Positions 1 to 64,000 of a DNA stretch of 64,000 bases are shown here, piece after piece (the stretch's first letter is position 1; the number at the start of each line of letters is the position of its first letter). The notes under the pieces were generated by a model that saw only the letters and a list, made by a program, of their open reading frames with translations, ran no database searches and was not told the origin of the DNA. Origin of the DNA: an uncultured bacterium. GTDB lineage: Bacteria > Cyanobacteriota > Vampirovibrionia > Gastranaerophilales > Gastranaerophilaceae. The position numbers and the translations under genes were made by a program. The stretch spans positions 62,001 through 126,000 of the forward strand of contig CAMTMK010000001.1 in NCBI GenBank assembly GCA_947073645.1, written 5' to 3'.

Positions 1-15
1 CAAGAGCGTATTTCA

Positions 16-249
16 TTACTCCTCAGCCATAAATTCTTGACGAGCAGCTTGAATAGCTTCTTCCAACAAATCCAATTGATCAGGTGCAAAAGTAACGCCT
101 TTTTTAGTAGGAAGCCAAGTTGCGCCTTCATCTGTTGTATAGAATATTCTCATATTCAAATAACTTCTGCCTTTGTATTCACTAACAGAAATCTGTAATT
201 GTTCTGTGTCGCTTCTTTCAATAGTAGCCAAAATTTTTGCATCTGCCAT
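16..249 (-). CDS. PC4/YdbC-family single-strand nucleic-acid binding protein
   Basis: A 77-aa protein resembling the bacterial PC4 (p15 coactivator/YdbC) family, which binds single-stranded DNA or RNA as a dimer. The sequence shows the compact beta-rich pattern of the family: SVSEYKGRSYLNMRIFYTTDEG in outline, then GATWLPTKKGVTF and a C-terminal amphipathic helix (about residues 55-75). The start is set by an AAGGAGAG site just upstream. It is divergent from dapB across 65 bp, so the two probably share a promoter region containing a TATGGTATCATAA-like AT-rich core. The family is supported by pattern only. The role, transcription or replication related, is inferred. Confidence 0.72.
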   Translation of the reverse strand: MADAKILATIERSDTEQLQISVSEYKGRSYLNMRIFYTTDEGATWLPTKKGVTFAPDQLDLLEEAIQAARQEFMAEE

Positions 250-314
250 AATCTTCTCTCCTTATAAAATTTACTTTTTTATGGTATCATAAAAATAATA
301 AGGAGAGAAAAATT

Positions 315-1064
315 ATGATTAAAATAGCAGTATGCGGAGCGTTAGGAAAAATGGGGCAAGAAGTTTGTCAGGCGGTTACAGATTGTCCTGAAACAGAACT
401 TATTGCAAAAATTGATATAGCATCAGACCATATGTATCACACAATTGAAGAAGCTCACAGGGTTGAAGATATTGATGTATTAATTGATTTTACACAACCT
501 AAATCAATTTATGAAAACGCATTGTACTGCTTAAATAACGGAATAAAAATCGTAATCGGCACAACAGGCTTGACCGATGAGCAGATTGCAGAATTAAAAA
601 GACTTTCTGAAGAAAACAATACAGGATGTTTAATCGCTCCAAACTTTTCTACAGGTGCGGTTTTAATGATGATGTTTGCACAGCAGGCAGCAAAATATTT
701 TGATAATGCCGAAATCATTGAACTTCACCACAACCAAAAGAAAGATGCACCGTCAGGTACTGCGATTAAAACAGCATTGATGATGTCTGAGGCAAAAGAA
801 ACATTCAAAAAAGGCAACTGCGCGGAAACAGAAACAATTAAAGGTTCACGCGGCGGAACATCATACTCTGATATCCAAATCCATTCTGTCAGAATGCCGG
901 GTTACATTGCATCGCAGGAAGTAATTTTCGGTTCATCAGGTCAAATTTTCAAAATCAGACACGATTCAATGGACAGAAAATGTTATATGGACGGCATTTT
1001 ACTTGCTGTAAAACACGTTGCTGAAAAAAATGATTTTACTTACGGATTAGAGAATATTTTATAG
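315..1064 (+). CDS. dapB: 4-hydroxy-tetrahydrodipicolinate reductase
   Basis: Reduces 4-hydroxy-tetrahydrodipicolinate with NAD(P)H in the diaminopimelate branch that feeds lysine and peptidoglycan. The N-terminal nucleotide-binding glycine motif GALGKMG lies at residues 8-14. The catalytic signature ELHHNQKKDAPSGTA is at 136-150 and contains the catalytic His pair and Lys. At 249 aa it is slightly shorter than the enterobacterial enzyme, which is common. An AAGGAGAG ribosome site sits 8 bp before the ATG. asd follows after 9 bp on the same strand, so the two enzymes are probably co-transcribed. Confidence 0.96.
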   Translation: MIKIAVCGALGKMGQEVCQAVTDCPETELIAKIDIASDHMYHTIEEAHRVEDIDVLIDFTQPKSIYENALYCLNNGIKIVIGTTGLTDEQIAELKRLSEENNTGCLIAPNFSTGAVLMMMFAQQAAKYFDNAEIIELHHNQKKDAPSGTAIKTALMMSEAKETFKKGNCAETETIKGSRGGTSYSDIQIHSVRMPGYIASQEVIFGSSGQIFKIRHDSMDRKCYMDGILLAVKHVAEKNDFTYGLENIL

Positions 1065-1073
1065 GGAGAAAAA

Positions 1074-2093
1074 ATGAGCAGAAAACCAAACATTGCAATA
1101 TTAGGCGCGACAGGCGTTGTAGGAAGAGAGATTACTAAAATCGTTGACGAATTAAAAATCGATTTCAACGAAATCAAATTTTTATCAAGCCCAAAGTCAG
1201 CAGGTACAAAACTTGAATTTCAAGGCAAAACCTACACGGTTGAAGAAGCAAAACCTGAAAGCTTTGACGGCGTAAATATTGTACTCGCTTCTGCAGGCGG
1301 TTCAACTTCTCAAAAATTCGCTCCAGAAATCGTAAAAAGAGGAGGAGTTTTAATCGACAATTCATCTGCATTCAGAATGGAAAAAGATGTTCCGCTCGTT
1401 ATCGCTTATGTTAATGATGAAGATTTAAAAAAGCACAAAGGGATTATCGCAAACCCGAACTGCTCAACTTCACAATTGATGCTTGTATTAAAACCTTTAC
1501 ACGAAAAAGCAAAAATCAAAAGACTTATCGTATCAACTTATCAAGCAGTATCAGGCGCAGGCTTAGCAGCAATCAACGAACTTCGTGACGATACAAAAGC
1601 AAACCTTGCAGGCGAAACTTTTGAAAATAAATGTTTCAAAAAACCGATTTCATTCAACGTAATCCCGCAAATAGACGTATTCTGCGAAAACGGTTATACA
1701 AAAGAAGAAATGAAAGTTGTTAAGGAAACTAAAAAAATTCTTCACCTTGATAAGGAAACTCCGATTTCCTGCACAGCAGCACGCGTTCCGGTATTCAACG
1801 GACACTCGGAAGCAGTTGATATCGAATTTGAAGAAGAAATTTCACCTGATGAAGTTCGCGAAATTTTGAAAAACTCATTCGGATTAGAAGTTATTGACAA
1901 CCCTGAAAACTTTGAATACCCGACAACACGTGACGCGTCAGGCGTAGACCCTGTATTTGTCGGTCGTATTCGCAAAAACCTTGCGTTCAAAAACGGTATT
2001 TCACTTTGGTGTGTTGCAGACAACTTAAGAATTGGTGCAGCACTCAATACCGTAAGAATTTGTCAAAAAGTTATTGAAATGGGACTTTTCTAA
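1074..2093 (+). CDS. asd: aspartate-semialdehyde dehydrogenase
   Basis: NADPH-dependent reduction of aspartyl phosphate to aspartate semialdehyde, the branch point to lysine, diaminopimelate, threonine and methionine. The NADP-binding GATGVVG is at residues 11-17. The catalytic Cys130 lies in ANPNCSTSQ, and the substrate-side VPVFNGHSEAV carries His244. The length of 339 aa matches the family. The ribosome site GGGAG is directly upstream. The stop codon shares one base with the start of rfaE2 (TAATG), so translation is probably coupled. Placement between dapB and lipid A genes suggests one cell-envelope-oriented operon. Confidence 0.96.
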   Translation: MSRKPNIAILGATGVVGREITKIVDELKIDFNEIKFLSSPKSAGTKLEFQGKTYTVEEAKPESFDGVNIVLASAGGSTSQKFAPEIVKRGGVLIDNSSAFRMEKDVPLVIAYVNDEDLKKHKGIIANPNCSTSQLMLVLKPLHEKAKIKRLIVSTYQAVSGAGLAAINELRDDTKANLAGETFENKCFKKPISFNVIPQIDVFCENGYTKEEMKVVKETKKILHLDKETPISCTAARVPVFNGHSEAVDIEFEEEISPDEVREILKNSFGLEVIDNPENFEYPTTRDASGVDPVFVGRIRKNLAFKNGISLWCVADNLRIGAALNTVRICQKVIEMGLF

Positions 2094-2557
2094 TGCTTAT
2101 CAAACGCGAAGAAGTTAAAGATTTAATAAACAAAATTCACAATCAAGGCAAAACGGTAGTAACAACTAACGGATGTTTTGACATACTTCATGTCGGACAT
2201 GTCCGTTACTTAGAAAAAACAAAGACTTTTGGAGATTACTTAATCGTACTGTTAAATTCCGATAAGTCTGTCCGTTCAATTAAAGGCCCGACACGTCCGA
2301 TTAATTGTGAAGAAGATCGCGCAGAAATATTAAGCGCTTTGAAATGTGTAGATTATGTGGTATTATTTGATGAAGACAGTCCAAGAAATCTCTTGGATGA
2401 AATGAAACCCGATGTATACACAAAAGGCGCAGACTATACAATGGAAACACTTCCAGAAGCAGACATTATGCGCAAAAACAACACAAGGGTTGAGTTTATA
2501 GAATTTGTTGAAGGGAAATCAACTACAAAAACAATAGCAAAAATTAATAAGGAGTAA
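2093..2557 (+). CDS. rfaE2: D-glycero-beta-D-manno-heptose 1-phosphate adenylyltransferase (RfaE2/HldC type)
   Basis: Stand-alone nucleotidyltransferase domain that would form ADP-heptose for LPS core. The cytidylyltransferase-fold signature TNGCFDILHVGH is at residues 25-36, with the HxGH motif at 33-36. At 154 aa there is only the adenylyltransferase half of the fused enterobacterial HldE; no kinase domain is present here. The start overlaps the asd stop by one base. lpxD follows after 5 bp, preceded by AAGGAG. Heptose use is inferred from family and neighbours; related cytidylyltransferases of other specificity share the fold. Confidence 0.88.
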   Translation: MLIKREEVKDLINKIHNQGKTVVTTNGCFDILHVGHVRYLEKTKTFGDYLIVLLNSDKSVRSIKGPTRPINCEEDRAEILSALKCVDYVVLFDEDSPRNLLDEMKPDVYTKGADYTMETLPEADIMRKNNTRVEFIEFVEGKSTTKTIAKINKE

Positions 2558-2562
2558 TAAAT

Positions 2563-3666
2563 ATGCCAACTTTTACATTAGAAGAAATTACACATATCAC
2601 AGAAGGTATGTTGACTAAGGTTGAAGATGCAAAGATTACACAAATTGCACCACCTTTACTTGCAGATGAAAACACATTAGCACTTGCTTTGGGCGAAGAA
2701 GAAATTGCAAATTTAGCAAAATCAAAAGCAAAAGCAGCACTTGTACCGTTAGGCGTTCAAATCCCTAACCTTACAACAATCGAAGTTGAAAGACCTCGTC
2801 TTGCTATGATGAAATTGCTTAACATGTTCTACGTTCCGCCTGTTGTAAATAAAGGTGTTCACCCGACAGCAACAGTTCACGAAACAGCTAAATTAGGTGA
2901 AAATGTTCAAATCGGTCCAAACGTTGTAATTTCTCATGATGCAGTAATTGGCGACAACACAAAAATTTTAGCTAACAGCTACATCGGCGGCGGCGCTGTT
3001 GTTGGTAAAAACTGCTTGTTCCATGCGGGTGTAAACATCGGCGATAGAGTTCAAGTAGGCAATGACGTAATCCTTCACCACGGCGTATCTTTAGGCGCTG
3101 ACGGTTTCAGCTTTGTTACAGAAAACCCTGACAACATTGAACAGGCAAGAAAAGACGGCGAAATTAAAGAAGCAAACGCAAAACACGTAATCTTTAAAAT
3201 CCCTTCAATTGGTTCAGTTGTAATCGGTAACAACGTAGAAATCGGCGCTAACACTGCAATCGACCGTGGAACAATCGAAAACACAACAATCGGCGATAAT
3301 ACAAAAATTGACGACCTTGTTATGATTGGTCACAACTGTAAAGTTGGCGAAGGCTGTTTAATCGTATCTCAAGTAGGTATCGCAGGAAGCTGTGTAATCG
3401 GCGACAGAGTTGTAATCGCAGGTCAGGCAGGTCTTGCAGATCACATTGAAATCGGTTCTGACACAATCATTACTGCAAAAGCAGGGGTTACAAAATCATT
3501 CCCTGAAAAATCAATCGTTGTAGGTATTCCTGCAATGCCAAGAAAAGATTTCATCAAACAATTAAAAACAATGAAAGATGCACAAGAAATCTTTGCTAAA
3601 TTCAGAAAATATGAACCGCTTTTAAGAGAATTTGAGGAAAACATTAATAATGACCACAATTCTTAA
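2563..3666 (+). CDS. lpxD: UDP-3-O-acylglucosamine N-acyltransferase
   Basis: Third enzyme of lipid A synthesis, transferring a 3-hydroxyacyl chain from ACP to the 2-amino group. The protein (367 aa) has a family-typical N-terminal uridine-binding domain (about 1-100). A long left-handed beta-helix of hexapeptide repeats follows (about 100-320), including a GADGFSF segment and the MIGHNCKVG segment with the expected catalytic His. A C-terminal helical arm completes it. AAGGAG lies upstream of the ATG. The 3' end overlaps the start of lpxC by 17 bp, so the two are translationally linked. Confidence 0.95.
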   Translation: MPTFTLEEITHITEGMLTKVEDAKITQIAPPLLADENTLALALGEEEIANLAKSKAKAALVPLGVQIPNLTTIEVERPRLAMMKLLNMFYVPPVVNKGVHPTATVHETAKLGENVQIGPNVVISHDAVIGDNTKILANSYIGGGAVVGKNCLFHAGVNIGDRVQVGNDVILHHGVSLGADGFSFVTENPDNIEQARKDGEIKEANAKHVIFKIPSIGSVVIGNNVEIGANTAIDRGTIENTTIGDNTKIDDLVMIGHNCKVGEGCLIVSQVGIAGSCVIGDRVVIAGQAGLADHIEIGSDTIITAKAGVTKSFPEKSIVVGIPAMPRKDFIKQLKTMKDAQEIFAKFRKYEPLLREFEENINNDHNS

Positions 3667-4480
3667 GGAAATTTCAATAACAGGCAACGGCTTGATGAAA
3701 AACAAGCCGTGCACTGTTAGATTTGTTCCTTCAAAAGAGGGAAAAATCAGATATTTTGTTGGCGATGAAGTGTTTGATGCAACTGTTGATAATGTTCTTG
3801 CTACGGATCATTGTGTTGTGATGGGTAAGAACAAAAAGAATTCTACAATGCTTACAGAGCACTTATCAGCGGCTTTGGCTTTCTGCGGAATTGACAGTAT
3901 CGATATTTATATGGATGAAACAGAAGTTCCCGCACTCGACGGAAGCTCTAAGGAATGGGTAGAACTTTTCAAAAAAGCAGGGATTGAAAAACACTTCTTT
4001 TCAAAACCAAAATATTACACTGTTTCAGAGCCTGTTTATTACCTTAACGGCAAAACAAGCCTTGTAATTCTTCCGTCTGACGAACTTTATATTTCTTATG
4101 CGGTAAATTATGACCACAAAGATTTGACAAGACGCTGGATTGCATATAATCCTAAAAACCAACAAGAGATTATTGAAGCAAGAACTTTCGGATTTTACAA
4201 GGATTTGAAAAAATATCAGATGCTTGGTTTTGCCCAAGGCGTAACTATTGAAAACACATTAGGTTTGACAGATGAAGGCTATACATCAGATTTGCGTTCT
4301 GAGAATGAACCTATAAAACATAAAATACTCGATTTAATCGGTGATTTGTATTTAACAGGCGTAAACCCGTTAAATTTGAAATGCCAAATCTTAGTAAAAG
4401 AGGCAGGACATGCAGTCCATGTTAAGACTGCAAAAATATTGAAAGAGAAATTGATAGATTATAAACGGGAGCGAACTTAA
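3650..4480 (+). CDS. lpxC: UDP-3-O-acyl-N-acetylglucosamine deacetylase
   Basis: Zinc deacetylase, the committed step of lipid A synthesis. I choose the ATG at 3650 over an upstream TTG at 3632 because GAGGAAA lies at a good distance before it. With this start the protein is 276 aa, somewhat short for the family. The zinc ligands are visible as His71 (in TEHLSAAL), His224 and Asp228 (HKILD). Glu70 and His254 (GHAVH) are the expected catalytic pair. The gene overlaps the end of lpxD. About 70 bp separate it from fabZ, in the order seen in many Gram-negatives. Confidence 0.95.
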   Translation: MTTILKEISITGNGLMKNKPCTVRFVPSKEGKIRYFVGDEVFDATVDNVLATDHCVVMGKNKKNSTMLTEHLSAALAFCGIDSIDIYMDETEVPALDGSSKEWVELFKKAGIEKHFFSKPKYYTVSEPVYYLNGKTSLVILPSDELYISYAVNYDHKDLTRRWIAYNPKNQQEIIEARTFGFYKDLKKYQMLGFAQGVTIENTLGLTDEGYTSDLRSENEPIKHKILDLIGDLYLTGVNPLNLKCQILVKEAGHAVHVKTAKILKEKLIDYKRERT

Positions 4481-4549
4481 GCGAGCGACTAACAGGAGAT
4501 TTAAAAATTTAACAAAAATTGACAAAGAGGATAAAAAAAGGAGAAAAAA

Positions 4550-5002
4550 ATGACAGAAGAAACTAAAACAGAAGCTTTGACCTTTGACATTATGGAAATC
4601 ATGGAAATGATTCCTCATCGTTATCCATTCTTACTTGTAGACAGAATTACAGAATGTATCCCTGGAAAAAGCTGTAAAGGCTACAAAAATATGACAATGA
4701 ACGAAGGATTTTTCCAAGGTCACTTCCCTAACAACCCTATTATGCCGGGCGTATTGCAATTAGAAGCTATGGCACAATGTTCAGCACCAATCTTGATGAC
4801 AATGCCTGAATATAAAGGTAAATTAACTCTATATGCAGGAGTTGACGGTGTAAGATTTAAAAATATTGTTCGTCCTGGTGACAGATTTGATATGGAAATC
4901 GAAGTTATCAAAGTAAAAGGCCCTGTTTGCAAAGCTCACGGTGTCGGAAAAGTTGACGGCAAAGTTTGCGTAGAAGCAGATATGACTTTCGCGTTTAAAT
5001 AA
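4550..5002 (+). CDS. fabZ: 3-hydroxyacyl-[ACP] dehydratase
   Basis: Hot-dog-fold dehydratase of fatty-acid elongation. It competes with LpxA for 3-hydroxyacyl-ACP, which explains its place among lpx genes. Characteristic segments are IPHRYPFLLVDR (21-32), GHFPNNPIMPGV with catalytic His58, and LEAMAQ with Glu72. The length of 150 aa is normal. An AAGGAGAAAAAA site precedes the ATG. A strong terminator follows only a few bases after the stop, so the dapB-to-fabZ run probably ends here. Confidence 0.96.
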   Translation: MTEETKTEALTFDIMEIMEMIPHRYPFLLVDRITECIPGKSCKGYKNMTMNEGFFQGHFPNNPIMPGVLQLEAMAQCSAPILMTMPEYKGKLTLYAGVDGVRFKNIVRPGDRFDMEIEVIKVKGPVCKAHGVGKVDGKVCVEADMTFAFK

Positions 5003-5006
5003 AAAT

Positions 5007-5035
5007 AAAAAATCCCCTTTAAAAGGGGATTTTTA
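5007..5035 (+). terminator. intrinsic terminator after fabZ
   Basis: AATCCCC and GGGGATT arms enclose a TTTAAAA loop and are followed by a T run. It sits directly after the fabZ stop codon. Confidence 0.92.
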
Positions 5036-5071
5036 CTAGCAAAAAAAATTTTCACGGATTTTATAAAAAAT

Positions 5072-6652
5072 ATGAGAATTACAAATATACAACCCAGATT
5101 AACATCAAAATTTAATATTAATAATTACCAAACTACCCCGCAACAATCAATCCAAGAACAGCCAAAATATGACAAGCTACCATCAACACAGCAATATTTA
5201 GCTTTTACGGGCGGAGCAAGCCTTAACCTTGCAGAAACAGTAAAAAAATTGGATATACTTGCCAGGAAAAATTCCAAAACTTATCCGCCAAACATACGCG
5301 AATGGCTTGAACTAGCACTTGAAGAAGGCAGTAAGGCAAAAGAAACGCTTATAACCGTTCATAAAAAATATTTTTCAAGTCTTAAAGACTGCTTTACTCT
5401 TGATGAAGTCAAAACCAGATTTCCTGAATTTCAAGATGTTATACCCGCAAGCACTGTAAAACCGCAAGAAGGTTCATTACTTGATAAATTTCAAAAAGGC
5501 GAATTGGAATTCTTTGATAATGATGAAGACTTATCGGTTCAGTTAATAAAATTATACTGGGGCGAAGGTTTCTCATTAAATGATTTGAAACGCTATGCTG
5601 ATGGAATTGATTTGTATCATACAATGAAAAGATTAAATATTCCAAGAGCAAGCCAAGATTACGGTCATTATTTAAAATTTTCAGATCCCCAATACAATGA
5701 ACGCCTGACTGCTGAAATGACAGAAAAGCGCCTGCAAGCTCTTGACCGACGTGCTCAAATCCAAGAGGGTGAACCTGTACACATTCCACGCGGACCGCTT
5801 TCAGAACAGCATAAACAAAGAATTTCAGAAGGATTAAATCGTTATCATCAAGAAAATCCCGAAGCAGTTTATCAAATGTCTGAAAGACGAAAAGAATTCT
5901 ACAGACAGAATCCAGAACGCGCCGAAGAACTAAGCAGAGTGCTAAAAAAAGCCTTGGGAGTAAACAGCGGTGAAAATATCAGAAAAGCAATGAGCAGATT
6001 TTTTAAAGGTAAAAAAATCCCAATGCCTAACCTTGAAGAACCTGCAACAATGACAAGAGAACAATCTCGAACTATGGGTGAATTCTGGGGAGCAAATCCA
6101 TGGGCAAAAAAATCATGGTCAAAAGCTATGGAATACGGCTGGAAAAAAGTAAAACAAGAAAACGAAGCCGTATTTATTGTAAGACTTTGCCCTGATGAAA
6201 TTCTCAGATATGTAGAACAAAAAGCCGGTGTAAAACCAGGAACACTTGACTTTGATACCAAATACAATCCTTATACACACAAAAGTTGGATGAATGAGGA
6301 AGATGCTAAAATATTTACAGAACACACAGACATTGAAGGCATCAATAACCTTATGGCAGATACATATCAAATGTCAATATTCAGAATGTTTGATAACCTC
6401 AGGAATTTACCCAAACATAAACCAACAAAAAAAGAAAATGAATTTGAAGCGATACTAAGAAGCATTATGCAATATAATAAACTTAAAGATGGTTATAAAA
6501 TTCAAACAACAGAAGAAGCACGTGATGATTTTATTTTACTTGCAAGACTTGCGGCAGAAAGCATGGATGACAGATTAATAGATATAGTAAATAAATCTCT
6601 TAACGAAGCTTATGAAAGTGCTAAAGTATTCCACAATTTCATATTAAAATAA
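5072..6652 (+). CDS. hypothetical protein with FTGG-type N-terminus and NUMOD3-like repeats
   Basis: Unrecognised 526-aa protein inserted between fabZ and lpxA. The N-terminus is low in charge and Gln/Asn/Thr-rich, and ends in AFTGG (about residue 50), a style I associate with lineage-specific Gastranaerophilales proteins. Around residues 245-360 there is a basic helical stretch with a repeating pattern: aromatic residues followed by NP and then Ser/Lys, as in NRYHQENPEA, EFYRQNPERA and EFWGANPWA. PLSEQHKQRISEGL resembles NUMOD3 DNA-binding motifs. No signal peptide or membrane helix is evident. It has only a weak ribosome site. Function is unknown; DNA binding is a guess. Confidence 0.8.
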   Translation: MRITNIQPRLTSKFNINNYQTTPQQSIQEQPKYDKLPSTQQYLAFTGGASLNLAETVKKLDILARKNSKTYPPNIREWLELALEEGSKAKETLITVHKKYFSSLKDCFTLDEVKTRFPEFQDVIPASTVKPQEGSLLDKFQKGELEFFDNDEDLSVQLIKLYWGEGFSLNDLKRYADGIDLYHTMKRLNIPRASQDYGHYLKFSDPQYNERLTAEMTEKRLQALDRRAQIQEGEPVHIPRGPLSEQHKQRISEGLNRYHQENPEAVYQMSERRKEFYRQNPERAEELSRVLKKALGVNSGENIRKAMSRFFKGKKIPMPNLEEPATMTREQSRTMGEFWGANPWAKKSWSKAMEYGWKKVKQENEAVFIVRLCPDEILRYVEQKAGVKPGTLDFDTKYNPYTHKSWMNEEDAKIFTEHTDIEGINNLMADTYQMSIFRMFDNLRNLPKHKPTKKENEFEAILRSIMQYNKLKDGYKIQTTEEARDDFILLARLAAESMDDRLIDIVNKSLNEAYESAKVFHNFILK

Positions 6653-6721
6653 TATAAATAATAGTGAAATTGCGAAATTTTATACTATAATTAAGTTTAT
6701 AGTAAAAGAAAGAGAGAATTT

Positions 6722-7525
6722 ATGATAGACAAAACCGCAATTATCCACCCATCAGCAAAAATCGCTGAGGATGCAATTATAGGACCATATGTAGTTATAG
6801 GCGAAAACGTAACAATCGGAGCAAGAACAAGAGTGATCTCAAACGCTCATATTGAATTTGCCGAAATCGGTGAAGATTGTACAATATCTCCATTTGCAAC
6901 AATCGGTTCCGAACCTCAAGATTTGGGCTACAAAGGCGAACCTACAAAAGTTGTAATCGGTGACGGCACAATTATCAAAGAAAACGTAACTATTCACAGA
7001 GGTGCAGCTTGCGGTGATTTTACTACAAGAATTGGTAAAAAATGTTTATTAATGGTAGGTTCTCACGTTGCACACAACTGCGTACTTGATGATCAGGTAA
7101 TTCTTGCAAACCTTGTAACATTAGGCGGTCACGTTCATGTAGGTTTTGGCGCATTTGTCGGCGGAATGAGCGTATTCCACCAAAATATCAGAATAGGTGA
7201 TATGGCTATTATCAGCGGATTTTCAGCATCACGTCAAGATATTTTACCATACTCTAAAGGTGAAGGCAGACCTCCTGTTCCACGCGGACTTAACGTCATC
7301 GCAATGAAACGCAGAGGTGTTTCTCAAGAAGTCAGAACAGCTACTAATGAAGCCTTCAAATTGTTAATTTCTGATGAATACAATACTACTCAAGCTATTG
7401 AAAAAATTAAAGCAGAAATTCCAATGAATGAATATATTGAAAAAATGATTGAATTCATCCAAACATCAAAACGAGGAGTGCTTTTAAAATCTCATAAATC
7501 AGGACATGAATCATTAGAGGATTAG
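6722..7525 (+). CDS. lpxA: acyl-[ACP]--UDP-N-acetylglucosamine O-acyltransferase
   Basis: First enzyme of lipid A synthesis, putting a 3-hydroxyacyl chain on the 3-OH of UDP-GlcNAc. It shows about ten hexapeptide turns from residue 10 to about 180, the LpxA-specific GSEPQDLGYKGE stretch (62-73), and catalytic His118 in HVAHNC. The C-terminal helical domain carries RRGVSQE-like residues. The length of 267 aa is normal. Its own promoter is likely: TATACT/TATAAT boxes lie 30-55 bp upstream, with an AAGAGAG ribosome site. The next reading frame starts 3 bp after its stop. Confidence 0.96.
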   Translation: MIDKTAIIHPSAKIAEDAIIGPYVVIGENVTIGARTRVISNAHIEFAEIGEDCTISPFATIGSEPQDLGYKGEPTKVVIGDGTIIKENVTIHRGAACGDFTTRIGKKCLLMVGSHVAHNCVLDDQVILANLVTLGGHVHVGFGAFVGGMSVFHQNIRIGDMAIISGFSASRQDILPYSKGEGRPPVPRGLNVIAMKRRGVSQEVRTATNEAFKLLISDEYNTTQAIEKIKAEIPMNEYIEKMIEFIQTSKRGVLLKSHKSGHESLED

Positions 7526-7528
7526 GCA

Positions 7529-8247
7529 ATGTTTGTAAAAGCTAAAAACTGCCCCCCCCCCAAAAATCTAGCATTATAAAAGCATTTACACTTGCAGAAA
7601 TTTTAATTACATTGGGTGTAATCGGCATTGTTGCAGCGATAACTATGCCGACGTTAATCCAAAATCATAAGAAAAAAGTTGCTGTTACACAGTTAAAGGC
7701 AACATATTCAATCCTTTCACAGGCGTTAGAAACTTCAAAAAATGAAAATGGCGATATTGCAACATGGGATTTTGAATTAAACAATATTGATTTTGCAAAC
7801 AAATATGTTTTGCCTTATTTAAAAATTGCATCAACAAACAACTATTATTGGGCAGTAAAAGCTCGTATGCCAAACGGCGGTCAATATTTAGCCTGGCCTG
7901 CTAATGAAAATAAAATGAAAGAAAACCCAATATATATTCTACCGAACGGTTCTGCAATTATTATTGCGCATTTTCTTGATTTACGCATAGAAGCTGTCAT
8001 TGATATTAATGGACTTAAAGGACCAAATTTGCTAGGCATAGACGGTTTTGTTTTTTATTACAACCCAAATGAAAATAAATTAACTCCACTTGGCTATAAC
8101 TTAAAAAGAGATGAACTGCTCGGCGGAACAAACAGTGATTATTCTTGCTCAAAAACCTTAAATATCGGTAATTATTACCAAGGCTCCTGGTGCGCATCAG
8201 TTATTATGCAGGATGGCTGGGAAATTAAAGACGATTATCCATGGTAA
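7529..8247 (+). CDS. pseudopilin-like protein, interrupted at a 10-C tract (out of frame as read)
   Basis: The ATG at 7529 has an AGAGG site 8 bp upstream and begins 3 bp after lpxA. As written, translation passes ten consecutive C residues (7552-7561) and stops at 7577-7579 after 16 codons. One extra C would join it to the downstream frame. The result would have a short leader, then a type III signal (KAFTLAEILITLGVIG), a hydrophobic N-terminal helix, and a 200-aa secreted-type domain ending DGWEIKDDYPW. The downstream frame has no ATG near its start, which supports a single gene. The product would be processed by prepilin peptidase and belong to a type IV pilus or type II secretion-like fibre. 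It may be phase-variable or a sequencing artefact. Confidence 0.8.
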
Positions 8248-8290
8248 AATTTTTGTTTTTTGCTAAAATAATAAAAACAGGAGGTTTACT

Positions 8291-9397
8291 ATGCAAAAAA
8301 CAATTTGGGATAAATATGCCGAAGTTCTTGTTGACTATTCAACAAATGTACAAAAAGGCGATTTGGTACAAATAAGAGCAACAAGTATTTGTGCAAAAGA
8401 TTTAGTAAAAGCTGTTTACAAACGAGTAATCGAAAAGGGCGGGCATCCGATTATGAGAACTTCTTTTGAAGATTTTTCGGATATATTCATCAAATATGCT
8501 TCTGATGAACAATTGGATTACATCGACCCGATTATTGAACTTGAATACAAAACAATCGACAAGTTCATCTCAATCGGTGCTCCGATGAACACAAAAAATA
8601 TGGCACGCGCAGATTTGTCAAAACTATCTCGTCGCTCAAAAGCATCACAAGGTATGTCAAAAACACTTATGGAACGCTCTGCAAAAGGCGAAGCATCCTG
8701 GGTTGTAGCCGATGTTCCGACACATGCTTTAGCGCAGGAAGCTAAAATGTCTTATGACGAATATGCTGAATTCTTATTCAAATCCTGCTACTTAGATTTG
8801 GACGACCCTGTTGCAAAACTGAGAGAACTTGACGAAAAACAGACCAAATGGGCAAATTACTTGAACGGTATAAAAAAAGTTCGCATTGTCGGTGAAAAAA
8901 CAGATATTACATTTGGAGTTGAAGGCAGAAAATGGATTAGCTGTTCGGGCTTAAACAACTACCCTGACGGTGAAGTTTTCACATCTCCAGTTGAAGATGA
9001 CATTAACGGTGAAATCTACTTTGATTTCCCTCAAAACTACCGCGGAAACAGCGCAACAGGTGTTCACCTCTGGATTGAAAACGGACAGATTGTGAAGTTT
9101 GAAGCCGAAACAGGCAGAGATTATTTGGAAGCTATGTTCAATATGGATGAAGGCTCTCGCGGTATCGGCGAGATTGCAATCGGAACTAACGATGAAATCC
9201 AAGAAGTTACGGGAAATATTTTGTTTGACGAAAAAATCGGCGGTTCAATCCACATGGCAGTCGGTGCATCATATCCAGAAACTGGCGGAAAAAATGTATC
9301 AGGACTTCACTGGGACATGATTAAGAATATGAAAAACGGCGGAAAGATATATGCTGATGACATTTTAATCTACGAAAACGGTAAGTTTATAATTTAA
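8291..9397 (+). CDS. M29-family aminopeptidase
   Basis: A 368-aa metallo-aminopeptidase of the thermophilic AmpS/PepS (M29) family, cytosolic and used in peptide turnover. Family features include the N-terminal VNVQKGD-like segment (YSTNVQKGDLVQIRA), the central GEVFTSPVEDDINGE block, and the C-terminal block from RGIGEIAIGTN to GSIHMAVGASYPETGG. The latter carries the His and acidic residues expected to bind the two metals. An AGGAGG ribosome site precedes the ATG. It is a single gene whose 3' end lies right at the promoter of the small toxin-like element that follows. Confidence 0.93.
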   Translation: MQKTIWDKYAEVLVDYSTNVQKGDLVQIRATSICAKDLVKAVYKRVIEKGGHPIMRTSFEDFSDIFIKYASDEQLDYIDPIIELEYKTIDKFISIGAPMNTKNMARADLSKLSRRSKASQGMSKTLMERSAKGEASWVVADVPTHALAQEAKMSYDEYAEFLFKSCYLDLDDPVAKLRELDEKQTKWANYLNGIKKVRIVGEKTDITFGVEGRKWISCSGLNNYPDGEVFTSPVEDDINGEIYFDFPQNYRGNSATGVHLWIENGQIVKFEAETGRDYLEAMFNMDEGSRGIGEIAIGTNDEIQEVTGNILFDEKIGGSIHMAVGASYPETGGKNVSGLHWDMIKNMKNGGKIYADDILIYENGKFII

Positions 9398-9402
9398 TAA
9401 TA

Positions 9403-9431
9403 TTGCATTGTATATAATTTTATGCTATGAT
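9403..9431 (+). promoter_or_regulatory. sigma70-type promoter of toxin-like element A
   Basis: TTGCAT at 9403-9408, a 17-bp spacer, then TATGAT at 9426-9431. Six bases later comes GGGTAAGCCC (9438-9447), the first base of the sequence conserved with element B. Both copies have the same promoter geometry, so transcription very likely starts at this GGG. Confidence 0.75.
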
Positions 9432-9437
9432 ATTTTA

Positions 9438-9650
9438 GGGTAAGCCCATAATCATCTTTCATACTCTACGGCACGAACTTAAAATTTGTTAAACTGTTAG
9501 AGAAAGGAGGTGATATAGATGGAATTCAGTATAACTGAAAAAGCGCTACTGCTTATCTTACTGATAATAATAGCGCTTAAACATCAATAATTACGGGGCT
9601 TTTAAAGAGAGGACGGCAATCCTCTCGCCCTATATTTTTATTATAACCGA
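9438..9650 (+). ncRNA. structured toxin-like mRNA, copy A
   Basis: Predicted transcript from 9438. The leader (9438-9468) matches copy B (minus strand, 24993 downward) almost base for base. An 8-bp perfect inverted repeat inside the coding part (AAGCGCTA 9541-9548, TAGCGCTT 9571-9578) is preserved in copy B with compensating changes. The 3' end has GGGGC, a 7-bp hairpin (GAGAGGA/TCCTCTC, 9607-9626), GCCC and a U-rich tail, again conserved in shape but not sequence. AAGCCC in the leader can pair with GGGCTT at 9596-9601. Confidence 0.65.
9519..9590 (+). CDS. 23-aa hydrophobic peptide, type I toxin-like (copy A)
   Basis: Short reading frame behind a near-perfect AAAGGAGGTGAT ribosome site. The product has a polar start, SITEKA, a block of about ten Leu/Ile residues, and a short polar end, LKHQ. 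It is long enough for one membrane span. Copy B at 24840-24914 has the same start position relative to its ribosome site, the same EKAL core and a similar hydrophobic block, which makes a real peptide likely. The size and composition match membrane toxins of type I toxin-antitoxin systems (Ldr, Ibs, Fst-like). No antisense RNA is proven. A regulatory leader peptide is the alternative, but no gene follows on this strand. Confidence 0.7.
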   Translation: MEFSITEKALLLILLIIIALKHQ

Positions 9651-9669
9651 TTTTTTTTAAATTTCAACC

Positions 9670-9873
9670 CTAGTCGGGAATATATCTGAACAAACCATTT
9701 GGTGTGCAGTCGAGTGCAAAACAAAGCTTGTTCAATGTTTCAAACTCTATGCCTTTTGTTTTATCATTATAAATATTATATATAGTTCTTCTGCTTATAC
9801 CCGTCAATTCAACAATTTCATGAGGTTTTATTCTTTTATAGCCCATTATCTCAGATAATCTGTTTTTAATCAT
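9670..9873 (-). CDS. small XRE-family helix-turn-helix regulator
   Basis: A 67-aa Cro/CI-type DNA-binding protein. The helix-turn-helix lies at about residues 16-37 (KPHEIVELTGISRRTIYNIYN), followed by the FETLNKLCFALDCTPNGLF segment typical of this small family. There is no other domain. It is convergent with the toxin-like element A and divergent from the 70-aa gene at 9985. The roughly 110-bp AT-rich gap before that gene probably contains its operator. The target is unknown; regulation of its neighbours is inferred only from position. Confidence 0.85.
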   Translation of the reverse strand: MIKNRLSEIMGYKRIKPHEIVELTGISRRTIYNIYNDKTKGIEFETLNKLCFALDCTPNGLFRYIPD

Positions 9874-9984
9874 AATATTAATATAGTTTATAAGATTTTA
9901 AAGCACCCGTTTGAGAAATATAATACTCAAATAGACACTTTACTTCTCTGATTTTTTAATATATATTAACATTGGAGGTATTAA

Positions 9985-10197
9985 ATGATAGACAGAAACA
10001 AAAGATGCCAAACATACGATGCTATTGGGACCCTGCAACTATATATTGAGCTTGCAATGGGCTATATAGACCAACATGAAGATATCGACAAACTTGAACC
10101 AATTGTTTTGGTTTTTGAAGAAATGAGAAAAAAAACTAAAATAATAGAAGATTTTTTTAACGAATATGAAAAATTACAAAATCAACTTGAAACTTAA
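9985..10197 (+). CDS. small hypothetical protein
   Basis: Unrecognised 70-aa acidic, helical protein with no Cys, signal or membrane segment. It has a good GGAGG site 7 bp before the ATG, which supports a real gene. The C-terminal half (about 45-70) is predicted helical and possibly coiled-coil (EEMRKKTKIIEDFFNEYEKL). It faces holB and the two 3' ends overlap by 24 bp. Divergent from the small XRE gene, with which it could form a regulated pair; no function can be assigned. Confidence 0.65.
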   Translation: MIDRNKRCQTYDAIGTLQLYIELAMGYIDQHEDIDKLEPIVLVFEEMRKKTKIIEDFFNEYEKLQNQLET

Positions 10198-11025
10198 TGT
10201 TTCAATTACGGTTTGAATATTCATATTCAGGCGGTTTTGTTTTTTTGCGTGTTCGATAGCCTTCAAGTCTGCAATCAACTTAACCTTCAAACCCATATTA
10301 TCAAGATTTGCACGAAGCAGACTTTCAATATAATTTTGCATTTGTGTGAAAACTTCCTCTGCATCAGCCATTTTTGCAATCTCTAAGATTTTGTCGTTAA
10401 AATCTAAAACTTCCCCGCGCTCAAGCTCCAAATACCCGTCCATAGCATCTTTTACAAGTGAAAAATCTCTCTCATCATCTTTCATAGACGGAACATAAAA
10501 ACTCTGCGCACGCGAAACAACTGTCGTAATCATATCGGATTTATCTTTTGTCAAAAAGATAAAAGTTGTATTTTCCGGCGGTTCTTCAAATGTTTTCAAC
10601 AAAGCGTTTGCCGCATCAGCCTGAAAAACCTGCTGATTTAATCCTCTGATATTGCCGTCCTTATCTCTGTCACAAAAGATTAAAACCCTATGATAATCAG
10701 AGGTTACGAGCAAATCGTTTTTAATCATTCTTGCCTGCTCAATTGAAATAACAGTTTTCGAATTATCATCAGCTGGTTTGTTATCGACTTTAGAAACCGT
10801 CAAAACCGCAGGGTGTTTATTTTCCCTAATCCAATTACAATTCAAACATCCGCATTCGGGAGTGTGAGTGCCCTTACAATTAAGCATTCTTGCAATTTCA
10901 AGCGCAAGATTATACTGCGCCTCAATATCAGAGCCGTAAAACAAAATGCAATGTGCCATTTTGCCGCTGTTCACACCATCTGTAAAATATTTTGTTAAAA
11001 ACGGGTAATTATCTAAACAAGGCAT
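10174..11025 (-). CDS. holB: DNA polymerase III delta' subunit
   Basis: Clamp-loader AAA+ family subunit. I start at the ATG at 11025, which has GAGGTGG upstream, rather than 10 codons earlier. The four-Cys zinc module is clear (Cys50, 58, 60, 63). The sensor region includes NALLKTFEEPP and FIFLTKD. The P-loop is degenerate (FYGSDIEAQYN, lacking GKT), which fits delta' rather than the ATP-hydrolysing DnaX. It overlaps the 3' end of holA by 17 bp, so two subunits of the same complex are translated together. Confidence 0.92.
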   Translation of the reverse strand: MPCLDNYPFLTKYFTDGVNSGKMAHCILFYGSDIEAQYNLALEIARMLNCKGTHTPECGCLNCNWIRENKHPAVLTVSKVDNKPADDNSKTVISIEQARMIKNDLLVTSDYHRVLIFCDRDKDGNIRGLNQQVFQADAANALLKTFEEPPENTTFIFLTKDKSDMITTVVSRAQSFYVPSMKDDERDFSLVKDAMDGYLELERGEVLDFNDKILEIAKMADAEEVFTQMQNYIESLLRANLDNMGLKVKLIADLKAIEHAKKQNRLNMNIQTVIETLSFKLIL

Positions 11026-11962
11026 TTTCCACCTCTTTTTCAACATCAAGCGCAAGCCCTGCCTTTATGCGATATTCCGCATCGGTCAGACTCTGTTTTA
11101 ATCTTACCAAATCTTTCAAATTTGTATTTTTAAGCTTTTGCAAGTTTAATTTGACAACATACTCATGCATTCCCGTCATTCTCGAAAGCTCCATTGAACT
11201 TGCACTTTTAGCCTTTGACTTCAAAACAATCCAACGTCTGAGCATCGTCTGCAACGTCGACAAAATCTCCAAAGGATAACGCGTATCAAGAAGTTTTCGG
11301 TATTCCAAAAGAGCTTTGTCTTTGCGGTTTTCCATTAAAAAGTCAGAAAAAGCAAACAAATCCTCATTAGATATACAAATTTCGCGAACCATAGGCGCTG
11401 TTACAACATCTTTCGGATACGCAAAAAGTTTGAGTTTATCAAGCTCTTTGTCAATCTGGCGAAGATTATTTCCGATTTGAGAAATCAGCGCGGTCATCGC
11501 ATCTTTATCGAGCTTAACCCCTTTATCCTTAGCGATTTTTGTAATCCTTCCTTCAAGTTCCGCCGTCTTGTATGTCGGAATTACCGCACATTCTTTTGCA
11601 TTCTGCTTAGATAAGAGTTTAAAAAATTTTTTACGGCTGTCGAGTTTTTTACCCTCGCCTCTCGGAAGCTGTGCAACAAAGACTATATCAAGGTTTTCGT
11701 TGTTATCTTCAAGTGCTTGTTCGATTTGTTTCATCTCTTTGTCTTCAAAAGTTTTTGAAAAATAATCGAGGCAATTGATAACAATAAGCATTTTGCCAAA
11801 CATCATCGGCTGAGAGCGCAGAATAGAAATTAAGTCGGGAAACTTAGGATTATCAAAGGTTTTAAAACTCATTTCAAGGAAATTTTTATCAAGTCCTTTT
11901 TTAAGTTTCCCGATTTCATTTTCTATATCAAAATCTTCTTCGCCGTAAAAAAAGTATATCAT
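11009..11962 (-). CDS. holA: DNA polymerase III delta subunit
   Basis: Clamp-opening subunit of the clamp loader, 317 aa. It begins with YFFYGEEDFDIENEIGKLK, the family's modified P-loop region. It continues with FVAQLPRGEGKKLDSRKKFFK and a helical C-terminal collar (about 210-317) with YRKLLDTRYPLEILSTLQTMLRRW. It lies 3 bp after the ROK kinase gene on the same strand and overlaps holB, giving an operon ROK kinase-holA-holB. The assignment rests on the whole-length pattern and on holB next door. Confidence 0.9.
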   Translation of the reverse strand: MIYFFYGEEDFDIENEIGKLKKGLDKNFLEMSFKTFDNPKFPDLISILRSQPMMFGKMLIVINCLDYFSKTFEDKEMKQIEQALEDNNENLDIVFVAQLPRGEGKKLDSRKKFFKLLSKQNAKECAVIPTYKTAELEGRITKIAKDKGVKLDKDAMTALISQIGNNLRQIDKELDKLKLFAYPKDVVTAPMVREICISNEDLFAFSDFLMENRKDKALLEYRKLLDTRYPLEILSTLQTMLRRWIVLKSKAKSASSMELSRMTGMHEYVVKLNLQKLKNTNLKDLVRLKQSLTDAEYRIKAGLALDVEKEVENALFR

Positions 11963-11964
11963 TT

Positions 11965-12918
11965 CTAACTTTCAATCAATAAGCTTGCGCCGATAACACC
12001 CGCAGTGTTTCCAAGTTGTGCATGAACAACTTCAACAGTTTCACCTGCAATTTTCATCGCGCGTTTTTTCAATGTTTCAACAAGCGGTTTAATCAAAATA
12101 TCGCCTGCATCTGCAACACCGCCGCCAATAATAATTTTTTCTGGGTTTAGAAGGTTTACAACACCTGCCATACCAATACCTATATATTCCCCCATAATAG
12201 TGAAAATTCTTTGTGCCACAGGATCACCTGCTTTTGCAGCTTCACACACAATATAAGGTGTTAAAGGTGTACCGTTTGCCATTTCTCTATATTTTGTAGA
12301 CTTTCCGCCTTTAATATAATCTTCTGCCATAGCAACAATTGCAGGACCTGACGCAAAAGCTTCCATACAGCCTGTATCACCGCATCCGCAAATAGGGCCG
12401 TCATGCATTTGAAGTTTGATATGACCGATTTCACCTGCCGCGTTTGATGCTCCGCGAACCAATTTACCGTTAACGATTAAGCCTGAGCCAATACCTGTTC
12501 CGACAGTAATACAAATCAAGTTTTCACACCCTCTGCCTGCGCCATAGTTAAGTTCGCCCAAAGCTGCGCATCTTACGTCATTGTCAACACGTGTCGGAAT
12601 ATGAAATTCTTCCTCAAATATTTTTGCAATAGGAACTTCAACCCAGCCCGGAATATTTGGAGCATTTCTGACAATACCTTCTTTATAATCAACCTGACCG
12701 GGAAAACCAAATCCGATGCCTTCAATATCTTTAGCCTCAAGTTTTGTTTCTTTTAAAAGGTCGTAAATCGCCTGTTTAATATTATTAACCGTATATTCAT
12801 AACCCATTTCGGCACGAGTAGGTACTGAATTTGAATATATAATCTGCCCTTCATCATTTACAAGAGCAATTTTCACATTAGTTCCGCCTACATCAATCCC
12901 AATTCTGTTTAAAGCCAT
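11965..12918 (-). CDS. ROK-family sugar kinase, probable glucokinase
   Basis: ATP-dependent hexose kinase of the ROK family, 317 aa. The phosphate-1 motif DVGGTNVK starts at residue 9, with Asp114 (DND) as the expected catalytic base. EIGHIK is at 163-168 and the zinc cluster CGCGDTGC at 177-184 pairs with His166. These are the residues seen in bacterial glucokinases of this type. It is divergent, across an 89-bp gap, from the PPi-dependent phosphofructokinase, so two glycolytic steps flank one control region. Glucose is the likely substrate; mannose or N-acetylhexosamines are possible. Confidence 0.88.
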   Translation of the reverse strand: MALNRIGIDVGGTNVKIALVNDEGQIIYSNSVPTRAEMGYEYTVNNIKQAIYDLLKETKLEAKDIEGIGFGFPGQVDYKEGIVRNAPNIPGWVEVPIAKIFEEEFHIPTRVDNDVRCAALGELNYGAGRGCENLICITVGTGIGSGLIVNGKLVRGASNAAGEIGHIKLQMHDGPICGCGDTGCMEAFASGPAIVAMAEDYIKGGKSTKYREMANGTPLTPYIVCEAAKAGDPVAQRIFTIMGEYIGIGMAGVVNLLNPEKIIIGGGVADAGDILIKPLVETLKKRAMKIAGETVEVVHAQLGNTAGVIGASLLIES

Positions 12919-12976
12919 ATTCTTATCTCCCTTTTCAAAACAATGATACCATAAATAAATTTTTTATTGTACAATG

Positions 12977-12989
12977 TTGTCGTAGACAA
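12977..12989. promoter_or_regulatory. inverted repeat between the ROK kinase and pfp
   Basis: TTGTC-GTA-GACAA lies in the shared upstream region of the two divergent glycolytic genes, next to a TACAAT -10-like box. A small operator is possible, but the repeat is short and could be chance. Confidence 0.3.
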
Positions 12990-13007
12990 ATATAAAGGAA
13001 GAGAAAT

Positions 13008-14675
13008 ATGGAAAAACTTTCACCATTACAAATCGAAAGATTAAAGTATCAGCCGAAACTTCCATCAAGCCTTTCTTCAGGCATCAATTGTCTTGAAATG
13101 GCAGAAGGTTCAGCTACTCAATCAGTTAGAGACCAGGAACAAATTCAAGAATTATTCAAAAATACATACGGTAAACCCGTTGTAACTTTCAAAAACACTT
13201 CTTCTTCTCATTCATCAGAAGTTAGAAATGTCGGTGTAATCCTTTCAGGCGGACAAGCTCCGGGCGGACACAACGTTATTGCCGGTTTATATGATGCATT
13301 GAAAAATGCTAATTCAGCTAACAAACTTTACGGTTTCTTAGGCGGTCCTTCAGGTATTATTGAAGGCAAATACATTGAATTTACAGATGAATTCATGAAC
13401 GCTTACAGAAATACAGGCGGTTTCGATATCATCGGTTCAGGCAGAACTAAACTTGAAACTGAAGAACAATTTAAATCTTCATTGGAAGTTTGTAAAAAAT
13501 TAAATCTTTCTGCCGTTGTAATCATTGGCGGCGATGATTCAAACACTAACGCAGCACTTTTGGCTGAATGGTTTGTTAAAAACAACACAGGTATCCAAGT
13601 TATCGGATGTCCTAAAACTATTGACGGCGACTTGAAAAACGAACAAATCGAAATTTCATTCGGTTTCGATACAGCTACAAAAACTTATGCAGAACTTATC
13701 GGAAACATTCAACGCGACGCTAACTCTGCTAAAAAATATTGGCACTTTATCAAAATCATGGGAAGATCAGCTTCTCACGTAGCTTTGGAAGCAGCTCTAC
13801 AAACTCAACCAAACGTAACTTTGATTTCTGAAGAAGTTGAAGAAAAGAAAATGTCTTTAGAAAGCATTATCAGCTACATGGCAGAGATTATCGCAAGACG
13901 TGCAGAAATCGGTAAAAACTTTGGTATCGCAATCGTTCCTGAAGGTTTAATCGAATTTATTCCTGAAATGAAATCAATGATTTCTAACCTTAACGATGTT
14001 ATGGCTAAAATGGAAAAAGAAGGTGTTGCAGTAAGCTTTGAAGCTGTTGAAAGCAGACTTGAAGCATCTAACGCAAAAGTTTACAGCTCACTTCCAACAT
14101 TGATTAAATCTCAATTACTTGCAGACCGCGACCCTCACGGTAACGTTCAAGTTTCAAAAATCGAAACAGAAAAATTGTTAATCGAAATGATTTCTGCAAA
14201 ATTGGATGAAATGAAAGCTAACGGAAGCTTCTCAGGTAAATTCAATGCACAATCTCACTTCTTTGGTTACGAAGGAAGATGCGCATTCCCATCAAACTTT
14301 GATGCTGATTACTGCTACTCATTAGGCTACAACGCATTTGCATTAATCAACTTCGGTTTAACAGGCTACTTGTCATCAGTTAGAAACCTTACTCAACCTG
14401 CTGATCAATGGATTGCAGGCGGTATTCCTCTTACAATGATGATGAACATGGAAAAACGCCACGGCGAAATGAAACCTGTTATCCAAAAAGCATTGGTAAA
14501 ACTTGACGGTCCTGTGTTCAAACAACTTGAACAAAACAGAGAGGAATGGGCAATGAATGATAAATATTTATTCCCTGGTGCAATCCAGTACTTTGGACCA
14601 TCTTGCGTATGCGACGTAACAACTTGCACACTTCAACTCGAAAGAGGTGCTACGCACGTAGCCCTATTAGTATAA
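13008..14675 (+). CDS. pfp: pyrophosphate--fructose-6-phosphate 1-phosphotransferase (long type)
   Basis: Reversible phosphorylation of fructose 6-phosphate using pyrophosphate in place of ATP. At 555 aa it is the long, plant-beta-like clade. [13 protein letters not shown] (76-88) forms the phosphate loop. The GGDDS motif at 174-178 has Asp in place of the second Gly of ATP enzymes, marking PPi use. CPKTIDGDL (201-209) supplies the catalytic residues. An AAAGGAAGAG ribosome site is present, and a terminator follows within 40 bp. Together with the adjacent glucokinase this implies energy-saving glycolysis in a fermenter. Confidence 0.94.
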
Positions 14676-14705
14676 TACTAGAAACTTTATAAGTTCTTGA
14701 AATAC

Positions 14706-14738
14706 AAACCACCCTCTTTTCAAAGGGGGTGGTTTTAG
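14706..14738 (+). terminator. intrinsic terminator after pfp
   Basis: AAACCACCC and GGGTGGTTT arms with a short loop and a T-rich tail. It ends right at the -10 box of the following kinase gene. Confidence 0.9.
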
Positions 14739-14740
14739 TA

Positions 14741-14746
14741 TATAAT
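14741..14746 (+). promoter_or_regulatory. -10 box implying a leaderless kinase mRNA
   Basis: TATAAT is followed by six bases and then the ATG of the histidine kinase. With no ribosome site present, the transcript would start at or next to the start codon. The -35 region is poor. Confidence 0.45.
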
Positions 14747-14752
14747 ATTATT

Positions 14753-16351
14753 ATGAAAAAGTTCGATTTTTTCAGGCAGTTTAGGGATGCTGTATTAATT
14801 ATCAATAAAAAAAATGATGTTGTGTATCGTAACCATACTTTCAAAAGGTGGTTCAAAGATTTTTCAAACCTGAAAAAATTCTCGCACAACTCAAATTTTG
14901 ATATCTGCCCGCTGAATTCTGAAAATATCGAAATCTATTCTCCCATCTATCATGCAGCCGTATCTAAAGAAGATTTTTTTGCACGGATTTCTTATCAATC
15001 GGAATTAAACCGCATATATTATTATGATTTGCAAGCCGTTAAAAAAGGTAACTATACTATAATTTTCTTTACCGATGTAAGTGCACAAAACAAACTTCAA
15101 AACGTAAATAGAGAAAACGAAAAACTTCAAGAAAAATATGAAAAACTTCTTGAAGAAAACAAAGATTTACAAAAAATTAAACAAAAAGCACAAAGTCAAG
15201 CTATCCGAATTGCGCTCATAAACAAAGTTTCCAACAATATTAGAGAAAGTTTGGAACTTTCACAAATCATTCAATCAGCCTTAAAAGAACTTGCCATAAT
15301 GTTTGGTGCATTCAAAGCATATTATGCAAAATCCGAAGACGGTCATTTCATAATCGAAAAAACAAATACCAAAATAAGCTTTGATACTATTGATACAAGA
15401 GAGATTGCAGTGTCTAATGTATTAATGGAATATGCAGGAGCAAAACCATTTAAACAACCCGTAATGAGAATAACCGTACCTGTTCGTCATGCCCAAAACC
15501 TTAAAGGCATAATAGTTTTACTTAGTTATCAAAAACGGGAATTAACAGAAGAAAAAGAAATTCTTGAAGCAATTTCTACCCAGCTATCAAACGCGATTAC
15601 CACAGCAGAACTTTATCAGAAAAATATTCAAACTATTAAAGAATTGAAAGAAACTCAAATTCAATTGATAAATTCCGAAAAAATGGCATCACTGGGTCAG
15701 CTTGTTGCAGGCGTTGCACACGAAATTAACACCCCTGTTGCCTCAATAAAATCCAACAACGGAATAGTCGCAAAACTGCTTGGCTCAATAGAAGACGCCG
15801 AATTAAAAGAGATGCTGACAGACATAAACGAAATCGATAAAGAAGCCATAAGCAGAATTAGCAATATAGTAACTTCCTTGAAAAAATTTGTCCGTCTTGA
15901 TGAAGCAGAACAACAGGAAGCTGATATTAATAAAGAGTTGGATTTGACGTTAGATTTAATCAGACACGAAACAAAAAACCGTATCGAGATAATCAAAAAT
16001 TACGGCGAAATCCCGATGGTAAAATGCTTTCCGAACATGCTAAATCAAGTGTTTATGAACATATTGGTTAATGCCTGCCAGGCAATCGAGGGGTCAGGAA
16101 CAATTACAATCACTACGGATTTTATTGACAAAAACCTCATTGTAAAGATAAAAGACACAGGCAAAGGAATACCCCAAAATCAGCTCGACAAGATATTTAC
16201 AGCAGGTTTTACAACTAAAAGTTCGGGGGTTGGAACGGGACTTGGTTTAGCGATTTGTACAAAGATAATTGAAAAGCATAAAGGTGAAATTAGCGTAAAC
16301 AGTGCGGTTGGCATGGGCAGCGAGTTCATTATTACTATCTATGGTGGGTAA
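14753..16351 (+). CDS. soluble sensor histidine kinase (PAS/GAF-like sensor)
   Basis: 532-aa cytoplasmic kinase with no membrane helix. It has a short N-terminal PAS-like region (1-110) and a coiled coil (about 115-150, NRENEKLQEKYEKLLEENKDLQ in outline). A GAF-like domain follows (about 155-295), then HisKA with the phosphorylated His in VAGVAHEINTPV, and HATPase_c with N, G1 and G2 boxes (NILVNACQA, DTGKGIP, GTGLGLAI). I start at 14753; an upstream GTG lies inside the terminator. No response regulator is adjacent, so the partner is unknown. The transcript appears leaderless. Confidence 0.9.
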   Translation: MKKFDFFRQFRDAVLIINKKNDVVYRNHTFKRWFKDFSNLKKFSHNSNFDICPLNSENIEIYSPIYHAAVSKEDFFARISYQSELNRIYYYDLQAVKKGNYTIIFFTDVSAQNKLQNVNRENEKLQEKYEKLLEENKDLQKIKQKAQSQAIRIALINKVSNNIRESLELSQIIQSALKELAIMFGAFKAYYAKSEDGHFIIEKTNTKISFDTIDTREIAVSNVLMEYAGAKPFKQPVMRITVPVRHAQNLKGIIVLLSYQKRELTEEKEILEAISTQLSNAITTAELYQKNIQTIKELKETQIQLINSEKMASLGQLVAGVAHEINTPVASIKSNNGIVAKLLGSIEDAELKEMLTDINEIDKEAISRISNIVTSLKKFVRLDEAEQQEADINKELDLTLDLIRHETKNRIEIIKNYGEIPMVKCFPNMLNQVFMNILVNACQAIEGSGTITITTDFIDKNLIVKIKDTGKGIPQNQLDKIFTAGFTTKSSGVGTGLGLAICTKIIEKHKGEISVNSAVGMGSEFIITIYGG

Positions 16352-16531
16352 TAAATGTGAATTTTTATTAAAAATTTTGCGTTAATATAATTGAAAGAGC
16401 ACAAATTTTAGAAAAACAAACACTACGTTTTTTACAAAATTCGTTCCAATTTAACACAAAATATAAAATATATGTTATATTAGAAATATAAAGTGTTAGT
16501 TTTACCCTTAAAAATAACTGCACTAAATGGA

Positions 16532-16551
16532 TTGTTAAAAAAAATTAACAA
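16532..16551. promoter_or_regulatory. A-tract inverted repeat upstream of the HEAT gene
   Basis: TTGTTAA, six A residues, TTAACAA: a perfect 7-bp inverted repeat in the otherwise featureless 288-bp AT-rich gap (16352-16639). A TATATT/TATAAA-rich promoter-like stretch lies just upstream, near 16470. It may be an operator; there is no direct evidence. Confidence 0.35.
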
Positions 16552-16639
16552 AAGTAGGTAAAAAAGGCAATATTTTATTCTAAAAATTTTTTATAAATAA
16601 GTGTAGTGGAATATCATATTGTGTCGGAGGAAAAATTTA

Positions 16640-17497
16640 ATGACAATTAGTGTGAACAGCAAAAAGAAACAAGTTAAAAAATCTTTTGATGAATTATTAG
16701 TTGATTTAAAAACAAGCAATTCTGAAAAAGTTAGATATAATGCAGCCCGCGTACTTGGCGAAATGGGCGATTCAAAAGCTGTTGAGCCGTTAATTGAAGT
16801 TTTAAAATATGATAAAAACGGTTCTGTAAGATTGTATGCAGCTCGTGCTCTTGGCGAATTAGGCGATTGCAAAGCTACAGTTCACTTAATTGAATCTTTA
16901 CGTGAAGACAGAAACGTTGACGTAAGAGTTCGTGCAGCTCGTGCATTGGGTCGCTTGGGCGGTGAAATCGTTGTTGAACCTTTGGTAGAAGCATTGAACG
17001 ATGAAAACCCTCAAGTTTGTATCACAGCAACTGACGCATTAATCGAAATCGGTGATGTTGCAACTGATGCATTAATGGAATCTTTGGACCACGAAAAAGT
17101 TAACGTAAGATGCGATGCAACCCGCGCTTTGGGTGAAATCGGCAACAAAAAAGCTGTTGATAAAGTAATTAATATGTTGTATGACGAATGGGTAAACGTT
17201 AGAATTTATGCAGTAACTTCATTGGGTAAATTGAACGATACAAAAGCAGTTCCAGCATTGATTGACGTTATGAAAAACCGTTCAGAAAACGAATTAGTAA
17301 GAGCAGGCGCAGCTGCTGCATTGGGTGTTCTTAGAGACCAAAGAGCATTGTTACCTTTAAGAGAATTGATTATGGAAGCTGAAGAACTTGGCGAACTTGA
17401 AGACACAGCATTAAAATCATTCAAAAAAATCATGGCAGCAAACTGGCAATCAATTCCGGGTGCTACTGCTCAAAAGAAACCGGCTAACGCTTTCTAA
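16640..17497 (+). CDS. HEAT-repeat protein (PBS-lyase type repeats)
   Basis: 285-aa protein built almost entirely of about seven 31-residue HEAT repeats with the pattern VRxxAARALGELGDxxAVxPLIExL. This is the type also found in cyanobacterial phycobilisome lyases. It is a protein-interaction solenoid with no catalytic domain or signal peptide. The GGAGG site 9 bp before 16640 decides the start over an upstream GTG. In a non-photosynthetic relative of cyanobacteria such a protein would be a general scaffold. The specific partner is unknown. Confidence 0.88.
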   Translation: MTISVNSKKKQVKKSFDELLVDLKTSNSEKVRYNAARVLGEMGDSKAVEPLIEVLKYDKNGSVRLYAARALGELGDCKATVHLIESLREDRNVDVRVRAARALGRLGGEIVVEPLVEALNDENPQVCITATDALIEIGDVATDALMESLDHEKVNVRCDATRALGEIGNKKAVDKVINMLYDEWVNVRIYAVTSLGKLNDTKAVPALIDVMKNRSENELVRAGAAAALGVLRDQRALLPLRELIMEAEELGELEDTALKSFKKIMAANWQSIPGATAQKKPANAF

Positions 17498-17499
17498 CA

Positions 17500-17665
17500 A
17501 GCCGAGCAGAGGTATGAGCACGAAGTGCGAAAGACGAACAATCATAAGCGGAAACCACGCTTTTCGCTTTGATTGTGAGCGATACCGTTTAATGCGAGGC
17601 GCAGTATGCGATGGAAATGTAGCATAAGCCACCCAAGGATGAAAACAAAAACAAAAAGGATTAAA
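17500..17665 (+). other. GC-richer structured 3' region after the HEAT gene
   Basis: Non-coding and less AT-rich than its surroundings. GGTAT and ATACC arms (about 17512 and 17583) enclose GCAC-GAA-GTGC and a long hairpin, ACAATCA-T-AAGCG with CGCTTTGATTGT. A second small hairpin (GGC..ATGC/GCAT..GCC) follows, then a terminator. This may be a structured 3'UTR or a small RNA released from it. Family unknown. Confidence 0.45.
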
Positions 17666-17693
17666 AAAACGACCTCTATCAGAGGTCGTTTTT
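17666..17693. terminator. bidirectional intrinsic terminator
   Basis: AAAAACGACCTCT-ATC-AGAGGTCGTTTTT, a long perfect stem with A and T runs on both sides. It serves the HEAT transcript and the convergent XRE gene. Confidence 0.93.
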
Positions 17694-17694
17694 G

Positions 17695-17913
17695 TTATTT
17701 GAAATTTAAAAGGTTCTCAATATCTGTCCCCAAAAATTGAGCCAGCTCCAAGACTTTTCCAAGTGACATATTAGCCTTGCCACACTCTACACCTGACAAA
17801 TAGTTAACAGATACTTCCATTATTTCTGACAGTTGTTCTCTCGTTAAATCTTTTTTAATTCTTTCTATTTTAACATTTTTGCCAAATTTTTTGAGTAGTT
17901 CGTTCTTATTCAT
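17695..17913 (-). CDS. XRE-family transcriptional regulator
   Basis: 72-aa single-domain Cro/CI-type repressor. The N-terminal helix GKNVKIERIKKDLTREQLSEIMEV leads into the recognition helix SVNYLSGVECGKANMSL, with the family's typical spacing and the LAQFLGTDIENLL closing helix. It is divergent from a 65-aa gene. The 83-bp gap between them carries three TTATAAGT-type half sites, including one perfect 10-bp palindrome, so autoregulation and control of the neighbour are likely. Small regulators of this kind often control mobile or stress genes. Confidence 0.88.
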   Translation of the reverse strand: MNKNELLKKFGKNVKIERIKKDLTREQLSEIMEVSVNYLSGVECGKANMSLGKVLELAQFLGTDIENLLNFK

Positions 17914-17916
17914 AAT

Positions 17917-17982
17917 TTATAAGTATACATACATTGACTTATAAGTTAAATCATGTTATAAATTGAATTATGTAACTTATAA
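17917..17982. promoter_or_regulatory. repeated ACTTATAAGT operator sites
   Basis: TTATAAGT at 17917-17924, the perfect palindrome ACTTATAAGT at 17937-17946, and ACTTATAA at 17975-17982 lie between two divergent small DNA-binding-type genes. The outer sites touch the start regions of both genes. This is an inferred repressor operator. Confidence 0.6.
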
Positions 17983-17996
17983 ATTAAAGGATTGAT

Positions 17997-18194
17997 ATGA
18001 ACATTAAGCAAGAAATATTGAACATTATGCAAGAGCACAACATGACAATCGAACAAATCGCACCAATCATTTCTACACAACCAAAAAGACTTCAAAAGAG
18101 ATTTGATGAAGACAAAATCAGATTTAGTGATGCACAAAATATTCTTGATATTTTAGGGTATGACATAGTATTTGAAAAAGATTATTTGAAATAA
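17997..18194 (+). CDS. small HTH-like protein
   Basis: 65-aa protein with an N-terminal segment (about 3-45) resembling a helix-turn-helix: ILNIMQEHNMTIEQIAPIIS followed by QPKRLQKRFDEDKIRFSDAQ. The C-terminus is YDIVFEKDYLK, like the LGxxIVF tail of some phage or plasmid regulators. It faces the GT2 gene and overlaps its 3' end by 13 bp. It shares the repeated ACTTATAAGT sites with the divergent repressor. There is only a weak ribosome site. It probably functions with that repressor, but no family is certain. Confidence 0.65.
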   Translation: MNIKQEILNIMQEHNMTIEQIAPIISTQPKRLQKRFDEDKIRFSDAQNILDILGYDIVFEKDYLK

Positions 18195-18967
18195 TATTCA
18201 ATCTCTGTATCCAAATCCAATTTCTTCGCATCGGGTTTGAAGATTTTGGATTTCAAGCCCCATTTTGCAAGACGGTATTTCAAGCTTACCGCAAGAACAC
18301 CAAGTCCGTATTTGCAAGAACGGACAAAATTTATTGAAGAAGCTTCTTTAAAATACTTTGTCGGGCAAGAAACTTCACCGATTTTGTAATTATTAAAGAA
18401 CAAAAGTGCAATCATTTCGTTATCAAAAATAAAATCATCATCGCATTCGCCAAGCGCCAAATTCTCCAAAACTTCTCGCGTAAACCCTCTAAAGCCTGTG
18501 TGGTATTCTGATAATTTTTCGCCTGTAAATAAGTTTTCAAACCCTGTTAAAAATTTATTTGCAATAAATTTGTACAAAGGCATTCCACCTTTAAGTGCAG
18601 AATTTCCAAGCATACGAGATGCTAAAACCGCGTCATACTGTTCAAAAGCCATCATACAGACAATTGCGGGAATAAGTTTCGGTGTATACTGATAATCAGG
18701 ATGAAGCATTACAACAATATCAGCCCCAGCTTTTAATGCCGCCTTATAGCAGGATTTCTGATTTCCGCCGTAACCCTTATTTTCCTTGTGTACAATAGTT
18801 GTAATATTCAATTCTTTAGACACAAGTTTGGTATTATCCTGCGAATTATCATCAACAAGAATAACCTCATCGACAAAATCCTTGTAGATTTCGTCATAGG
18901 TTTGTTTAAGAGTTTTTTCCGCATTATACGCGGGCATTATTACAACTACTTTTTTATTATTTATCAT
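18182..18967 (-). CDS. family 2 glycosyltransferase (dolichyl-phosphate mannosyltransferase-like)
   Basis: 261-aa GT-A glycosyltransferase without a C-terminal membrane domain. VVIMPAYNAEKTL opens the nucleotide-binding fold and DDNSQDNT follows. KGYGGNQKSCYKAAL and MLHPDYQY give the DxD-like region, and a FRGFTREVL segment lies near residue 160. It is likely to transfer a sugar to a lipid carrier or envelope polymer. No acceptor can be read from the sequence. It is followed downstream by a convergent small gene and preceded by the hpf terminator, so it is probably monocistronic. Confidence 0.88.
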   Translation of the reverse strand: MINNKKVVVIMPAYNAEKTLKQTYDEIYKDFVDEVILVDDNSQDNTKLVSKELNITTIVHKENKGYGGNQKSCYKAALKAGADIVVMLHPDYQYTPKLIPAIVCMMAFEQYDAVLASRMLGNSALKGGMPLYKFIANKFLTGFENLFTGEKLSEYHTGFRGFTREVLENLALGECDDDFIFDNEMIALLFFNNYKIGEVSCPTKYFKEASSINFVRSCKYGLGVLAVSLKYRLAKWGLKSKIFKPDAKKLDLDTEIEYYFK

Positions 18968-18979
18968 CTTTTGACCTTA

Positions 18980-19003
18980 AAAAAGGTGTCTCACGACACC
19001 CTT
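18980..19003. terminator. intrinsic terminator between hpf and the GT2 gene
   Basis: GGTGTC-TCAC-GACACC with flanking A and T runs, directly after the hpf stop on the minus strand. Confidence 0.88.
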
Positions 19004-19009
19004 TTATAC

Positions 19010-19366
19010 TTATTCTTCTACAGTTTCTTCTTCCTGAACTTCTGTTCTGATAGAAGCTTTATCTGAGCTTAAGCTTTTTTCTTTGAATTTTTTAACTTGT
19101 CTGTCTAATTTATCAGCCAATAAATCAATGCTTTCATACATAGAATCAGCTGATTCTTCACAGCGGATAACGTCTCCTGAATTCAATTTACAGCTTACTT
19201 CAGCTACGTGTTTACCGGAAGCGGACGGGTTTTTAATAACTGACAACACAACATCAATTCCTTGGATTTGGTCGTAGTGGTTAACCACTTTACCAACTTT
19301 TTCTTTCACATAAGCTTTGATAGCGTCAGTGATCTCAATGTTTCTTCCGTTAACGTGAATGTGCAT
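19010..19366 (-). CDS. hpf: ribosome hibernation promoting factor (short form)
   Basis: 118-aa HPF/RaiA-family protein that binds the 30S subunit decoding site in stationary phase. The N-terminus MHIHVNGRNIEITDAIKAYV, the KVGKVVNHYDQ helix and the second helix SMYESIDLLADKLDRQVKKFKEK match the family fold. It lacks the C-terminal dimerisation extension of long HPF; instead the tail is short and acidic. It has an AGGAGGT ribosome site and its own terminator. Confidence 0.94.
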   Translation of the reverse strand: MHIHVNGRNIEITDAIKAYVKEKVGKVVNHYDQIQGIDVVLSVIKNPSASGKHVAEVSCKLNSGDVIRCEESADSMYESIDLLADKLDRQVKKFKEKSLSSDKASIRTEVQEEETVEE

Positions 19367-19437
19367 GTGAACCTCCTATAACATAATGCTTTTATATTAT
19401 AGCACATTTCGAAGAAAATTAAAAGCCCTTTTTTGCC

Positions 19438-19737
19438 CTAATCTTCAATAATAAATTGCTGTAATTCAACATTAGGAGTTCCGATAACTCTTACAAGTTC
19501 AAGCACAGACGCTTTCATCTGACATTTTTGAGAAGAACCGCTGAAGAAATCTCTGTAAAAACATCCTTCGCAATTACAACCTCTTTTATAACATTCCAAT
19601 GCAGTCGGCGTCCATCTTCTGACTGCTACAGCTCTGCCCATATCCCTACTTCTAAACAATTTATAAAATCTCCAATTAAAATCTCTTACCCAAGTATGGC
19701 AACCATGACGAGTTTTAAATTCGCCCCAAGTCCCCAT
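19438..19737 (-). CDS. conserved Cys-rich small protein
   Basis: 99-aa protein of unknown function. The distinctive part is CYKRGCNCEGCFYRDFFSG followed by KCQMKASVLELVRVIG (about 48-85). It has five or more closely spaced cysteines that could bind zinc or an iron-sulfur cluster. The C-terminal helix ends in Pro-Asn-Val. Similar small Cys-rich proteins occur next to regulators in other low-GC bacteria, but I cannot name a family. It lies alone; the 240 bp upstream contains a cluster of CATG-centred inverted repeats that may regulate it. Confidence 0.72.
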   Translation of the reverse strand: MGTWGEFKTRHGCHTWVRDFNWRFYKLFRSRDMGRAVAVRRWTPTALECYKRGCNCEGCFYRDFFSGSSQKCQMKASVLELVRVIGTPNVELQQFIIED

Positions 19738-19893
19738 TAGCGAAGGCTTTCACCTCTCTATAATTCCATTATAAAAAATCAGAAAATTATTTCAAGGGAA
19801 GAACATGTTATTATGAACATTTGTAACAAACCCTTCAAACGCAAGTGATACAGCAGTTTTCAAAAGTCAATCATGCTAAAGATTAAGCTATGA

Positions 19894-19951
19894 CATGGTT
19901 TGAGCAATTTAAACCATGAAATCATGCTCATGGCATGCGTTTCCATGATTT
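19894..19951. promoter_or_regulatory. CATG-rich inverted repeats
   Basis: CATGGTTT (19894-19901) and AAACCATG (19911-19918) form a perfect 8-bp inverted repeat with a 9-bp spacer. Directly after come AAATCATG (19919-19926) and CATGATTT (19944-19951) around a loop that contains GCATGC. Seven CATG tetramers fall within about 80 bp of AT-rich DNA. A dimeric regulator site or a folded RNA are both possible. Confidence 0.4.
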
Positions 19952-19978
19952 TGAAACGTATTAAGAATTGTAAAATAT

Positions 19979-20515
19979 TTAAAGAATTGCTCTGACAGCC
20001 ATAATCATAAGGATTACACCACCTGTAATCTCTAAAAATCTTGACGGTAATTTTTTAAAAAATAACCCTGACCAGAATCCGAATAATGACATAATAAATG
20101 ACATCAAACCTATTAACAAAGCTGACAATAATAATGGAGTACAAGTGAGTTTTAGGGTTATTCCCGATGCAAAGGCATCAATACTTGTTGCAATTCCCAT
20201 TAACAAAAGACATTTCAGGTTTATACAGCTTACTTCATCTTTATACTGAAATGCTTCATAAACAAACTTTAAACCAAGAGTGATAAAAATCGTAAAAACA
20301 AGCCAATGTGCAAAGGGCTCAATAAAATCAATAACAGCATGTGTTCCAAAATACCCGAAACATGGCATTATCCCCTGACATAACCCCATAGTAAGAGCAA
20401 GCGCAAGAGAATTTTTCATCCGATTAGTATTTAAAACCAATCCTTGTGAGAAAGATACTACTAAACAATCAATCCCCATCGCAACTGCTAATGCTATAAT
20501 CTCAACTAAGTTCAA
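19979..20515 (-). CDS. mntP: manganese efflux pump (MntP family)
   Basis: 178-aa inner-membrane protein with six hydrophobic segments and the two-fold repeat of the MntP/DUF204 family. The paired signature acidic motifs are seen as AMGIDCLVVSFSQG (12-25) and GIATSIDAFASG (about 106-117). These Asp residues are expected on the transport path. It exports Mn2+. Its 5' end overlaps the DUF4127 gene by 14 bp, so there is no room for a manganese riboswitch directly ahead of it. Regulation must come from the upstream gene. Confidence 0.87.
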   Translation of the reverse strand: MNLVEIIALAVAMGIDCLVVSFSQGLVLNTNRMKNSLALALTMGLCQGIMPCFGYFGTHAVIDFIEPFAHWLVFTIFITLGLKFVYEAFQYKDEVSCINLKCLLLMGIATSIDAFASGITLKLTCTPLLLSALLIGLMSFIMSLFGFWSGLFFKKLPSRFLEITGGVILMIMAVRAIL

Positions 20516-21794
20516 CTTCTACCTCAAATAATCTGTTCCAAGGGAAACTATAATTGACATTATAGTGTATATTTAAAACCTCAAATACTTTTTCTTCAAA
20601 CGGTTTCATCAACTTTTTTATATCCATTGTTCCCAACTGACGAACATTCGCTTGATAAGCCCAATCATCCAAAAAACGAACCATTTGCAGTTTTTTGAAG
20701 GCATCATTATTTTCGGTTTTAAATTTAGCACCGCAAATAAGACTTCCAAGACTGTTTGCAGAAGTGTTCCATGCAGAATACCCGCAGAAATTTTCGCCCA
20801 AACCTGCTTCAAAGATTTTTTTTACAAACGCATTATCCGACCCGTTCGCAAACCTTACATCCGCAATCATATAAGGTTTATCCGGCTCATGCCAGTCACC
20901 CGAGAACGATTTTGTATCAACTTTCATAACAATTTCGCCCTGATGATTTTCAAAATTGTTCACATAGAGCAAAATATCAGCATCATCTTGCCCGCAAACC
21001 TCACAACCTGCAAGTTCCAATTGTCCGAGAACAGATTTTTCGATAGAAACATCTTCATAATTAGAAATTAAATGTTTATGTTCGGGAGCAAGAAAAATCG
21101 GAGCAACTTTTAACGGTTTATTCACAGCACGCGCAAGAAGTGCTAATGGAATTTCGTCAGCACCCGTCTTTACGAACCCGCCGAGCTTTTCAAGCTCGCG
21201 GGCTTCTTTAACATTCAGCCCGTATTCAGCGCAATCGTCTTTTGAAAAAACCAAAGTATTTAAATTCCAATCAAGATAGAGTTTATTTATTTCAAAATTT
21301 CTTTTACGTGTTGCAAGATAATCTTTCAAAATCTCGTCAGGTATCTCATGTTCCAACATTGAGCCAAGCTTATCAATATTATACGAGTATTGAAAAATTT
21401 TCTTGCCATAATCATTCCAATACTCTTTTTCTTCCTGATTTATGTTGTTATTGGAAATCCTCATAATACTTGAGAATGCATAGACTTTTTTACCGTCTAA
21501 CAGTTGTTTAAATCTTTCAACACGCTCCTTAACTTCCTCAAACGTATCTGTCGAACGGCGCGAAGGGATTAGACCGCCGTAGGCAATAGTATCAAGACAC
21601 ATTACAACAGCATCAATATCTTTAAGCCCCTTAAACCATTTGAAAATCCCCTCAACATCAGCAATTTTTGTCAACCCGCCGAGTAAATCTCTATCAGGCA
21701 TTAAAAGTTTTATATCTTCATTCATCGCGCAAATCTGCTCAGGTAAGGTATAGCAGACAGGACGATTATCTATAGGAATAAAAGCTATGTTCAT
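20502..21794 (-). CDS. DUF4127-family protein
   Basis: 430-aa cytoplasmic protein matching DUF4127. The opening IAFIPIDNRPVCYTLPEQIC and MPDRDLLGGLTK are diagnostic, followed by SLDTIAYGGLIPSRR-like text near residue 65-80 (here CLDTIAYGGLIPSRR). A conserved SAWNTSANSLGS-type segment lies in the C-terminal half. The biochemical role is not established to my knowledge. It overlaps mntP and is divergent from ubiE, with only 47 bp between the two start codons. Confidence 0.85.
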   Translation of the reverse strand: MNIAFIPIDNRPVCYTLPEQICAMNEDIKLLMPDRDLLGGLTKIADVEGIFKWFKGLKDIDAVVMCLDTIAYGGLIPSRRSTDTFEEVKERVERFKQLLDGKKVYAFSSIMRISNNNINQEEKEYWNDYGKKIFQYSYNIDKLGSMLEHEIPDEILKDYLATRKRNFEINKLYLDWNLNTLVFSKDDCAEYGLNVKEARELEKLGGFVKTGADEIPLALLARAVNKPLKVAPIFLAPEHKHLISNYEDVSIEKSVLGQLELAGCEVCGQDDADILLYVNNFENHQGEIVMKVDTKSFSGDWHEPDKPYMIADVRFANGSDNAFVKKIFEAGLGENFCGYSAWNTSANSLGSLICGAKFKTENNDAFKKLQMVRFLDDWAYQANVRQLGTMDIKKLMKPFEEKVFEVLNIHYNVNYSFPWNRLFEVEVELS

Positions 21795-21841
21795 AATTTC
21801 ATTATATGTTAATATTAAAATTAAGCAAAAAGGTTACAATT

Positions 21842-22504
21842 ATGAAAACTCCTGAAGCCATACATACAATGTTCAATATGATTGCTCGAAAATACGACCT
21901 GATAAATAATATCATGTCGTTTGGAACACACTTGGGCGTTAAATCATCCAGCATAAAAAATCTTGAAATAAGACCTCACTCAAATGTCTTAGATTTATGC
22001 TGCGGAACAGGTGATTTAGCAGGTTTAATAAAAAAATTTCAGCCTGATGCCTGTGTTACCGGAATTGATTTTTCCGAAAATATGCTTGATATTGCAAAAG
22101 ACAAATACTCTAATGTACGTTTTCTACAAGGCGACGCTACAAATCTTCCATACGAGGACAATACATTTGATATCGTCACAATGGGATTTGGGCTAAGAAA
22201 TATTCAAAACGCTGAAAAAGCTGTTGAAGAAGTTTACAGAATATTAAAACCGAACGGGAAATTTCTTCACCTTGACTTTGGTGAAAAAAATCTTATCAGC
22301 AAAATATACGATAGGATAACTCCGCTGATTATATCACCTTTTACAGACAATACATCTGCATACAGCTATCTGATAAAATCAAGACAGATTTTCCCAACAC
22401 CAGACGAACTAATAAAAGATTTTGAAACTAAAGGATTTAAACTGCACAAGAGAAAAGATTACCTTTTAGGGGTAATCTCCTCTCAAATCATGGTTAAATT
22501 ATAA
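21842..22504 (+). CDS. ubiE: demethylmenaquinone methyltransferase (UbiE/MenG)
   Basis: SAM-dependent C-methyltransferase of quinone synthesis, 220 aa from the ATG at 21842; upstream codons lie in the divergent promoter region. AIHTMFNMIARKYDLIN is the family N-terminus. NVLDLCCGTGDLA is the SAM-binding motif I. DIVTMGFGLRN and LKPNGKFLHLDFGEK complete the fold. It implies a quinone pool even though other genes here point to fermentation. Some UbiE relatives methylate other lipids. Its 3' end overlaps the convergent dehydrogenase gene by 6 bp. Confidence 0.9.
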   Translation: MKTPEAIHTMFNMIARKYDLINNIMSFGTHLGVKSSSIKNLEIRPHSNVLDLCCGTGDLAGLIKKFQPDACVTGIDFSENMLDIAKDKYSNVRFLQGDATNLPYEDNTFDIVTMGFGLRNIQNAEKAVEEVYRILKPNGKFLHLDFGEKNLISKIYDRITPLIISPFTDNTSAYSYLIKSRQIFPTPDELIKDFETKGFKLHKRKDYLLGVISSQIMVKL

Positions 22505-23518
22505 AATTTTAAACGTACTTCCGCCCTGAATACAATCCTGAATACCCTTAAATGTCATTTCCAAAAGATAATCTATGGCATCTTGAGTTTCATAGGCAAT
22601 ATGCGGTGTAACAATAACATTTGGCAGCTCTGCAAGTTTTAGAACGGTTTCAGCTTCCTTCATACAAGTCATATCTTCACCAAGTCTGCTTGCGAATTGA
22701 TTACATTTAAAACTGTATGTTTCACAAGATACAACATCAAGCCCTGCACCTGCAATCTCATTTGACATAACTGCTTCATACAATGCAATAGTATCAAGAA
22801 TTTCACCTCGTGAAGTGTTTATAATATAAGCATCATTTTTCATCATTTTAAATTGCTCGGTAGATATCATATTACGATTTTCGCCTGTATAAGGAACATG
22901 TAATGTGATAACATCAGATTCCTTAATTAAAGTATCAAAATCCACATACTCTGCTTGCTCCAAAAGTTCCTGCCTGTGAACCAAATCATAAGCCAAAACT
23001 CTCATCCCCATTGCATGTGCAAGTTTACACACAGAAGCACCAATAGAACCCGTTCCTACAACACCAATTGCAAGCTTTGAAATATCACGTCCCAAATATG
23101 AATCGCACGCTCTATCCTTGTTCAAAACATAACGCGAGGCAGGTATAATTTTTCTGATTAACGCAATCATCAAACCTACCGTATATTGAGCAACAGACCT
23201 TGCACCATATGTTCCCACATTAATAACATCAATATTTTTATCAACACAAGCCCTATGGTTAATATGGTCAATACCTGTCGAACGGGTAGAAACAGTTCTC
23301 AAATTTTTGAATTTGTCAATAACAGCCTGTGTAACCTCTGAATCAATAAAAACACTTATAACAGCAGTATGCTCTAACTGCTCATCAGTAAGATTTTTTA
23401 CAGTGTCCTCATTCAAACTCTCTTTAAAAAAGGTTATATCAAAATTCTCGAATTTGTTATCTTCAAAAAACTTCTTTTCGCTGTCACGAAAGTCAAACAT
23501 TAACATCTTTATTGCCAT
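22499..23518 (-). CDS. ldhA: D-2-hydroxyacid dehydrogenase, probable D-lactate dehydrogenase
   Basis: NAD-dependent dehydrogenase of 339 aa. TRSTGIDHIN is the N-terminal catalytic-domain signature. GVVGTGSIG (about 152-160) binds NAD, and NTSRGEILD carries the active Arg. PHIAYET near the C-terminus has the catalytic His. The order and the ARSVAQYTVGLMIALIRKI stretch match fermentative LdhA enzymes, which reduce pyruvate to D-lactate. Other 2-hydroxyacids remain possible. AGGAGG precedes the start. Confidence 0.88.
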   Translation of the reverse strand: MAIKMLMFDFRDSEKKFFEDNKFENFDITFFKESLNEDTVKNLTDEQLEHTAVISVFIDSEVTQAVIDKFKNLRTVSTRSTGIDHINHRACVDKNIDVINVGTYGARSVAQYTVGLMIALIRKIIPASRYVLNKDRACDSYLGRDISKLAIGVVGTGSIGASVCKLAHAMGMRVLAYDLVHRQELLEQAEYVDFDTLIKESDVITLHVPYTGENRNMISTEQFKMMKNDAYIINTSRGEILDTIALYEAVMSNEIAGAGLDVVSCETYSFKCNQFASRLGEDMTCMKEAETVLKLAELPNVIVTPHIAYETQDAIDYLLEMTFKGIQDCIQGGSTFKIL

Positions 23519-23719
23519 TTAACAATCCTCCTTTTTTACCGATTTTACCAAATATTACCGTTTATTCTATTGCACAAAAGTACATACCCGGAGCACAATT
23601 AATTAATACAAAGTCTAATGAAAACGTCAGAAAAAAAGTTTATTGTGAAGATGTGAGTGCAACGCACGTAGACACATAAATTCATTTAAAAATTTATACA
23701 CTTTGAGAAAGGTAAAAAA

Positions 23720-24196
23720 ATGAGACACGACTTAATAATCAGAGAACCTGATTTGTACTTTGACAGTATACACAACGAACTTAATAATTTCTTACGCGAC
23801 ACACTTCTGGTTCACGCAAACCCGTTGAACATAAAGAAAAGTTCAATCTGGCGACCAGCAATAGAAGTTAAACAAAATGATAAAAACTATAAAGTAAAAG
23901 TCCAGCTTCCGGGCGTTGATAAAGACGATATCGAAGTGGAACTCGATAATGAATTTATGACTATAACAGCAGAAATTCACGAAGAAAAGGAAGAAAAAGA
24001 AGAAAAAGCCAAAAACGAACGCTACCATACATCCGAGTTTCGTTATGGCAGATATCAAAGAACGATTTCTTTCGACCATCCGATAAAACCTGAAGAATGT
24101 TCAGCAGTTTATGACAAAGGTGTATTGACAATAACAATTCCAAAAGTTCAAACCGAACACAAAGAACCGAAGAAATTGGAAATTAAAGAAAAATAA
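23720..24196 (+). CDS. Hsp20-family small heat shock protein
   Basis: 158-aa ATP-independent chaperone. The alpha-crystallin domain spans about residues 45-145: WRPAIEVKQND opens it, YKVKVQLPGVDKDDIEVEL is the core, and KPEECSAVYDKGVLTITIPK is the classic GVLxIxxPK end. A charged EKEEKEEKAKN loop lies inside. AGAAAGG precedes the ATG. No CIRCE element is seen upstream; there is only a small GTGC-AAC-GCAC palindrome at about 23650. A structured RNA candidate follows at once on the same strand. Confidence 0.93.
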   Translation: MRHDLIIREPDLYFDSIHNELNNFLRDTLLVHANPLNIKKSSIWRPAIEVKQNDKNYKVKVQLPGVDKDDIEVELDNEFMTITAEIHEEKEEKEEKAKNERYHTSEFRYGRYQRTISFDHPIKPEECSAVYDKGVLTITIPKVQTEHKEPKKLEIKEK

Positions 24197-24199
24197 AAA

Positions 24200-24466
24200 T
24201 GTTGAAAAAAATTCGTATCCCAAACCTAATCCATCCGAGAGATTTTCGGTCATCCGTGTGAATGAAATGCCGTACCTGTGGTTAAATCAGGGCAAGGGAG
24301 TACACCCCGTGGCACATCTCACACAAAATATAAGGCGGGATTCGGACGATTACCTGATGGGTGAAACTTTTCGGTATTATGGAAAAGCTAAGCGCAAGCG
24401 CCGCATATCTCAAATGACGGTAATCGATAAAAGACACGGAACGACTGAAAGTTCCGTGTTTTTTGT
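24200..24466 (+). ncRNA. unassigned multi-branched structured RNA candidate
   Basis: About 265 nt, richer in GC than its surroundings and without a convincing reading frame. Pairings seen by eye are: CCGA/TCGG; GTGTGA with TCACAC, enclosing TGCC/GGCA, GTAC/GTAC and CTG/CAG; CGATTACC (24347-24354) with GGTAATCG (24419-24426), enclosing CTTTTC/GAAAAG and GCGC-AA-GCGC; and a terminal stem ACACGGAAC/GTTCCGTGT with a T run. It carries none of the core sequences of RNase P RNA, tmRNA, SRP RNA or common riboswitches that I know. It could be an hsp20 3'UTR product or an independent RNA. Confidence 0.55.
24434..24464 (+). terminator. intrinsic terminator of the structured RNA/hsp20 transcript
   Basis: ACACGGAAC and GTTCCGTGT form a 9-bp stem with an 8-nt loop, followed by six T residues. 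Confidence 0.93.
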
Positions 24467-24550
24467 ACTACACAGCCAAATTGGTTCTATATATAGGAAT
24501 ACTAATAATTTAACTAATTGTATAATTCTGTATAAAACATAAGGAGAAAT

Positions 24551-24760
24551 AATGAATTATACAGAAGAAAAAATTATGTAAATCTAAGTTTGACACAAAA
24601 AATGTCTATTGTGGAAGAAGAAACATTCAACATGATTGCTATAAATGATTTATTTCTGGATTCCATAAATAATTCAAATTGTGAAAATTGTAGTAATAAG
24701 TATAGTTATGTTGCTGTTAAGATTAACAATTCACTAGCTAAATTATGCAAATTATTTTAA
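24551..24760 (+). pseudogene. small degenerate gene with shifts at A-tracts
   Basis: An ATG at 24551 with AAGGAGAAAT upstream reads MNYTEEKIM and stops. The frame reopens at 24602 as a 52-aa frame, MSIVEEETFNMIAINDLF and on. The intervening bases in another frame read NYVNLSLTQK. Adding one A at the first A-run and removing one at the second would give a continuous small protein, MNYTEEKNYVNLSLTQKMS onward. This is either a decayed gene or two homopolymer errors. The product is unrecognised, with a Cys-Glu-Asn-Cys pair in its middle. Confidence 0.5.
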
Positions 24761-24787
24761 CTATACTTGAAATCACAAAAAAATATG

Positions 24788-24993
24788 TTATAATAAAGAT
24801 AAGGGCGGGACAAGTTCCAGCTTGCCCCTTTAAAAGCCCCTAGAAAATGATTGAAAGCACTATTATGATTATTAAAATTATAATTAGTGCTTTTTCACTT
24901 ATTGCGAATATCATTCTCATCACCCCCTTTCTTTGCGGTTATCCAAATTTATAGTTTGTCCCTCAAAGTATGAAAGATGATTAGGGCTTACCC
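24788..24993 (-). ncRNA. structured toxin-like mRNA, copy B
   Basis: Minus-strand counterpart of copy A. It starts at GGGTAAGCCC (24993-24984) and shares the following TAATCATCTTTCATACT leader exactly, apart from one base gained in copy A. The coding part has a 9-bp perfect inverted repeat (AAAGCACTA/TAGTGCTTT) in which a G-C pair of copy A is replaced by A-T. The 3' end again shows GGGGC, an 8-bp hairpin (GGGGCAAG/CTTGTCCC), GCCC and a U-rich tail. The inner stem differs in sequence from copy A but keeps its pairing. Confidence 0.65.
24840..24914 (-). CDS. 24-aa hydrophobic peptide, type I toxin-like (copy B)
   Basis: Reading frame aligned with copy A from the ribosome site on (AAAGGGGGTGATGAGA, then ATG). 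Residues AISEKAL are followed by ten or more Ile/Leu/Val and end VLSIIF, so the tail is even more hydrophobic than in copy A. A second in-frame ATG two codons upstream is possible but would not align with copy A. A single membrane span is expected. The stop codon overlaps the first G of the conserved GGGGC of the 3' structure. Toxin function is inferred from size, hydrophobicity and RNA structure. Confidence 0.68.
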   Translation of the reverse strand: MIFAISEKALIIILIIIIVLSIIF

Positions 24994-25000
24994 ATTAATA

Positions 25001-25029
25001 ATAATATATCGCGAACAAAAATAAGTCAA
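25001..25029 (-). promoter_or_regulatory. sigma70-type promoter of toxin-like element B
   Basis: On the minus strand TTGACT (25029-25024), a 17-bp spacer, and TATTAT (25006-25001) precede the conserved GGG by seven bases. The geometry is the same as in element A although the surrounding sequence differs. Confidence 0.78.
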
Positions 25030-25035
25030 TATTAT

Positions 25036-25062
25036 TAAAAAAGAGAGGATAACCTCTCTTTA
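25036..25062 (-). terminator. intrinsic terminator of gshA
   Basis: AAAGAGAGG-TTAT-CCTCTCTTTTTT on the minus strand. It begins at the gshA stop codon and lies just upstream of the element B promoter. Confidence 0.88.
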
Positions 25063-26370
25063 ATTACTTACATATTTAATCAATTTTTTAATGTCTTTAT
25101 CCCAAGCACCGTTCCAATTTCGAATAATCACATCAGCAGGACAAATTCCCTGCAGTGTATATTCTTTTATCGCATCAAGGAATTTTTCTTCACCCAAATC
25201 AGCTCCAATCAAAGATTTTTCTGCAATATACAAAATTTCTTTTGCAATCTCTTTTGCGTAATATTTACCAATTTTGGCATTCAAAGCACTTTTGGGTACG
25301 TTATATCTTAGTTCGGAAAAATCTCTATAATCAAAATCGGCAAACAACTCTTCAATTTCGGCAATCGCTGATTTATTATACAAAATCCCTTTATAAATCG
25401 CCAAAATTGAATACTGCAAACCTTTTCCAACACAATCGTGATTTCTGATTTCTAAAAAATTCCGCATCCTAACTTCAGGAAAATACAAATTTGCATGAAG
25501 TTCAAAATCCTGAATATCAGCCTCAAAACCTTCATAACCGTTTTGCATAAATTCTGAGAAATTAATTTTTCCATTAATCGGCACAACATCATCATCGCGA
25601 TTAATAAATATCATCGGAGTTTCCAACACATAATCCAAATACTCATCAAACGAGAATTTGTTATCAATCTGCCCGACAAAACCGCATCTGTCATTGTCAG
25701 TATTTAACCAGCTAAGCGCACGAAAACTCTTATAACCGGTTTCAACACCGCCTCTTATCGGAGAATTTGCAAACATTGCAGTCATAAACGGTGTAAGTTT
25801 ATTTGCAATTTTGAACTTCTGTACTGCATCTTCTTCGCTTTCAAAATCAATACAGCATTGAACTCCTGCAGTTTCTCTCATCATAACGTCAGACAAAATT
25901 CCCCAAAGATATTTTGCCATAAGTTTATAGCGTTTTTTAGGGATAAGCCCGATATTTTTGTTTGTAGAAAGAGGAGATACACCATAATTCAGCAAACTTA
26001 TATTAAATTTGTCCAAAACAGGTTTCATCTGCTTATCTAAAGTATCAATTTTATTCTTTATTTCGTGAATTGTATTTTCAGGCTTAATACTCAATTCCAC
26101 CTGACATCCGGGTTCAAGTGTAATTGTATCATGCTCCTGTTTCAAACCGATAATATTATAATCATCGGTAATATAATCCCAATTTTCCTCTCTTGCAAAG
26201 TTTCTTAAGAAATTACAAATCCCAAATTCTGAACCGTAATCAACAGCCTTTGACGTAACGGGAAAAATCGGAAGTCTTTCATACTCCATACCGATTTGAC
26301 AAGAATTTTTACAACCTTCTGTAAATAAATTTAAAATATCCTTTTTCCCTAATTTATGTGCAATCTGCAT
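25060..26370 (-). CDS. gshA: glutamate--cysteine ligase (GCS2/plant-cyanobacterial type)
   Basis: First step of glutathione synthesis, joining Glu and Cys with ATP. It is 436 aa. GMEYERLPIFP at about 27-37 begins the ATP-grasp-like catalytic core. LEPGCQVELS (about 84-93), GVQCCIDFESEEDA and FANSPIRGG are conserved in the cyanobacterial and plant enzymes. gshB is not within the window. A glyoxalase gene (gloA) 18 kb away is consistent with glutathione use. It has its own terminator, and AAGGAG lies before the start. Confidence 0.85.
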   Translation of the reverse strand: MQIAHKLGKKDILNLFTEGCKNSCQIGMEYERLPIFPVTSKAVDYGSEFGICNFLRNFAREENWDYITDDYNIIGLKQEHDTITLEPGCQVELSIKPENTIHEIKNKIDTLDKQMKPVLDKFNISLLNYGVSPLSTNKNIGLIPKKRYKLMAKYLWGILSDVMMRETAGVQCCIDFESEEDAVQKFKIANKLTPFMTAMFANSPIRGGVETGYKSFRALSWLNTDNDRCGFVGQIDNKFSFDEYLDYVLETPMIFINRDDDVVPINGKINFSEFMQNGYEGFEADIQDFELHANLYFPEVRMRNFLEIRNHDCVGKGLQYSILAIYKGILYNKSAIAEIEELFADFDYRDFSELRYNVPKSALNAKIGKYYAKEIAKEILYIAEKSLIGADLGEEKFLDAIKEYTLQGICPADVIIRNWNGAWDKDIKKLIKYVSN

Positions 26371-26462
26371 GCCTTACTCCTTAACTCAATTATAACATCC
26401 ACAAAAATATCAAAAGAAATTATGTAAAACATTTACCTGTCTGTGGTATTATTATAGGTAAG

Positions 26463-27296
26463 ATGAACTACTACGAACGGGCAAAATACTTTAGAACTAA
26501 AAAACGACTTGGTCAAAACTTTTTGATTGACGGTCAGACAATCAGTGATATCATTGATTTTGCAGATATTCAGCCTAATGATACCGTTATAGAAATCGGT
26601 CCGGGTGTAGGCTTTGTTACAGAACAGCTGGTAAAGCATGCAAAACAGGTTATTGCAATTGAACTTGACGAAGAAGCAATCAGAGAGCTTAAAAAGCTTG
26701 ATGCGCCAAATCTTACGATAATCCATAACGATATTTTGAAACAAGATTTGTCAGAACTCTGCGAAGGCAAAGTTAAAGTCGTTGCAAATATTCCATACTA
26801 TATTACAAGTCCGATTATTGCTCATTTGCTGGGCGAAATCGATGATTTAAACAACAAAAACCGCAACAAAATCACAGATATTTTACTAATGGTTCAAGAA
26901 GAAGTTGCAAGAAGAATGGTTGCAAACGAAAACTCATCAAGTAAACAATACGGACTTTTGACTATTTTGTCGCAATTCTGGGCGGATGTAAAAATTATGA
27001 AACTTGTTGGCAGACGTTCATTTTTCCCTGCACCAAAAGTTAATTCTGCACTGGTAAAACTCGTTGTAAGAGAAAAACCACTGATTGAATTGAGCGACTA
27101 TACACATTTTAGAAAAACAATTAAAGCAGGATTTGCACAACGCAGAAAAAATGTTAAAAATTGCCTGCTCTCAGGCGGTTTCTCAAAAGAAAAAATCACA
27201 TCGGCACTTGCTTCACTCGGACTTGACGAAAACATCCGCGGAGAAAAACTTTCAATAGAAATGTTTGGGAAACTTTCAGAGGCTTTACATGATTAA
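26463..27296 (+). CDS. rsmA: 16S rRNA dimethyladenosine transferase
   Basis: Dimethylates the two adjacent adenines near the 3' end of 16S rRNA during 30S maturation. It is 277 aa. LGQNFLID near the start, VIEIGPGVGFVTEQL (SAM motif I) and ANIPYYITSPI (catalytic NIPYY) are all present. The C-terminal helical domain contains FFPAPKVNSALV and RRKNVKNCL. The 3' end overlaps the start of ispE by 8 bp, a common pairing in bacteria. Confidence 0.96.
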   Translation: MNYYERAKYFRTKKRLGQNFLIDGQTISDIIDFADIQPNDTVIEIGPGVGFVTEQLVKHAKQVIAIELDEEAIRELKKLDAPNLTIIHNDILKQDLSELCEGKVKVVANIPYYITSPIIAHLLGEIDDLNNKNRNKITDILLMVQEEVARRMVANENSSSKQYGLLTILSQFWADVKIMKLVGRRSFFPAPKVNSALVKLVVREKPLIELSDYTHFRKTIKAGFAQRRKNVKNCLLSGGFSKEKITSALASLGLDENIRGEKLSIEMFGKLSEALHD

Positions 27297-28059
27297 AGTT
27301 CAGTGCCCTGCAAAAATTAATTTGACCTTAAAAGTTACGGGCAAACGTCCTGACGGGTTTCATAATATTGAAAGCATAATGCAGACCATAAGCCTTTATG
27401 ATTATTTGACCATAAAAGCAGAGCCTGCCGAAAAAACTGAAATTATTTTGTCAGGAAACAGCACAGAAATCCCTTATAACGAAAAAAATCTTGTTTATAA
27501 GGCAGTTGAATTATTTCCGATGTCCCCTCACAAAGTGGAAATTTACATAGAAAAAAACATTCCTGTTTCGGCAGGTTTGGCTGGCGGAAGCACAGATTGC
27601 GCGGGAACTCTTTTCGGTCTGAACGAATTATTAGGACAGCCCCTGACACGTGAAGAACTTCACAAACTTTGTGCAAAACTAGGGTCTGATTTAAATTTTT
27701 GTTTGGAAGGCGGACGCCAAATGACATCAGGACGCGGAGAAATCCTTGAACCTATGGAATTTGAAGAGTTTAATGTATCGTTAATTAAGCCTAAAAATCT
27801 TGGCATAAGCGCAAAAGAAGCTTATACAAAGTTCTCGGTTAAAGATGGAAAAAGCGATTTTGAAAACGACTTGGAATGGGCAGTAATTGATGATTACCCC
27901 GAACTGCGGACAATAAAAAACCTGTACCCGCAATCAATGATGTCAGGTTCAGGCTCGATTTATTTTATGATTAATGATGAATTTGAAAATCTTGAAGGTT
28001 ATGAGATTTTTAACAATCTGAAAGCAATTTCATACGGTATAAAAAAAATCTCCCTTTAA
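27289..28059 (+). CDS. ispE: 4-diphosphocytidyl-2-C-methyl-D-erythritol kinase
   Basis: GHMP-family kinase of the non-mevalonate isoprenoid pathway. The start at 27289 (ATG inside the rsmA stop region, CAGAGG upstream) gives 256 aa. PAKINLTLKVTGKRPDGFHN is the substrate-binding start, PVSAGLAGGSTDCAG the ATP-binding glycine motif, and MSGSGS the third GHMP motif. Its stop codon lies in the loop of a terminator, so translation and termination overlap. MEP-pathway isoprenoids fit with the quinone gene ubiE nearby. Confidence 0.95.
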   Translation: MIKVQCPAKINLTLKVTGKRPDGFHNIESIMQTISLYDYLTIKAEPAEKTEIILSGNSTEIPYNEKNLVYKAVELFPMSPHKVEIYIEKNIPVSAGLAGGSTDCAGTLFGLNELLGQPLTREELHKLCAKLGSDLNFCLEGGRQMTSGRGEILEPMEFEEFNVSLIKPKNLGISAKEAYTKFSVKDGKSDFENDLEWAVIDDYPELRTIKNLYPQSMMSGSGSIYFMINDEFENLEGYEIFNNLKAISYGIKKISL

Positions 28060-28072
28060 GGGAGATTTTTTA
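28045..28072. terminator. intrinsic terminator overlapping the ispE stop
   Basis: AAAATCTCCC-TTTAA-GGGAGATTTTT. The ispE TAA sits within the loop. It also lies at the 3' end of the convergent gene. Confidence 0.92.
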
Positions 28073-29968
28073 TTATTTTCTTCCAGCTGCTGCATTAAGT
28101 TCAGCTTGTCTTCTTGCCATAGCTGTATCACGATCTTTTTGATTTGTAAATATGTTACTTCTGTTGTTATTACAATCAGTGTACCAGTATGCATCTATAT
28201 TATAATCTCTTTGAGCTCCGTTATATGTACCGTTCCATTCTTGATATTTACCTTTCATAGGTCCTTTTTGCAGTTTACCGTCTGTTTGAGCATCACAGTC
28301 AACTATAAATTTTACACCTGCAAGTTCCGGGTGGTATAATCCGTCGAACTCGGAATATAATTTCAATTCTTTGCCAACACTTGGGAATATACATTTATTG
28401 AAATCTTTTCTCGCAATACCGTGAGCCATTTTTAATTCGTGAGCAATTTTTAAAGCTTCTTCCGGTGTTACTGCTCTTGTAATTGGGTTACCGTCAGCAT
28501 CTGTACCTGTTTGTACTCTATATTTAGTTTGTGCAACTTTTGACCAGTTATCACCGCGTTGTACAGTATGAGAACAATAATCTACCTCTTGCTTAACAAC
28601 TTGATGGAATTCATCAGGTGTAAGTTCACAAACCTGAGGTTCTTCATGTGGTTCTTCATTTGGAGGAACAGGCGGTTCTTCTTTTTTACCTGGACCATAT
28701 ACTCTAGGTTCTGTACCACCTTTATCTTTAAACAAATCTTTAAACCAAGTACCACCCACTGCTACAGGTACACCTGATAAAGCTCCAAGACCTTCAACAG
28801 TTGCTGCTGCAGCTGCTGCACCTGTTGCGCCTGCACCTGCTGCACCTGCACCTGCTGCGGCACCTGCACCGACTGCTAATCCAGGAACTAACAAAGCACC
28901 CGCTGTAGCCACAGCTGCTGTTGCACCACCGATAATCGCTATTTGTTTAACTTCAGTATAATCCTTTTCAAAATTACCGCCAGCTCTATGTACCATATCA
29001 GCTACCGCATCATCATCAATATGTAATGTTTCTGCTGCTTCACGACGTTCTTTCAATGAAAGGTGACCATTTCTTACTTCGCCTTCTTGAGTGTGAGTAT
29101 TCATCAAGCCTTCAGTAAATTGTTTATATTTAACTTGATCTATTTTACCATCTTTATTTAAAAGCCCGTTTTCCGGATTGTTAACATATGCCAAAGCTTT
29201 TTTATTTTTTAGGCGTTCATTGCGAACAAGATTTTGTTCAGCCCATTCATTAGCTTTTTTACGAGCTTCACGTCTGCCCATACCTTGTGCTCTTAAATCA
29301 TTATAGTAATCTTTTCTGGCTTGTTTTCTTGCTTTTTCAGCAGTCTTGTATTCACCTTTATCAGTGTAAGTTCTTGTAGAATAGTGATTTTCAAGATTTG
29401 CTTCGTTTTCAACGTAATCTTTAGCCAGCTGACGAGCCTGTTTTTCATCAGTTACAGGTGTTCCATCTGCTAAACCATTTTCCAAATACTGCTTAGTCAT
29501 ATCAGCAATTGCATCCTTACGAGCTTGTTTTGTTGCATATCTTCTTGGTTTAGTTAGTTGTACATTATCGCCTTCAAACATCATTCTTTCTTGAACTTGT
29601 TCTTCTGTTAAAGGTTCAGCATGTTTAGGAGTTGCCGGAACAGTTTCAGCTTTATCAGCTTTAGCAACATCTTGTTCTTCAACAACTTCATCAGCTTTAG
29701 CAACAGCTCCTGCGCCATCTGTTGTTTCTGCCTTATCAGCTTCTTGAGCTGCAGCACTAAAACTAACGCCCAAGTCACTTCTTACTTCATCTGCAACAGT
29801 TTCATTTTTTGGTGTAACTGGTGCTTTATCTGTTTTACCAATAGGCACTGTAATACCTAGTGCGTCCATTCTGCCTCTGTTATAAGCTGCTTGTTCATCT
29901 GTTTTTGCTTTAAATTCGGCAGCATAATCTTTTCCAAAAAATTTTACCGGATCCAATTCGTATCCCAT
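28073..29968 (-). CDS. large orphan protein with Ala/Gly-rich segment and LysM-like domain
   Basis: 631-aa protein from the ATG at 29968 (AAGGGG upstream). The N-terminal 130 residues are Ala/Glu/Lys-rich and repetitive (variants of KADE and AETVP). Residues about 130-340 are highly charged helices. Residues 342-400 form a long Gly/Ala hydrophobic run that could cross a membrane. A proline-rich linker follows, then a LysM-like domain at 465-535 (HTVQRGDNWSKVAQTKY). The Cys-containing tail has NIDAYWYTDCNNN. It may be a cell-wall or envelope-associated protein; there is no classical signal peptide. Function unknown. Confidence 0.78.
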   Translation of the reverse strand: MGYELDPVKFFGKDYAAEFKAKTDEQAAYNRGRMDALGITVPIGKTDKAPVTPKNETVADEVRSDLGVSFSAAAQEADKAETTDGAGAVAKADEVVEEQDVAKADKAETVPATPKHAEPLTEEQVQERMMFEGDNVQLTKPRRYATKQARKDAIADMTKQYLENGLADGTPVTDEKQARQLAKDYVENEANLENHYSTRTYTDKGEYKTAEKARKQARKDYYNDLRAQGMGRREARKKANEWAEQNLVRNERLKNKKALAYVNNPENGLLNKDGKIDQVKYKQFTEGLMNTHTQEGEVRNGHLSLKERREAAETLHIDDDAVADMVHRAGGNFEKDYTEVKQIAIIGGATAAVATAGALLVPGLAVGAGAAAGAGAAGAGATGAAAAAATVEGLGALSGVPVAVGGTWFKDLFKDKGGTEPRVYGPGKKEEPPVPPNEEPHEEPQVCELTPDEFHQVVKQEVDYCSHTVQRGDNWSKVAQTKYRVQTGTDADGNPITRAVTPEEALKIAHELKMAHGIARKDFNKCIFPSVGKELKLYSEFDGLYHPELAGVKFIVDCDAQTDGKLQKGPMKGKYQEWNGTYNGAQRDYNIDAYWYTDCNNNRSNIFTNQKDRDTAMARRQAELNAAAGRK

Positions 29969-30092
29969 AATTTCCCCTTTCAATCTTCGTGTTTTTCCCC
30001 TGTACTCATGTAAAAAATTTTTGTGCGAAAAAATTGCATGATTTGAAGCATTCTTCGTAACATTTGTTTACAAAAAGCATCCAATAAGACTA

Positions 30093-30121
30093 TTCACATA
30101 TCGTGAAATATAGTGTATTAT
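30093..30121 (+). promoter_or_regulatory. strong promoter giving a leaderless ABC ATPase mRNA
   Basis: TTCACA at 30093-30098, a 17-bp spacer, then TATTAT at 30116-30121, then six bases to the ATG at 30128. No ribosome site exists between them, so the mRNA would start at the start codon. Confidence 0.65.
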
Positions 30122-30127
30122 AGTTTT

Positions 30128-31072
30128 ATGGCTATTTTAGAGGTAAAAAACTTAAATCTTGGATTTAACTGCGAATGTGGTTTTCGTCAAGCGCTTTTTG
30201 ATGTTTCCTTTTCATTAGAGAAAGGCAAAATGCATGCACTCGTAGGTGAATCAGGATGCGGAAAAACTATCAGTGCAATGAGTATTCTGCAACTTTTACC
30301 CAAAACTGCAAAAATTACAGACGGACAAATTCTTTTTAAAGGTGAAAACCTATTAAAACAAAAGAATTTACGTGATATTCGCGGAAGCAAAATTGCACTC
30401 ATTCCGCAAGACCCTATGACATCATTAAATCCCTTGTACACCATAGGTAATCAACTTTTAGAAGTCATAAAAATTCATCACAACCTCAAGGGAGATGCAG
30501 CATACAAAAATGCTATAGAAGCTCTTGAGGCAGTTCAAATCCCCTGCGCGCGCGAGCGTATGAAAGCATACCCGCATGAATTTTCAGGCGGAATGAAACA
30601 GCGCGCAATTATTGCAATGGCACTTGCCTGCAATGCCGAAGTTTTGATTGCGGATGAACCTACAACAGCACTGGATGTAACAATTCAGGCACAAATTATG
30701 AATTTACTTGATGAGATTAAGAGAACAAAACAAACATCAATTCTTTTAATTACTCATGATTTGGCACTGGTTGGTGAAAACTCGGATTATACATCAGTAA
30801 TGTATGCGGGCAGAATCGTTGAAACAGCACCGTCAAAAGAGTTTTTTACAAACCCAAATCATCCGTATTCGAATGCCCTCTTACGTTCGCTACCCTCAAA
30901 CAGAGAGGCAAAACTGGAAACAATCCAAGGTCAGCCCCCGACAATTATGCAAAACATTTCAGGATGTCGTTTTCACCCGAGATGCACAGAATGCATGGAA
31001 ATCTGCACCCAAAAAGTCCCGCCTTTAGATAATGTAGGCATTAACCATTACAGTGCGTGTTTTTGTAATTAA
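30128..31072 (+). CDS. oligopeptide-type ABC transporter ATPase (OppD/DppD-like), orphan
   Basis: 314-aa ATP-binding subunit. Walker A GESGCGKT is at 40-47, the signature FSGGMKQR and Walker B VLIADEPTTALDV follow, and the switch His is in LLITHDLAL. The C-terminal extension with PNHPYSNALLRSLP and CRFHPRC is diagnostic of Opp/Dpp/nickel-type importers. No permease or binding-protein gene is adjacent, so the partner components must be elsewhere. The start at 30128 is chosen because the promoter spacing makes it leaderless. Confidence 0.9.
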   Translation: MAILEVKNLNLGFNCECGFRQALFDVSFSLEKGKMHALVGESGCGKTISAMSILQLLPKTAKITDGQILFKGENLLKQKNLRDIRGSKIALIPQDPMTSLNPLYTIGNQLLEVIKIHHNLKGDAAYKNAIEALEAVQIPCARERMKAYPHEFSGGMKQRAIIAMALACNAEVLIADEPTTALDVTIQAQIMNLLDEIKRTKQTSILLITHDLALVGENSDYTSVMYAGRIVETAPSKEFFTNPNHPYSNALLRSLPSNREAKLETIQGQPPTIMQNISGCRFHPRCTECMEICTQKVPPLDNVGINHYSACFCN

Positions 31073-31085
31073 AACTTTGTAATAC

Positions 31086-31733
31086 TCACATAAAAAACCA
31101 TAATATAATTTTTGCATATCTTGCCAGAAATAACAATGCGAAACTTAAAACCATATCATAAATAATTTTCACACCGCTTTGCGCACAAATCCAACCACTC
31201 ATAAAAGCCCAGCCTTCATGTTTAATCCCTGCAATAAAGAGCATATAAAGAACACCTATTAAATGAACGGTTAAAACACCGACAAAAACAGCTTTTAAAA
31301 TATTTTTATTAGAAAATCCGCTTTTCAAAATTGTACCTGCAAAAAACACCGCGGGAATATAAGCTAAAATATAGCCAAAACCATATTCCAGAACATATTT
31401 AGGTCCGCCTCCGAGTGCAAAAACAGGTATTGCCAAAAGTCCGAGCAAAATATATAAAAGAATACTTGTTATTCCGTATTTTCTGCCTAAAAAAGCACCA
31501 ACAAACATTACTACGGGAATTTGAGGAATAAACTTATACGTGTGGATAAAATCTTTTAATACCAAATCTTCGCCATTAAAAAGTCCTTTTGGTATAATAA
31601 AATGAGTTATATCCAACTGAACAAATGTGGCAAGTATTATCAAAACAGTACAGCATAAAATCAATAATATACTGCCAAACGATAATCTTATACCCTCAAT
31701 TTGTTTTTTTATCAATTTAACATCAGTTGTCAT
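31086..31733 (-). CDS. bioY: BioY-family biotin transporter component
   Basis: 215-aa membrane protein with six hydrophobic segments. The family core GRKYGITSILLYILLGLL followed by PVFALGGG and a GYILAYIPAVFFAG helix is recognisable. BioY is the substrate-capturing S component of an ECF importer and takes up biotin, alone or with EcfAT. It overlaps the upstream rimI gene by 4 bp (ATGA), so the two are co-translated. The N-terminal charged 20 residues are unusual but plausible. Confidence 0.78.
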   Translation of the reverse strand: MTTDVKLIKKQIEGIRLSFGSILLILCCTVLIILATFVQLDITHFIIPKGLFNGEDLVLKDFIHTYKFIPQIPVVMFVGAFLGRKYGITSILLYILLGLLAIPVFALGGGPKYVLEYGFGYILAYIPAVFFAGTILKSGFSNKNILKAVFVGVLTVHLIGVLYMLFIAGIKHEGWAFMSGWICAQSGVKIIYDMVLSFALLFLARYAKIILWFFM

Positions 31734-32251
31734 AAAATATTAATCTTCCCATCCAAACCTTTAACATTATGTTCAAATAACGTTTTAAATTTATCGTAAA
31801 AAATATTTTCTGTCCACATAATCAACGCATCTTCGTTATTGTCCTGATAATATCCCTTACGTGTGCCGAGTGACTTGAACCCGTATTTTTCATATAAACC
31901 TTTTGCAGGAAGATTGCTGACTCTCACTTCAAGAGTAATAAACTTAACCATATCTTTGTAACACTCTTCAATCACAGTTTTTAAAAGAGCTTCTGCAATA
32001 TACTTGCGTCTGTATTCGGGCAAAACCGCAATCGTTGTAATATGAGCTTCTTCCAAAATCTTCCAGCATCCGCAATATGCAACAAGTTCCCCATTTTCAT
32101 TAAACGCACTAAAATAACTCGCCAAATCATTGGACAATTCACCCAAAAATGACTCTCTCGACCAGTGATGCTGACCATATGCCTGCTCCTCAAGAGCAAT
32201 TACAGCATCAATATCAGATTTTTCCATCGGTTTAATTTTTATGCTGAACAT
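31730..32251 (-). CDS. rimI: GNAT-family N-acetyltransferase, RimI-like
   Basis: 173-aa acetyltransferase. IAVLPEYRRKYIAEALL is the acetyl-CoA pyrophosphate-binding motif A. EVRVSNLPAKGLYEKYGFKSLGTRKGYY and EDALIMW form the RimI signature, suggesting acetylation of the N-terminus of ribosomal protein S18 or other proteins. An ATGA overlap links it to bioY downstream. The C-terminus is about 20 residues longer than usual. Confidence 0.87.
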   Translation of the reverse strand: MFSIKIKPMEKSDIDAVIALEEQAYGQHHWSRESFLGELSNDLASYFSAFNENGELVAYCGCWKILEEAHITTIAVLPEYRRKYIAEALLKTVIEECYKDMVKFITLEVRVSNLPAKGLYEKYGFKSLGTRKGYYQDNNEDALIMWTENIFYDKFKTLFEHNVKGLDGKINIL

Positions 32252-32368
32252 ACCTTAATCTTAACATAGAAAAAGCAGTCCCGTCGATTTATTAAATTTT
32301 GTTTACCTCTTGATTAAATCGGCTCAATATGGTATTATTAGTGATAAAGAATAGAAGAAAGGCTTTAT

Positions 32369-33244
32369 ATGAAAAACATTGTTGTTTATACTGATAAGAA
32401 TGAATCAAAATTAGCTGACGTTTTGGCTCAAATTGAAGATGCAAACGTTAGAATTGAGAATGCTGAAAATTTAAGAGATTACGAAACTCTTAATCCGGGT
32501 TTGGTTGTGGTTGAAAGCGTTCCTAATATCAAAGATGTTCTTATGACAACAAAGTTTAAAGCTCCGACATTGTTTATCGGTGATGTTTTCAAAGGATGCA
32601 CAGTTAGAGCTGTATTATTCGACTTTATCAAAACTCCTGTTGATAATATGGAACTTGTAATCAGAGCTAACGCGCTTTTGAAATACAAAGAATTACGCGA
32701 CAAATTGAAGCTTGTATCTACAACAGACGAATTAACAGGTCTTCATAACAGAAAATATATGCAGGAACGTCTTGACCAGGAAATTTCACGCGCAAGACGC
32801 TACGGCAATAAACTTTCCTGCCTGTTGTTTGACTTAGACTTTTTCAAAGTTGTAAATGATATTTACGGCTACGAATGGGGCGACGTGTTATTACGCTCTA
32901 TCGCTGACAAACTTAAACAAGTAATCAGAAAAGAAGATATCTTAACACGTTACGGTGACGAAGAATTTTTGCTAATCCTTCCAAATACATCAGAAGAAAA
33001 TGCATTCTTGTTTGCTGAAAGATTTAGACGTGATATTGAAAAAATGGAATTTATCCCTGCAGGCGAAGAAGAAAGACACCCGATTACAATTTCTGGCGGT
33101 ATTTCAACTTATCCTTGCATCCAAGATACAGAAGAAGATGCAAACACAATCATCCGTTACGCAGAACATGCATTATACAACGCTAAAAAACGCGGTAAGA
33201 ACAAAATCGTTCAGTTCTCTAAATTAAATTTAGGTGAGGGCTAG
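32369..33244 (+). CDS. GGDEF-domain protein with degenerate active site (GDEEF) and receiver-like N-terminus
   Basis: 291 aa. Residues 1-105 resemble a response-regulator receiver, but the expected phospho-Asp position reads LVVVESV, so phosphorylation is unlikely. Residues 118-285 are a GGDEF domain: TGLHNRKYM, FDLDFFKVVND, then GDEEF at 196-200 where GG(D/E)EF is expected. The inhibitory-site motif RxxD (Arg187-Asp190) lies exactly five residues before it and is intact. This suggests a c-di-GMP receptor rather than a synthase, by analogy with other degenerate GGDEF proteins. AAAGG precedes the ATG. Confidence 0.88.
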   Translation: MKNIVVYTDKNESKLADVLAQIEDANVRIENAENLRDYETLNPGLVVVESVPNIKDVLMTTKFKAPTLFIGDVFKGCTVRAVLFDFIKTPVDNMELVIRANALLKYKELRDKLKLVSTTDELTGLHNRKYMQERLDQEISRARRYGNKLSCLLFDLDFFKVVNDIYGYEWGDVLLRSIADKLKQVIRKEDILTRYGDEEFLLILPNTSEENAFLFAERFRRDIEKMEFIPAGEEERHPITISGGISTYPCIQDTEEDANTIIRYAEHALYNAKKRGKNKIVQFSKLNLGEG

Positions 33245-33268
33245 AACGAACGAGCAAGACGATAATTA

Positions 33269-34000
33269 TTATTCGTTCACACCATAGCCAAATAGTGCAA
33301 AATCATATTTTGTCGGGTCGGCAGGGTCGAATTTGCGCAGATTTTCCGTTATTTCAAGAACAGATTTAAAATCGTTTGCGTTGCGGGTCAAGAGTCCCAT
33401 TTCGCGTGACAATCTTGCAACATGCGTATCTAATGGGATTAGCAAATCTGATGCAGGCATAAAATTCCAAATCCCAAAATCTACAGGGCCTTTTCTTACC
33501 ATCCAGCGCAAAAACATACACATACGCTTCATAGCCCCGCCTTTTTTGGGGTCAGGAATCATAAATTTAAACCCCATTGAAGAAACAGCTTGCGAATAAA
33601 AGTAGTCACAGACAGGAATGAACATATTATCAGAGTTTTCATAACCGTATTTAAAAAGTTCTTCCAATCCGCCGTCTTTTTCATACAGTTTGCGCATTAT
33701 AGAAAAAATTTGCGCGAAATCTTCAGGTTTCCCAAAACGATAATTAAAATTCCCCAAAATTTTCGGTTCAAAATTCAAAATAAAATTATGCGGTTCGTTT
33801 TGTGCAATTTCAAACAACGTATCAAGTTTTTTGATAAAAACTTTTCGCTGGCCATATGCAACCAAAGATGCAATAAATCCGGCAATTTCAATATCTTCTT
33901 TTTTTGTAAATCTGTGCGGAAACTGTATCGGGTCATCTTTTATAAAATCAACTGTTTCATACTTTTCGGCAAGTTTGTCAATTTCGGATTGCGTAATCAT
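33269..34000 (-). CDS. DUF2400 / TIGR02757-family protein
   Basis: 243-aa protein matching DUF2400. FPHRFTKKEDIEIAGFIASLVAYGQRK near the N-terminus and the FLRWMVRKGPVDFGIWNFMPASDLLIPLDTHV region (in pieces) are diagnostic. The latter recalls HhH-GPD DNA glycosylase-like folds, with LDTHVARLSREMGL resembling the catalytic LDTHV turn of that superfamily. The function is unproven. It overlaps tadA by 4 bp and is last in a four-gene operon: response regulator, kinase, tadA, DUF2400. Confidence 0.88.
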   Translation of the reverse strand: MITQSEIDKLAEKYETVDFIKDDPIQFPHRFTKKEDIEIAGFIASLVAYGQRKVFIKKLDTLFEIAQNEPHNFILNFEPKILGNFNYRFGKPEDFAQIFSIMRKLYEKDGGLEELFKYGYENSDNMFIPVCDYFYSQAVSSMGFKFMIPDPKKGGAMKRMCMFLRWMVRKGPVDFGIWNFMPASDLLIPLDTHVARLSREMGLLTRNANDFKSVLEITENLRKFDPADPTKYDFALFGYGVNE

Positions 34001-34413
34001 CTTAACTCCTTAAAATACTTACTCAACATTTTATCACATTCTTCTTCCATAATCCCGCCGTAAACCTTCATTTTTGAATTAGCCAACTTTCTAACATCAA
34101 TACTTGAGCCTAACGCACCGTAATTCACATCATAAGACCCAAAATAAACGGTTTTGATACGGGAATTCACAATCGCCCATGCGCACATCGGACATGGTTC
34201 AAGCGTAACATACATTTCGCAGTCGTCTAACCGCCAACGTCCCAGTTTTTTGGAAGCTTCGCGGATTGCAAGAATTTCTGCATGCGCCGTAACATCGTTC
34301 AATTCCTCTTTTCTGTTATATGCTGATGCAATTACTTCGCCGTCTTTAACGATTATCGCACCAACAGGAATTTCCAAACCTGCTTGTTCTGCAACTTCTA
34401 TAGCACGTTTCAT
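33997..34413 (-). CDS. tadA: tRNA-specific adenosine deaminase
   Basis: Converts wobble adenosine to inosine in tRNA-Arg(ACG). The ATG at 34413 overlaps the kinase stop (ATGA) and has GAGG upstream, giving 138 aa; a longer upstream frame is unlikely. HAE (44-46) has the zinc His and the proton-shuttle Glu. PCPMC (73-77) supplies the two zinc Cys. The NSRIKTVYFGSYD and GALGS segments are family-typical. Confidence 0.93.
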   Translation of the reverse strand: MKRAIEVAEQAGLEIPVGAIIVKDGEVIASAYNRKEELNDVTAHAEILAIREASKKLGRWRLDDCEMYVTLEPCPMCAWAIVNSRIKTVYFGSYDVNYGALGSSIDVRKLANSKMKVYGGIMEEECDKMLSKYFKELR

Positions 34414-36065
34414 GCCAGCCTCAATGTTACTTCTGCACAGAACCCGCAAGTTTCGTCGCTATGAAGTTTAATATCACCATTCATTGCCTCAACCAAACCC
34501 TTTACGATAAACAATCCCAAACCCGTACCGCGTGTTGTTCTTGTTGTGTTATCATCAAGGCGGATAAATTTTTCAAAAAGTTTTTTAAGCTTTGACGGCG
34601 GAATAACTTCGCAATCATTTTTGAAAAATATTTTAGCTTTTTTACGGGAAATTGCAGTATCAACAACGATTTTAGAACCTTCTGATGCATATTTTGCACC
34701 GTTTTCAAGAAGGTTCACAAACACCTGTAACAATCTGTCTTTATCAGCAAGAACAAGCGGAAAATCTTCACTCACATTAAATATAATTTCTTTCTGCTCT
34801 TTATTTTTAATCAGAACGCGTGCTTCTTCAAGAATTTCGGGAATCCAAACTTCTTCAATATTTGTACGCAAACGCATTCCCTCAATATCAGGAATAGTAA
34901 GCAGGTCTTCGATTAAACGTTTCAAGCGCTCAGACTGCTCTTTAATAACCCTTAAAGACTTTTGTTTTGTTTCTTCATCAATTACAATATCCTGACGCAT
35001 CAAACGTGATGTATAACCTTGAATACTTGTCAGAGGAGTTCTCAACTCGTGGCTTACGGTATCAATAAGGTTTGAGCGGAATTCATTCAACTGTTTCAAT
35101 TCAACGTTATTTTTCTTTAATTGAATATAAGATTTATGGATTTCGGTCGCCATTCGGTTAAACTCAAACGCAAGGAATATAATCTCATGCGGAGTGAATG
35201 CAGTTGTCAAAAGTCTTATTTGACGTTCATAGTTACCTTTAGAAATCGCAATAATCCCTTTGAATAACTGTCTTATATTAATATAAAGATAATATGTATA
35301 AAGCCCGATTACTAAAATAATTGCAAATGTCGCAAACAAGCAGGATAAAAGGATTTTCCAACTATTATTGGTAATAGCTTTTTGTGTAAGCTTTTCCGTT
35401 GTATTTACAATAATAGTAATCTTAGGTTCATCTTTTGAAACATATACAAGAGGCTGGTTTTTTATATCACCAAAAATTATCGGTTCATTTTTTTTAAGTT
35501 TTTTGGGAAGTAATGATATTGTTTTTTTATAAGCTTCATCAGTATAATTATGCTCAGCCATTAAATCGCCGTCATTTGTAATAACGTAAATTTGTCTTTT
35601 ATCATCTTTCAATGATTTAAACAACTCATCTCTTACCGCATCAAGTTTGTATGTTGCTACAAGATATTGATTTTCTGAGATTTTTAAAGGAACTGTAGCT
35701 TTTTTCTTTTCTTTGTTGCGTGCATGAATTTCAGCTAATCCGTCAGCCCCGACAACTTCAAGATTTTCACAATCCGGAAGTTTTGCCACTACTGATTTTA
35801 AATAGGCATTTTTTGCCTGAGGGGTTTTGAAATACCCCGTAGAAAAAACAATATGTTCAAGGTTATTGGTAACTGTTTTGTTGAAAAAATCAATCTCGTC
35901 AGAAACCATATTAGCAACCAGTACCGCAGATTCTCTCAGCTGATTCCGCATTGCCTGCTGGTTAACATTATTGATAACAAACGCACTTATAGACATCGGA
36001 ATTACAACAGCAAAAACAAATACTATTGCGATTTGTTCAACAATTTTTAAATGTTTTCCAAACAT
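34410..36065 (-). CDS. membrane sensor histidine kinase
   Basis: 551-aa kinase. Transmembrane helices at about 10-32 and 232-258 enclose an extracytoplasmic dCache-like sensor domain. A HAMP linker follows (about 258-310), then HisKA with phospho-His in DTVSHELRTPLTSI, and HATPase_c with NLLENGAKYASEG, a DD/G region, and GTGLGLFIVKG. It lies 4 bp after the response regulator gene and overlaps tadA. The two-component pair sits in front of a tRNA gene-modification enzyme. The stimulus is unknown. Confidence 0.92.
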   Translation of the reverse strand: MFGKHLKIVEQIAIVFVFAVVIPMSISAFVINNVNQQAMRNQLRESAVLVANMVSDEIDFFNKTVTNNLEHIVFSTGYFKTPQAKNAYLKSVVAKLPDCENLEVVGADGLAEIHARNKEKKKATVPLKISENQYLVATYKLDAVRDELFKSLKDDKRQIYVITNDGDLMAEHNYTDEAYKKTISLLPKKLKKNEPIIFGDIKNQPLVYVSKDEPKITIIVNTTEKLTQKAITNNSWKILLSCLFATFAIILVIGLYTYYLYINIRQLFKGIIAISKGNYERQIRLLTTAFTPHEIIFLAFEFNRMATEIHKSYIQLKKNNVELKQLNEFRSNLIDTVSHELRTPLTSIQGYTSRLMRQDIVIDEETKQKSLRVIKEQSERLKRLIEDLLTIPDIEGMRLRTNIEEVWIPEILEEARVLIKNKEQKEIIFNVSEDFPLVLADKDRLLQVFVNLLENGAKYASEGSKIVVDTAISRKKAKIFFKNDCEVIPPSKLKKLFEKFIRLDDNTTRTTRGTGLGLFIVKGLVEAMNGDIKLHSDETCGFCAEVTLRLA

Positions 36066-36069
36066 ACTA

Positions 36070-36777
36070 CTACTCTTCCCCGAACGGCGTTAGTTTGTAA
36101 CCAACATTTGTTACAGTATGCAGATACTTTGGATGTTTTGTATCAGGTTCAATTTTGTTCCTCAATCCGCCGACATGAACCCTCAGCATTCTGACATCTT
36201 CGTTGCTGTCATAGCCCCAGACTTCATCCAAAAGTGTTGCAAGTTTTACTGCATTATTAAAATGTTGAAGCAGACAATATAAAATTTCAAATTCAGTTGG
36301 TGTTAATTTAACCCTTTTATTAACAACAACAGCTTCCAATGTTTCGGGGAAAATTGTAATATCACCAGCCTGCAAAACCTCATCAGACAAAGCCGTTTTA
36401 TCTTCAATCTGATTGCGTCTTAAAAGAACCCTGATACGTAATAAAACTTCCTGAATATCAAAAGGTTTTACCAGATAATCATCCGCCCCGCAGTCAAAAC
36501 CTTCTGTCTTGTCATCAATCGTACCTTTTGCCGTAAGCATTAAAATCGGTATAGCCAATTTAGCCTGACGAATATTTTTGCAAACGTCAAACCCATTCAT
36601 TTTAGGCATCATAACATCAAGCAGAATAAGGTCATATGTGTTATTCAAAGCCTTATTAAGCCCTTCTAACCCGTTTGACGCAGTATCGACAAAATACCCG
36701 CTTGCTCTTACGTCAAACTCTAAAAGTTCTCTGATTTCGTCATCATCATCGACTATTAAAATTCTTTTTTCACTCAT
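36070..36777 (-). CDS. OmpR/PhoB-family response regulator
   Basis: 235 aa. The receiver domain (1-120) has the acidic pocket DDDDE at 10-14, phospho-acceptor Asp54 in DLILLDVMMPKMNG, Lys in YLVKPF, and the switch Thr in MLTAKG. The winged-helix domain (about 135-230) ends VRMLRVHVGGLRNKIEPD and VGYKLTPF. It pairs with the kinase 4 bp downstream. The promoter region is shared with divergent rseP (91 bp), raising the possibility that it regulates the envelope protease. Confidence 0.94.
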   Translation of the reverse strand: MSEKRILIVDDDDEIRELLEFDVRASGYFVDTASNGLEGLNKALNNTYDLILLDVMMPKMNGFDVCKNIRQAKLAIPILMLTAKGTIDDKTEGFDCGADDYLVKPFDIQEVLLRIRVLLRRNQIEDKTALSDEVLQAGDITIFPETLEAVVVNKRVKLTPTEFEILYCLLQHFNNAVKLATLLDEVWGYDSNEDVRMLRVHVGGLRNKIEPDTKHPKYLHTVTNVGYKLTPFGEE

Positions 36778-36867
36778 TTTCTCTAATCCTTTAAAATAAT
36801 TTTATAAGAATTTTACGGTTTTGGCAATATTTTATGATAGAATATTTAACAAAAAGAGAGGAAAAAT

Positions 36868-38241
36868 ATGGCTACCATTATAATGATTTTACTGATAAGC
36901 ATCCTAATCCTTGTACACGAAGCAGGACACTTCTTTTCTGCAAGAATGTTCGGTATAAAAGTAGACAAATTCGGAATAGGTCTGCCAATCGGACCGACAT
37001 TGTGGGAGAAAAAAGTCGGTGATATAACACTTGTTATCCACGCGTTTCTATTCGGCGGATACGTTTCTTTTCCTGATGATGACAAAGAATCAGATGTCCC
37101 TGCAGATTCAAAAGACAGACTTATGAACCGTCCTGCATGGCAAAGAGCAATAGTATTTTCAGCAGGTGTTCTGGCAAACGTAATTTGTGCTTTTGTACTT
37201 GTATTTTTAACAGCTTGCTTGTGGCACAATATGCCGTCAGGCAAATTCGATACTTATGTAACAAAAATCACTGCACCTAAAGAAGCTTCTGTTTGGCAAT
37301 CCGGAATGCAAGCCGGCGATAAAATCATAGAAATTAACGGTTCATCCGCTGACACAAAATATGCATTAAACCTTTATGCAATGTACAGCGCATCATTTGA
37401 CGGCAAAACAGATAAGGATTTAGTTGAAAAAAATTACACTAACCTAAAAAAAATCAACCAAGCTTTCCCGCGTGAAGAAATTATCGAAAAAGGTTTGATT
37501 GTAAAACTTCCGCAAAGCATTCAAGAAGAAAAAATTATCTTAAACAAAAATATTCTAAACGCTGTAGAACTCTATAAAAATGATGAAGTAAACCTTTCAG
37601 ATACACAAATTAAACTGCGTGATGAAATTAAAAACAAAAAATTCTTAGAAGCTGACGGAACATATTCATTGAATGATTTGGCTTATGCAATGTCAGATAA
37701 CCAAAAACCAATCGATATCAAAGTTTTAAGAAATGACAAGGTCGTAACGCTTAATACGCTTTACTCTGATAAAGACGGCTTGATAGGTATTGAAATCGAC
37801 CGCAAAGAAAAATTAATCCCCGTAACAGGCATCAAATCAGCATTTAAAACAAGCTGGGATTATCTTTACAACGAAACAAAATCAATGTTAATTGTATTAA
37901 AACAGCTGTTTACAGGTAAAATCCCATTGAAAAATATGCACGGTGTTGTATTGATTACAAAAGTCGGCGGAGATATCATCAGCAACGACGGAATTTTCTA
38001 CGGAATACTTTTAACAGCAGTAATTTCAATGAACCTTGCAATATTGAATATTCTGCCAATCCCTGCACTTGACGGCGGTCACTTGTTATTCTTGTTAATA
38101 GAAAAAATTACGGGAAAACCTGTAAACGAACAGGTTGCAGAAAAAATAATGACGGTATTCTTTGCACTGCTCATAGCGCTGTTGGTGTTTGTACTGTTCA
38201 ACGATATTTATGTGCTGGTTCAACCGTTATTTACAAAATAA
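36868..38241 (+). CDS. rseP: RIP metalloprotease RseP (site-2 protease)
   Basis: 457-aa inner-membrane zinc protease that cleaves transmembrane anti-sigma factors or signal peptides. HEAGH is at 17-21 in the first helix. A PDZ domain lies at about 130-320 (QSGMQAGDKIIEINGSSA). NILPIPALDGGHLLF gives the third zinc ligand near the C-terminus. The periplasmic region carries an extra insertion of about 100 residues between PDZ halves. AGAGAGG precedes the ATG, and a strong terminator follows the stop. Confidence 0.94.
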   Translation: MATIIMILLISILILVHEAGHFFSARMFGIKVDKFGIGLPIGPTLWEKKVGDITLVIHAFLFGGYVSFPDDDKESDVPADSKDRLMNRPAWQRAIVFSAGVLANVICAFVLVFLTACLWHNMPSGKFDTYVTKITAPKEASVWQSGMQAGDKIIEINGSSADTKYALNLYAMYSASFDGKTDKDLVEKNYTNLKKINQAFPREEIIEKGLIVKLPQSIQEEKIILNKNILNAVELYKNDEVNLSDTQIKLRDEIKNKKFLEADGTYSLNDLAYAMSDNQKPIDIKVLRNDKVVTLNTLYSDKDGLIGIEIDRKEKLIPVTGIKSAFKTSWDYLYNETKSMLIVLKQLFTGKIPLKNMHGVVLITKVGGDIISNDGIFYGILLTAVISMNLAILNILPIPALDGGHLLFLLIEKITGKPVNEQVAEKIMTVFFALLIALLVFVLFNDIYVLVQPLFTK

Positions 38242-38270
38242 AAAAAAGAGCCTTTCGGCTCTTTTTTTTA
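38240..38270. terminator. bidirectional terminator between rseP and the SPFH gene
   Basis: AAAAAAAGAGCC-TTTC-GGCTCTTTTTTT. It lies between convergent genes and has U runs in both directions. Confidence 0.93.
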
Positions 38271-39056
38271 TTTCTTACTTATGTTGATAAATGGCATCGA
38301 ACCGCCTAACATATATTCAGGAAGTTTTCCGTCCCATTTTTGTACAGCTTCGTATTCAACAAGAGCTTTATTTTGTGTAAGAGCGTGTGCTCTGATTGAC
38401 ATTGATTTTGCTTCTGCTTCTGCTGAAATAAGCTTTTGTTTAGCTTCTTCTTGGATTTGAACTGTTTTATTTTTAGCACGCAATGCTTCTTGTTCTGCAG
38501 TAACTTTGCTTTCAATAGCTTTTTCAAACACACCGGAGTAGGCAATTGCTGTCATTTGGAAATCAGTCACATCAACATATTTTGGCGCAAGATGACTTTG
38601 AAGTTTTATCAAGATTTCTTGAGTAGCTTTTTCTCTATTTGCAACTAAATCTTGTGCATTCCATTTACCGATAACATCTTTGATTGTACCTTCAACAACA
38701 GGATTTACAACTGTATCAAAGTAATTCATACCAACTTCTCTGTACATTTTGTGAGCGTTTTCTGGCTGTAAGTTGTAGTTAAGAACGTATGTAATTTTTG
38801 CCTGCTGAATATCTTTTGTATAAACAGAAGTTTCAATGTAATTTTTCTGAGTTTTAACGTTCATATTTTTGATTGTAGAAATAAACGGTGTAACAAAGTG
38901 AACACCTTCCGTAAAGCTGTTTGGCGAAACTTTTCCAAGAGTAACCTTAACTCCGCGTTCACCGACACCTACGATTGCAATCGGGTTAAAAAATGCGATA
39001 AAAATTATCAACAATGTGACAATAATTAATGGTCCGATAAATTTGTTTTCTTCCAT
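38268..39056 (-). CDS. SPFH/prohibitin-family membrane protein
   Basis: 262 aa. One N-terminal membrane helix (about 7-27) is followed by the SPFH domain (30-190) with GERGVKVTLGKVSPNSFTEG and YVLNYNLQPENAHKMYREVG. An Ala/Glu-rich coiled coil follows (190-235, VTAEQEALRAKNKTVQIQEEA). Such proteins form ring-like membrane scaffolds and often associate with FtsH-type proteases. It is preceded by a small two-helix membrane gene in the same operon, which may be a partner. Confidence 0.9.
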   Translation of the reverse strand: MEENKFIGPLIIVTLLIIFIAFFNPIAIVGVGERGVKVTLGKVSPNSFTEGVHFVTPFISTIKNMNVKTQKNYIETSVYTKDIQQAKITYVLNYNLQPENAHKMYREVGMNYFDTVVNPVVEGTIKDVIGKWNAQDLVANREKATQEILIKLQSHLAPKYVDVTDFQMTAIAYSGVFEKAIESKVTAEQEALRAKNKTVQIQEEAKQKLISAEAEAKSMSIRAHALTQNKALVEYEAVQKWDGKLPEYMLGGSMPFINISKK

Positions 39057-39064
39057 GTCTTCTC

Positions 39065-39253
39065 CTAAATTCCTGCAACAGAAAGCGCTGCGTAAAGTAT
39101 AACAATAATTAATGCAAAAATTCCATAACAGTTTGCGATTAATTTACCATGAGTTTGATATAAGTTCTTTTTCAAAACCAGACTTAAAAGCATAATAACA
39201 AGGTTTGTAAAAATTACAAACGCTAAAAGTAAAAATAAAATTCTTAAAGGCAT
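39065..39253 (-). CDS. small two-helix membrane protein
   Basis: 62-aa protein with two hydrophobic spans (about 4-26 and 41-60) joined by a short basic loop, KKNLYQTHGK. A GGGAG site lies upstream of the ATG. It ends 8 bp before the SPFH gene on the same strand, so the two form an operon. I do not recognise a family. A role as accessory subunit of the SPFH scaffold is inferred from position only. Confidence 0.72.
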   Translation of the reverse strand: MPLRILFLLLAFVIFTNLVIMLLSLVLKKNLYQTHGKLIANCYGIFALIIVILYAALSVAGI

Positions 39254-39369
39254 ACTATTCTCCCATTTTAAAAAAATTGTAAATTATAAATTAATACAAC
39301 AAATCATACATATGCTTGAGTTTTTAAATTTCCGCTTTTTTATAATAAATGATGAAAGGAGAAATTTAT

Positions 39370-40572
39370 ATGTGGGAAAAAGATATTAACATTAATGAGG
39401 TTAAAGAAATCCGCACAAGAACAACGGTTTATTTTGGTGTAGGCGCTATCAAAAAAATTGACGATATCGCACGAATTTTAAAAGAAAAAGGAATAGACAA
39501 AGTTATCGTAATGTCAGGCAGAAACGCTTACAAAGCGACAGGCGCCTGGGATTATGTAGAAAAAGCTTTGAAAGATAACGGCATCGGTTTCGTAAACTAC
39601 GCAGAAGTAACTCCAAACCCGACAACAGAACACGTAAATGATGCAGCAAAACTAGCAAAAGATTTTGGTGCAAAAGCTGTAATTGCAATAGGTGGAGGCT
39701 CTCCAACAGATGCAGGAAAATCAGTTGCAATTTTACTTGAATACCCTGAAAAAACTGCCGAAGATATCTACGATTTTACATTTGCACCTGATAGGGCTGT
39801 TCCAATTGTATCAATCAACCTAACTCATGGAACAGGTACGGAAACAAACAGATTTGCGGTTGTAACAAACCTTGAAAAAAACTTCAAACCTGCAATCGCA
39901 TACGACTGCATCTATCCAATGTTTGCAATCGATGACCCGCAATTAATGACAAAATTGTCGCCAAAACAAACAAGATATGTTTCAATTGATGCGGTTAACC
40001 ACGTAGTAGAGGCTGCGACTTCTGCCGTTGCATCACCTTATTCAATTTCACTTGCAAAAGATGTAATTGAACTTGTTGCAAAATATCTTCCAAAAGCATT
40101 GGAAAATCCTGATGATTTGGAAGCAAGATATTTCCTTGCATACGCGGCATTAATGGGCGGTGTAAGCTTTGATAACGGATTATTGCACTATACACACGCA
40201 TTAGAGCACCCGTTGAGTGCTGTTAAACCTGAACTTTCACATGGTTTAGGCTTGGCAATTCTTCTACCTGCCGTTGTAAAAACAATTTATAAAGACAAAC
40301 CTCACGTACTTGCAGATATCTTAGCTCCGATTGCACCGGACTTGAAAGGTGAACCTTCAGAAGCTGAAAAGGCAGGAAAACTTGTTCAAGATTGGTTATT
40401 TTCAGTTGGTGTAACCGAAAAACTTGAAGACGAAGGATTGACAGATATCGATAAACTTGTAGATTTGGTTTATACAACCCCGTCACTTGAAAGCTTGGTT
40501 CAAATCGGACCGTCTGGATGTGGATGCGAAATTGTAAAAGAAATTTATCAAAACTCTGTAAAACCAATGTAA
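39370..40572 (+). CDS. iron-containing alcohol dehydrogenase
   Basis: 400-aa group III alcohol dehydrogenase, probably NAD(P)H-dependent butanol or ethanol dehydrogenase. The ATG at 39370 is preceded by AAAGGAG. The nucleotide site is IGGGSPTDAGKS. The iron ligands are expected in the sequence between DAVNHVVEAATS, HYTHALEHPLSA and SHGLGLAILLP. TELSPTQTRYVSIDA-like text confirms the family (here TKLSPKQTRYVSIDA). It reduces aldehydes to alcohols during fermentation, consistent with the D-lactate dehydrogenase and PPi glycolysis nearby. A terminator follows immediately. Confidence 0.92.
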   Translation: MWEKDININEVKEIRTRTTVYFGVGAIKKIDDIARILKEKGIDKVIVMSGRNAYKATGAWDYVEKALKDNGIGFVNYAEVTPNPTTEHVNDAAKLAKDFGAKAVIAIGGGSPTDAGKSVAILLEYPEKTAEDIYDFTFAPDRAVPIVSINLTHGTGTETNRFAVVTNLEKNFKPAIAYDCIYPMFAIDDPQLMTKLSPKQTRYVSIDAVNHVVEAATSAVASPYSISLAKDVIELVAKYLPKALENPDDLEARYFLAYAALMGGVSFDNGLLHYTHALEHPLSAVKPELSHGLGLAILLPAVVKTIYKDKPHVLADILAPIAPDLKGEPSEAEKAGKLVQDWLFSVGVTEKLEDEGLTDIDKLVDLVYTTPSLESLVQIGPSGCGCEIVKEIYQNSVKPM

Positions 40573-40600
40573 AAAAGAGCGCTCAAGCGCTCTTTTTTTT
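40571..40600 (+). terminator. intrinsic terminator after the alcohol dehydrogenase
   Basis: AAAAAAGAGCGCT-CA-AGCGCTCTTTTTTTT, a perfect stem followed by an 8-T run. Confidence 0.94.
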
Positions 40601-40604
40601 GTAT

Positions 40605-40610
40605 TATAAT
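40605..40610 (+). promoter_or_regulatory. -10 box directly ahead of the U32 gene
   Basis: TATAAT, then six bases, then the ATG at 40617, with no ribosome site between. The spacing indicates a leaderless mRNA. The -35 region falls in the preceding terminator and is poor. Confidence 0.45.
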
Positions 40611-40616
40611 CAAATT

Positions 40617-42350
40617 ATGATTGAACTTCTTGCACCTGCAAAAGACAAAGAAACAGCGATTTGCGCAATCGAAAGCGGATGTGATGCTTTGTATATGGGC
40701 GCGCCGAATTTCGGCGCGCGTCAGGCTGTCGGAAACTCTTTAGAGGATATTAAAGAAGTTGTTGATTACGCTCACAAATTTTATGTGAAAGTTCATATCA
40801 CAATTAATACAATTTTGACAGATGATGAACTAAAACAAGCACAAGAACTCATTTTTAAGCTTTATGAAATTGGCGTTGATGCAATTATTGTTCAGGATAT
40901 GGGAATTTTTAAACTTGCAGTTGAAGGCAAATTACCGCCGATACCAATTCACGCAAGCACACAATGCGATAACAGAACTTTAGAAAAAGCAAAATTCTTT
41001 GATGATATGGGGATTTCTCGTGTAATCCTTGCCCGCGAGCTTTCGATTGAACAAATTAAAGAAATTTGCACAAATATTAATGCAGAAGTCGAAACTTTCA
41101 TCCATGGTGCACTTTGCGTATCTTACAGCGGTCAGTGCTATTTAAGCCACTACATTGGCGGACGCTCCGCAAACAGAGGTGAATGCGCCCAGGTTTGCCG
41201 TAAAAAATATACTCTTATTGATGAGGACGGCAAAATTATCGCAAAAGACAAATACCTTTTGAGCTTGAGAGACTTTAACGCATCAAAACACATTAAAAAA
41301 CTTATTGACGTCGGCGTAAAATCATTCAAAATCGAAGGTAGACTAAAAGACAAAAATTACGTCAAAAACGTTGTCGCATTTTATCGCAAAGAAATTAATA
41401 AATTTGCACCTAAAACATCTTCCGGCAAAGTATTCTTGGATTTTGAGCCCGATGTAAACAAAAGTTTTAACCGCGGATTTACAGACTATTTTCTTGACGG
41501 ACGCAAACATTGCTACAATTTTGAAACCCCAAAAGCTGTCGGTGAATATTTGGGAAAAATTAAAAGAGTCGGAAAAGATTACTTTGAAATTGATGCGGAA
41601 CTTTCTAAACAAGACGGATTATATTTTAACGGGCAAGGTTGCCTTGTGAATAAAGTTGAAAACAAAAAAGTTTACCCCAACAGAATGGACGGAATTGCCG
41701 TCGGAATTGATGTATACAGAAATTTTGATGCAAAATTTGAAAAACAACTCGAAAATTCCAAAATAAAACGCAGAATTGAGGTTAAATTCACATGCAAAAA
41801 CGGGATTTTAAAAGCAACTGATGAAGATAAAAATTCGGTCGAAATTGTAATTTTAGCAAATGAGCCACCGAAAAACCCTGAAAAAATGCAAGAAACATTT
41901 ATCAAACAATTACAAAAAACAGGTGACAGTGACTTTTACGTTAGCGACATAACGGTTGATAATTTACCGTTTATGCCTGTGTCAGAAATTAACGAACTCC
42001 GTCGTACAATTCTTACACAATTAATGCAAGAACGTGTAAAAAATCACACAAGGGAAACACAAAATCCACTAAAATACACAGAATTTCCACAAAAAAGATT
42101 AGATTGCAGAGCAAATATCCACAATAGTATAGCAAAAAGTTTCTACGAAACCTGCGGATGTGAAGTTTGTGAGATGTCAGCAGAAAGCGGTTCAAAACCT
42201 ACAGAACTTATGCGTACAAAACACTGCTTAAAATTCGCTCACAATATGTGTAAATCAGCCCAAAAACTTTTCCTGATTGATGAAAAAGGTAAAAAATACC
42301 CGCTTAAATTTGATTGCAAAAACTGTGAAATGATAGTGCTGCGCCCTTGA
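40617..42350 (+). CDS. peptidase U32-family RNA hydroxylase-like protein
   Basis: 577 aa. U32 enzymes such as RlhA and TrhP hydroxylate rRNA or tRNA pyrimidines using prephenate and an iron-sulfur cluster. The four expected cluster cysteines are present: Cys167 and Cys174 (LCVSYSGQCYLS), Cys190 and Cys194 (RGECAQVCR). The U32 core covers about 1-330. A DUF3656-like C-terminal region (about 350-480) is followed by a short Cys-containing tail. The substrate, 23S rRNA or tRNA, cannot be decided. The start at 40617 fits a leaderless mRNA; the upstream extension lies in the terminator. Confidence 0.9.
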   Translation: MIELLAPAKDKETAICAIESGCDALYMGAPNFGARQAVGNSLEDIKEVVDYAHKFYVKVHITINTILTDDELKQAQELIFKLYEIGVDAIIVQDMGIFKLAVEGKLPPIPIHASTQCDNRTLEKAKFFDDMGISRVILARELSIEQIKEICTNINAEVETFIHGALCVSYSGQCYLSHYIGGRSANRGECAQVCRKKYTLIDEDGKIIAKDKYLLSLRDFNASKHIKKLIDVGVKSFKIEGRLKDKNYVKNVVAFYRKEINKFAPKTSSGKVFLDFEPDVNKSFNRGFTDYFLDGRKHCYNFETPKAVGEYLGKIKRVGKDYFEIDAELSKQDGLYFNGQGCLVNKVENKKVYPNRMDGIAVGIDVYRNFDAKFEKQLENSKIKRRIEVKFTCKNGILKATDEDKNSVEIVILANEPPKNPEKMQETFIKQLQKTGDSDFYVSDITVDNLPFMPVSEINELRRTILTQLMQERVKNHTRETQNPLKYTEFPQKRLDCRANIHNSIAKSFYETCGCEVCEMSAESGSKPTELMRTKHCLKFAHNMCKSAQKLFLIDEKGKKYPLKFDCKNCEMIVLRP

Positions 42351-42376
42351 CTTTAGCTAAATCCTCATTAAATATA

Positions 42377-42392
42377 TCATACGAAAGTATGA
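42377..42392 (+). other. GNRA-type hairpin upstream of the TPR gene
   Basis: TCATAC-GAAA-GTATGA in the 88-bp gap. It may be a small structured 5'UTR element; there is no further support. Confidence 0.3.
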
Positions 42393-42438
42393 CGTCTAAA
42401 ATCGTGTTTTAGGATATAGTAGTCTTGAGGGTACAATT

Positions 42439-43914
42439 GTGTTAAATGGTATTTTTCAACGTCCATATTTAAACAATAACAACAATCTTGTTAAGAAAAA
42501 ACAAGACGAAGAAAAAAACACGTCCTTAACTCAACGTGAACAAGAAGCTGAACAAAATAATTCCAAAAGTAAAGGGCTTCAATATGAAAGGACTACACCT
42601 GCATATCAACGTCAGGAACAACAGGTTGACTGGCGTCAAATGCGTTCTCAAATTCAAGCTCAGGCAAGACAACAAACCCAAAGTGCGGAAGAGCCTATGC
42701 CGACAAAAACACTGTCAGGCAGAAGCACTGTAATTAATATTGCACAAATTCTTAAAGATTTCAGAAACACAGCAGCCGCAATCGGCACACCCGATAATCT
42801 TAAAGAAGAAGTTGAAGGATATTTGACACTTGTTGAAAAACAGGTTAAAAAAGATGATGCAAATACAAAACTTGTAAAATCAAACCTTAAAAACGCATCA
42901 TCAATCCTTGACGGCTATATTTCACAAACCCTGAATAAAGATTCAAAAGTTGTTGAAAACTGGGTTGATGCATTATTTTTACAACAAATTGACTTCAAAT
43001 ATAATGAAGAAGAAATTAACCCTCAATTTTTGGTAAAATTCCCTCAATCAACAGAAAAAACCGAAAATAAAACTGCAGTTGAACAAACTGTTCCAGAACC
43101 TGTTGAACAGGAAATTCAAACTGATGCAAAAGTGGTTTCTATTATTCCTCAAGATAAAGAATTGAAATCATTGTTTATTCAATCAAAAAAACTTGTCTAC
43201 GCAAATCAGCCCGAAAAAGCAATCGAAACATTTGAAAAAGCATTACACAGAGCTGATGAAGTCGGCGATAACGAAACCAAATCAAAAATATACTATGAAG
43301 TCGGCAGAATTTATGATGACCACTCATATTTTGCAGAAGCACTAAAAAGTTATCACAAATCAATTCAAAACACAGAAGATAACAACGTAAAAACAAAAGC
43401 ACATTATTCAATGGCGCAAATTTATGATGATGTAAATCAAATCAAACCCGCACTTGACCACTATTTCAGCTCAGTATCATGCGCAGGCGAAGTTGATAAT
43501 CTTTCAGCACAATCAACTTCACTAACCAAAATGGGCAATATTTTTACCGATATGTTTGATATTCAAGGCATTGAATACTATGACACTGCTGATGCTCTTG
43601 CACAGCAAACAGATAATGCAAAAGTAAAAGGCTTTGTATCATCAAGCCTTGGAAACGCATACGAAACATTCGGCGAACCTCAAAAAGCTTTAAAAGCATA
43701 TTCAAATGCCGTAAAACATTATACCGACGCGGATTCTCCACAAAAAACAGCACAAAATTACCTGAAAGCAGGCGATATTATGGTAGAAATGAGCAATGTA
43801 TCAAAAGCAAAAGGTCTTTTGACAAAAGCTCAAAACTACGCCCGCCGTACTGACGATATTAATTTAATGAACGAAATTAATGATAAATTAAATAGTTTAG
43901 AATTATTGAGTTAA
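42439..43914 (+). CDS. tetratricopeptide-repeat protein
   Basis: 491 aa starting at a GTG, chosen because GAGGG lies 7 bp upstream. The N-terminal 90 residues are low-complexity Gln/Asn/Arg (disordered). A helical region follows at about 95-200. The C-terminal half (235-490) has at least five TPR units, for example KAIETFEKALHRADEVGDNE and EALKSYHKSIQNTEDN. No signal peptide. TPR proteins serve as interaction scaffolds; the partner is unknown. The 3' end overlaps convergent gloA by 4 bp. Confidence 0.85.
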   Translation: MLNGIFQRPYLNNNNNLVKKKQDEEKNTSLTQREQEAEQNNSKSKGLQYERTTPAYQRQEQQVDWRQMRSQIQAQARQQTQSAEEPMPTKTLSGRSTVINIAQILKDFRNTAAAIGTPDNLKEEVEGYLTLVEKQVKKDDANTKLVKSNLKNASSILDGYISQTLNKDSKVVENWVDALFLQQIDFKYNEEEINPQFLVKFPQSTEKTENKTAVEQTVPEPVEQEIQTDAKVVSIIPQDKELKSLFIQSKKLVYANQPEKAIETFEKALHRADEVGDNETKSKIYYEVGRIYDDHSYFAEALKSYHKSIQNTEDNNVKTKAHYSMAQIYDDVNQIKPALDHYFSSVSCAGEVDNLSAQSTSLTKMGNIFTDMFDIQGIEYYDTADALAQQTDNAKVKGFVSSSLGNAYETFGEPQKALKAYSNAVKHYTDADSPQKTAQNYLKAGDIMVEMSNVSKAKGLLTKAQNYARRTDDINLMNEINDKLNSLELLS

Positions 43915-44285
43915 TCTGCAATAATCTCAATTTCGTTTCCGTCAGGATCTTTGATAAATGCAATTGTAGAACCTGCTTCTTCCATATAATAAGGTTCATA
44001 CAAGTATTCATAACCCATTGAATGAAGTTTTTTAGTAAACTCATCCATTGAATCTACTCCAAACGCAAAATGTCCGAATGCATTACCATTTGTGTATCCG
44101 TTTTCGGGATTTTCAAAGTTTGCAGTAAGTTCAATCTGCGTCTGCCCATCTTCATCACTCAAAAAATACAAGATACAATCATCAAGCTTGATTGTACGAA
44201 CCAAATTCATATCTAAAAGTTTTGTATAAAAATCCATTGATTTATCAATGTCTTTAACTCTAATCATTGCATGTAAGAACTTCAT
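43911..44285 (-). CDS. gloA: lactoylglutathione lyase (glyoxalase I)
   Basis: 124-aa VOC-fold metalloenzyme that converts the methylglyoxal-glutathione adduct to S-lactoylglutathione. LHAMIRVKDIDKSMDFYTKLLDM carries the first metal His. QIELTANF provides Glu, GHFAFGVDSMDEF a His, and DPDGNEIEII the last Glu. It overlaps the upstream FliK-like gene by 4 bp (ATGA). With gshA in the same segment, glutathione-dependent detoxification is plausible. Confidence 0.93.
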   Translation of the reverse strand: MKFLHAMIRVKDIDKSMDFYTKLLDMNLVRTIKLDDCILYFLSDEDGQTQIELTANFENPENGYTNGNAFGHFAFGVDSMDEFTKKLHSMGYEYLYEPYYMEEAGSTIAFIKDPDGNEIEIIAD

Positions 44286-45358
44286 TTTTTCTCCTTATCT
44301 ATTTCAATAACATGTCGAATAATAGTATGCGCCATCAGCAACAAATACGGATTAACCTCATTGGTATTCGACATATTAATCTTTGCCTCAGGTTTTTCCT
44401 GATTTTCTTTTGTTACGGTTTTACTTGTTTCAAAAGATACAACAGAATTCATTGAATAATGTTTTTCATCAGCTTCAATTCTCAACAAAAGTTCATCTTT
44501 TGGAAACTCTTTACAACATTCAATATTAACATGAACAGAGTTTGAAGTTTCTAAAATCAACGTTGCAATAACGTTGCCATAATTCAAAGTAGTGATTGTG
44601 ATTATCAAGATACTGTCACTTTCATTACTTCCCGCACCTGCTTCAATCTCAAGGTCAAATCCTACACCTTCCTGAAGCGGAAGCCAGGGAAGATACAGAA
44701 GCATCAATAATTTCATTGTCTGTGCACCATCATTTTGAGAGGCAGTGGCAACGCTTGCGTTAATAAGTTTTGCTGTTTCTTTTAATTGAGATAAATCTTG
44801 AACTCCCAATTTTGCAGTACTTGCCATTGTTGTAATAATTTTTGCAATCGCATCTTTCCCGTTTGCCTGAATCATTGCTGAAATATCCAAAAGATTTATC
44901 ATTCCAGATGAGGAAATCGGCAAATTCCGTAAAGTAGACTGCAATTGATTTAAAACAGCCTTATTGCCGTTTAAAATCATATTTTGAGCTTCAGTAAGCG
45001 ACAACCCTTGTAATTGTGCAAGAATTTGTGCCTGCGTCTGTGACATTGCTCGCATATTACTTTGTGCAAAACGTTGATTCAATTGTGCAAGTGTAATATT
45101 TCTCTGTATCATAAACACCAGTTCATTAAGATTTTTCGGCAACTTCATCATATCTTTTACATAAGCCGAGCGGTCAACACCAGCCATTTGAGCCTGTTGA
45201 GGTGTTGGTAAAGGTGTAGATGATTGTGCAGGAGCTTGCGTTGCAGGAGTTGTTGATGCCGATTGAGCAGACTGATTTTGAGGCGCCTGTTTTTGCAAGT
45301 TCAGCGCCTGATAATTCACAAATCTTGAAATCATTTTACCAAGATTCAAATCTGCCAT
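44282..45358 (-). CDS. hypothetical protein, possibly FliK-like
   Basis: 358 aa. After a short N-terminal helix, residues 25-65 are Gln/Ala/Ser/Thr/Pro-rich and disordered. Residues 65-220 are helical and Gln-rich. The C-terminal domain (about 220-315) has LPWLPLQEGVGFDLEIE, ITITTLNYGNVIATLIL and FPKDELLLRIEA. This layout recalls flagellar hook-length proteins, with a flexible ruler followed by a compact beta domain. The similarity is weak, and no flagellar genes lie nearby. It shares an ATGA overlap with gloA. Confidence 0.7.
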   Translation of the reverse strand: MADLNLGKMISRFVNYQALNLQKQAPQNQSAQSASTTPATQAPAQSSTPLPTPQQAQMAGVDRSAYVKDMMKLPKNLNELVFMIQRNITLAQLNQRFAQSNMRAMSQTQAQILAQLQGLSLTEAQNMILNGNKAVLNQLQSTLRNLPISSSGMINLLDISAMIQANGKDAIAKIITTMASTAKLGVQDLSQLKETAKLINASVATASQNDGAQTMKLLMLLYLPWLPLQEGVGFDLEIEAGAGSNESDSILIITITTLNYGNVIATLILETSNSVHVNIECCKEFPKDELLLRIEADEKHYSMNSVVSFETSKTVTKENQEKPEAKINMSNTNEVNPYLLLMAHTIIRHVIEIDKEKK

Positions 45359-45390
45359 AAGTTCAATTATACTGATTTTTGCAAATTTGT

Positions 45391-46275
45391 CTACGGTTTT
45401 TTAAACCTGAAATAAATATTTAAAATTAATTTATTATCAGCATCTTTTCCAATAGTAAACCCGTCACAATAAAATTCATTATGAATTTCATGCCAGTCAC
45501 GAATAAGAATAATTTTCTTTTTCAACTCATCATTATCAGGAAAAGTTTTAAGTAACCCACCATAAACATCAGTAGGATAATCTATATATAACTTATGTTT
45601 TTCAGAGAATTCTGCATTATAATCAATCCCTGTCATACACAAATGTCTTCCGCAATTTTTAATTGCCTCTTTTGTAAGCGGAATTAATTCCTGAAATTGT
45701 TCTATACCAGAATTTTCCAAAAAATTCAAATGATATTTGTCGTTAAAAATTTCATGAGGCTCACGGTTTTTGTTCAACCAATAACATTTAAGCACCTTAA
45801 TTCCAGTTTCATCTTTCACAATACCGATAAAAAAGAATGAAGAATATTTATGGTCTTGGTCTAAATAACGTTTTATCTCCGAAAGTTTTAAAATTTCATC
45901 CTTATATTTTTCGAAAAAACTTACATTTTTATCAAGCCAATCAAACAAACTCATTACATTTTCATTAGTTAAATTTTTAAGTCCGACATTAAACCTCGTA
46001 CATTCAGTATTTTCTTTATCACGTACAATCTCTAAAAAGAAAACCATATCTTTTTCATAAAGAAAATCAATTAACGGATCTTGATATTTTTGTTCATATT
46101 CTTCTCTGCTGTGTCCATCATCATAATATATTTTGAAAATTATATCACTGTCTTTTTCTTCAGTTATATTCATTCCAAGATAGTCAATAACATCTATTTT
46201 AACATTCTCAAGAACTTCTTTAGGATATAATTCTGAAAGTTTTTTATCAATTTCATTATCAAGATATAATTCCAT
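45391..46275 (-). CDS. hypothetical protein
   Basis: Unrecognised 294-aa soluble, acidic protein. It has alternating beta and helix segments, with KIYYDDGHSREEY and FFIGIVKDETGIKVLKCYWLNKNRE as distinctive parts. The repeated beta hairpins hint at an ABBA-type barrel, as in small aromatic prenyltransferases, but no catalytic residue set is clear. No signal peptide or membrane helix. It lies 32 bp upstream of the FliK-like gene, probably in one operon. AAAGGAG precedes the start. It is the last intact gene before the accessory island. Confidence 0.68.
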   Translation of the reverse strand: MELYLDNEIDKKLSELYPKEVLENVKIDVIDYLGMNITEEKDSDIIFKIYYDDGHSREEYEQKYQDPLIDFLYEKDMVFFLEIVRDKENTECTRFNVGLKNLTNENVMSLFDWLDKNVSFFEKYKDEILKLSEIKRYLDQDHKYSSFFFIGIVKDETGIKVLKCYWLNKNREPHEIFNDKYHLNFLENSGIEQFQELIPLTKEAIKNCGRHLCMTGIDYNAEFSEKHKLYIDYPTDVYGGLLKTFPDNDELKKKIILIRDWHEIHNEFYCDGFTIGKDADNKLILNIYFRFKKP

Positions 46276-46321
46276 ACAAACTCCTTTTTCTCTTATCTTA
46301 ACATGAAATTCAAGAATATTT

Positions 46322-46583
46322 TCATTTTAATTCTTTCAAAAAATCACTTACACACTTCGGAACAAAATTTGAAACAGCCATGCCCATATTAAAAATTGAA
46401 CGCACTATGCTTGAAAATACCATTGAAGTTTCAGGACTTGTTAATACTTGGTTCTAACTTTTTATTTATATTAAACAACTTCATTTCACTTTCAAAATCT
46501 TTTATATCCCTTACACCCCTGACCATATAATCTGCTCGCTCACACTTTGCAAACGAAATGGTAAATTTAATTAATCGCTCAAA
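46322..46583 (-). pseudogene. coaD: C-terminal remnant of phosphopantetheine adenylyltransferase (coaD)
   Basis: Reading the minus strand gives FERLIKFTISFAKCERADYMVRG, then VRDIKDFESEMKLFNINKKL, the CoaD segment around the conserved VRGxRxxxDFE motif. A stop and a frame change follow. The new frame continues SPETSMVFSSIVRSIFNMG and ends AVSNFVPKCVSDFLKELK, the CoaD C-terminus. The N-terminal HxGH nucleotide-binding half is missing. This is a decayed fragment; an intact copy must exist elsewhere because the enzyme is essential for coenzyme A. It marks the left edge of the accessory island. Confidence 0.82.
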
Positions 46584-46621
46584 CAGAGATTAAATAAACT
46601 TTCAGATTAAGATTTAAAAAA

Positions 46622-47728
46622 TTAATTGAATAACTTTTTACATTTGTTTTGAATATCCAAAGCAATATCTTTTGCAAATTTTTCATTTAATCCTATATTT
46701 TTTGCGACAGCCAAAATATCATCTAGAGACGGATTTTTCCCTTCGCCATTTATTGTTGTTGCATGTTCCCCATTAAACGAAGAACTATATGTTAAATCGT
46801 ATGCAGGGGATAAATACCATTCTTTTTTATTTTCGTCATAAAGATAAGAAAAATTCTTTGAATGGTCATCACGATTGTGGGCAAATACATTGAAACACAT
46901 TAACCTGAATAATTGTTCAATGTCTTTATAATTTCTTGTAAGTTCAAGCGTAAGCTTCATTAATAAATTATAATCAAGATTAGGAAGCCTGTGGCTTGTT
47001 TCTAATAACCCGCTTACAGATACCATATGAACTTTTTTGTCTTTTTTTCGATCAAATCTTTTTATCCCAAAATATCCCGAACAAATTTCGGATGGAAAAA
47101 GTTTGGTTTCTGTCATATTAATTCCGCAATCTTTTGCACATAATGAATATTGATATTCTTTTTCACCAATATTTTTAGGGTCGGTTGATGAGGGGAATTT
47201 AATTATCCAATCTCCATTATTTATAGAAGTCAAAATCTTCGGTCTTGCACCGCCTGATGAACCGCCTAATTGAAAAAGTTCATCTAAATTGTCTGAATTT
47301 TGTGATTCTAAAATTTTTGAGCATTCCTGTGCAAGAATATCAAAGTCAGAAACATTGTTTTCTGTTTCAAATTTATGTTCAGGTTTATATGTTAAAGCCC
47401 CCATTCCACTTTCTTGAACAACTGCAAGTCGATTAAGATTGTCAATTTCAACGGGATTTATTTTGTTTTTTAAAAACAACCTATCAACCAGCAATCTTCC
47501 CCAACCGTCAGGCAAACTATCGTTAAAAACTCCAAATAAGCCGTCGAATGGTTCATATTTGGGAATAAAAACTTTTTTAATTAACGGTAAACTAAAAGGC
47601 GATATACTAAAACCGTTATTTAACCAATCCAAATCGTATTCAAATGCGACAACTCTTTCAGGAGTTTTCGCAAGAGTACCAACTAAAATATTATTATAGA
47701 ATACTTTTAAATATTTATAGTTGTCCAT
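46622..47728 (-). CDS. hipA: HipA-family serine/threonine kinase toxin
   Basis: 368-aa toxin of a type II toxin-antitoxin pair; HipA enzymes phosphorylate glutamyl-tRNA synthetase or related targets. The N-terminal HipA_N-like domain includes FNDSLPDGWGRLL. SSGGARPK is the ATP-site loop. FNVFAHNRDDHSKNFSYL carries the catalytic Asp. LSPAYDLTYS gives the metal-binding DL motif. The length is shorter than E. coli HipA (440 aa) but usual for many relatives. It overlaps the antitoxin gene by 14 bp. Confidence 0.92.
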   Translation of the reverse strand: MDNYKYLKVFYNNILVGTLAKTPERVVAFEYDLDWLNNGFSISPFSLPLIKKVFIPKYEPFDGLFGVFNDSLPDGWGRLLVDRLFLKNKINPVEIDNLNRLAVVQESGMGALTYKPEHKFETENNVSDFDILAQECSKILESQNSDNLDELFQLGGSSGGARPKILTSINNGDWIIKFPSSTDPKNIGEKEYQYSLCAKDCGINMTETKLFPSEICSGYFGIKRFDRKKDKKVHMVSVSGLLETSHRLPNLDYNLLMKLTLELTRNYKDIEQLFRLMCFNVFAHNRDDHSKNFSYLYDENKKEWYLSPAYDLTYSSSFNGEHATTINGEGKNPSLDDILAVAKNIGLNEKFAKDIALDIQNKCKKLFN

Positions 47729-47999
47729 TTATAACCTCGTCAATAGAATTGTAGGTTTTTTGCGTAAATAGGTTTTCAAAATCTTTTTCTAAATTAAGTG
47801 CAATCAGAATTTTAATCAAAGAATTTAGTGAAATTTCATATTTTGACTCAAACCTTTTGATAGAGCCAAGACTAACACCTGACTTTGCAGCAAGTTGAAC
47901 CTGCGAAATTTTAAGCAATTTCCGTTGCTGCTTAATTTTTTCAACAAATTCTTTTGCAATATCATAGGGTGATTTAGCATAAAAAATAAAGTCATTCAT
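47715..47999 (-). CDS. hipB: HipB-family antitoxin
   Basis: 94-aa XRE DNA-binding antitoxin. The helix-turn-helix is at about 34-55 (LKISQVQLAAKSGVSLGSIKRFE). The C-terminal tail (about 80-94) could contact the kinase. It lies first in the operon, overlapping hipA. Two copies of a GATAATATATTA-type palindrome directly upstream, one touching the start codon, are the expected operators through which the complex represses itself. Confidence 0.9.
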   Translation of the reverse strand: MNDFIFYAKSPYDIAKEFVEKIKQQRKLLKISQVQLAAKSGVSLGSIKRFESKYEISLNSLIKILIALNLEKDFENLFTQKTYNSIDEVINGQL

Positions 48000-48055
48000 A
48001 GATAATATATTAACCTATCTTTGCTAAAAAGTCAAGATATAGATAATATATTATC
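47998..48055. promoter_or_regulatory. duplicated hipBA operator
   Basis: A 15-bp direct repeat, ATAGATAATATATTA, occurs at 47998-48012 and 48039-48053. The second extends to the perfect palindrome GATAATATATTATC (48042-48055); the first has one mismatch. Spacing is 41 bp, about four helical turns. Confidence 0.7.
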
Positions 48056-48147
48056 CAAAATGCAGTAAGATTTTTTAAAATATTAAAACACAACATTAGA
48101 ATTGTGTGTATCATTCTGCCTCGGGAATTACACATTTCCAGAATGAT

Positions 48148-48214
48148 ATGTTGTATTTTTTGAGATTGAGATGACTGAATGTTTCCGGTTGCTTGTACAC
48201 AAATTTTTTGCAAG
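48148..48214 (+). repeat. 67-bp imperfect direct repeat, left copy
   Basis: Aligns without gaps to 49746-49812: 52 of 67 positions are identical, and 12 of 15 differences are transitions. A 7-bp stem (positions 26-32 with 37-43) is kept with compensatory changes in both copies. It lies downstream of the membrane gene at 48282. Confidence 0.7.
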
Positions 48215-48281
48215 TTTAATGATCTGAAATCAGAAAAACGAAAAATAAGCTAAAAACAACTAAACCAAATAGTATTTTTAA

Positions 48282-49670
48282 TTAGTGTTTGCATTTTGAT
48301 TTACACTTTTTCTTGAATTTTTTCGTTATTTCAAAATAAATACTAAAATTATAAGTTATTAAATTTGAGTTCAGTGGATATTTTGTAAAATTTGTTCTTA
48401 TGTAGTAATTGTCTTTTATGGGGAATTTTCTTCGCTTTTTATTCTTAATCGCCGATAATATATTTTTAGGCATTTTTTTGCCAAAAGCCTTTTGATAAAG
48501 GTATTTTATACAATCTACAAAAAAACTATGTGTTTTATTTTTGCTACTATCAGGCGTGAATTCATCAAATTCAAGTACTAGTTTTAATGCCTTTTCTTGA
48601 TTGCCTTCTATTGAATAATTTATAGAATCAACATTTGTTCCGTCAAATCTTTTATACATAGAAGCATAGTATTCTCCAAAACCTTCATTGTAACCAATGT
48701 ATTTATAATAATCAGATGAAAAGCCTTTATCTTCCATGAATTTTTCAGCTAAAATGGGGTTAAATCCACCCGTATTTGAGTTAAACTTATCAAGAGTGTT
48801 TCTTTTGTAAAATAAAGCTATATATGAATCAACATCCCTTTTTTTATCAAATATCATCTCTTGATAAAAAGTATATTGAACGAATTTTTGTAGTTCTTTA
48901 TAATTAAAATTAAACAGATATATTAGTTTTCTTTTGAAATAATTACATACATGTTTATTTTCTATTTTATCTGTTTTAAGTCGTATAAAAGCAGATTCAT
49001 ATTCAGAATAGATTTTCAGAAAATAAATTATTGGGAAAAAGGTAAGAGAATACCACAGCGGCAGCGTAACGGCATTAAAAGTTGCATGAGAAAATATTTC
49101 TTTATAGTGAACAATACTCATTGCAAAGCAGTAAAGTAAGAAAAATATTCCCATTGCTGATAATATACTATCGAAAAATCTTTTTGCGGGAGCATATTCT
49201 TTTTTTGTTTCTGAAAAAGCCGACATTATACCAATGAAAATTTGTATCGGAATAAAAATAAATTCAACTATAAAAGAAAATGTATATAGATTAAAAACAT
49301 ATTCAAAAAAGACTGAAAACTTTAAATTATCAAAAACTAACGTTTTAAAATGCGGCAAATCATCTTCTTTACCTGTATACCTAAATAAAAGTACCATTCC
49401 AGAAAAGATAAACCATACAATAGAATCTTTTAGCAAAGAAAAATCCCATAAATTAAAATAGTACAAACAATAAGTTACAAGTATTAAATAAATGAATGTT
49501 GAGCATATAATTTTTTGAATAATTATTGATTTAAATAGCTTTAAACAATTCAACAATGAGTTTCTAATTTCTTTATGAAAAAATATCCAAATAACAAAAA
49601 TTGCAAACCAACATATGATGGCAAACTCTCTTGTTGTTATGTATTCATATAAAAAGAAATTCTTTTGCAT
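48282..49670 (-). CDS. polytopic membrane protein of unknown function
   Basis: 462 aa. About six hydrophobic helices fall in the first 230 residues (for example FAIICWFAIFVIWIFF, IICSTFIYLILVTYCLYYF, SIVWFIFSGMVLLF, FFLLYCFAMSIV). A cytoplasmic domain of about 230 residues follows, ending in a Lys-rich tail, KKFKKKCKSKCKH. No family recognised. It is extremely AT-rich and lies alone between two 67-bp repeats next to a recombinase gene. Its setting in a defence island suggests an abortive-infection or immunity effector, by position only. Confidence 0.72.
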   Translation of the reverse strand: MQKNFFLYEYITTREFAIICWFAIFVIWIFFHKEIRNSLLNCLKLFKSIIIQKIICSTFIYLILVTYCLYYFNLWDFSLLKDSIVWFIFSGMVLLFRYTGKEDDLPHFKTLVFDNLKFSVFFEYVFNLYTFSFIVEFIFIPIQIFIGIMSAFSETKKEYAPAKRFFDSILSAMGIFFLLYCFAMSIVHYKEIFSHATFNAVTLPLWYSLTFFPIIYFLKIYSEYESAFIRLKTDKIENKHVCNYFKRKLIYLFNFNYKELQKFVQYTFYQEMIFDKKRDVDSYIALFYKRNTLDKFNSNTGGFNPILAEKFMEDKGFSSDYYKYIGYNEGFGEYYASMYKRFDGTNVDSINYSIEGNQEKALKLVLEFDEFTPDSSKNKTHSFFVDCIKYLYQKAFGKKMPKNILSAIKNKKRRKFPIKDNYYIRTNFTKYPLNSNLITYNFSIYFEITKKFKKKCKSKCKH

Positions 49671-49745
49671 ACTTAATGAAATATTACAAGGAATATATGA
49701 AGTTATTGAAAAAATTAACTAAAATTTAATAATTTACAAGTAAAT

Positions 49746-49812
49746 ATGTTGCATTTTTTGAGATTGAGATGGCTAGATGCTTCTAGTTACTTACATTCAA
49801 ATTCGTAGCAAG
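49746..49812 (+). repeat. 67-bp imperfect direct repeat, right copy
   Basis: Partner of 48148-48214 in the same orientation, 1,598 bp away. The hairpin GGCTAGA-TGCT-TCTAGTT is nearly perfect here. It ends 60 bp before the tyrosine recombinase start codon. Confidence 0.7.
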
Positions 49813-49871
49813 GCTTTATTTCTTTTATCTTTTAGGTAATTAATGTTGTGGCTCAAAACCTTGAGGTACAA

Positions 49872-50411
49872 ATGAACATCGTCGAACCAATAAAAAGTTT
49901 GGAAAAAATCCAAGAAATGAAGCAGATTTTAGCCAAGAAGCCACGCAACGCTTTGCTTTTCAGCTTCGGAATAAATAGCGGATTAAGAATCGCTGATATC
50001 CTCTCCCTTGACGTCAAAGACGTAAAAGGCAAAGATTATATAGAACTGAGAGAAAAGAAAACCAATAAGTATAAGAAATTCCCAATTAACAAAAACCTGA
50101 AAACCGAGATTGAAGAATTTGTAAAAGACAAACACGACGAAAGACCGCTATTTTATACACAAAAAGGGTATAGATTGGATAGAGCCCAAGCCTACCGAAT
50201 AATAAACAAAGCCGCCCGAATGGTAGGGATTAAGGGGCGAATCGGAACACATACCTTACGAAAAACCTTCGGATATCACTTTTACCAACAATACGACGAT
50301 ATTGTAATGCTTCAAAAAATCTTCAACCACTCCACCCCCTCCATCACCCTCCGCTACATCGGAATTGAGCAAGAAGACATCGATGAGGTATATAGAAATT
50401 TTTATTTGTAA
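49872..50411 (+). CDS. minimal tyrosine recombinase (catalytic domain only)
   Basis: 179 aa from the ATG at 49872, which has GAGG upstream; a GTG 24 bp earlier is less likely. All catalytic residues of the phage integrase family are present: Arg39 (GLRIADIL), Lys near 63, His127-x-x-Arg130 (HTLRKTFGYH), His153 and Tyr162 (LRYIGI). The usual N-terminal core-binding domain is absent. Small relatives of this type occur in low-GC bacteria and on plasmids. It may act on the 67-bp repeats beside it, but this is inference. Confidence 0.9.
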   Translation: MNIVEPIKSLEKIQEMKQILAKKPRNALLFSFGINSGLRIADILSLDVKDVKGKDYIELREKKTNKYKKFPINKNLKTEIEEFVKDKHDERPLFYTQKGYRLDRAQAYRIINKAARMVGIKGRIGTHTLRKTFGYHFYQQYDDIVMLQKIFNHSTPSITLRYIGIEQEDIDEVYRNFYL

Positions 50412-50424
50412 TTGTTAGTTGATA

Positions 50425-50430
50425 TATAAT
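50425..50430 (+). promoter_or_regulatory. -10 box implying a leaderless mRNA
   Basis: TATAAT, six bases, then the ATG at 50437. No ribosome site is present. The -35 is weak. Confidence 0.4.
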
Positions 50431-50436
50431 ATATCT

Positions 50437-51093
50437 ATGAAAATCAAAGAAGAAATTGTATTTAAATCAAACGGCTGGCAAGCAATAAATAGAATAGGAA
50501 TTCTAAACGAAAATTATCATACATTAATTTTAAATTATAGCGAATTAATGAACGAAATTGCACGAGTTCAATTAGCACACGAGCCATTTTTGTTATTGTT
50601 TAACAATCAGAATTTAAATAGATATATCTTTAATTTTTTAGCTTCAACATCAGCTCTTATTGATTCTTGCCGAAATGTAATGGGCTTTTATAAAGACACA
50701 ACTATATATAAAATCTATAAAGAAAAAGTACAAGAGCAATTCTCAAATAATAGCATTACTGTTTTTATAAAAGACCTTAGAAATTATCAAATGCACTATA
50801 AAATTGCATTCCTTTGTTTATCAAAAGAAGAAAAAGTCAGTTTTGAAACTTATGAGCTCAAACAATATAGTAAATGGACAAAATCATCTAAAGAATTTAT
50901 GGAAAAACAAGGTGACTTTATTATTTTAAAACCTTTATTTGAAGTGTATTTTAAAATACTAGAGCCTTTTTATATGGAAATCTATTCAATGTTGTTAAAA
51001 TATCATAAGCAAGATTTTAAAGAAACAATTGAATTGGCAGCAAAAATAAATATGCCGATTCCTAATATTTATTATCAATTAATCAATAAATAA
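50437..51093 (+). CDS. hypothetical helical protein
   Basis: 218-aa unrecognised protein from the ATG at 50437; a TTG 18 bp earlier falls in the promoter. It is almost wholly alpha-helical and rich in Lys, Ile and Phe. LNRYIFNFLASTSALIDSCRN and LRNYQMHYKIAFL are the most distinctive stretches. An R-N-x(2)-x-H-like pattern (RNYQMHY) is present but too short to call HEPN with confidence. No membrane helix. It sits between the recombinase and the restriction operon on the same strand and could be part of either. Confidence 0.65.
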   Translation: MKIKEEIVFKSNGWQAINRIGILNENYHTLILNYSELMNEIARVQLAHEPFLLLFNNQNLNRYIFNFLASTSALIDSCRNVMGFYKDTTIYKIYKEKVQEQFSNNSITVFIKDLRNYQMHYKIAFLCLSKEEKVSFETYELKQYSKWTKSSKEFMEKQGDFIILKPLFEVYFKILEPFYMEIYSMLLKYHKQDFKETIELAAKINMPIPNIYYQLINK

Positions 51094-51186
51094 AAACTGT
51101 AATTTAATCGCAAATTCTCACGCATCTTTACAATCTTCCAATAAGTAATATTCATGCTAAAATAAGAATACACGAAAGGGTTAGAT

Positions 51187-53520
51187 ATGGCATTAAAGTT
51201 GGAAGTTCAGATTGATTGTAATAAAATATATTCTCCACTAAGAGATAAATGGCTTGTATTAACACCGGAAGAACAAGTAAGACAAAATTATATTTGCAGA
51301 CTTGTTAATTTTTATGGATATAGTCTTGGACAAATGGACGAAGAATTAAAGGTTAACAACTCTCATCGTGGACAGGGTAAGGCTAGGGCAGATATTGTTA
51401 TTTGGAAATCTAAAGAAGATAAACAGAAAAACAAAGCAGCTTTTATCGTAATAGAATGTAAAGCCGAAACCGTTAAAATCCAGCAACAAGATTACTATCA
51501 AGGTGCGAATTATGCAGCATGGTCAGGTGCAAATTTCTTTGTTACAACTAATGCTAAAGAAACAAAATTCTTTAGAGTAGATAAAGACTCAATGCCAAAA
51601 GATCTTGATGAAATTATTGACATTCCAAATGCTTCAATAATTAATGACCAAAAGAAGATTGATAAATTATTATCTCAAACAAAAGCTTTTTCAAGAGATG
51701 AATTTGCAAAACTGCTTCAAAAATGTCATAACATCATTAGGAATAATGACAAACTGTCTCCGGAAGCCGCATTTGATGAAATTAGCAAAATCTTATTTAT
51801 GAAAATAAGATATGAAAGAAACCCTGATGAAGATGTATTATTTTCTTTAGAAAAATTCCAAAAAGACGAAAAACACTTTGAGAAGAACATCAAGAAGCAT
51901 CTGCCTATTGAAGCTCAAATACCTTATATGCAATATTTATTTAAGGCTACAAAAGATGAGTTTGCAGATGATAAATTATTTGAACCTTATGAGACAATAA
52001 AAATCAAGCAATATAGCTTTGAACAAATTGTAAAAGAGCTTGAGAAGTATAATTTATCCGCGACCTCTGATGATGTTAAAGGTATTGCGTTTGAGCACTT
52101 TTTAGGTACAACATTCAGAGGTGAATTAGGGCAATTTTTTACGCCTCGTACAATTGTAGATTTTATGGTAGAAGTTCTTAATCCTCAAGAAGGAGAAACT
52201 ATTTGTGATCCTACTTGCGGCTCAGGAGGTTTTTTAATAAAAGCATTTGAATATGTTAGAGATAAAATTGAAAAAGATGTAGAACAATGTAAAAAAGACT
52301 TAAAAGCTAGACTTTTTGACGAAGAATATGAAAAATTATCAGAAAAAGAACAGCTTGAAGTTAATGAAAAATATAGTGATTACATCAGAAAATTAACAAT
52401 TGATATAAGCGTTCCAAACAAATCGTATCAAAAGCAATCTGACGCAGAAAAAAATAGAAGAATATCAAAATTGTCATCAAGTTGTATATACGGTACAGAT
52501 GCGAACCCAAGAATGGCTAGAACATCGAAAATGAACATGATAATGCATGGTGATGGTCATGGTGGAGTTCATCATCACGACGGATTAATCAATGTAAATG
52601 GCATTTTTGAAAACAGGTTTGATGTAATTTTAACCAATCCTCCATTTGGAGCAAGAATCGAAAAAGACTATAAATTAAGTGAAACAGATCGTTTCTACGA
52701 TGAAGAAAAACTAGAAGAATACAAAGAACGCTATGGCGATGATTGTATAAGACAAATCAATGAGCTTAATACTGCCATTGATAAAGGACAAAAAATCCTT
52801 GATAGATTTGAGCTAGGCAAAGTTAGCGGATTAACTGAAGTTTTGTTTATGGAAAGATGTTTAAAACTTCTTAAACCTGGCGGCAGAATGGGAATGGTAC
52901 TGCCGGAAGGAGTTTTAAACAATTCCAATTTGCAAAAAGTAAGGGATTACTTTGAATCTGAAGCAAAAATACTTTTAATTACATCTATACCACAAGATGT
53001 TTTTATAGCTTCAGGTGCAACTATTAAACCAAGTTTGTTATTCTTCAAACGATTTACAGAAGAAGAAAAGCAACAATATCTTAAAATAAAAACACAAGTA
53101 GAAGCAGAAATACAAAAGGATGTTAAAATAGAGCTGGATAAATGGTTTGAAATAGAAAAAAATAAGATTTTATTATTAAAGCTACCTCAGAAAAAAGCCC
53201 TTGCAACATTAAATGTATTAGTGAAACAATACAACAGAACTTTAGAAAAAGAATTTCAAAATAAAATGGATACAATTGGCAAAGATAGAATCAAAGAACT
53301 TTTCAATTACGAAATTCCAATTGTACAAGTTGAAAAAGCTGGTATTACAACAACAGGTGGAAAGTGCAAAAACGAGCTTGAAGATGTTGCAAAAGAATTT
53401 AGAATATATCGCCAAAACAATAGCCTATGGCAAGACAATAAATTAGATATTACATACAAGGTTGAAAATGATAACTTGGTACGAATAATAAATGGTGAGG
53501 AACAAGTTATTGATGAATAA
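51187..53520 (+). CDS. fused restriction nuclease-adenine methyltransferase (type IIG/IIB-like RM subunit)
   Basis: 777 aa. The N-terminal 160 residues are a PD-(D/E)xK nuclease of the HsdR_N type: Asp69 in ARADIVIW, then Glu90 and Lys92 in IECKAE. The methylase domain (about 170-640) has a helical HsdM N-terminus, GQFFTPRTIVDFM, SAM motif I DPTCGSGG at 341-348 and catalytic NPPF at 484-487. A coiled helical tail follows. No translocase (HsdR helicase) is present in the window. Together with the separate specificity subunit this matches BcgI-like enzymes, which cut on both sides of a bipartite site. AAAGGG precedes the ATG. Confidence 0.88.
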   Translation: MALKLEVQIDCNKIYSPLRDKWLVLTPEEQVRQNYICRLVNFYGYSLGQMDEELKVNNSHRGQGKARADIVIWKSKEDKQKNKAAFIVIECKAETVKIQQQDYYQGANYAAWSGANFFVTTNAKETKFFRVDKDSMPKDLDEIIDIPNASIINDQKKIDKLLSQTKAFSRDEFAKLLQKCHNIIRNNDKLSPEAAFDEISKILFMKIRYERNPDEDVLFSLEKFQKDEKHFEKNIKKHLPIEAQIPYMQYLFKATKDEFADDKLFEPYETIKIKQYSFEQIVKELEKYNLSATSDDVKGIAFEHFLGTTFRGELGQFFTPRTIVDFMVEVLNPQEGETICDPTCGSGGFLIKAFEYVRDKIEKDVEQCKKDLKARLFDEEYEKLSEKEQLEVNEKYSDYIRKLTIDISVPNKSYQKQSDAEKNRRISKLSSSCIYGTDANPRMARTSKMNMIMHGDGHGGVHHHDGLINVNGIFENRFDVILTNPPFGARIEKDYKLSETDRFYDEEKLEEYKERYGDDCIRQINELNTAIDKGQKILDRFELGKVSGLTEVLFMERCLKLLKPGGRMGMVLPEGVLNNSNLQKVRDYFESEAKILLITSIPQDVFIASGATIKPSLLFFKRFTEEEKQQYLKIKTQVEAEIQKDVKIELDKWFEIEKNKILLLKLPQKKALATLNVLVKQYNRTLEKEFQNKMDTIGKDRIKELFNYEIPIVQVEKAGITTTGGKCKNELEDVAKEFRIYRQNNSLWQDNKLDITYKVENDNLVRIINGEEQVIDE

Positions 53521-54865
53521 TAATTTTTCATATCTTAATTTTATCAAATTTTCGCAACTTAATCTGTGGGATTTTAAGCGTTATACAACTAGTATTGTTA
53601 ATTCCAAATATCCTATTGTTAAATTGTCAGATTATATTCAAGAAGAAAATTCAAAAATAAAACCATTTGAAAATCCTGAAGAAGAATATGAAATACTAGG
53701 GGTAAATAATAAAACTGGATTGTTTGATGCTTATATTGAAAAAGGTAGTAAAATAAACCAGCCATACAAAATTGTTAAAAACGGATTTCTTGCCTACAAT
53801 CCTTATCGTATTAACGTTGGTTCTATTGGCTTAAAAACAGAAAATCAAAAATACAAGTACATAAGTCCTGCTTATGCTGTTTTTAGTTGTAAAAAAGGTT
53901 TGTTGCCTGAATTTTTGTATATATTATTTAGAACAAACAAGTTTAATGAATTAATTAGAGATAATACTACAGGTTCCGTAAGACAAACTTTATCATTTAC
54001 CTCTATGGGAAATATTCGAATACCATTACCATCATTAGAAATACAGGCAGAATTTGTCAAAAAATATAATGATAAAATTAAACTTGCAGAAGAACAAGAA
54101 ACTAAGGTATTACAATTAGAAAATGACATTGAAAAATATTTATTTGAAATATTAGGATTAAAAATTAATAAAAATATGGCATGTGCTAAGTTGCAATTTA
54201 TTAACTTTTCAAACATAAGATTGTGGGGAATAGATAAGATATTGGGCAATAATGCATTTGTTTCAGATAAATATAAGTTGCAGTCTTTATTGGAAAATGC
54301 GAATTTATATCAAGAAGCGTTTAGAGGAAAAAGTCCCAAATATAAAGATAGTACTAATGCAATTATACTGAATCAGAAATGTAATAGATGGAATAGTATA
54401 GATTTACAATATGCAAAGACTGTATCTGAGGAATGGTTAAACTCAATTAATGACAATTTTAAAACAAAAGAAAATGATATATTAGTAAATTCGACAGGAG
54501 AAGGAACAATTGGGCGTGCAACTTATATAGATAAAAATCATACAAATTTATTATACGACAGTCATATGTTGCTATTAAGGCTGAATACTGAATTAGTAAA
54601 TCCACTATATTATACATATTTATTAAACAGCAGTTTTGGACAAGAGCAAATTAATTATATAAAATCTGCACAATCAACAAAACAAACTGAACTTGGAATT
54701 GATAATTTAAAACTTATTGAATTTCCATATCCTAGTATAGATATTCAAAATGAAATTGTTGCACATATAGAAGAATTAAGTGAAAACATAGTAAACTTAC
54801 GCAAACAATCCAAAAAAAATAGAATAGCAGCTCAAGAAGAATTTGAAAAGGAGCTGTTTGAATAA
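53513..54865 (+). CDS. specificity subunit (two target-recognition domains)
   Basis: 450 aa from the ATG at 53513, overlapping the methylase stop by 8 bp; an earlier ATG at 53492 is possible. Two TRD halves are visible. The first (about 15-215) ends IPLPSLEIQAEFVKKYND and a coiled coil EEQETKVLQLENDIEKYLF. The second (about 225-450) ends FPYPSIDIQNEIVAHIEEL and another coiled coil. This is the HsdS layout, so the pair should recognise a bipartite sequence. The stop codon shares one base with the next gene's ATG. Confidence 0.9.
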   Translation: MNNNFSYLNFIKFSQLNLWDFKRYTTSIVNSKYPIVKLSDYIQEENSKIKPFENPEEEYEILGVNNKTGLFDAYIEKGSKINQPYKIVKNGFLAYNPYRINVGSIGLKTENQKYKYISPAYAVFSCKKGLLPEFLYILFRTNKFNELIRDNTTGSVRQTLSFTSMGNIRIPLPSLEIQAEFVKKYNDKIKLAEEQETKVLQLENDIEKYLFEILGLKINKNMACAKLQFINFSNIRLWGIDKILGNNAFVSDKYKLQSLLENANLYQEAFRGKSPKYKDSTNAIILNQKCNRWNSIDLQYAKTVSEEWLNSINDNFKTKENDILVNSTGEGTIGRATYIDKNHTNLLYDSHMLLLRLNTELVNPLYYTYLLNSSFGQEQINYIKSAQSTKQTELGIDNLKLIEFPYPSIDIQNEIVAHIEELSENIVNLRKQSKKNRIAAQEEFEKELFE

Positions 54866-57321
54866 TGGATAAACAAACTCTACGTTATACATATCTTACA
54901 TATTTTGCTGGTCAATATGCTAAAAAAGAAGATATGGACTATTATGCATTAGTTGAAATGGCTGGTGATAATTATGAACTCTGCACAGAAGTTATTAAAG
55001 AACTTGTTGATGAAGGTCTTGTTCTTGGTATAGAACTTATAAAAACAAAAGTAGGTTATGCTGTTGGACAGTACCAAGGAAAATTAAAATTAACAGCCAA
55101 GGGGATAAAAGAAATTTTAAATTTATTTCCTGATGAAAAGAAAGAAATTATTGATGATATAAAATCTGATATTGAAGATAAAAATCATAAAATACTTTCT
55201 GTTGAAGACATTATAAATAAAGAAAATGAAAGAATATCAAAATTATCAAAAAAAGAAAAAGAAGAAGAAATAAAAACTAAAATATTAGAACTTTTTAAAT
55301 ACCTACTTTCAAAAATAGAAAAATATCCAAACGGAAAAATAACCAATAATGAACTAAAAGAAAAAATAAAAAAGATTGTTAAAATATATTTTAAATCAAT
55401 ACCTCAAATCTATGCTAAAAGTCTTACCGAGGACTTGCTAAAAGAGGGTTATATTACTTTTTTATATCAAAAAAGTAACGAAGGTTCTTATGATATAGAC
55501 AAACTATTAACAACTAAAGCTATCGATTTTTTAAATAAGATTAAAGATGAGGAAGAACAAGAAATTCAGAAATATTTTAAGGAACATAATATTAAGTTTC
55601 CAAATGTTGATATCCCTAGTGGACTTATGCAGGCTTACAAAAGCATATATAATAATCCAACACTTATAAAAGCAATTGAACAATCTTCAATCTTAACAAA
55701 GTATATGTATAATAATATACCAAACTTGGATTATAGCAACATTCAAATGGCGATAGAAGCAGCCAGTAATATACCAAGCAATATAGCTTTTAATTATATT
55801 CCACAAAATAAAAAAGACAATATAAATGATGATATAAATAAAACTTATACTTTCGAAGGTATTTTAGGACGAAATTGCGGTGAAGTTGTAACACCGACAA
55901 GTGAAGATATTAAAAGAATTCGGGAAAAAGGATTTAAAGTAGAAAATGGAATTAAAGTTTTAAGAGGATTTGCAAATTCTGCTATATTAGCCTTTGCGTC
56001 TCGGAAAGATGAAAATTATCAAAGGGAAGAAAATCCGAAACATCTTAATGCAATAGAAAAATTTGTTAAGAATATGCGTACCTCTGCAAAATATTTACCA
56101 GAAGTAACTTTAATAGCACGTGGTTATGAAAAACTCGAAAAAATAAATCTTTCTGGTACTTTATCGGAAAAACAAAGAGGGGAAATCGAAAATCTTGAAT
56201 ATTATAAATTAACAGTATCGGAAAGTAATTTATACAGAATTGATGGTAACCATAGGCTTAAAGCATTAAAAAGAGATAATTATTACATTCCTTTTTCAAT
56301 AATAATCTGGGAAGATATTGATATTAATCCTGATGACGAGGCATTTCTATTTTATTTCTTAAACAATAAAGCAAAGAAATTAACCACAGAAGAAAATTTA
56401 AAAGGTCTTGTCAACGCAACAACTTGGAAGTCACATGAATTGTTAGAAGCAAATAAGCATTTACCACATTTACAATACTTGGAAGAACAAATTCAAACAA
56501 GTAAATTTTTAAGTTCATATTTTTGCAATAATGAACCAATAAAAAATATTGCAGAAATATTAGAAAGAATTGAAGATAATATAGAATTTAACCAGTTCCA
56601 GGAAATATTATCCCTAACAAACGAATTATTAATTCATGATAAATGGAGTGAACTAAAGCAATTTGATTTTTATTGTCAATTAGTATTTTATATTGCCTAT
56701 AAAACTCCATATAAAAAGGCATGTTTGAGCGTTTTAGACAATATAAATAATTGGGTAAAAAAATACAAATTTGATAACACAACATTTGATAACCCAATTA
56801 TGCTATATAAAAGTGCTGAGAAAACAAACAATACTCGTCCAATAAAAGTTTTTATTGCAATGCCATATTATGGCGATGAAATAATTGAAGATGTTAATGA
56901 TCAGTTAAAAAAACTATCTGAAGAATTGATCAAAGCATATCCATTACTAGAAAATAGATTTGAAATCTATGAGGTTATGAAACATAGGGGATACGAAATT
57001 GATATCCAAAATCAAATTATGGAACAAATAAAATCTGCTAGCATTTTCATTGCAGATATATCTGAACACATTTGTAAAAAGGGAACAAAAACAGTAGATT
57101 GTCACGCGAATCCAAATGTAATGTATGAGTTAGGAATTGCAAAAGGGCAACCTTATACGGAAATAATTTTATTAAAAAATAAAAATGATAAAATTGAAGC
57201 GCCGTCTGATATTATTACAAAATATCATAATAAATTTGAACTTGATAAAAAAGTATCAATGCGAAAAAAATTATTTGAGGCTATAGAAAGCATTCTAAAA
57301 GATAAATTTGAAATAATTTAA
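54865..57321 (+). CDS. winged-helix / DGQHR-like / TIR-deoxyribosyltransferase-like fusion protein
   Basis: 818 aa, third gene of the restriction operon; its ATG uses the last base of the specificity gene's stop. Residues 1-90 look like a winged helix (YYALVEMAGDNYELCTEVI, LTAKGIKEIL). A charged coiled coil and a second winged helix follow (about 135-230). The central part has a DGQHR-like motif, RIDGNHR at 458-464, with FYFLNNKAKKLTTEE after it, as in DndB/DGQHR proteins. Residues 660-775 form a Rossmann-like domain: FIAMPYYG (663-670), IADIS (729-733), NPNVMYELG (749-757). This resembles TIR and nucleoside deoxyribosyltransferase-like NAD-binding effectors. Likely a defence effector; the combination is unfamiliar to me. 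Confidence 0.85.
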   Translation: MDKQTLRYTYLTYFAGQYAKKEDMDYYALVEMAGDNYELCTEVIKELVDEGLVLGIELIKTKVGYAVGQYQGKLKLTAKGIKEILNLFPDEKKEIIDDIKSDIEDKNHKILSVEDIINKENERISKLSKKEKEEEIKTKILELFKYLLSKIEKYPNGKITNNELKEKIKKIVKIYFKSIPQIYAKSLTEDLLKEGYITFLYQKSNEGSYDIDKLLTTKAIDFLNKIKDEEEQEIQKYFKEHNIKFPNVDIPSGLMQAYKSIYNNPTLIKAIEQSSILTKYMYNNIPNLDYSNIQMAIEAASNIPSNIAFNYIPQNKKDNINDDINKTYTFEGILGRNCGEVVTPTSEDIKRIREKGFKVENGIKVLRGFANSAILAFASRKDENYQREENPKHLNAIEKFVKNMRTSAKYLPEVTLIARGYEKLEKINLSGTLSEKQRGEIENLEYYKLTVSESNLYRIDGNHRLKALKRDNYYIPFSIIIWEDIDINPDDEAFLFYFLNNKAKKLTTEENLKGLVNATTWKSHELLEANKHLPHLQYLEEQIQTSKFLSSYFCNNEPIKNIAEILERIEDNIEFNQFQEILSLTNELLIHDKWSELKQFDFYCQLVFYIAYKTPYKKACLSVLDNINNWVKKYKFDNTTFDNPIMLYKSAEKTNNTRPIKVFIAMPYYGDEIIEDVNDQLKKLSEELIKAYPLLENRFEIYEVMKHRGYEIDIQNQIMEQIKSASIFIADISEHICKKGTKTVDCHANPNVMYELGIAKGQPYTEIILLKNKNDKIEAPSDIITKYHNKFELDKKVSMRKKLFEAIESILKDKFEII

Positions 57322-57408
57322 TCTGATTCGATTTAATTTTGACTTCGAGTAACGAAGCAACAGCTGATTTTAATTTTAATATAGAAAATTGGAGATTTTA
57401 AATTAATA

Positions 57409-58833
57409 ATGTTAGATTCAAAACATATATACAGGTACCGTTCAATTGACAAATTGTTCGAATACAAAGAGCTTGAAAACTTAGAAATTTATTTTTCAAA
57501 ACCATCAGAATTAAACGATAAAATGGAAGAGTACATGAATATAGTGTGGAAAGGTGATGAAATTGCTTTTCAGTGTATGTTGAAACATTATATTTATTCT
57601 CTTTATCACTTATATGCAATTGCTTCGATTATAGATCCAGGTGAAAAATTGGATAGAAGCAATCTTCCAATATTTTTAACATATGAATCTTTATCATATC
57701 CCGAAATGAACACCCTGTTTAAAGATATATATAGTGAGTTTTTTAACAGTCCTCAAATTGCACAAATTCCAAAATTAATGAGTGAATCGCAAAAAAATTT
57801 CAATCAAGATGAAATAGGCTTTATTTTAAAATCAGTACACTTATATGCCTACTTGGTAATAAATACTTTAGTAAAAAAACATATATATCAAAATGATCTT
57901 TTAAAATCTAAAGAATATGCTATCATATATAATAATTTAAAAACAGCAACACGCTACACAGAGTTGTTGAAAATAATAATTAACAGTAAAGATAAAGAAA
58001 AAATCGCTCAATTTATCAATTTTTCCGAATATACTCAAAAGGAAATAAAAAAAGCTCTTCAAATTCAATTCTTTGATAAAAATAAGCATAATATTGAACT
58101 TTTAACATTTGATTTTACTGAATTATATATGCAGCAACTAAAAAGACTTTTGTATGACGAACATTATATTGCCTGTTTTACAAACACCTTTAATAATAAA
58201 TTAATGTGGGGACATTATGCAAATGGTGGCAATGGAATTTGCTTAAAATATAAAACAAAAACCAATAATTCTAAAAATTTTATTGATTTATATCTGTCAA
58301 GTGGAATTAGTTGTAATTCAAATGGTACACAAATACATAAAAATTATGTTTCTTGTGAAATACATGAAGTAAATTACTCCGATAACTATCCAGAAATTGA
58401 TTTTTTTAATTCTTTAGGCTGTATTCCGATGCCAGTAATTCATGGGTTTTGGCTTTGCAATTACGAAAAAACTCAATTTAGCGAGTGTTGCGAATATTAT
58501 AGAAACATGGATATTTGGAGAGCAGAATATCACCAAAGAGCCACTGAATACATTTGCACTAAATCTAAAGAATGGGATTACGAAGAAGAGTATAGAGTAT
58601 TTATTAGAAATACATTTTCATTATTTGATAATATTGAAGATAGGAAAGCAAAATATAATTTTGAAGATTTAGAAGCAATTATATTTGGACAAAAGGTTAT
58701 TGATGAAGATAAAAAGAAAATAGTTCAGATTGTAGAAAAACATTGTAAAAATACAAATAGAGAAGATTTTAAATTTTATGACTTATATTATTCTACTATA
58801 ACAAAACAATTAGAGATTAAACCCTATATTTAA
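57409..58833 (+). CDS. DUF2971-family protein
   Basis: 474 aa. YRYRSIDKLFEYKELENLEIYFSKPSELND opens the DUF2971 pattern (in pieces), and LMWGHYANGGNGICLKY is its diagnostic core. EWDYEEEYRVF and AIIFGQKV close it. A helical insertion of about 150 residues separates the first two parts, making it longer than most members. DUF2971 proteins recur in phage-defence regions; no mechanism is established to my knowledge. It follows the DGQHR gene by 87 bp on the same strand and has GGAG upstream. Confidence 0.85.
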   Translation: MLDSKHIYRYRSIDKLFEYKELENLEIYFSKPSELNDKMEEYMNIVWKGDEIAFQCMLKHYIYSLYHLYAIASIIDPGEKLDRSNLPIFLTYESLSYPEMNTLFKDIYSEFFNSPQIAQIPKLMSESQKNFNQDEIGFILKSVHLYAYLVINTLVKKHIYQNDLLKSKEYAIIYNNLKTATRYTELLKIIINSKDKEKIAQFINFSEYTQKEIKKALQIQFFDKNKHNIELLTFDFTELYMQQLKRLLYDEHYIACFTNTFNNKLMWGHYANGGNGICLKYKTKTNNSKNFIDLYLSSGISCNSNGTQIHKNYVSCEIHEVNYSDNYPEIDFFNSLGCIPMPVIHGFWLCNYEKTQFSECCEYYRNMDIWRAEYHQRATEYICTKSKEWDYEEEYRVFIRNTFSLFDNIEDRKAKYNFEDLEAIIFGQKVIDEDKKKIVQIVEKHCKNTNREDFKFYDLYYSTITKQLEIKPYI

Positions 58834-58999
58834 AATTTTGAATTATCTTTATTTGTGTTAAAATTAACCTAATGTTATTCATCAATAAAAATTATATGTC
58901 AAATGGGTTTTTTAAAGATCATGGTAGTATAGCAGAATTATTTAATGTTGTGTAAACAAAGAATTGAAGTCTGTTACAAATGGTTTAAGGTGTGACTTA

Positions 59000-60124
59000 A
59001 TGGATATTTTGATTTTAGGAAATGGTTTTGATTTAGCACATGGGTTGAATACAAGGTATGTTGATTTTTTGGATTATTGCGCAAAACAGCTTGGAAACCC
59101 GTTGGCTTATAAACCCACTGATCCGTTTTTTACAAATATGTGGATTAGGCATTTTTTAAACATCCAACAACAATTGGGTGATACTTGGATTGATTTGGAA
59201 AATGAAATTTATAATGTAATAAAACATATTTCAAAATTACCTTTTTTAAATTCTTCAAGTTGCTATAAGACTTTTTCTATAGATTTCAATAATATGATTT
59301 TTAATTTTTATAATTTTGATAAATATACAACCGAAGTGTCTGGCGGATACAAAGCAGGAGAAAATGAATATATAAGATATGATGGCCATAATTGTATAAG
59401 CTACATTATATATTTTTCAAGCTCAAAAGGTATTATTAATTTCCTGTATGATCAATTACGAGAATTTACCAAATTGTTTAACTATTATTTATTAAACGAA
59501 ATCTTGGCTCCACTACAGAATGAGTCACAATACCAACTATCCCTAAAATCAATAGGAGTGGGCAAGGGAAATAAAGATGTACACGTATTGAGTTTCAATT
59601 ATACTGATACCTGTAAAAGACTATATGATCAAAAATTTAACGTATATTGCAATATCAATATTAAGCCTGTTTATGTGCATGGACAGGTATGCAAATCTAA
59701 AAATTGCAATTTAGTCCTTGGAACACACTCTTTTTTTAATAGTTTGCCAAATGATTTAAATGAAGAAATTAATGTTGAGTTTAACATATTTAAAAAACAT
59801 TACCAAAGACACCGCTATGAAACAATAGAGTCATATCAAGATTTATTGCGAAAAATTAAAAAGACTTGTTCTATTCCAATTTTTCATATTATAGGGCATT
59901 CACTTGATAGTGCTGACCACAACATTTTAAAACATATTCTTCTTGCTAATCCTAATTCTATAATTAACATCTATTATCATAATAAAGAAGCCCAAGAACG
60001 ATTTATGCACAAGATTAATTCTATAATTGGCGAAGAGGAAGTTATGGCAAAGGTTAGATTTATTGACCAGCATGATGCAAAACGTGGAATTTTGATACCT
60101 CAAGAAAAATTACAAAATGTTTAA
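59000..60124 (+). CDS. AbiH-family phage abortive-infection protein
   Basis: 374 aa from the ATG at 59000 with AAGGTG upstream; an extension to 58964 is less likely. MDILILGNGFDLAHGLNTRY is the signature AbiH N-terminus, a nucleotide-binding-like glycine motif. HVLSFNYTDTCKRLY and FHIIGHSLDSADHNIL are the other conserved blocks. AbiH was first described as a lactococcal abortive-infection gene; its biochemistry is not settled. It closes a plus-strand run of defence-type genes. Confidence 0.9.
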   Translation: MDILILGNGFDLAHGLNTRYVDFLDYCAKQLGNPLAYKPTDPFFTNMWIRHFLNIQQQLGDTWIDLENEIYNVIKHISKLPFLNSSSCYKTFSIDFNNMIFNFYNFDKYTTEVSGGYKAGENEYIRYDGHNCISYIIYFSSSKGIINFLYDQLREFTKLFNYYLLNEILAPLQNESQYQLSLKSIGVGKGNKDVHVLSFNYTDTCKRLYDQKFNVYCNINIKPVYVHGQVCKSKNCNLVLGTHSFFNSLPNDLNEEINVEFNIFKKHYQRHRYETIESYQDLLRKIKKTCSIPIFHIIGHSLDSADHNILKHILLANPNSIINIYYHNKEAQERFMHKINSIIGEEEVMAKVRFIDQHDAKRGILIPQEKLQNV

Positions 60125-60325
60125 TTTGATTTATTTCAACCTTGATTGGCAAATATTTTAATAAAACAACCAAAATTGAAAAATAAGTTGCGTTTAAATC
60201 TTGTTCAAATACCATTCAAAAGGTGTTCAAAAAATATTTATGTTGAAATGATACGATTTAAGGTACATACAGTTGATGTTTCTTATCAAAAGAGTAATTA
60301 ATTGTGTAGCTTAAAGGAGCATAAT

Positions 60326-60532
60326 ATGACTGAAAAGTTAGATTTATTATTTGGAACAAAGATTTTAAACCGACAAACAAATGAAATCGGTTTGTTAATC
60401 AAAACTTGGAGAAATGAATTCGCAGACGGAAGCATTTGGTTTGCAACCTGTGTTGATACAAAAGGGAAGCGTTATCACATTGAACTTGATGAAATTGTGC
60501 CAATGGAGGATGTTAATGATTCTGAAGAATAA
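60326..60532 (+). CDS. small hypothetical protein
   Basis: 68 aa from the ATG at 60326, chosen for the AAAGGAG site 8 bp upstream. It is mostly beta: LLFGTKILNRQTNEIGLLIKTWRNE, then FATCVDTKGKRYHIELDEIVPME. This pattern suggests a small barrel such as an SH3-like fold. No family can be named. The 3' end overlaps a second small frame that is broken by a stop codon. Upstream 200 bp (60125-60325) is AT-rich with nothing clear. Confidence 0.65.
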   Translation: MTEKLDLLFGTKILNRQTNEIGLLIKTWRNEFADGSIWFATCVDTKGKRYHIELDEIVPMEDVNDSEE

Positions 60533-60698
60533 ACTTACCCGCAAAACTTTAGAAATAACTTATCCTGAATTTAGAAAAAAGTTTGCTAAAGAAATTTAAG
60601 AAGCCTTTGAAAGCTACCGCAAAACTCAGTTAAACAAGTACTCATATAACTTCAAAGACGATAATTCTATGGAATTTAATTTTTATAACAATGAGTGA
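60510..60698 (+). pseudogene. small gene with an internal stop
   Basis: The frame starting at 60510 (AATGGAGG just ahead) reads MLMILKNKLTRKTLEITYPEF and on, to TAA at 60597-60599. It then stays open in the same frame for 32 more residues (EAFESYRKTQLNKYSYNFKD and on) and ends at 60696-60698, just before a terminator. It would be a single 62-aa basic protein without the internal stop. It overlaps the previous gene by 23 bp, so the two probably form a pair. Confidence 0.5.
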
Positions 60699-60701
60699 GT
60701 G

Positions 60702-60727
60702 AAAACCCAAACAAGTTTGGGTTTTTC
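60702..60727 (+). terminator. intrinsic terminator ending the plus-strand run
   Basis: AAAACCCAAAC-AA-GTTTGGGTTTT followed by T. A second small hairpin, AATGGC-GAA-GCCATT, lies at 60744-60758 between the convergent genes. Confidence 0.88.
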
Positions 60728-60825
60728 CGAACGAGTGCGTTAAAATGGCGAAGCCATTACTTTGAACTACAATGAAACTTTAATTACTTTGAAAATTTTA
60801 ATTGGTATATTGAACGCATGTAAAG

Positions 60826-61551
60826 TTATTTAGGCTGATTGATTGAATTTTTAACATATTCTTTAATATTATTTTGAGTAAATTCCTTTATTGCCGTAGT
60901 TCCTTCTTCCCATCTTGTCCTATTTTTAGTTTTCTTATGCAGATAGTTCATTTGTTTAAGATAATCTGCTTGTAAGTTTTTGGCATTCTTGTTTAATATT
61001 CCTATTTCTTCTTTTATTTGTTTTTGAAGTTTTTCTATTTCATTATTTGGAACATTTGTCATTTCTTTTAAATGTAACTCTAGATTTAATCTATCTATAA
61101 TGTTTATCGGTAAAATAATATATTGCTGAACTATCGTATGTAAATATTGCACATAATCGGCTGTTTTGCACTCTTTTGAATATGTATTAAATGGTGAATA
61201 ATTTGCAAAATTAATATTTGATATTGAACTATCGAGCGAACTTGAATAGCCCATAAGAGTATTAATTGCATATTTTAGATTAGAAGTTTCATTTAAATTT
61301 AATATAAGTTGTTGGATTTGTTCAAGGTCAGAATAAATAAATGCTCCACGGTAAAACAGATTGTTAAAAAATTCCTCTTTTTCATGCCAGTAGTTTATTA
61401 CAGAGATTACTATTGAAATAAACGAACCCGTAATAATCGCAATTGACATTTCTGACATAGTCGGATGTGTTTTCTTGCAAAAATAAAAAATTCCAATGGA
61501 AATAATAAAAATTAAACTTAACCAAAAACCTACTTTTTTATTAATATTCAT
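60826..61551 (-). CDS. two-helix membrane protein with coiled-coil domain
   Basis: 241-aa unrecognised protein. Two transmembrane helices are near the N-terminus (about 8-25 and 34-54), with a short loop. A long helical cytoplasmic region follows, with coiled-coil character at about 165-215 (NNEIEKLQKQIKEEIGILNK). It starts 3 bp after mrr, with GAGGAA as ribosome site, so the two form an operon. A membrane protein paired with a nuclease suggests an anchored or abortive-infection effector; this is inference only. Confidence 0.72.
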   Translation of the reverse strand: MNINKKVGFWLSLIFIISIGIFYFCKKTHPTMSEMSIAIITGSFISIVISVINYWHEKEEFFNNLFYRGAFIYSDLEQIQQLILNLNETSNLKYAINTLMGYSSSLDSSISNINFANYSPFNTYSKECKTADYVQYLHTIVQQYIILPINIIDRLNLELHLKEMTNVPNNEIEKLQKQIKEEIGILNKNAKNLQADYLKQMNYLHKKTKNRTRWEEGTTAIKEFTQNNIKEYVKNSINQPK

Positions 61552-61553
61552 TT

Positions 61554-62438
61554 CTATTCCTCACCAAAGAAATCCTCATCAATCTTCTTGATTTCAATCT
61601 TTGTTTTTAATTGCACGCCAACATTATGTTTTATCATCAATCCTGTTAATTCATCACCGTCAACAAGTCTTATTACTTTACCTTGAATTGACTCAGCTTT
61701 TCTTTTTGCTCTTTCATCAAAATAACTTGTTGTTATAAACACACCTTTTCTAACAGGAGAACAACCTAAAGCACCAGCAAAATTCTGCATTTCTTTTTCA
61801 TTAACTTTATTCTCTGAATATCTTTTTGCTTGAAGATAAATCTTTTCAAGCCCTAATTCATCTTCATCAATAATTCCATCAATACCACCATCGTGGCTCA
61901 TTTTTGTCATAGAACCAACACCATAATTCATTTTTTCCATAAGTTCAAGAACTATTTGCTCAAATCTAATTGGTTCAACAGACTTTAACTTTGCCAAAAG
62001 CTCTTTCTTTAAACTATCCGTATAAAGTGATTGAGCATTTTCAATTAATTCTTCAGGAGTTTTGTTTTCTTCAATATGATTATCCTCAATTTCCGTTTGG
62101 GTATTTGGTTGATTTTCGTTATCAAGATTTTTTAAAAATCTTAAATCAATTTTTTGTGGATTTTCTTTTAAAATTTCAATACCTTTTTGAGTAATTTTAA
62201 AGGAGCCTTTTTCTGGCGATTCAATCAACTCAGAGTTTTTTAAATACTGTTTTGCCCAAGCAACACGATTATACATGGTTTTTTGCACTTTACTAGGCAA
62301 CCATTCATTTCTTTCTTCTTCGGTTAAATTGTATTTATCCGACATGATTTCTACCATTTCAGATAATTTAACAAGTTTCCCATCTTTTAATAATTCTAAC
62401 AACGGTAACATTAATGTTTGAAAATCAGGTATTGCCAT
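61554..62438 (-). CDS. mrr: Mrr-family type IV restriction endonuclease
   Basis: 294 aa. Residues 1-90 are the Mrr N-terminal winged-helix domain, with KVQKTMYNRVAWAKQYLKNSELIESPEKG. Residues 150-285 are the catalytic domain: FEQIVLELMEKMNYGVG, then SHDGGIDGIIDED with the metal Asp, and IYLQAKRYSE with the Gln-x-Lys variant typical of Mrr. VFITTSYFDERAK follows. It probably cuts DNA carrying foreign methylation. AAAAGGAG precedes the start. Confidence 0.93.
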   Translation of the reverse strand: MAIPDFQTLMLPLLELLKDGKLVKLSEMVEIMSDKYNLTEEERNEWLPSKVQKTMYNRVAWAKQYLKNSELIESPEKGSFKITQKGIEILKENPQKIDLRFLKNLDNENQPNTQTEIEDNHIEENKTPEELIENAQSLYTDSLKKELLAKLKSVEPIRFEQIVLELMEKMNYGVGSMTKMSHDGGIDGIIDEDELGLEKIYLQAKRYSENKVNEKEMQNFAGALGCSPVRKGVFITTSYFDERAKRKAESIQGKVIRLVDGDELTGLMIKHNVGVQLKTKIEIKKIDEDFFGEE

Positions 62439-62506
62439 TTCATACTCCTTTTCTCTTAGAGTATCATAAAAATATGGCAGATGATACCCTTTAAAAAGGT
62501 TAAGGT

Positions 62507-62913
62507 TTACTCCATCCCCAGAACTTCTCGTTCGATTTCGCGGACTTGGTCAGGGGTGAGGAAGTTTAGTTGTTTTGGCTTGGTTGGGGAAATAGAGGCT
62601 TCGTATTCTTTGAGTAATGGGATGTTTTTTAGGATATTCATGAAAGAATAGATTTCGGATTGGTTTGTGTGCGAGTTTTTATCCAAATCGTTGTTCAGTT
62701 TTCTCATCATTTTTCTTGCAAGTTCAAGCAATTCTGGCTGAACGCGTCTTTTTCGTGTTCGTATTCAAACTTTCGCTTGTCCCAATCGTATTTCTTTTTC
62801 CAATAAAATAAAGTCCGGCGGGACAAATCGAGTTCCATTCCAATCTCGCCGAGGGTCTTATTTCCTTGCACATAAAACTTTTGAGCTTGTTTTAATTTAT
62901 GAGATTTTGCCAT
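62507..62913 (-). pseudogene. HTH phage protein (DUF1804/small-terminase-like), frameshifted
   Basis: The first 68 codons from 62913 encode a helix-turn-helix: TLGEIGMELDLSRRTLFYWKKK, followed by DWDKRKFEYEHEKDAF. The frame is lost near 62745. One missing base there would join it to the next frame, QPELLELARKMMRKLNNDL and onward to 62507. The joined product of about 135 aa resembles the small DUF1804-like proteins of Mu-type phages. It starts next to the upstream gene's stop. It is broken as written; phage origin is inferred from MuB nearby. Confidence 0.65.
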
Positions 62914-63474
62914 TTATATATTTTCCTCAAAGATTATTCTGTTAATACTAAATTTGTTTTTATCCGTCAGCCGCCGCACCTGAAAATCACAGGCAGTTTT
63001 TGCGAGTTTTTCGCGTTTACAGTATTTTAAAATCTGGTTCAAGAGTGCGAGCGAATTTTTTAATCGTCTTTCGCCCATCCCGCGCCGTTTGCAAATCGTA
63101 TAAAATCTCTTAATATCCTCTGTGCAAATTTCTCTGACTTTTTTATTTCCTAAAATTGGTATAACATTTGTTCTTAAAATTGCTGCGTAAGTCTTTATTG
63201 TATTGGGTTTGCAGAAATTTCCCGCATAATCTTTTATAAAAATTTCCGAAACAGTTTTCAAAGTTATATTTTTGTTTTCGGTTTCGGAGTTCGCAAATAC
63301 AGCAAACTCGACCTTGTTTTCAAACTCTTGGTATTTATAAATACTGTTTTCAAGCAATAATCTGCCATCAGCAATAAGTTTTTCAAGTTCCACCCCAACG
63401 TCGGATTCGGCTATCATTTCGATTTCATCAAGGGTAAATTCCTTTAAATATTTTGCTAATTTTTCGATATTCAT
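62914..63474 (-). CDS. protein with tyrosine-recombinase core-binding domain but no catalytic domain
   Basis: 186 aa. Residues 1-60 are an acidic helical region (LKEFTLDEIEMIAESDVGVE). Residues about 75-165 look like the SAM-like core-binding domain of tyrosine recombinases: TVSEIFIKDYAGN, KPNTIKTYAAILRTNVIPILG, then KVREICTEDIKRFYTICKRRG. The catalytic RHRY half is absent, and the next gene starts directly after its stop. It overlaps the MuB-like gene by 4 bp. It may be a DNA-binding accessory of the element or a truncated integrase. Confidence 0.7.
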   Translation of the reverse strand: MNIEKLAKYLKEFTLDEIEMIAESDVGVELEKLIADGRLLLENSIYKYQEFENKVEFAVFANSETENKNITLKTVSEIFIKDYAGNFCKPNTIKTYAAILRTNVIPILGNKKVREICTEDIKRFYTICKRRGMGERRLKNSLALLNQILKYCKREKLAKTACDFQVRRLTDKNKFSINRIIFEENI

Positions 63475-64000
63475 ATAATTTGTCTAATCACCTCCATATT
63501 AATTTCGGTTAGGTTGTTTCCTTTTGCAAGGGTTTCAAGTTTGTTTATCAGCTGAACAATTTGCCTGAAGCGGTTATGTTTTTGTTGGATATATTCAATC
63601 GCATCGGTGGAAATCGGTACTTGTGAAAGTTTATTTGCAATCTGAACGATGTCCCTCACTCCAAAAGTTTCAAATTTCAGAATTTCTGAAAACCTGTCAT
63701 AAAGGTGTTTATATCGTTCGAGTTTTCTGTGCGCCAAACCCATTCCAATCATAATAATCGGGCAGTCGGTCTCGTCGTGCAAGTCCCGTAAGATTTCGAC
63801 AGTCTTAAAATTGTTCATCAGGTAGTCGATTTCATCAATAAAAATCACTTTTGGGTTAGTTTTGAGCTTTTTCACCACGAGATTAAAATTGTCCGAAGTA
63901 AAGTATCTTGGCAATTCGTCCATTTCTTTTATCAAACCGTCAAGAAGCCATCTGCCCGTCATAAGGTTTGATGCTCGAAGATAAATCCCGTCATATTTAC
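63471..64000 (-). CDS. MuB-like transposition ATPase, partial at the window end
   Basis: The frame is open to the window edge. Upstream of the internal ATG at 63962 it reads KYDGIYLRASNLMTGRWLLDGL, the start of the MuB/IstB-type AAA+ core after the Walker A motif. VIFIDEIDYL is Walker B, PIIMIGMGLAHRKLERY contains sensor 1, and IQQKHNRFRQIVQLINKLE closes the C-terminal helices. MuB binds target DNA and activates the MuA-type transposase. The P-loop and transposase gene would lie beyond the window. Its operon runs toward the core-binding-domain gene. Confidence 0.82.
   Translation of the reverse strand, partial: KYDGIYLRASNLMTGRWLLDGLIKEMDELPRYFTSDNFNLVVKKLKTNPKVIFIDEIDYLMNNFKTVEILRDLHDETDCPIIMIGMGLAHRKLERYKHLYDRFSEILKFETFGVRDIVQIANKLSQVPISTDAIEYIQQKHNRFRQIVQLINKLETLAKGNNLTEINMEVIRQII

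Follow-up and report, generated by a model that had tools for sequence, protein, structure and literature searches.

A C10 tract before a prepilin leader in an uncultured Gastranaerophilales bacterium: a probable phase-variation switch in a large pilin repertoire

The pilin gene and its neighbours

The window analysed here is a 64 kb stretch of DNA (33.7% GC) from an uncultured member of the Gastranaerophilales, an abundant and little-studied non-photosynthetic relative of the cyanobacteria found in animal guts. It contains a pilin gene that lies between lpxA and a gene for an M29 aminopeptidase (Table 1).

Table 1. Features of the pilin locus, in window coordinates
Feature	Position	Strand	Remarks	Evidence
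lpxA (UDP-GlcNAc acyltransferase)	6722..7525	+	5' neighbour	NCBIfam TIGR01852, 274 bits (cut-off 231); ORF list
Ribosome-binding site AGAGG	7516..7520	+	8 nt 5' of the ATG, within the 3' end of lpxA	sequence
ATG and initial codons (MFVKAKNC)	7529..7551	+	5' of the tract	sequence, translation
C10 tract	7552..7561	+	G10 on the minus strand; C8 or C11 opens the frame, C10 closes it	
Spacer	7562..7584	+	from tract to prepilin leader	comparison with G010 orthologue
TAA	7577..7579	+	ends the 16-residue product of the C10 frame	translation
Prepilin leader and pseudopilin body (KAFTLAEILITLG...IKDDYPW)	7579..8247	+		TIGR02532, PF20318, model
M29 aminopeptidase	8291..9397	+	3' neighbour	PF02073, 5.3e-89

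The product of the pilin gene has a class III prepilin leader and a hydrophobic N-terminal helix. It matches the prepilin N-terminal domain (TIGR02532) at 18.6 bits, above the NCBIfam cut-off of 16.3, and DUF6613 (PF20318) at 1.2e-7. The predicted structure (pLDDT 81) consists of a helix (5-57) followed by beta strands, and a fold search of this model against the PDB gave no match with an E-value below 0.6. The IKDDYPW motif also terminates most of the conserved relatives of this protein.

In a preliminary description of this DNA a run of ten C was considered striking in so AT-rich a sequence. The run is confirmed, and it is the single run of C or G of at least six bases in the window. For C runs of at least eight bases, shuffled sequences gave a mean of 0.20 matches compared with three overlapping matches observed. 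The reading frames are likewise as first described. Translation from the ATG at 7529 in the C10 frame yields the peptide MFVKAKNCPPPKNLAL, whereas with C8 or C11 it yields 238 or 239 amino acids and passes through KAFTLAEILITLG. The ribosome-binding site, which had been called perfect, is a good one that overlaps the end of lpxA.

Between lpxA and the peptidase gene, the pilin gene (window 7529-8247) is an additional gene. Thirty lpxA loci from the genus were read, and two of them have a pilin gene directly 3' of lpxA, those of the source genome and of the nearest species (G010). At about 18 other loci the distance from lpxA to the M29 gene is 70-300 nt and there is no pilin gene, and the remaining loci have no pilin leader close by.

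The preliminary description had pointed to related genomes and to other pseudopilin genes as places to look for the tract, and it is present in both. The syntenic pilin gene of G010 carries C10 too and is closed in the same frame; its spacer differs from that of the window gene in sequence and in length (32 nt, against 23 nt in the window gene), but the frame requirement is the same. The dN/dS ratio of the window pilin gene is 0.19 in a two-species comparison. As for pseudopilin genes in general, about 50 carry the tract in this genome, and dozens do so per genome across the genus.

Tracts in the genome and the genus

The 1.71 Mb genome contains 67 runs of C or G of at least seven bases, and all of these are 8 to 12 bases long (length 8 in four, 9 in nine, 10 in 42, 11 in ten and 12 in two). 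In a 386 kb sample, enriched for tracts, there are 66 runs of length 5, three of length 6, none of length 7 and 42 of length 10. The run lengths are thus bimodal, which shows that the tracts are a separate population and not the tail of a distribution. The stretches read in the source genome are those around tracts, three regions where polarity switches, and most of one contig; the tracts of G026 and other relatives were sampled in part, and the comparison of tracts uses one assembly per species.

About 53 of the 67 tracts are preceded by a start codon and followed by a prepilin leader. The tract-bearing genes are enriched in types related to surface structures, namely prepilins and glycosyltransferases. 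The genome has 76 matches to the N_methyl domain and a prepilin peptidase gene (PF06750, 1.5e-35). Most of the tract-free N_methyl genes that were read have a short plain start immediately before the leader.

Genomes of the genus have between 0 and 179 runs, and those from the order's other families have few; none was found in the viral contigs searched. The number of runs follows the number of pilin genes with a rho of 0.75 over 33 genomes, or 0.91 when G022 and G029 are left out. These two genomes have many pilins and few tracts, with plain starts in most of the genes read, and so the tract trait can be absent.

Tract length, frame and selection

The frame was analysed in four sets of loci, for the 124 pilin tracts whose start codon, picked by a simple score, was good. 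The length needed to open the leader frame is 11 (or 8) in 102 tracts, 10 in 19 and 9 in three. Length 11 is needed by 81 of the 91 tracts of length 10 (the other ten need 10 and none needs 9), by 10 of the 13 tracts of length 9 and by 9 of the 15 of length 11. As assembled, 20 of the 124 are in frame, where 28 would be expected if actual and needed length were independent. The needed length does not depend on the actual length, which argues that it is the tract that changes, the remainder of the frame being preserved. Since the commonest length is 10 and the length needed is mostly 11 (or 8), most copies are one base short and would rest in the OFF state.

The spacers and pilin bodies are under coding selection. 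Among 58 spacers of at least 30 nt, none has a stop in the leader frame, while 56 and 55 have stops in the other two frames. In codon-shuffled spacers the other two frames are closed nearly as often, and therefore the open leader frame alone counts as evidence of selection. The spacers of many orthologues are strongly divergent and yet keep the frame requirement. For pilin bodies that are closed in both species of a pair, dN/dS is about 0.09-0.28, with 0.63 for one poorly matched pair.

Tract length differs between some orthologues, compared with one genome per species, and within one set of near-identical paralogues. This set comprises three 5' ends in G022, which have C10 (L220), C10 (L221) and C12 (L105); two of these copies begin separate contigs.

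At seven loci (L045, L061, L090, L211, L235, L249 and L251) short repeats of two families occur between tract and leader. One family is about 55 nt long and includes GCGTAGCCGCTTGACCC, the other is about 105 nt long and includes a hairpin-like stretch. These repeats are in frame and add extra residues to the leader.

Orientation relative to replication

The C run is on the strand of the gene in 22 pilin genes and on the opposite strand in 31, and 52 neighbours show 29 changes. Regardless of the gene, the strand that carries the run is far more constant. It changes once in 45 neighbouring pairs in the source genome (shuffled mean 14), once in 39 in G010 (shuffled mean 19) and four times in 47 in G026 (shuffled mean 23). 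The C strand has a negative GC skew at 45 of 51 pilin loci in the source genome, at 36 of 50 tract loci in G010 and at 12 of 15 in G026, and the three polarity-switch regions read are all near turning points of the cumulative GC skew. The G10 is therefore on the G-rich strand whichever way the gene points. This strand is presumably the leading strand, an assignment made from skew rather than from a mapped origin.

The flanks of the tracts are also biased, with TG before the C run and GA after it. These shared flanks might have belonged to a mobile element, and this was rejected because two tract-free relatives have native codons at the position of the tract and no insert. At the GnT hotspot, G tracts of the leading strand are known to lengthen at the 3' end as T changes to G (Cherry 2023; PMC12344412). 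The tracts described here resemble this hotspot in being G tracts on what is presumably the leading strand, and such a bias could affect where tracts form. However, the hotspot is a mutational bias and not a switch, and alone it would hardly account for a C flank or for polarity that is nearly complete. T is rare (about 3%) after the G run and C is found in 91%, far more often than T to G bias alone predicts. Growth of the GnT type is a possible partial cause.

Switching at contingency tracts is already known, and it is the polarity locked to replication that is unusual in this system. Tentatively, an active process might both make and keep G10 at the 5' ends of a large set of pilin genes, always on the leading strand and whichever way the gene points. 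Nearly all copies would be one base short, and any one cell would show a few pilins drawn at random. Such a process may involve strand-specific slippage, extension of the GnT type, or a short template that is copied into the template of the lagging strand. The polarity makes it testable whether the direction of replication controls where contingency tracts form and how they mutate.

A proposed translational switch and its alternatives

We favour the hypothesis that the C10 tract acts as a switch for phase variation at the level of translation, and that the pilin repertoire has about 50 such switches, mostly OFF; we give it a probability of about 70%. As in contingency loci, the homopolymer is far beyond chance expectation, lies inside a coding region near the start, and by a gain or loss of units takes the gene from an open frame to a truncated one or back. 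Slippage at the run in living cells would change its length by one base, reversibly, and so bring the ribosome into or out of the frame of the prepilin leader. The tract would lie within the leader peptide that is removed by the prepilin peptidase. Cleavage of this kind would mean that a poly-Pro or poly-Gly stretch and a variable spacer cost the mature protein nothing, and hence that runs of either orientation are tolerated. Most copies would be OFF by default, and a changing subset of the pilins would be expressed, and probably displayed at the surface, by a minority of the cells. Loss of mismatch repair was rejected as the cause of slippage, as MutS1 is present in nearly all genomes; slippage should for the same reason be lower than in Campylobacter. 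If the hypothesis is correct, the pilin genes subject to phase variation would form one of the largest such sets of any bacterium. The literature searched yielded no paper on the subject for the Gastranaerophilales lineage.

The main rival is programmed recoding, in which the ribosome slips by -1 or RNA polymerase adds a base at C10/G10, to give constant low expression. We consider it unlikely as a full explanation, although it may contribute. One more base is needed in 81 of the 91 genes with length 10 and one fewer in none, and selection on bodies and spacers extends to genes that are closed in two species, both of which would fit a programmed shift. Such a mechanism predicts a fixed offset between actual and needed length. 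No constant offset was found over the 124 tracts, and the tracts of length 9 and 11 show that the needed length does not track the actual one. Recoding also leaves the polarity without an explanation. The pattern of needs at length 10 (81, 10 and 0) weighs against the switch hypothesis, since switching at random would be expected to leave a less uniform pattern; a possible reason is common descent.

Rather less probable is a combination in which the state of a gene is set mainly by slippage of the DNA, with leaky expression at length 10 through -1 slippage during translation or transcription. The lack of genes of length 10 that need 9 would then be explained, but no sign of leaky expression was seen in this analysis.

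In the preliminary description slipped-strand phase variation was proposed with a homopolymer sequencing error as its main alternative. The former remains the best-supported reading, as the tract is found in about 50 pilin genes and throughout the genus, and the latter is now unlikely for the same reason. An isolated error is rejected on the recurrence of 67 tracts in the genome. A systematic error, with a real length of 11 and all genes always in frame, is very improbable. Homopolymers are difficult to sequence, PCR slippage is known (PMC4965091) and contigs of relatives break at tracts. Length 10 nevertheless dominates in three genomes (42 of 67, 42 of 50 and 13 of 15 tracts), lengths of 8, 9, 11 and 12 are assembled in the same genomes, and G11 and G12 occur in other MAGs. 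Recurrence across pilin genes and the genus, together with the syntenic C10 of G010, makes plain assembly error unlikely. At L227:1234-1272 a scaffold gap (NNN) lies between two similar tract flanks, where the assembler broke inside the tract. Decay of closed copies into pseudogenes is disfavoured and highly improbable: most copies are closed as assembled and one (L041) has a short body, but internal stops are found in none of the 76 N_methyl matches, dN/dS is low and the spacers are open in the leader frame only.

Comparison with known systems

The pilC poly-G and the opa repeats of Neisseria are found in leader-coding regions. The tracts described here are similar in that the repeat falls within an N-terminal leader that is cleaved, here presumably, from a protein of the surface or pilus. 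The Neisseria examples involve one or few loci and Sec signal peptides, in contrast to about 50 prepilin leaders here. The phase-variable genes of Neisseria have been surveyed (PMC5953494). Contigs of relatives of the source genome terminate in tracts, and contigs are reported to end likewise in poly-G tracts in meningococci (PMC4235727).

Campylobacter jejuni has an AT-rich genome with dozens of C or G runs of 8-12 bases in surface genes, the major length being most commonly 10, as is the case here. Strain NCTC11168 has 29 poly-G/C contingency loci, and the lengths reported for Campylobacter tracts are G8 in 257, G9 in 214, G10 in 431, G11 in 77 and G12 in nine (PMC4965091). In C. jejuni it is the coding strand that carries the G run (27 of the 28 loci listed), and adjacent genes on opposite strands both carry G, whereas here polarity follows the replichore. 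The in-frame lengths of C. jejuni are mixed (8, 9, 10 and 11) and here they are mostly 11 or 8. Campylobacter lacks mismatch repair (PMC4235727), unlike the present genomes with their MutS.

Tracts in other positions

The tracts that do not precede a prepilin leader are mostly within other genes, usually near the 5' end, and these include glycosyltransferases. In two non-pilin genes the position of the tract is occupied by native codons in tract-free relatives. At L062 and L083, which are non-pilin genes, a C10/G10 tract is in frame at length 10 and relatives have ordinary codons. In more distant Gastranaerophilales (L160 and L162) a G11 tract is present about 160 nt upstream of a pilin leader, and these pilins have their own start codon and ribosome site just before the leader.

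Follow-up and report, generated by a model that had tools for sequence, protein, structure and literature searches.

A probable Mu-type defence-cargo transposon beside a tRNA-Met gene in an uncultured Gastranaerophilales bacterium, with a small core-binding protein as its candidate target selector

The window analysed here is a stretch of 64,000 nucleotides (positions 62001-126000 of a 133,922-base contig in a 1.71-Mb genome). We put at roughly 70% the probability that it contains one end of a Mu-type (MuA/MuB) transposon of about 24.5 kb, which carries defence genes, lies beyond the 3' end of a tRNA-Met gene and most likely has its target selected by a small core-binding protein (CB). The operon, the element ends, the target duplication, the adjacency and orientation of the tRNA gene, the co-variation of CB with tRNA isotype and the defence cargo were all read from the DNA. 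Coordinates follow window numbering, and values above 64000 refer to the same contig (L004), which extends 7.9 kb past the window.

The operon in the window and across the family

The open reading frames of the window placed genes for a MuB-type ATPase, CB and a frameshifted HTH protein consecutively on the minus strand (Table 1). The ATPase contains Walker A (GEPGLGKT) and Walker B (VIFIDEID) motifs and matched phrog_296 (6e-41), and its gene overlaps the CB gene by 4 nt. Pfam found no Phage_integrase catalytic domain in the 186-aa CB protein of the window, and the first HTH fragment matched Terminase_5 (2e-6) and DUF1804 (7e-4). The reading frames and the Pfam matches together confirmed the series that the first-pass annotation had described, namely a MuB-type ATPase, a protein with only the core-binding domain of a recombinase and a broken DUF1804-like gene. 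That annotation had also offered truncation of the element at this point as one of two readings and had proposed looking beyond 64 kb for a MuA-type transposase. A complete MuA-type DDE transposase was found there, directly upstream of MuB and just outside the window, which rules out truncation.

Table 1. Features of the island and its flanks, in window numbering
Feature	Position	Strand	Remarks
Stretch between right-end homology and host junction	46276-46566	.	about 280 bp; host junction near 46287
Right-end region	46566-46620	.	by homology to the G143 right end; boundary near 46566; divergent, without terminal CA
HipBA-type toxin-antitoxin pair	46622-47999	-	HipA 46622-47728, HipB 47715-47999
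Catalytic-domain-only tyrosine recombinase	49848-50411	+	187 aa; Phage_integrase 1.5e-23
Type I restriction-modification (cargo)	51187-54865	+	HsdM with HSDR_N 51187-53520; HsdS 53492-54865
818-aa cargo protein	54865-57321	+	no Pfam or PADLOC match at E <= 0.001
DUF2971 / PDC-S31 candidate defence protein (cargo)	57409-58833	+	Pfam/PADLOC
AbiH abortive-infection protein (cargo)	58964-60124	+	Pfam/PADLOC
Small conserved backbone ORFs, 'MILKNKLTRETLEITYPEFRKK' type	60302-60599	+	mid-element in relatives
241-aa protein (cargo)	60826-61551	-	ORF; family not assigned
Mrr-type type IV restriction enzyme (cargo)	61554-62438	-	Pfam/PADLOC
HTH gene (DUF1804 / terminase-small-subunit-like)	62507-62913	-	frameshift-split; fragments 62707-62913 and 62507-62731
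CB-only protein	62914-63474	-	186 aa; Phage_int_SAM_3 3e-10 (Pfam); proposed tRNA-gene target selector
MuB-type AAA+ ATPase	63471-64000 in the window, to 64151 in full	-	226 aa; AAA_22 4e-12, TniB 3e-7 (Pfam)
MuA-type DDE transposase	64220-66016		598 aa, complete; phrog_310 1.5e-87, Mu-transpos_C 3e-14; DDE-type motifs
tRNA-Met	71186-71259		adjoins enolase (eno)

To place this operon in the family, CB was searched in relatives, which are mostly fragmented metagenome assemblies. At E <= 0.001 it matched 31 of the 97 related genomes searched, and a CB profile matched 115 of 383 genomes from the family at E <= 1e-14. We compiled 74 loci, 60 of them fetched from 77 further strong CB matches listed (E <= 2e-59) and 14 obtained earlier; the 17 listed matches that were not used are all close to a contig end, 16 of them having little DNA upstream and the other, G212, being omitted inadvertently. 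Group-2 and group-3 CB loci, 15 of which were fetched among the weaker matches listed, were kept outside these counts. The gene order MuA-MuB-CB-HTH was present in most of the 74 loci, and the MuB and CB matches abut (offset 0) in 44 of the loci with MuB. Of the 60 elements measured, 57 have a CB of 180 aa or more, the sole long version being a 561-aa fusion to MuA (G000b), and the catalytic domain was absent from CB in all 60, including the fused one. These results indicate that CB without a catalytic domain is the normal state and not a break, and its absence throughout, together with the profile matches across the family, indicates that the arrangement is not due to chance. The HTH gene encodes at least 125 aa in 53 of 57 measured elements, so the frameshift in the window is either special to this copy or an assembly error. 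The HTH protein is probably a regulator or an accessory protein. Among the tRNA-typed subtypes compared, identities were about 78-85% for MuA, 71-80% for MuB, 40-57% for CB and 41-62% for HTH, showing faster divergence of CB and HTH than of MuA and MuB; in all four proteins the G063 type stands further apart than the other subtypes.

A second island was observed in the same genome on contig C3 (L005:14477-18817), at a tRNA-Gly gene. It carries an in-frame truncated MuA-CB fusion that stems from an internal deletion, a GH108 endolysin-like gene and a restriction-modification set.

Element ends, insertion sites and cargo

The left end was recognised in 57 of 60 elements searched. It starts with TATAGG..., TATAACC..., TAATAGG... 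or TATAATG... and opens some 330 bp of conserved sequence, in which the TTGCACT box occurs three times directly and three times inverted. The right end, ...TTTAATCTTGTTCTGTATGTTAAATTACA, was found by comparing the downstream DNA of different elements, and reads ...TTACA in 10 elements inspected and in G143. Inverted copies of the left-end motif were searched for at the far end and not found; the right end is a different sequence. A recognisable right end was contained in 11 of 20 downstream stretches fetched, and nine of these 11 elements (G165, G143, G301, G194b, G306b, G196, G320, G129 and G278) are bounded by a 5-bp target duplication, the 5 bases that follow the right end being identical to those preceding a left end; in G167 and G406 the right end is present and the 5 bp do not match. 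As a control, ends from different elements were paired, and none of 187 pairings gave a 5-bp match.

The other reading offered by the first-pass annotation, a compact transposon carrying defence cargo, proved right, as relatives have both ends and 5-bp duplications with defence genes between them. As for the TG/CA ends that it proposed to look for, the right end closes in CA in the elements inspected, and the left end begins with TA in most elements and with TG in G310 and G148. The expected 5-bp duplication was found in relatives and not in the window's own copy, which has no clean one: in the Met-type islands of the window, G268 and G186, the right-end sequence is divergent and no matching duplication was found. 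The window's copy holds three left-end copies with cargo between them, and is thus composite. We had considered the repeat of about 330 bp ('R') as an att site in direct repeats, and rejected this since the alignment of compact elements shows it to be the element's left end. The left-end repeats arise by repeated insertion at the same tRNA gene.

Several further observations concern the left ends. New insertions often lie inside older left ends at the same tRNA gene, giving nested copies in one orientation (L045, L051, L056, L004), and no sign of target immunity was seen among these. GC-rich hairpin stretches, perhaps small mobile palindromes, break the left end at recurrent places (e.g. L204, L221, L211).

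We assessed the position of the elements relative to tRNA genes and found that at 60 of the 74 loci the 7 kb upstream of MuA contain a tRNA gene on the same strand whose 3' end points towards MuA. The remaining 14 comprise 10 loci without MuA or with too little upstream DNA and four (G231, G186, G194 and G155) that are tRNA-free despite more than 11 kb of upstream DNA. In the controls, an opposite-strand tRNA gene occurred in the same upstream stretch at only two loci, and none of 59 loci had a tRNA gene within 3 kb downstream of CB. The elements examined use 12 tRNA isotypes. In 53 of 57 elements the left end starts 5-189 bp beyond the 3' end of the tRNA gene, and in the other four the two are more than 600 bp apart; the median distance is 74, and the distance is not fixed. 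Empty sites are consistent with insertion. G010 and G012 have the host gene, tRNA-Met and enolase with about 24.8 kb less, at a site occupied in G000, and the two genes that flank the island in G026 and G023, tRNA-Ile and tRNA-Ala, are adjacent in G014.

The tRNA-Ile(GAT) locus beside a 154-aa host gene (L110-L128) is a general hot spot, with different insertions in several relatives, some without a Mu-type left end. Among the more distant relatives, group-2 CB proteins (L330-L337) have 167-169 aa and are encoded in MuA-MuB operons, some beside tRNA-Arg, tRNA-Lys or tRNA-Ser. Group-3 relatives (L338-L344) have a MuA about 53% identical, a CB of 262-268 aa and, in several, a divergent 91-aa HTH gene; no tRNA gene was found near these loci, and an Rfam search of loci without a tRNA gene for other RNA targets gave only a SAM riboswitch, in L339.

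The cargo of the window was searched with Pfam and PADLOC. The first-pass annotation had stated that defence genes follow the operon with no further phage genes, and this agrees with our results: Mrr and other defence genes were found, and no virion genes were seen in the cargo at 46.6-62.4 kb. The HipBA genes are the innermost right-end genes in Met-type elements. Beyond MuA lie an Mrr-nSTAND3 protein (PDC-S73) and another protein, which we take to be RhuM-like. The bounded elements differ in cargo, with type II methylases and LmuB in G165, a type IIG system and IetAS in G320, type I and AbiE in G129, a DRT UG5-nitrilase in G278, and GajA (Gabija), type IV and type I in G143. Of 20 chosen proteins from seven of these elements, 15 matched a PADLOC model at 1e-10, and no virion genes were seen in the ORF lists of the nine.

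A defective Mu-like prophage remnant, or a defence island assembled by unrelated events at a tRNA hot spot, would account for the 24-27% identity of MuA to transposases of transposable phages, for the internally deleted C3 copy in the same genome and for the other insertions held by tRNA-Ile loci. We consider this most improbable, given that dozens of genomes share the operon, the ends and the orientation while their cargo differs, that virion genes were not seen in the listed cargo, and that CB had no match in 50,697 phage records or in viral contigs; the duplications in nine of 11 elements had already disfavoured it. A complete Mu-like phage was rejected on the same lack of virion genes in the cargo and of CB in phage records and viral contigs.

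Insertion at tRNA 3' flanks is also characteristic of integrase islands, and the window's island encodes both a CB-only and a catalytic-only protein. The element could in that case be a tyrosine-recombinase integrative element with a split integrase, in which MuA/MuB is a passenger; in some islands the tRNA-side repeat does reappear in part past HipA, pointing the same way. Such an integrase element is nevertheless very unlikely, because the elements have ends of conserved sequence bounded by 5-bp duplications, and CB is encoded inside the MuA-MuB operon, overlapping MuB. Moreover, the catalytic-only protein was present in one and missing from eight of the nine elements with a duplication (tblastn 1e-10), and it occurs in 94 of 97 genomes, with or without CB. 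The catalytic-only recombinases form a large multicopy family, with many per genome, and may act as invertases or resolvases instead of being partnered with CB.

The CB protein and its relation to tRNA isotype

In the AlphaFold2 model of CB (mean pLDDT 83.9), residues 1-48 form a winged helix and residues 72-154 a four-helix domain; the C-terminal tail is poorly ordered in the model and is conserved. Foldseek searches with the model returned core-binding domains of phage integrases, none better than E 0.003 (2kd1, TM 0.70 by target length and 1.7 A over 92 columns; 3lys, 0.74). The predicted structure identifies CB as a recombinase core-binding protein that stands alone and has no catalytic domain. 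When regional identity was compared in 54 elements, residues 59-138 were 38% identical between isotypes and 76% within them, and the N- and C-terminal parts were 60-65% and 81% identical, respectively. Such a layout, a variable middle flanked by conserved ends, would be expected if a target-reading part lay between constant docking parts. Residues 3-58 also gave weak matches to 212-237-aa open frames elsewhere in these genomes (e.g. L034-L036, L039), suggesting that the N-terminal domain may be shared with other proteins.

We then compared the trees of the four proteins with the tRNA anticodon (16 states), using 55 of the 60 labelled elements after fused, split or short proteins had been dropped. 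The anticodon changed 19 times on the CB tree, 25 times on the MuA tree and 27 times on the MuB tree, and shuffled labels gave at least 28-29 changes. On the 50 elements with HTH, the changes numbered 18 for CB, 23 for HTH, 23 for MuA and 24 for MuB. In a pair comparison of 51 elements, in which pairs are not independent and Ile dominates, same-isotype pairs with MuA below 92% identity exceeded different-isotype pairs by 13.3 points in CB, 0.3 in MuA, 1.5 in MuB and 3.4 in HTH. The nearest neighbour had the same isotype for 35 of the 51 elements by CB, 24 by MuA, 21 by MuB and 27 by HTH. Two genomes each hold two elements at different tRNA genes (Thr and Tyr in G306, Leu and Ile in G165) that are 91% identical in MuA and 58% in CB. 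Against a link stand the 113 pairs with MuA identity of 85-95% and CB identity of 55-75%, none of which share an isotype, and exceptions with near-identical CB at different tRNA genes: G068 (Leu) and G228 (Arg) group with Ile-type elements, and members of the G013 clade lie at Leu, Ala, Thr, Lys and Met genes. Taken together, CB sequence follows tRNA isotype far better than MuA, MuB or HTH, a link that is correlative.

In phage Mu, MuB is the target-DNA binder, and tRNA targeting by MuB, MuA or HTH, with CB serving in end binding or regulation and its divergence tracking lineage, is also conceivable. The fast divergence that HTH shares with CB and the partial association of HTH with isotype (23 changes) point the same way. 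We nonetheless find targeting by these proteins unlikely: the identity gaps between same- and different-isotype pairs are minimal in MuA and MuB, the paired elements of G306 and G165 reach different tRNA genes with closely similar MuA, and over one identical set of 50 elements the labels agree more closely with CB than with HTH.

Proposed mechanism, precedents and significance

On balance, it seems fairly probable that these elements form a Mu-type transposon family that homes by means of a stand-alone CB, which would read the tRNA gene directly, recruit MuB through its conserved flanks without a TniQ-like bridge and be re-targeted to at least 12 isotypes by changes in its middle part. MuA would cut and join the conserved ends, yielding the 5-bp target duplication, and MuB would act as the AAA+ activator. 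CB would derive from a tyrosine recombinase, keeping the half that grips DNA and lacking the catalytic one; with its variable core-binding part it would recognise one particular tRNA gene, and through the conserved flanks it would hand the site to MuB/MuA. Insertion would then fall mostly 30-190 bp past the tRNA 3' end, with the MuA end nearest the tRNA gene. That CB binds tRNA genes, contacts MuB and alone sets the target is what we infer from these patterns. Counting against the proposal are the four loci with ample upstream DNA and no tRNA gene, the elements without a matching duplication, the variable distance to the tRNA gene and the group-3 relatives with no tRNA gene close by.

Like Mu and other transposable phages, the elements encode a MuB-type ATPase after a MuA-type DDE transposase, show a 5-bp target duplication and have a right end closing in CA; they differ in the defence cargo, with no virion genes seen, in insertion beside tRNA genes, in a left end that is usually TA and in the extra CB gene. 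Tycheposons, found in relatives of cyanobacteria, are likewise tRNA-associated cargo elements; they are moved by complete tyrosine recombinases, whereas the elements described here encode a DDE transposase.

The nearest precedent is TnsF of the Tn6022-like elements (Tn7 family), a target selector that contains core-binding domains but lacks a functional catalytic domain (Faure et al. 2023, PMC10293859). There, and by our proposal here, the target of a DDE transposon with a TnsC/MuB-type ATPase is selected by a catalytically dead recombinase. TnsF has zinc fingers at its N-terminus, tandem core-binding domains and part of a catalytic domain, works through TniQ and targets comM (PMC10293859), whereas CB has a winged helix, one core-binding domain and a tail, no catalytic part and no TniQ, and is associated with many tRNA genes. 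TniQ (PF06527) was found above the cut-off in none of 15 genomes.

Homing a short way downstream of a tRNA gene is shared with Tn7-like elements and CASTs, as is the defence cargo: CyCAST I-D is reported to home 30-33 nt downstream of a tRNA gene (PMC10293859), and defence cargo to be typical of Tn7-like elements (PMC8649781). Those systems use TnsD/TniQ; here none was found above the cut-off in the 15 genomes searched, the distance varies, mostly between 30 and 190 bp, and about 12 isotypes are used. The Mu-like CASTs (I-A, V-F) are Mu transposons with CRISPR selectors (PMC11656645), and thus resemble the present elements as Mu-type transposons that have recruited an outside target selector. 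Their selector is CRISPR RNA-guided, whereas the one proposed here is a protein derived from a tyrosine recombinase. A literature search, with subscription journals mostly outside it, found no earlier account of a Mu-type transposon that lies at tRNA genes and has a selector of recombinase origin.

The genomic comparisons thus point to a targeted MuA/MuB transposon in which a recombinase-derived protein would serve as selector. If this is true, tyrosine recombinases became target selectors at least twice, as TnsF in Tn7-like elements and as CB in Mu-type ones, and one small domain may suffice to aim a MuA/MuB transposase. How MuB is directed to its site could be tested by gene exchange, as CB occurs in dozens of natural variants whose tRNA targets are known. 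The family would then represent a naturally re-programmable, protein-guided form of transposition that spreads defence genes among gut Gastranaerophilales, and would explain why defence genes gather behind tRNA genes in this uncultured gut order.
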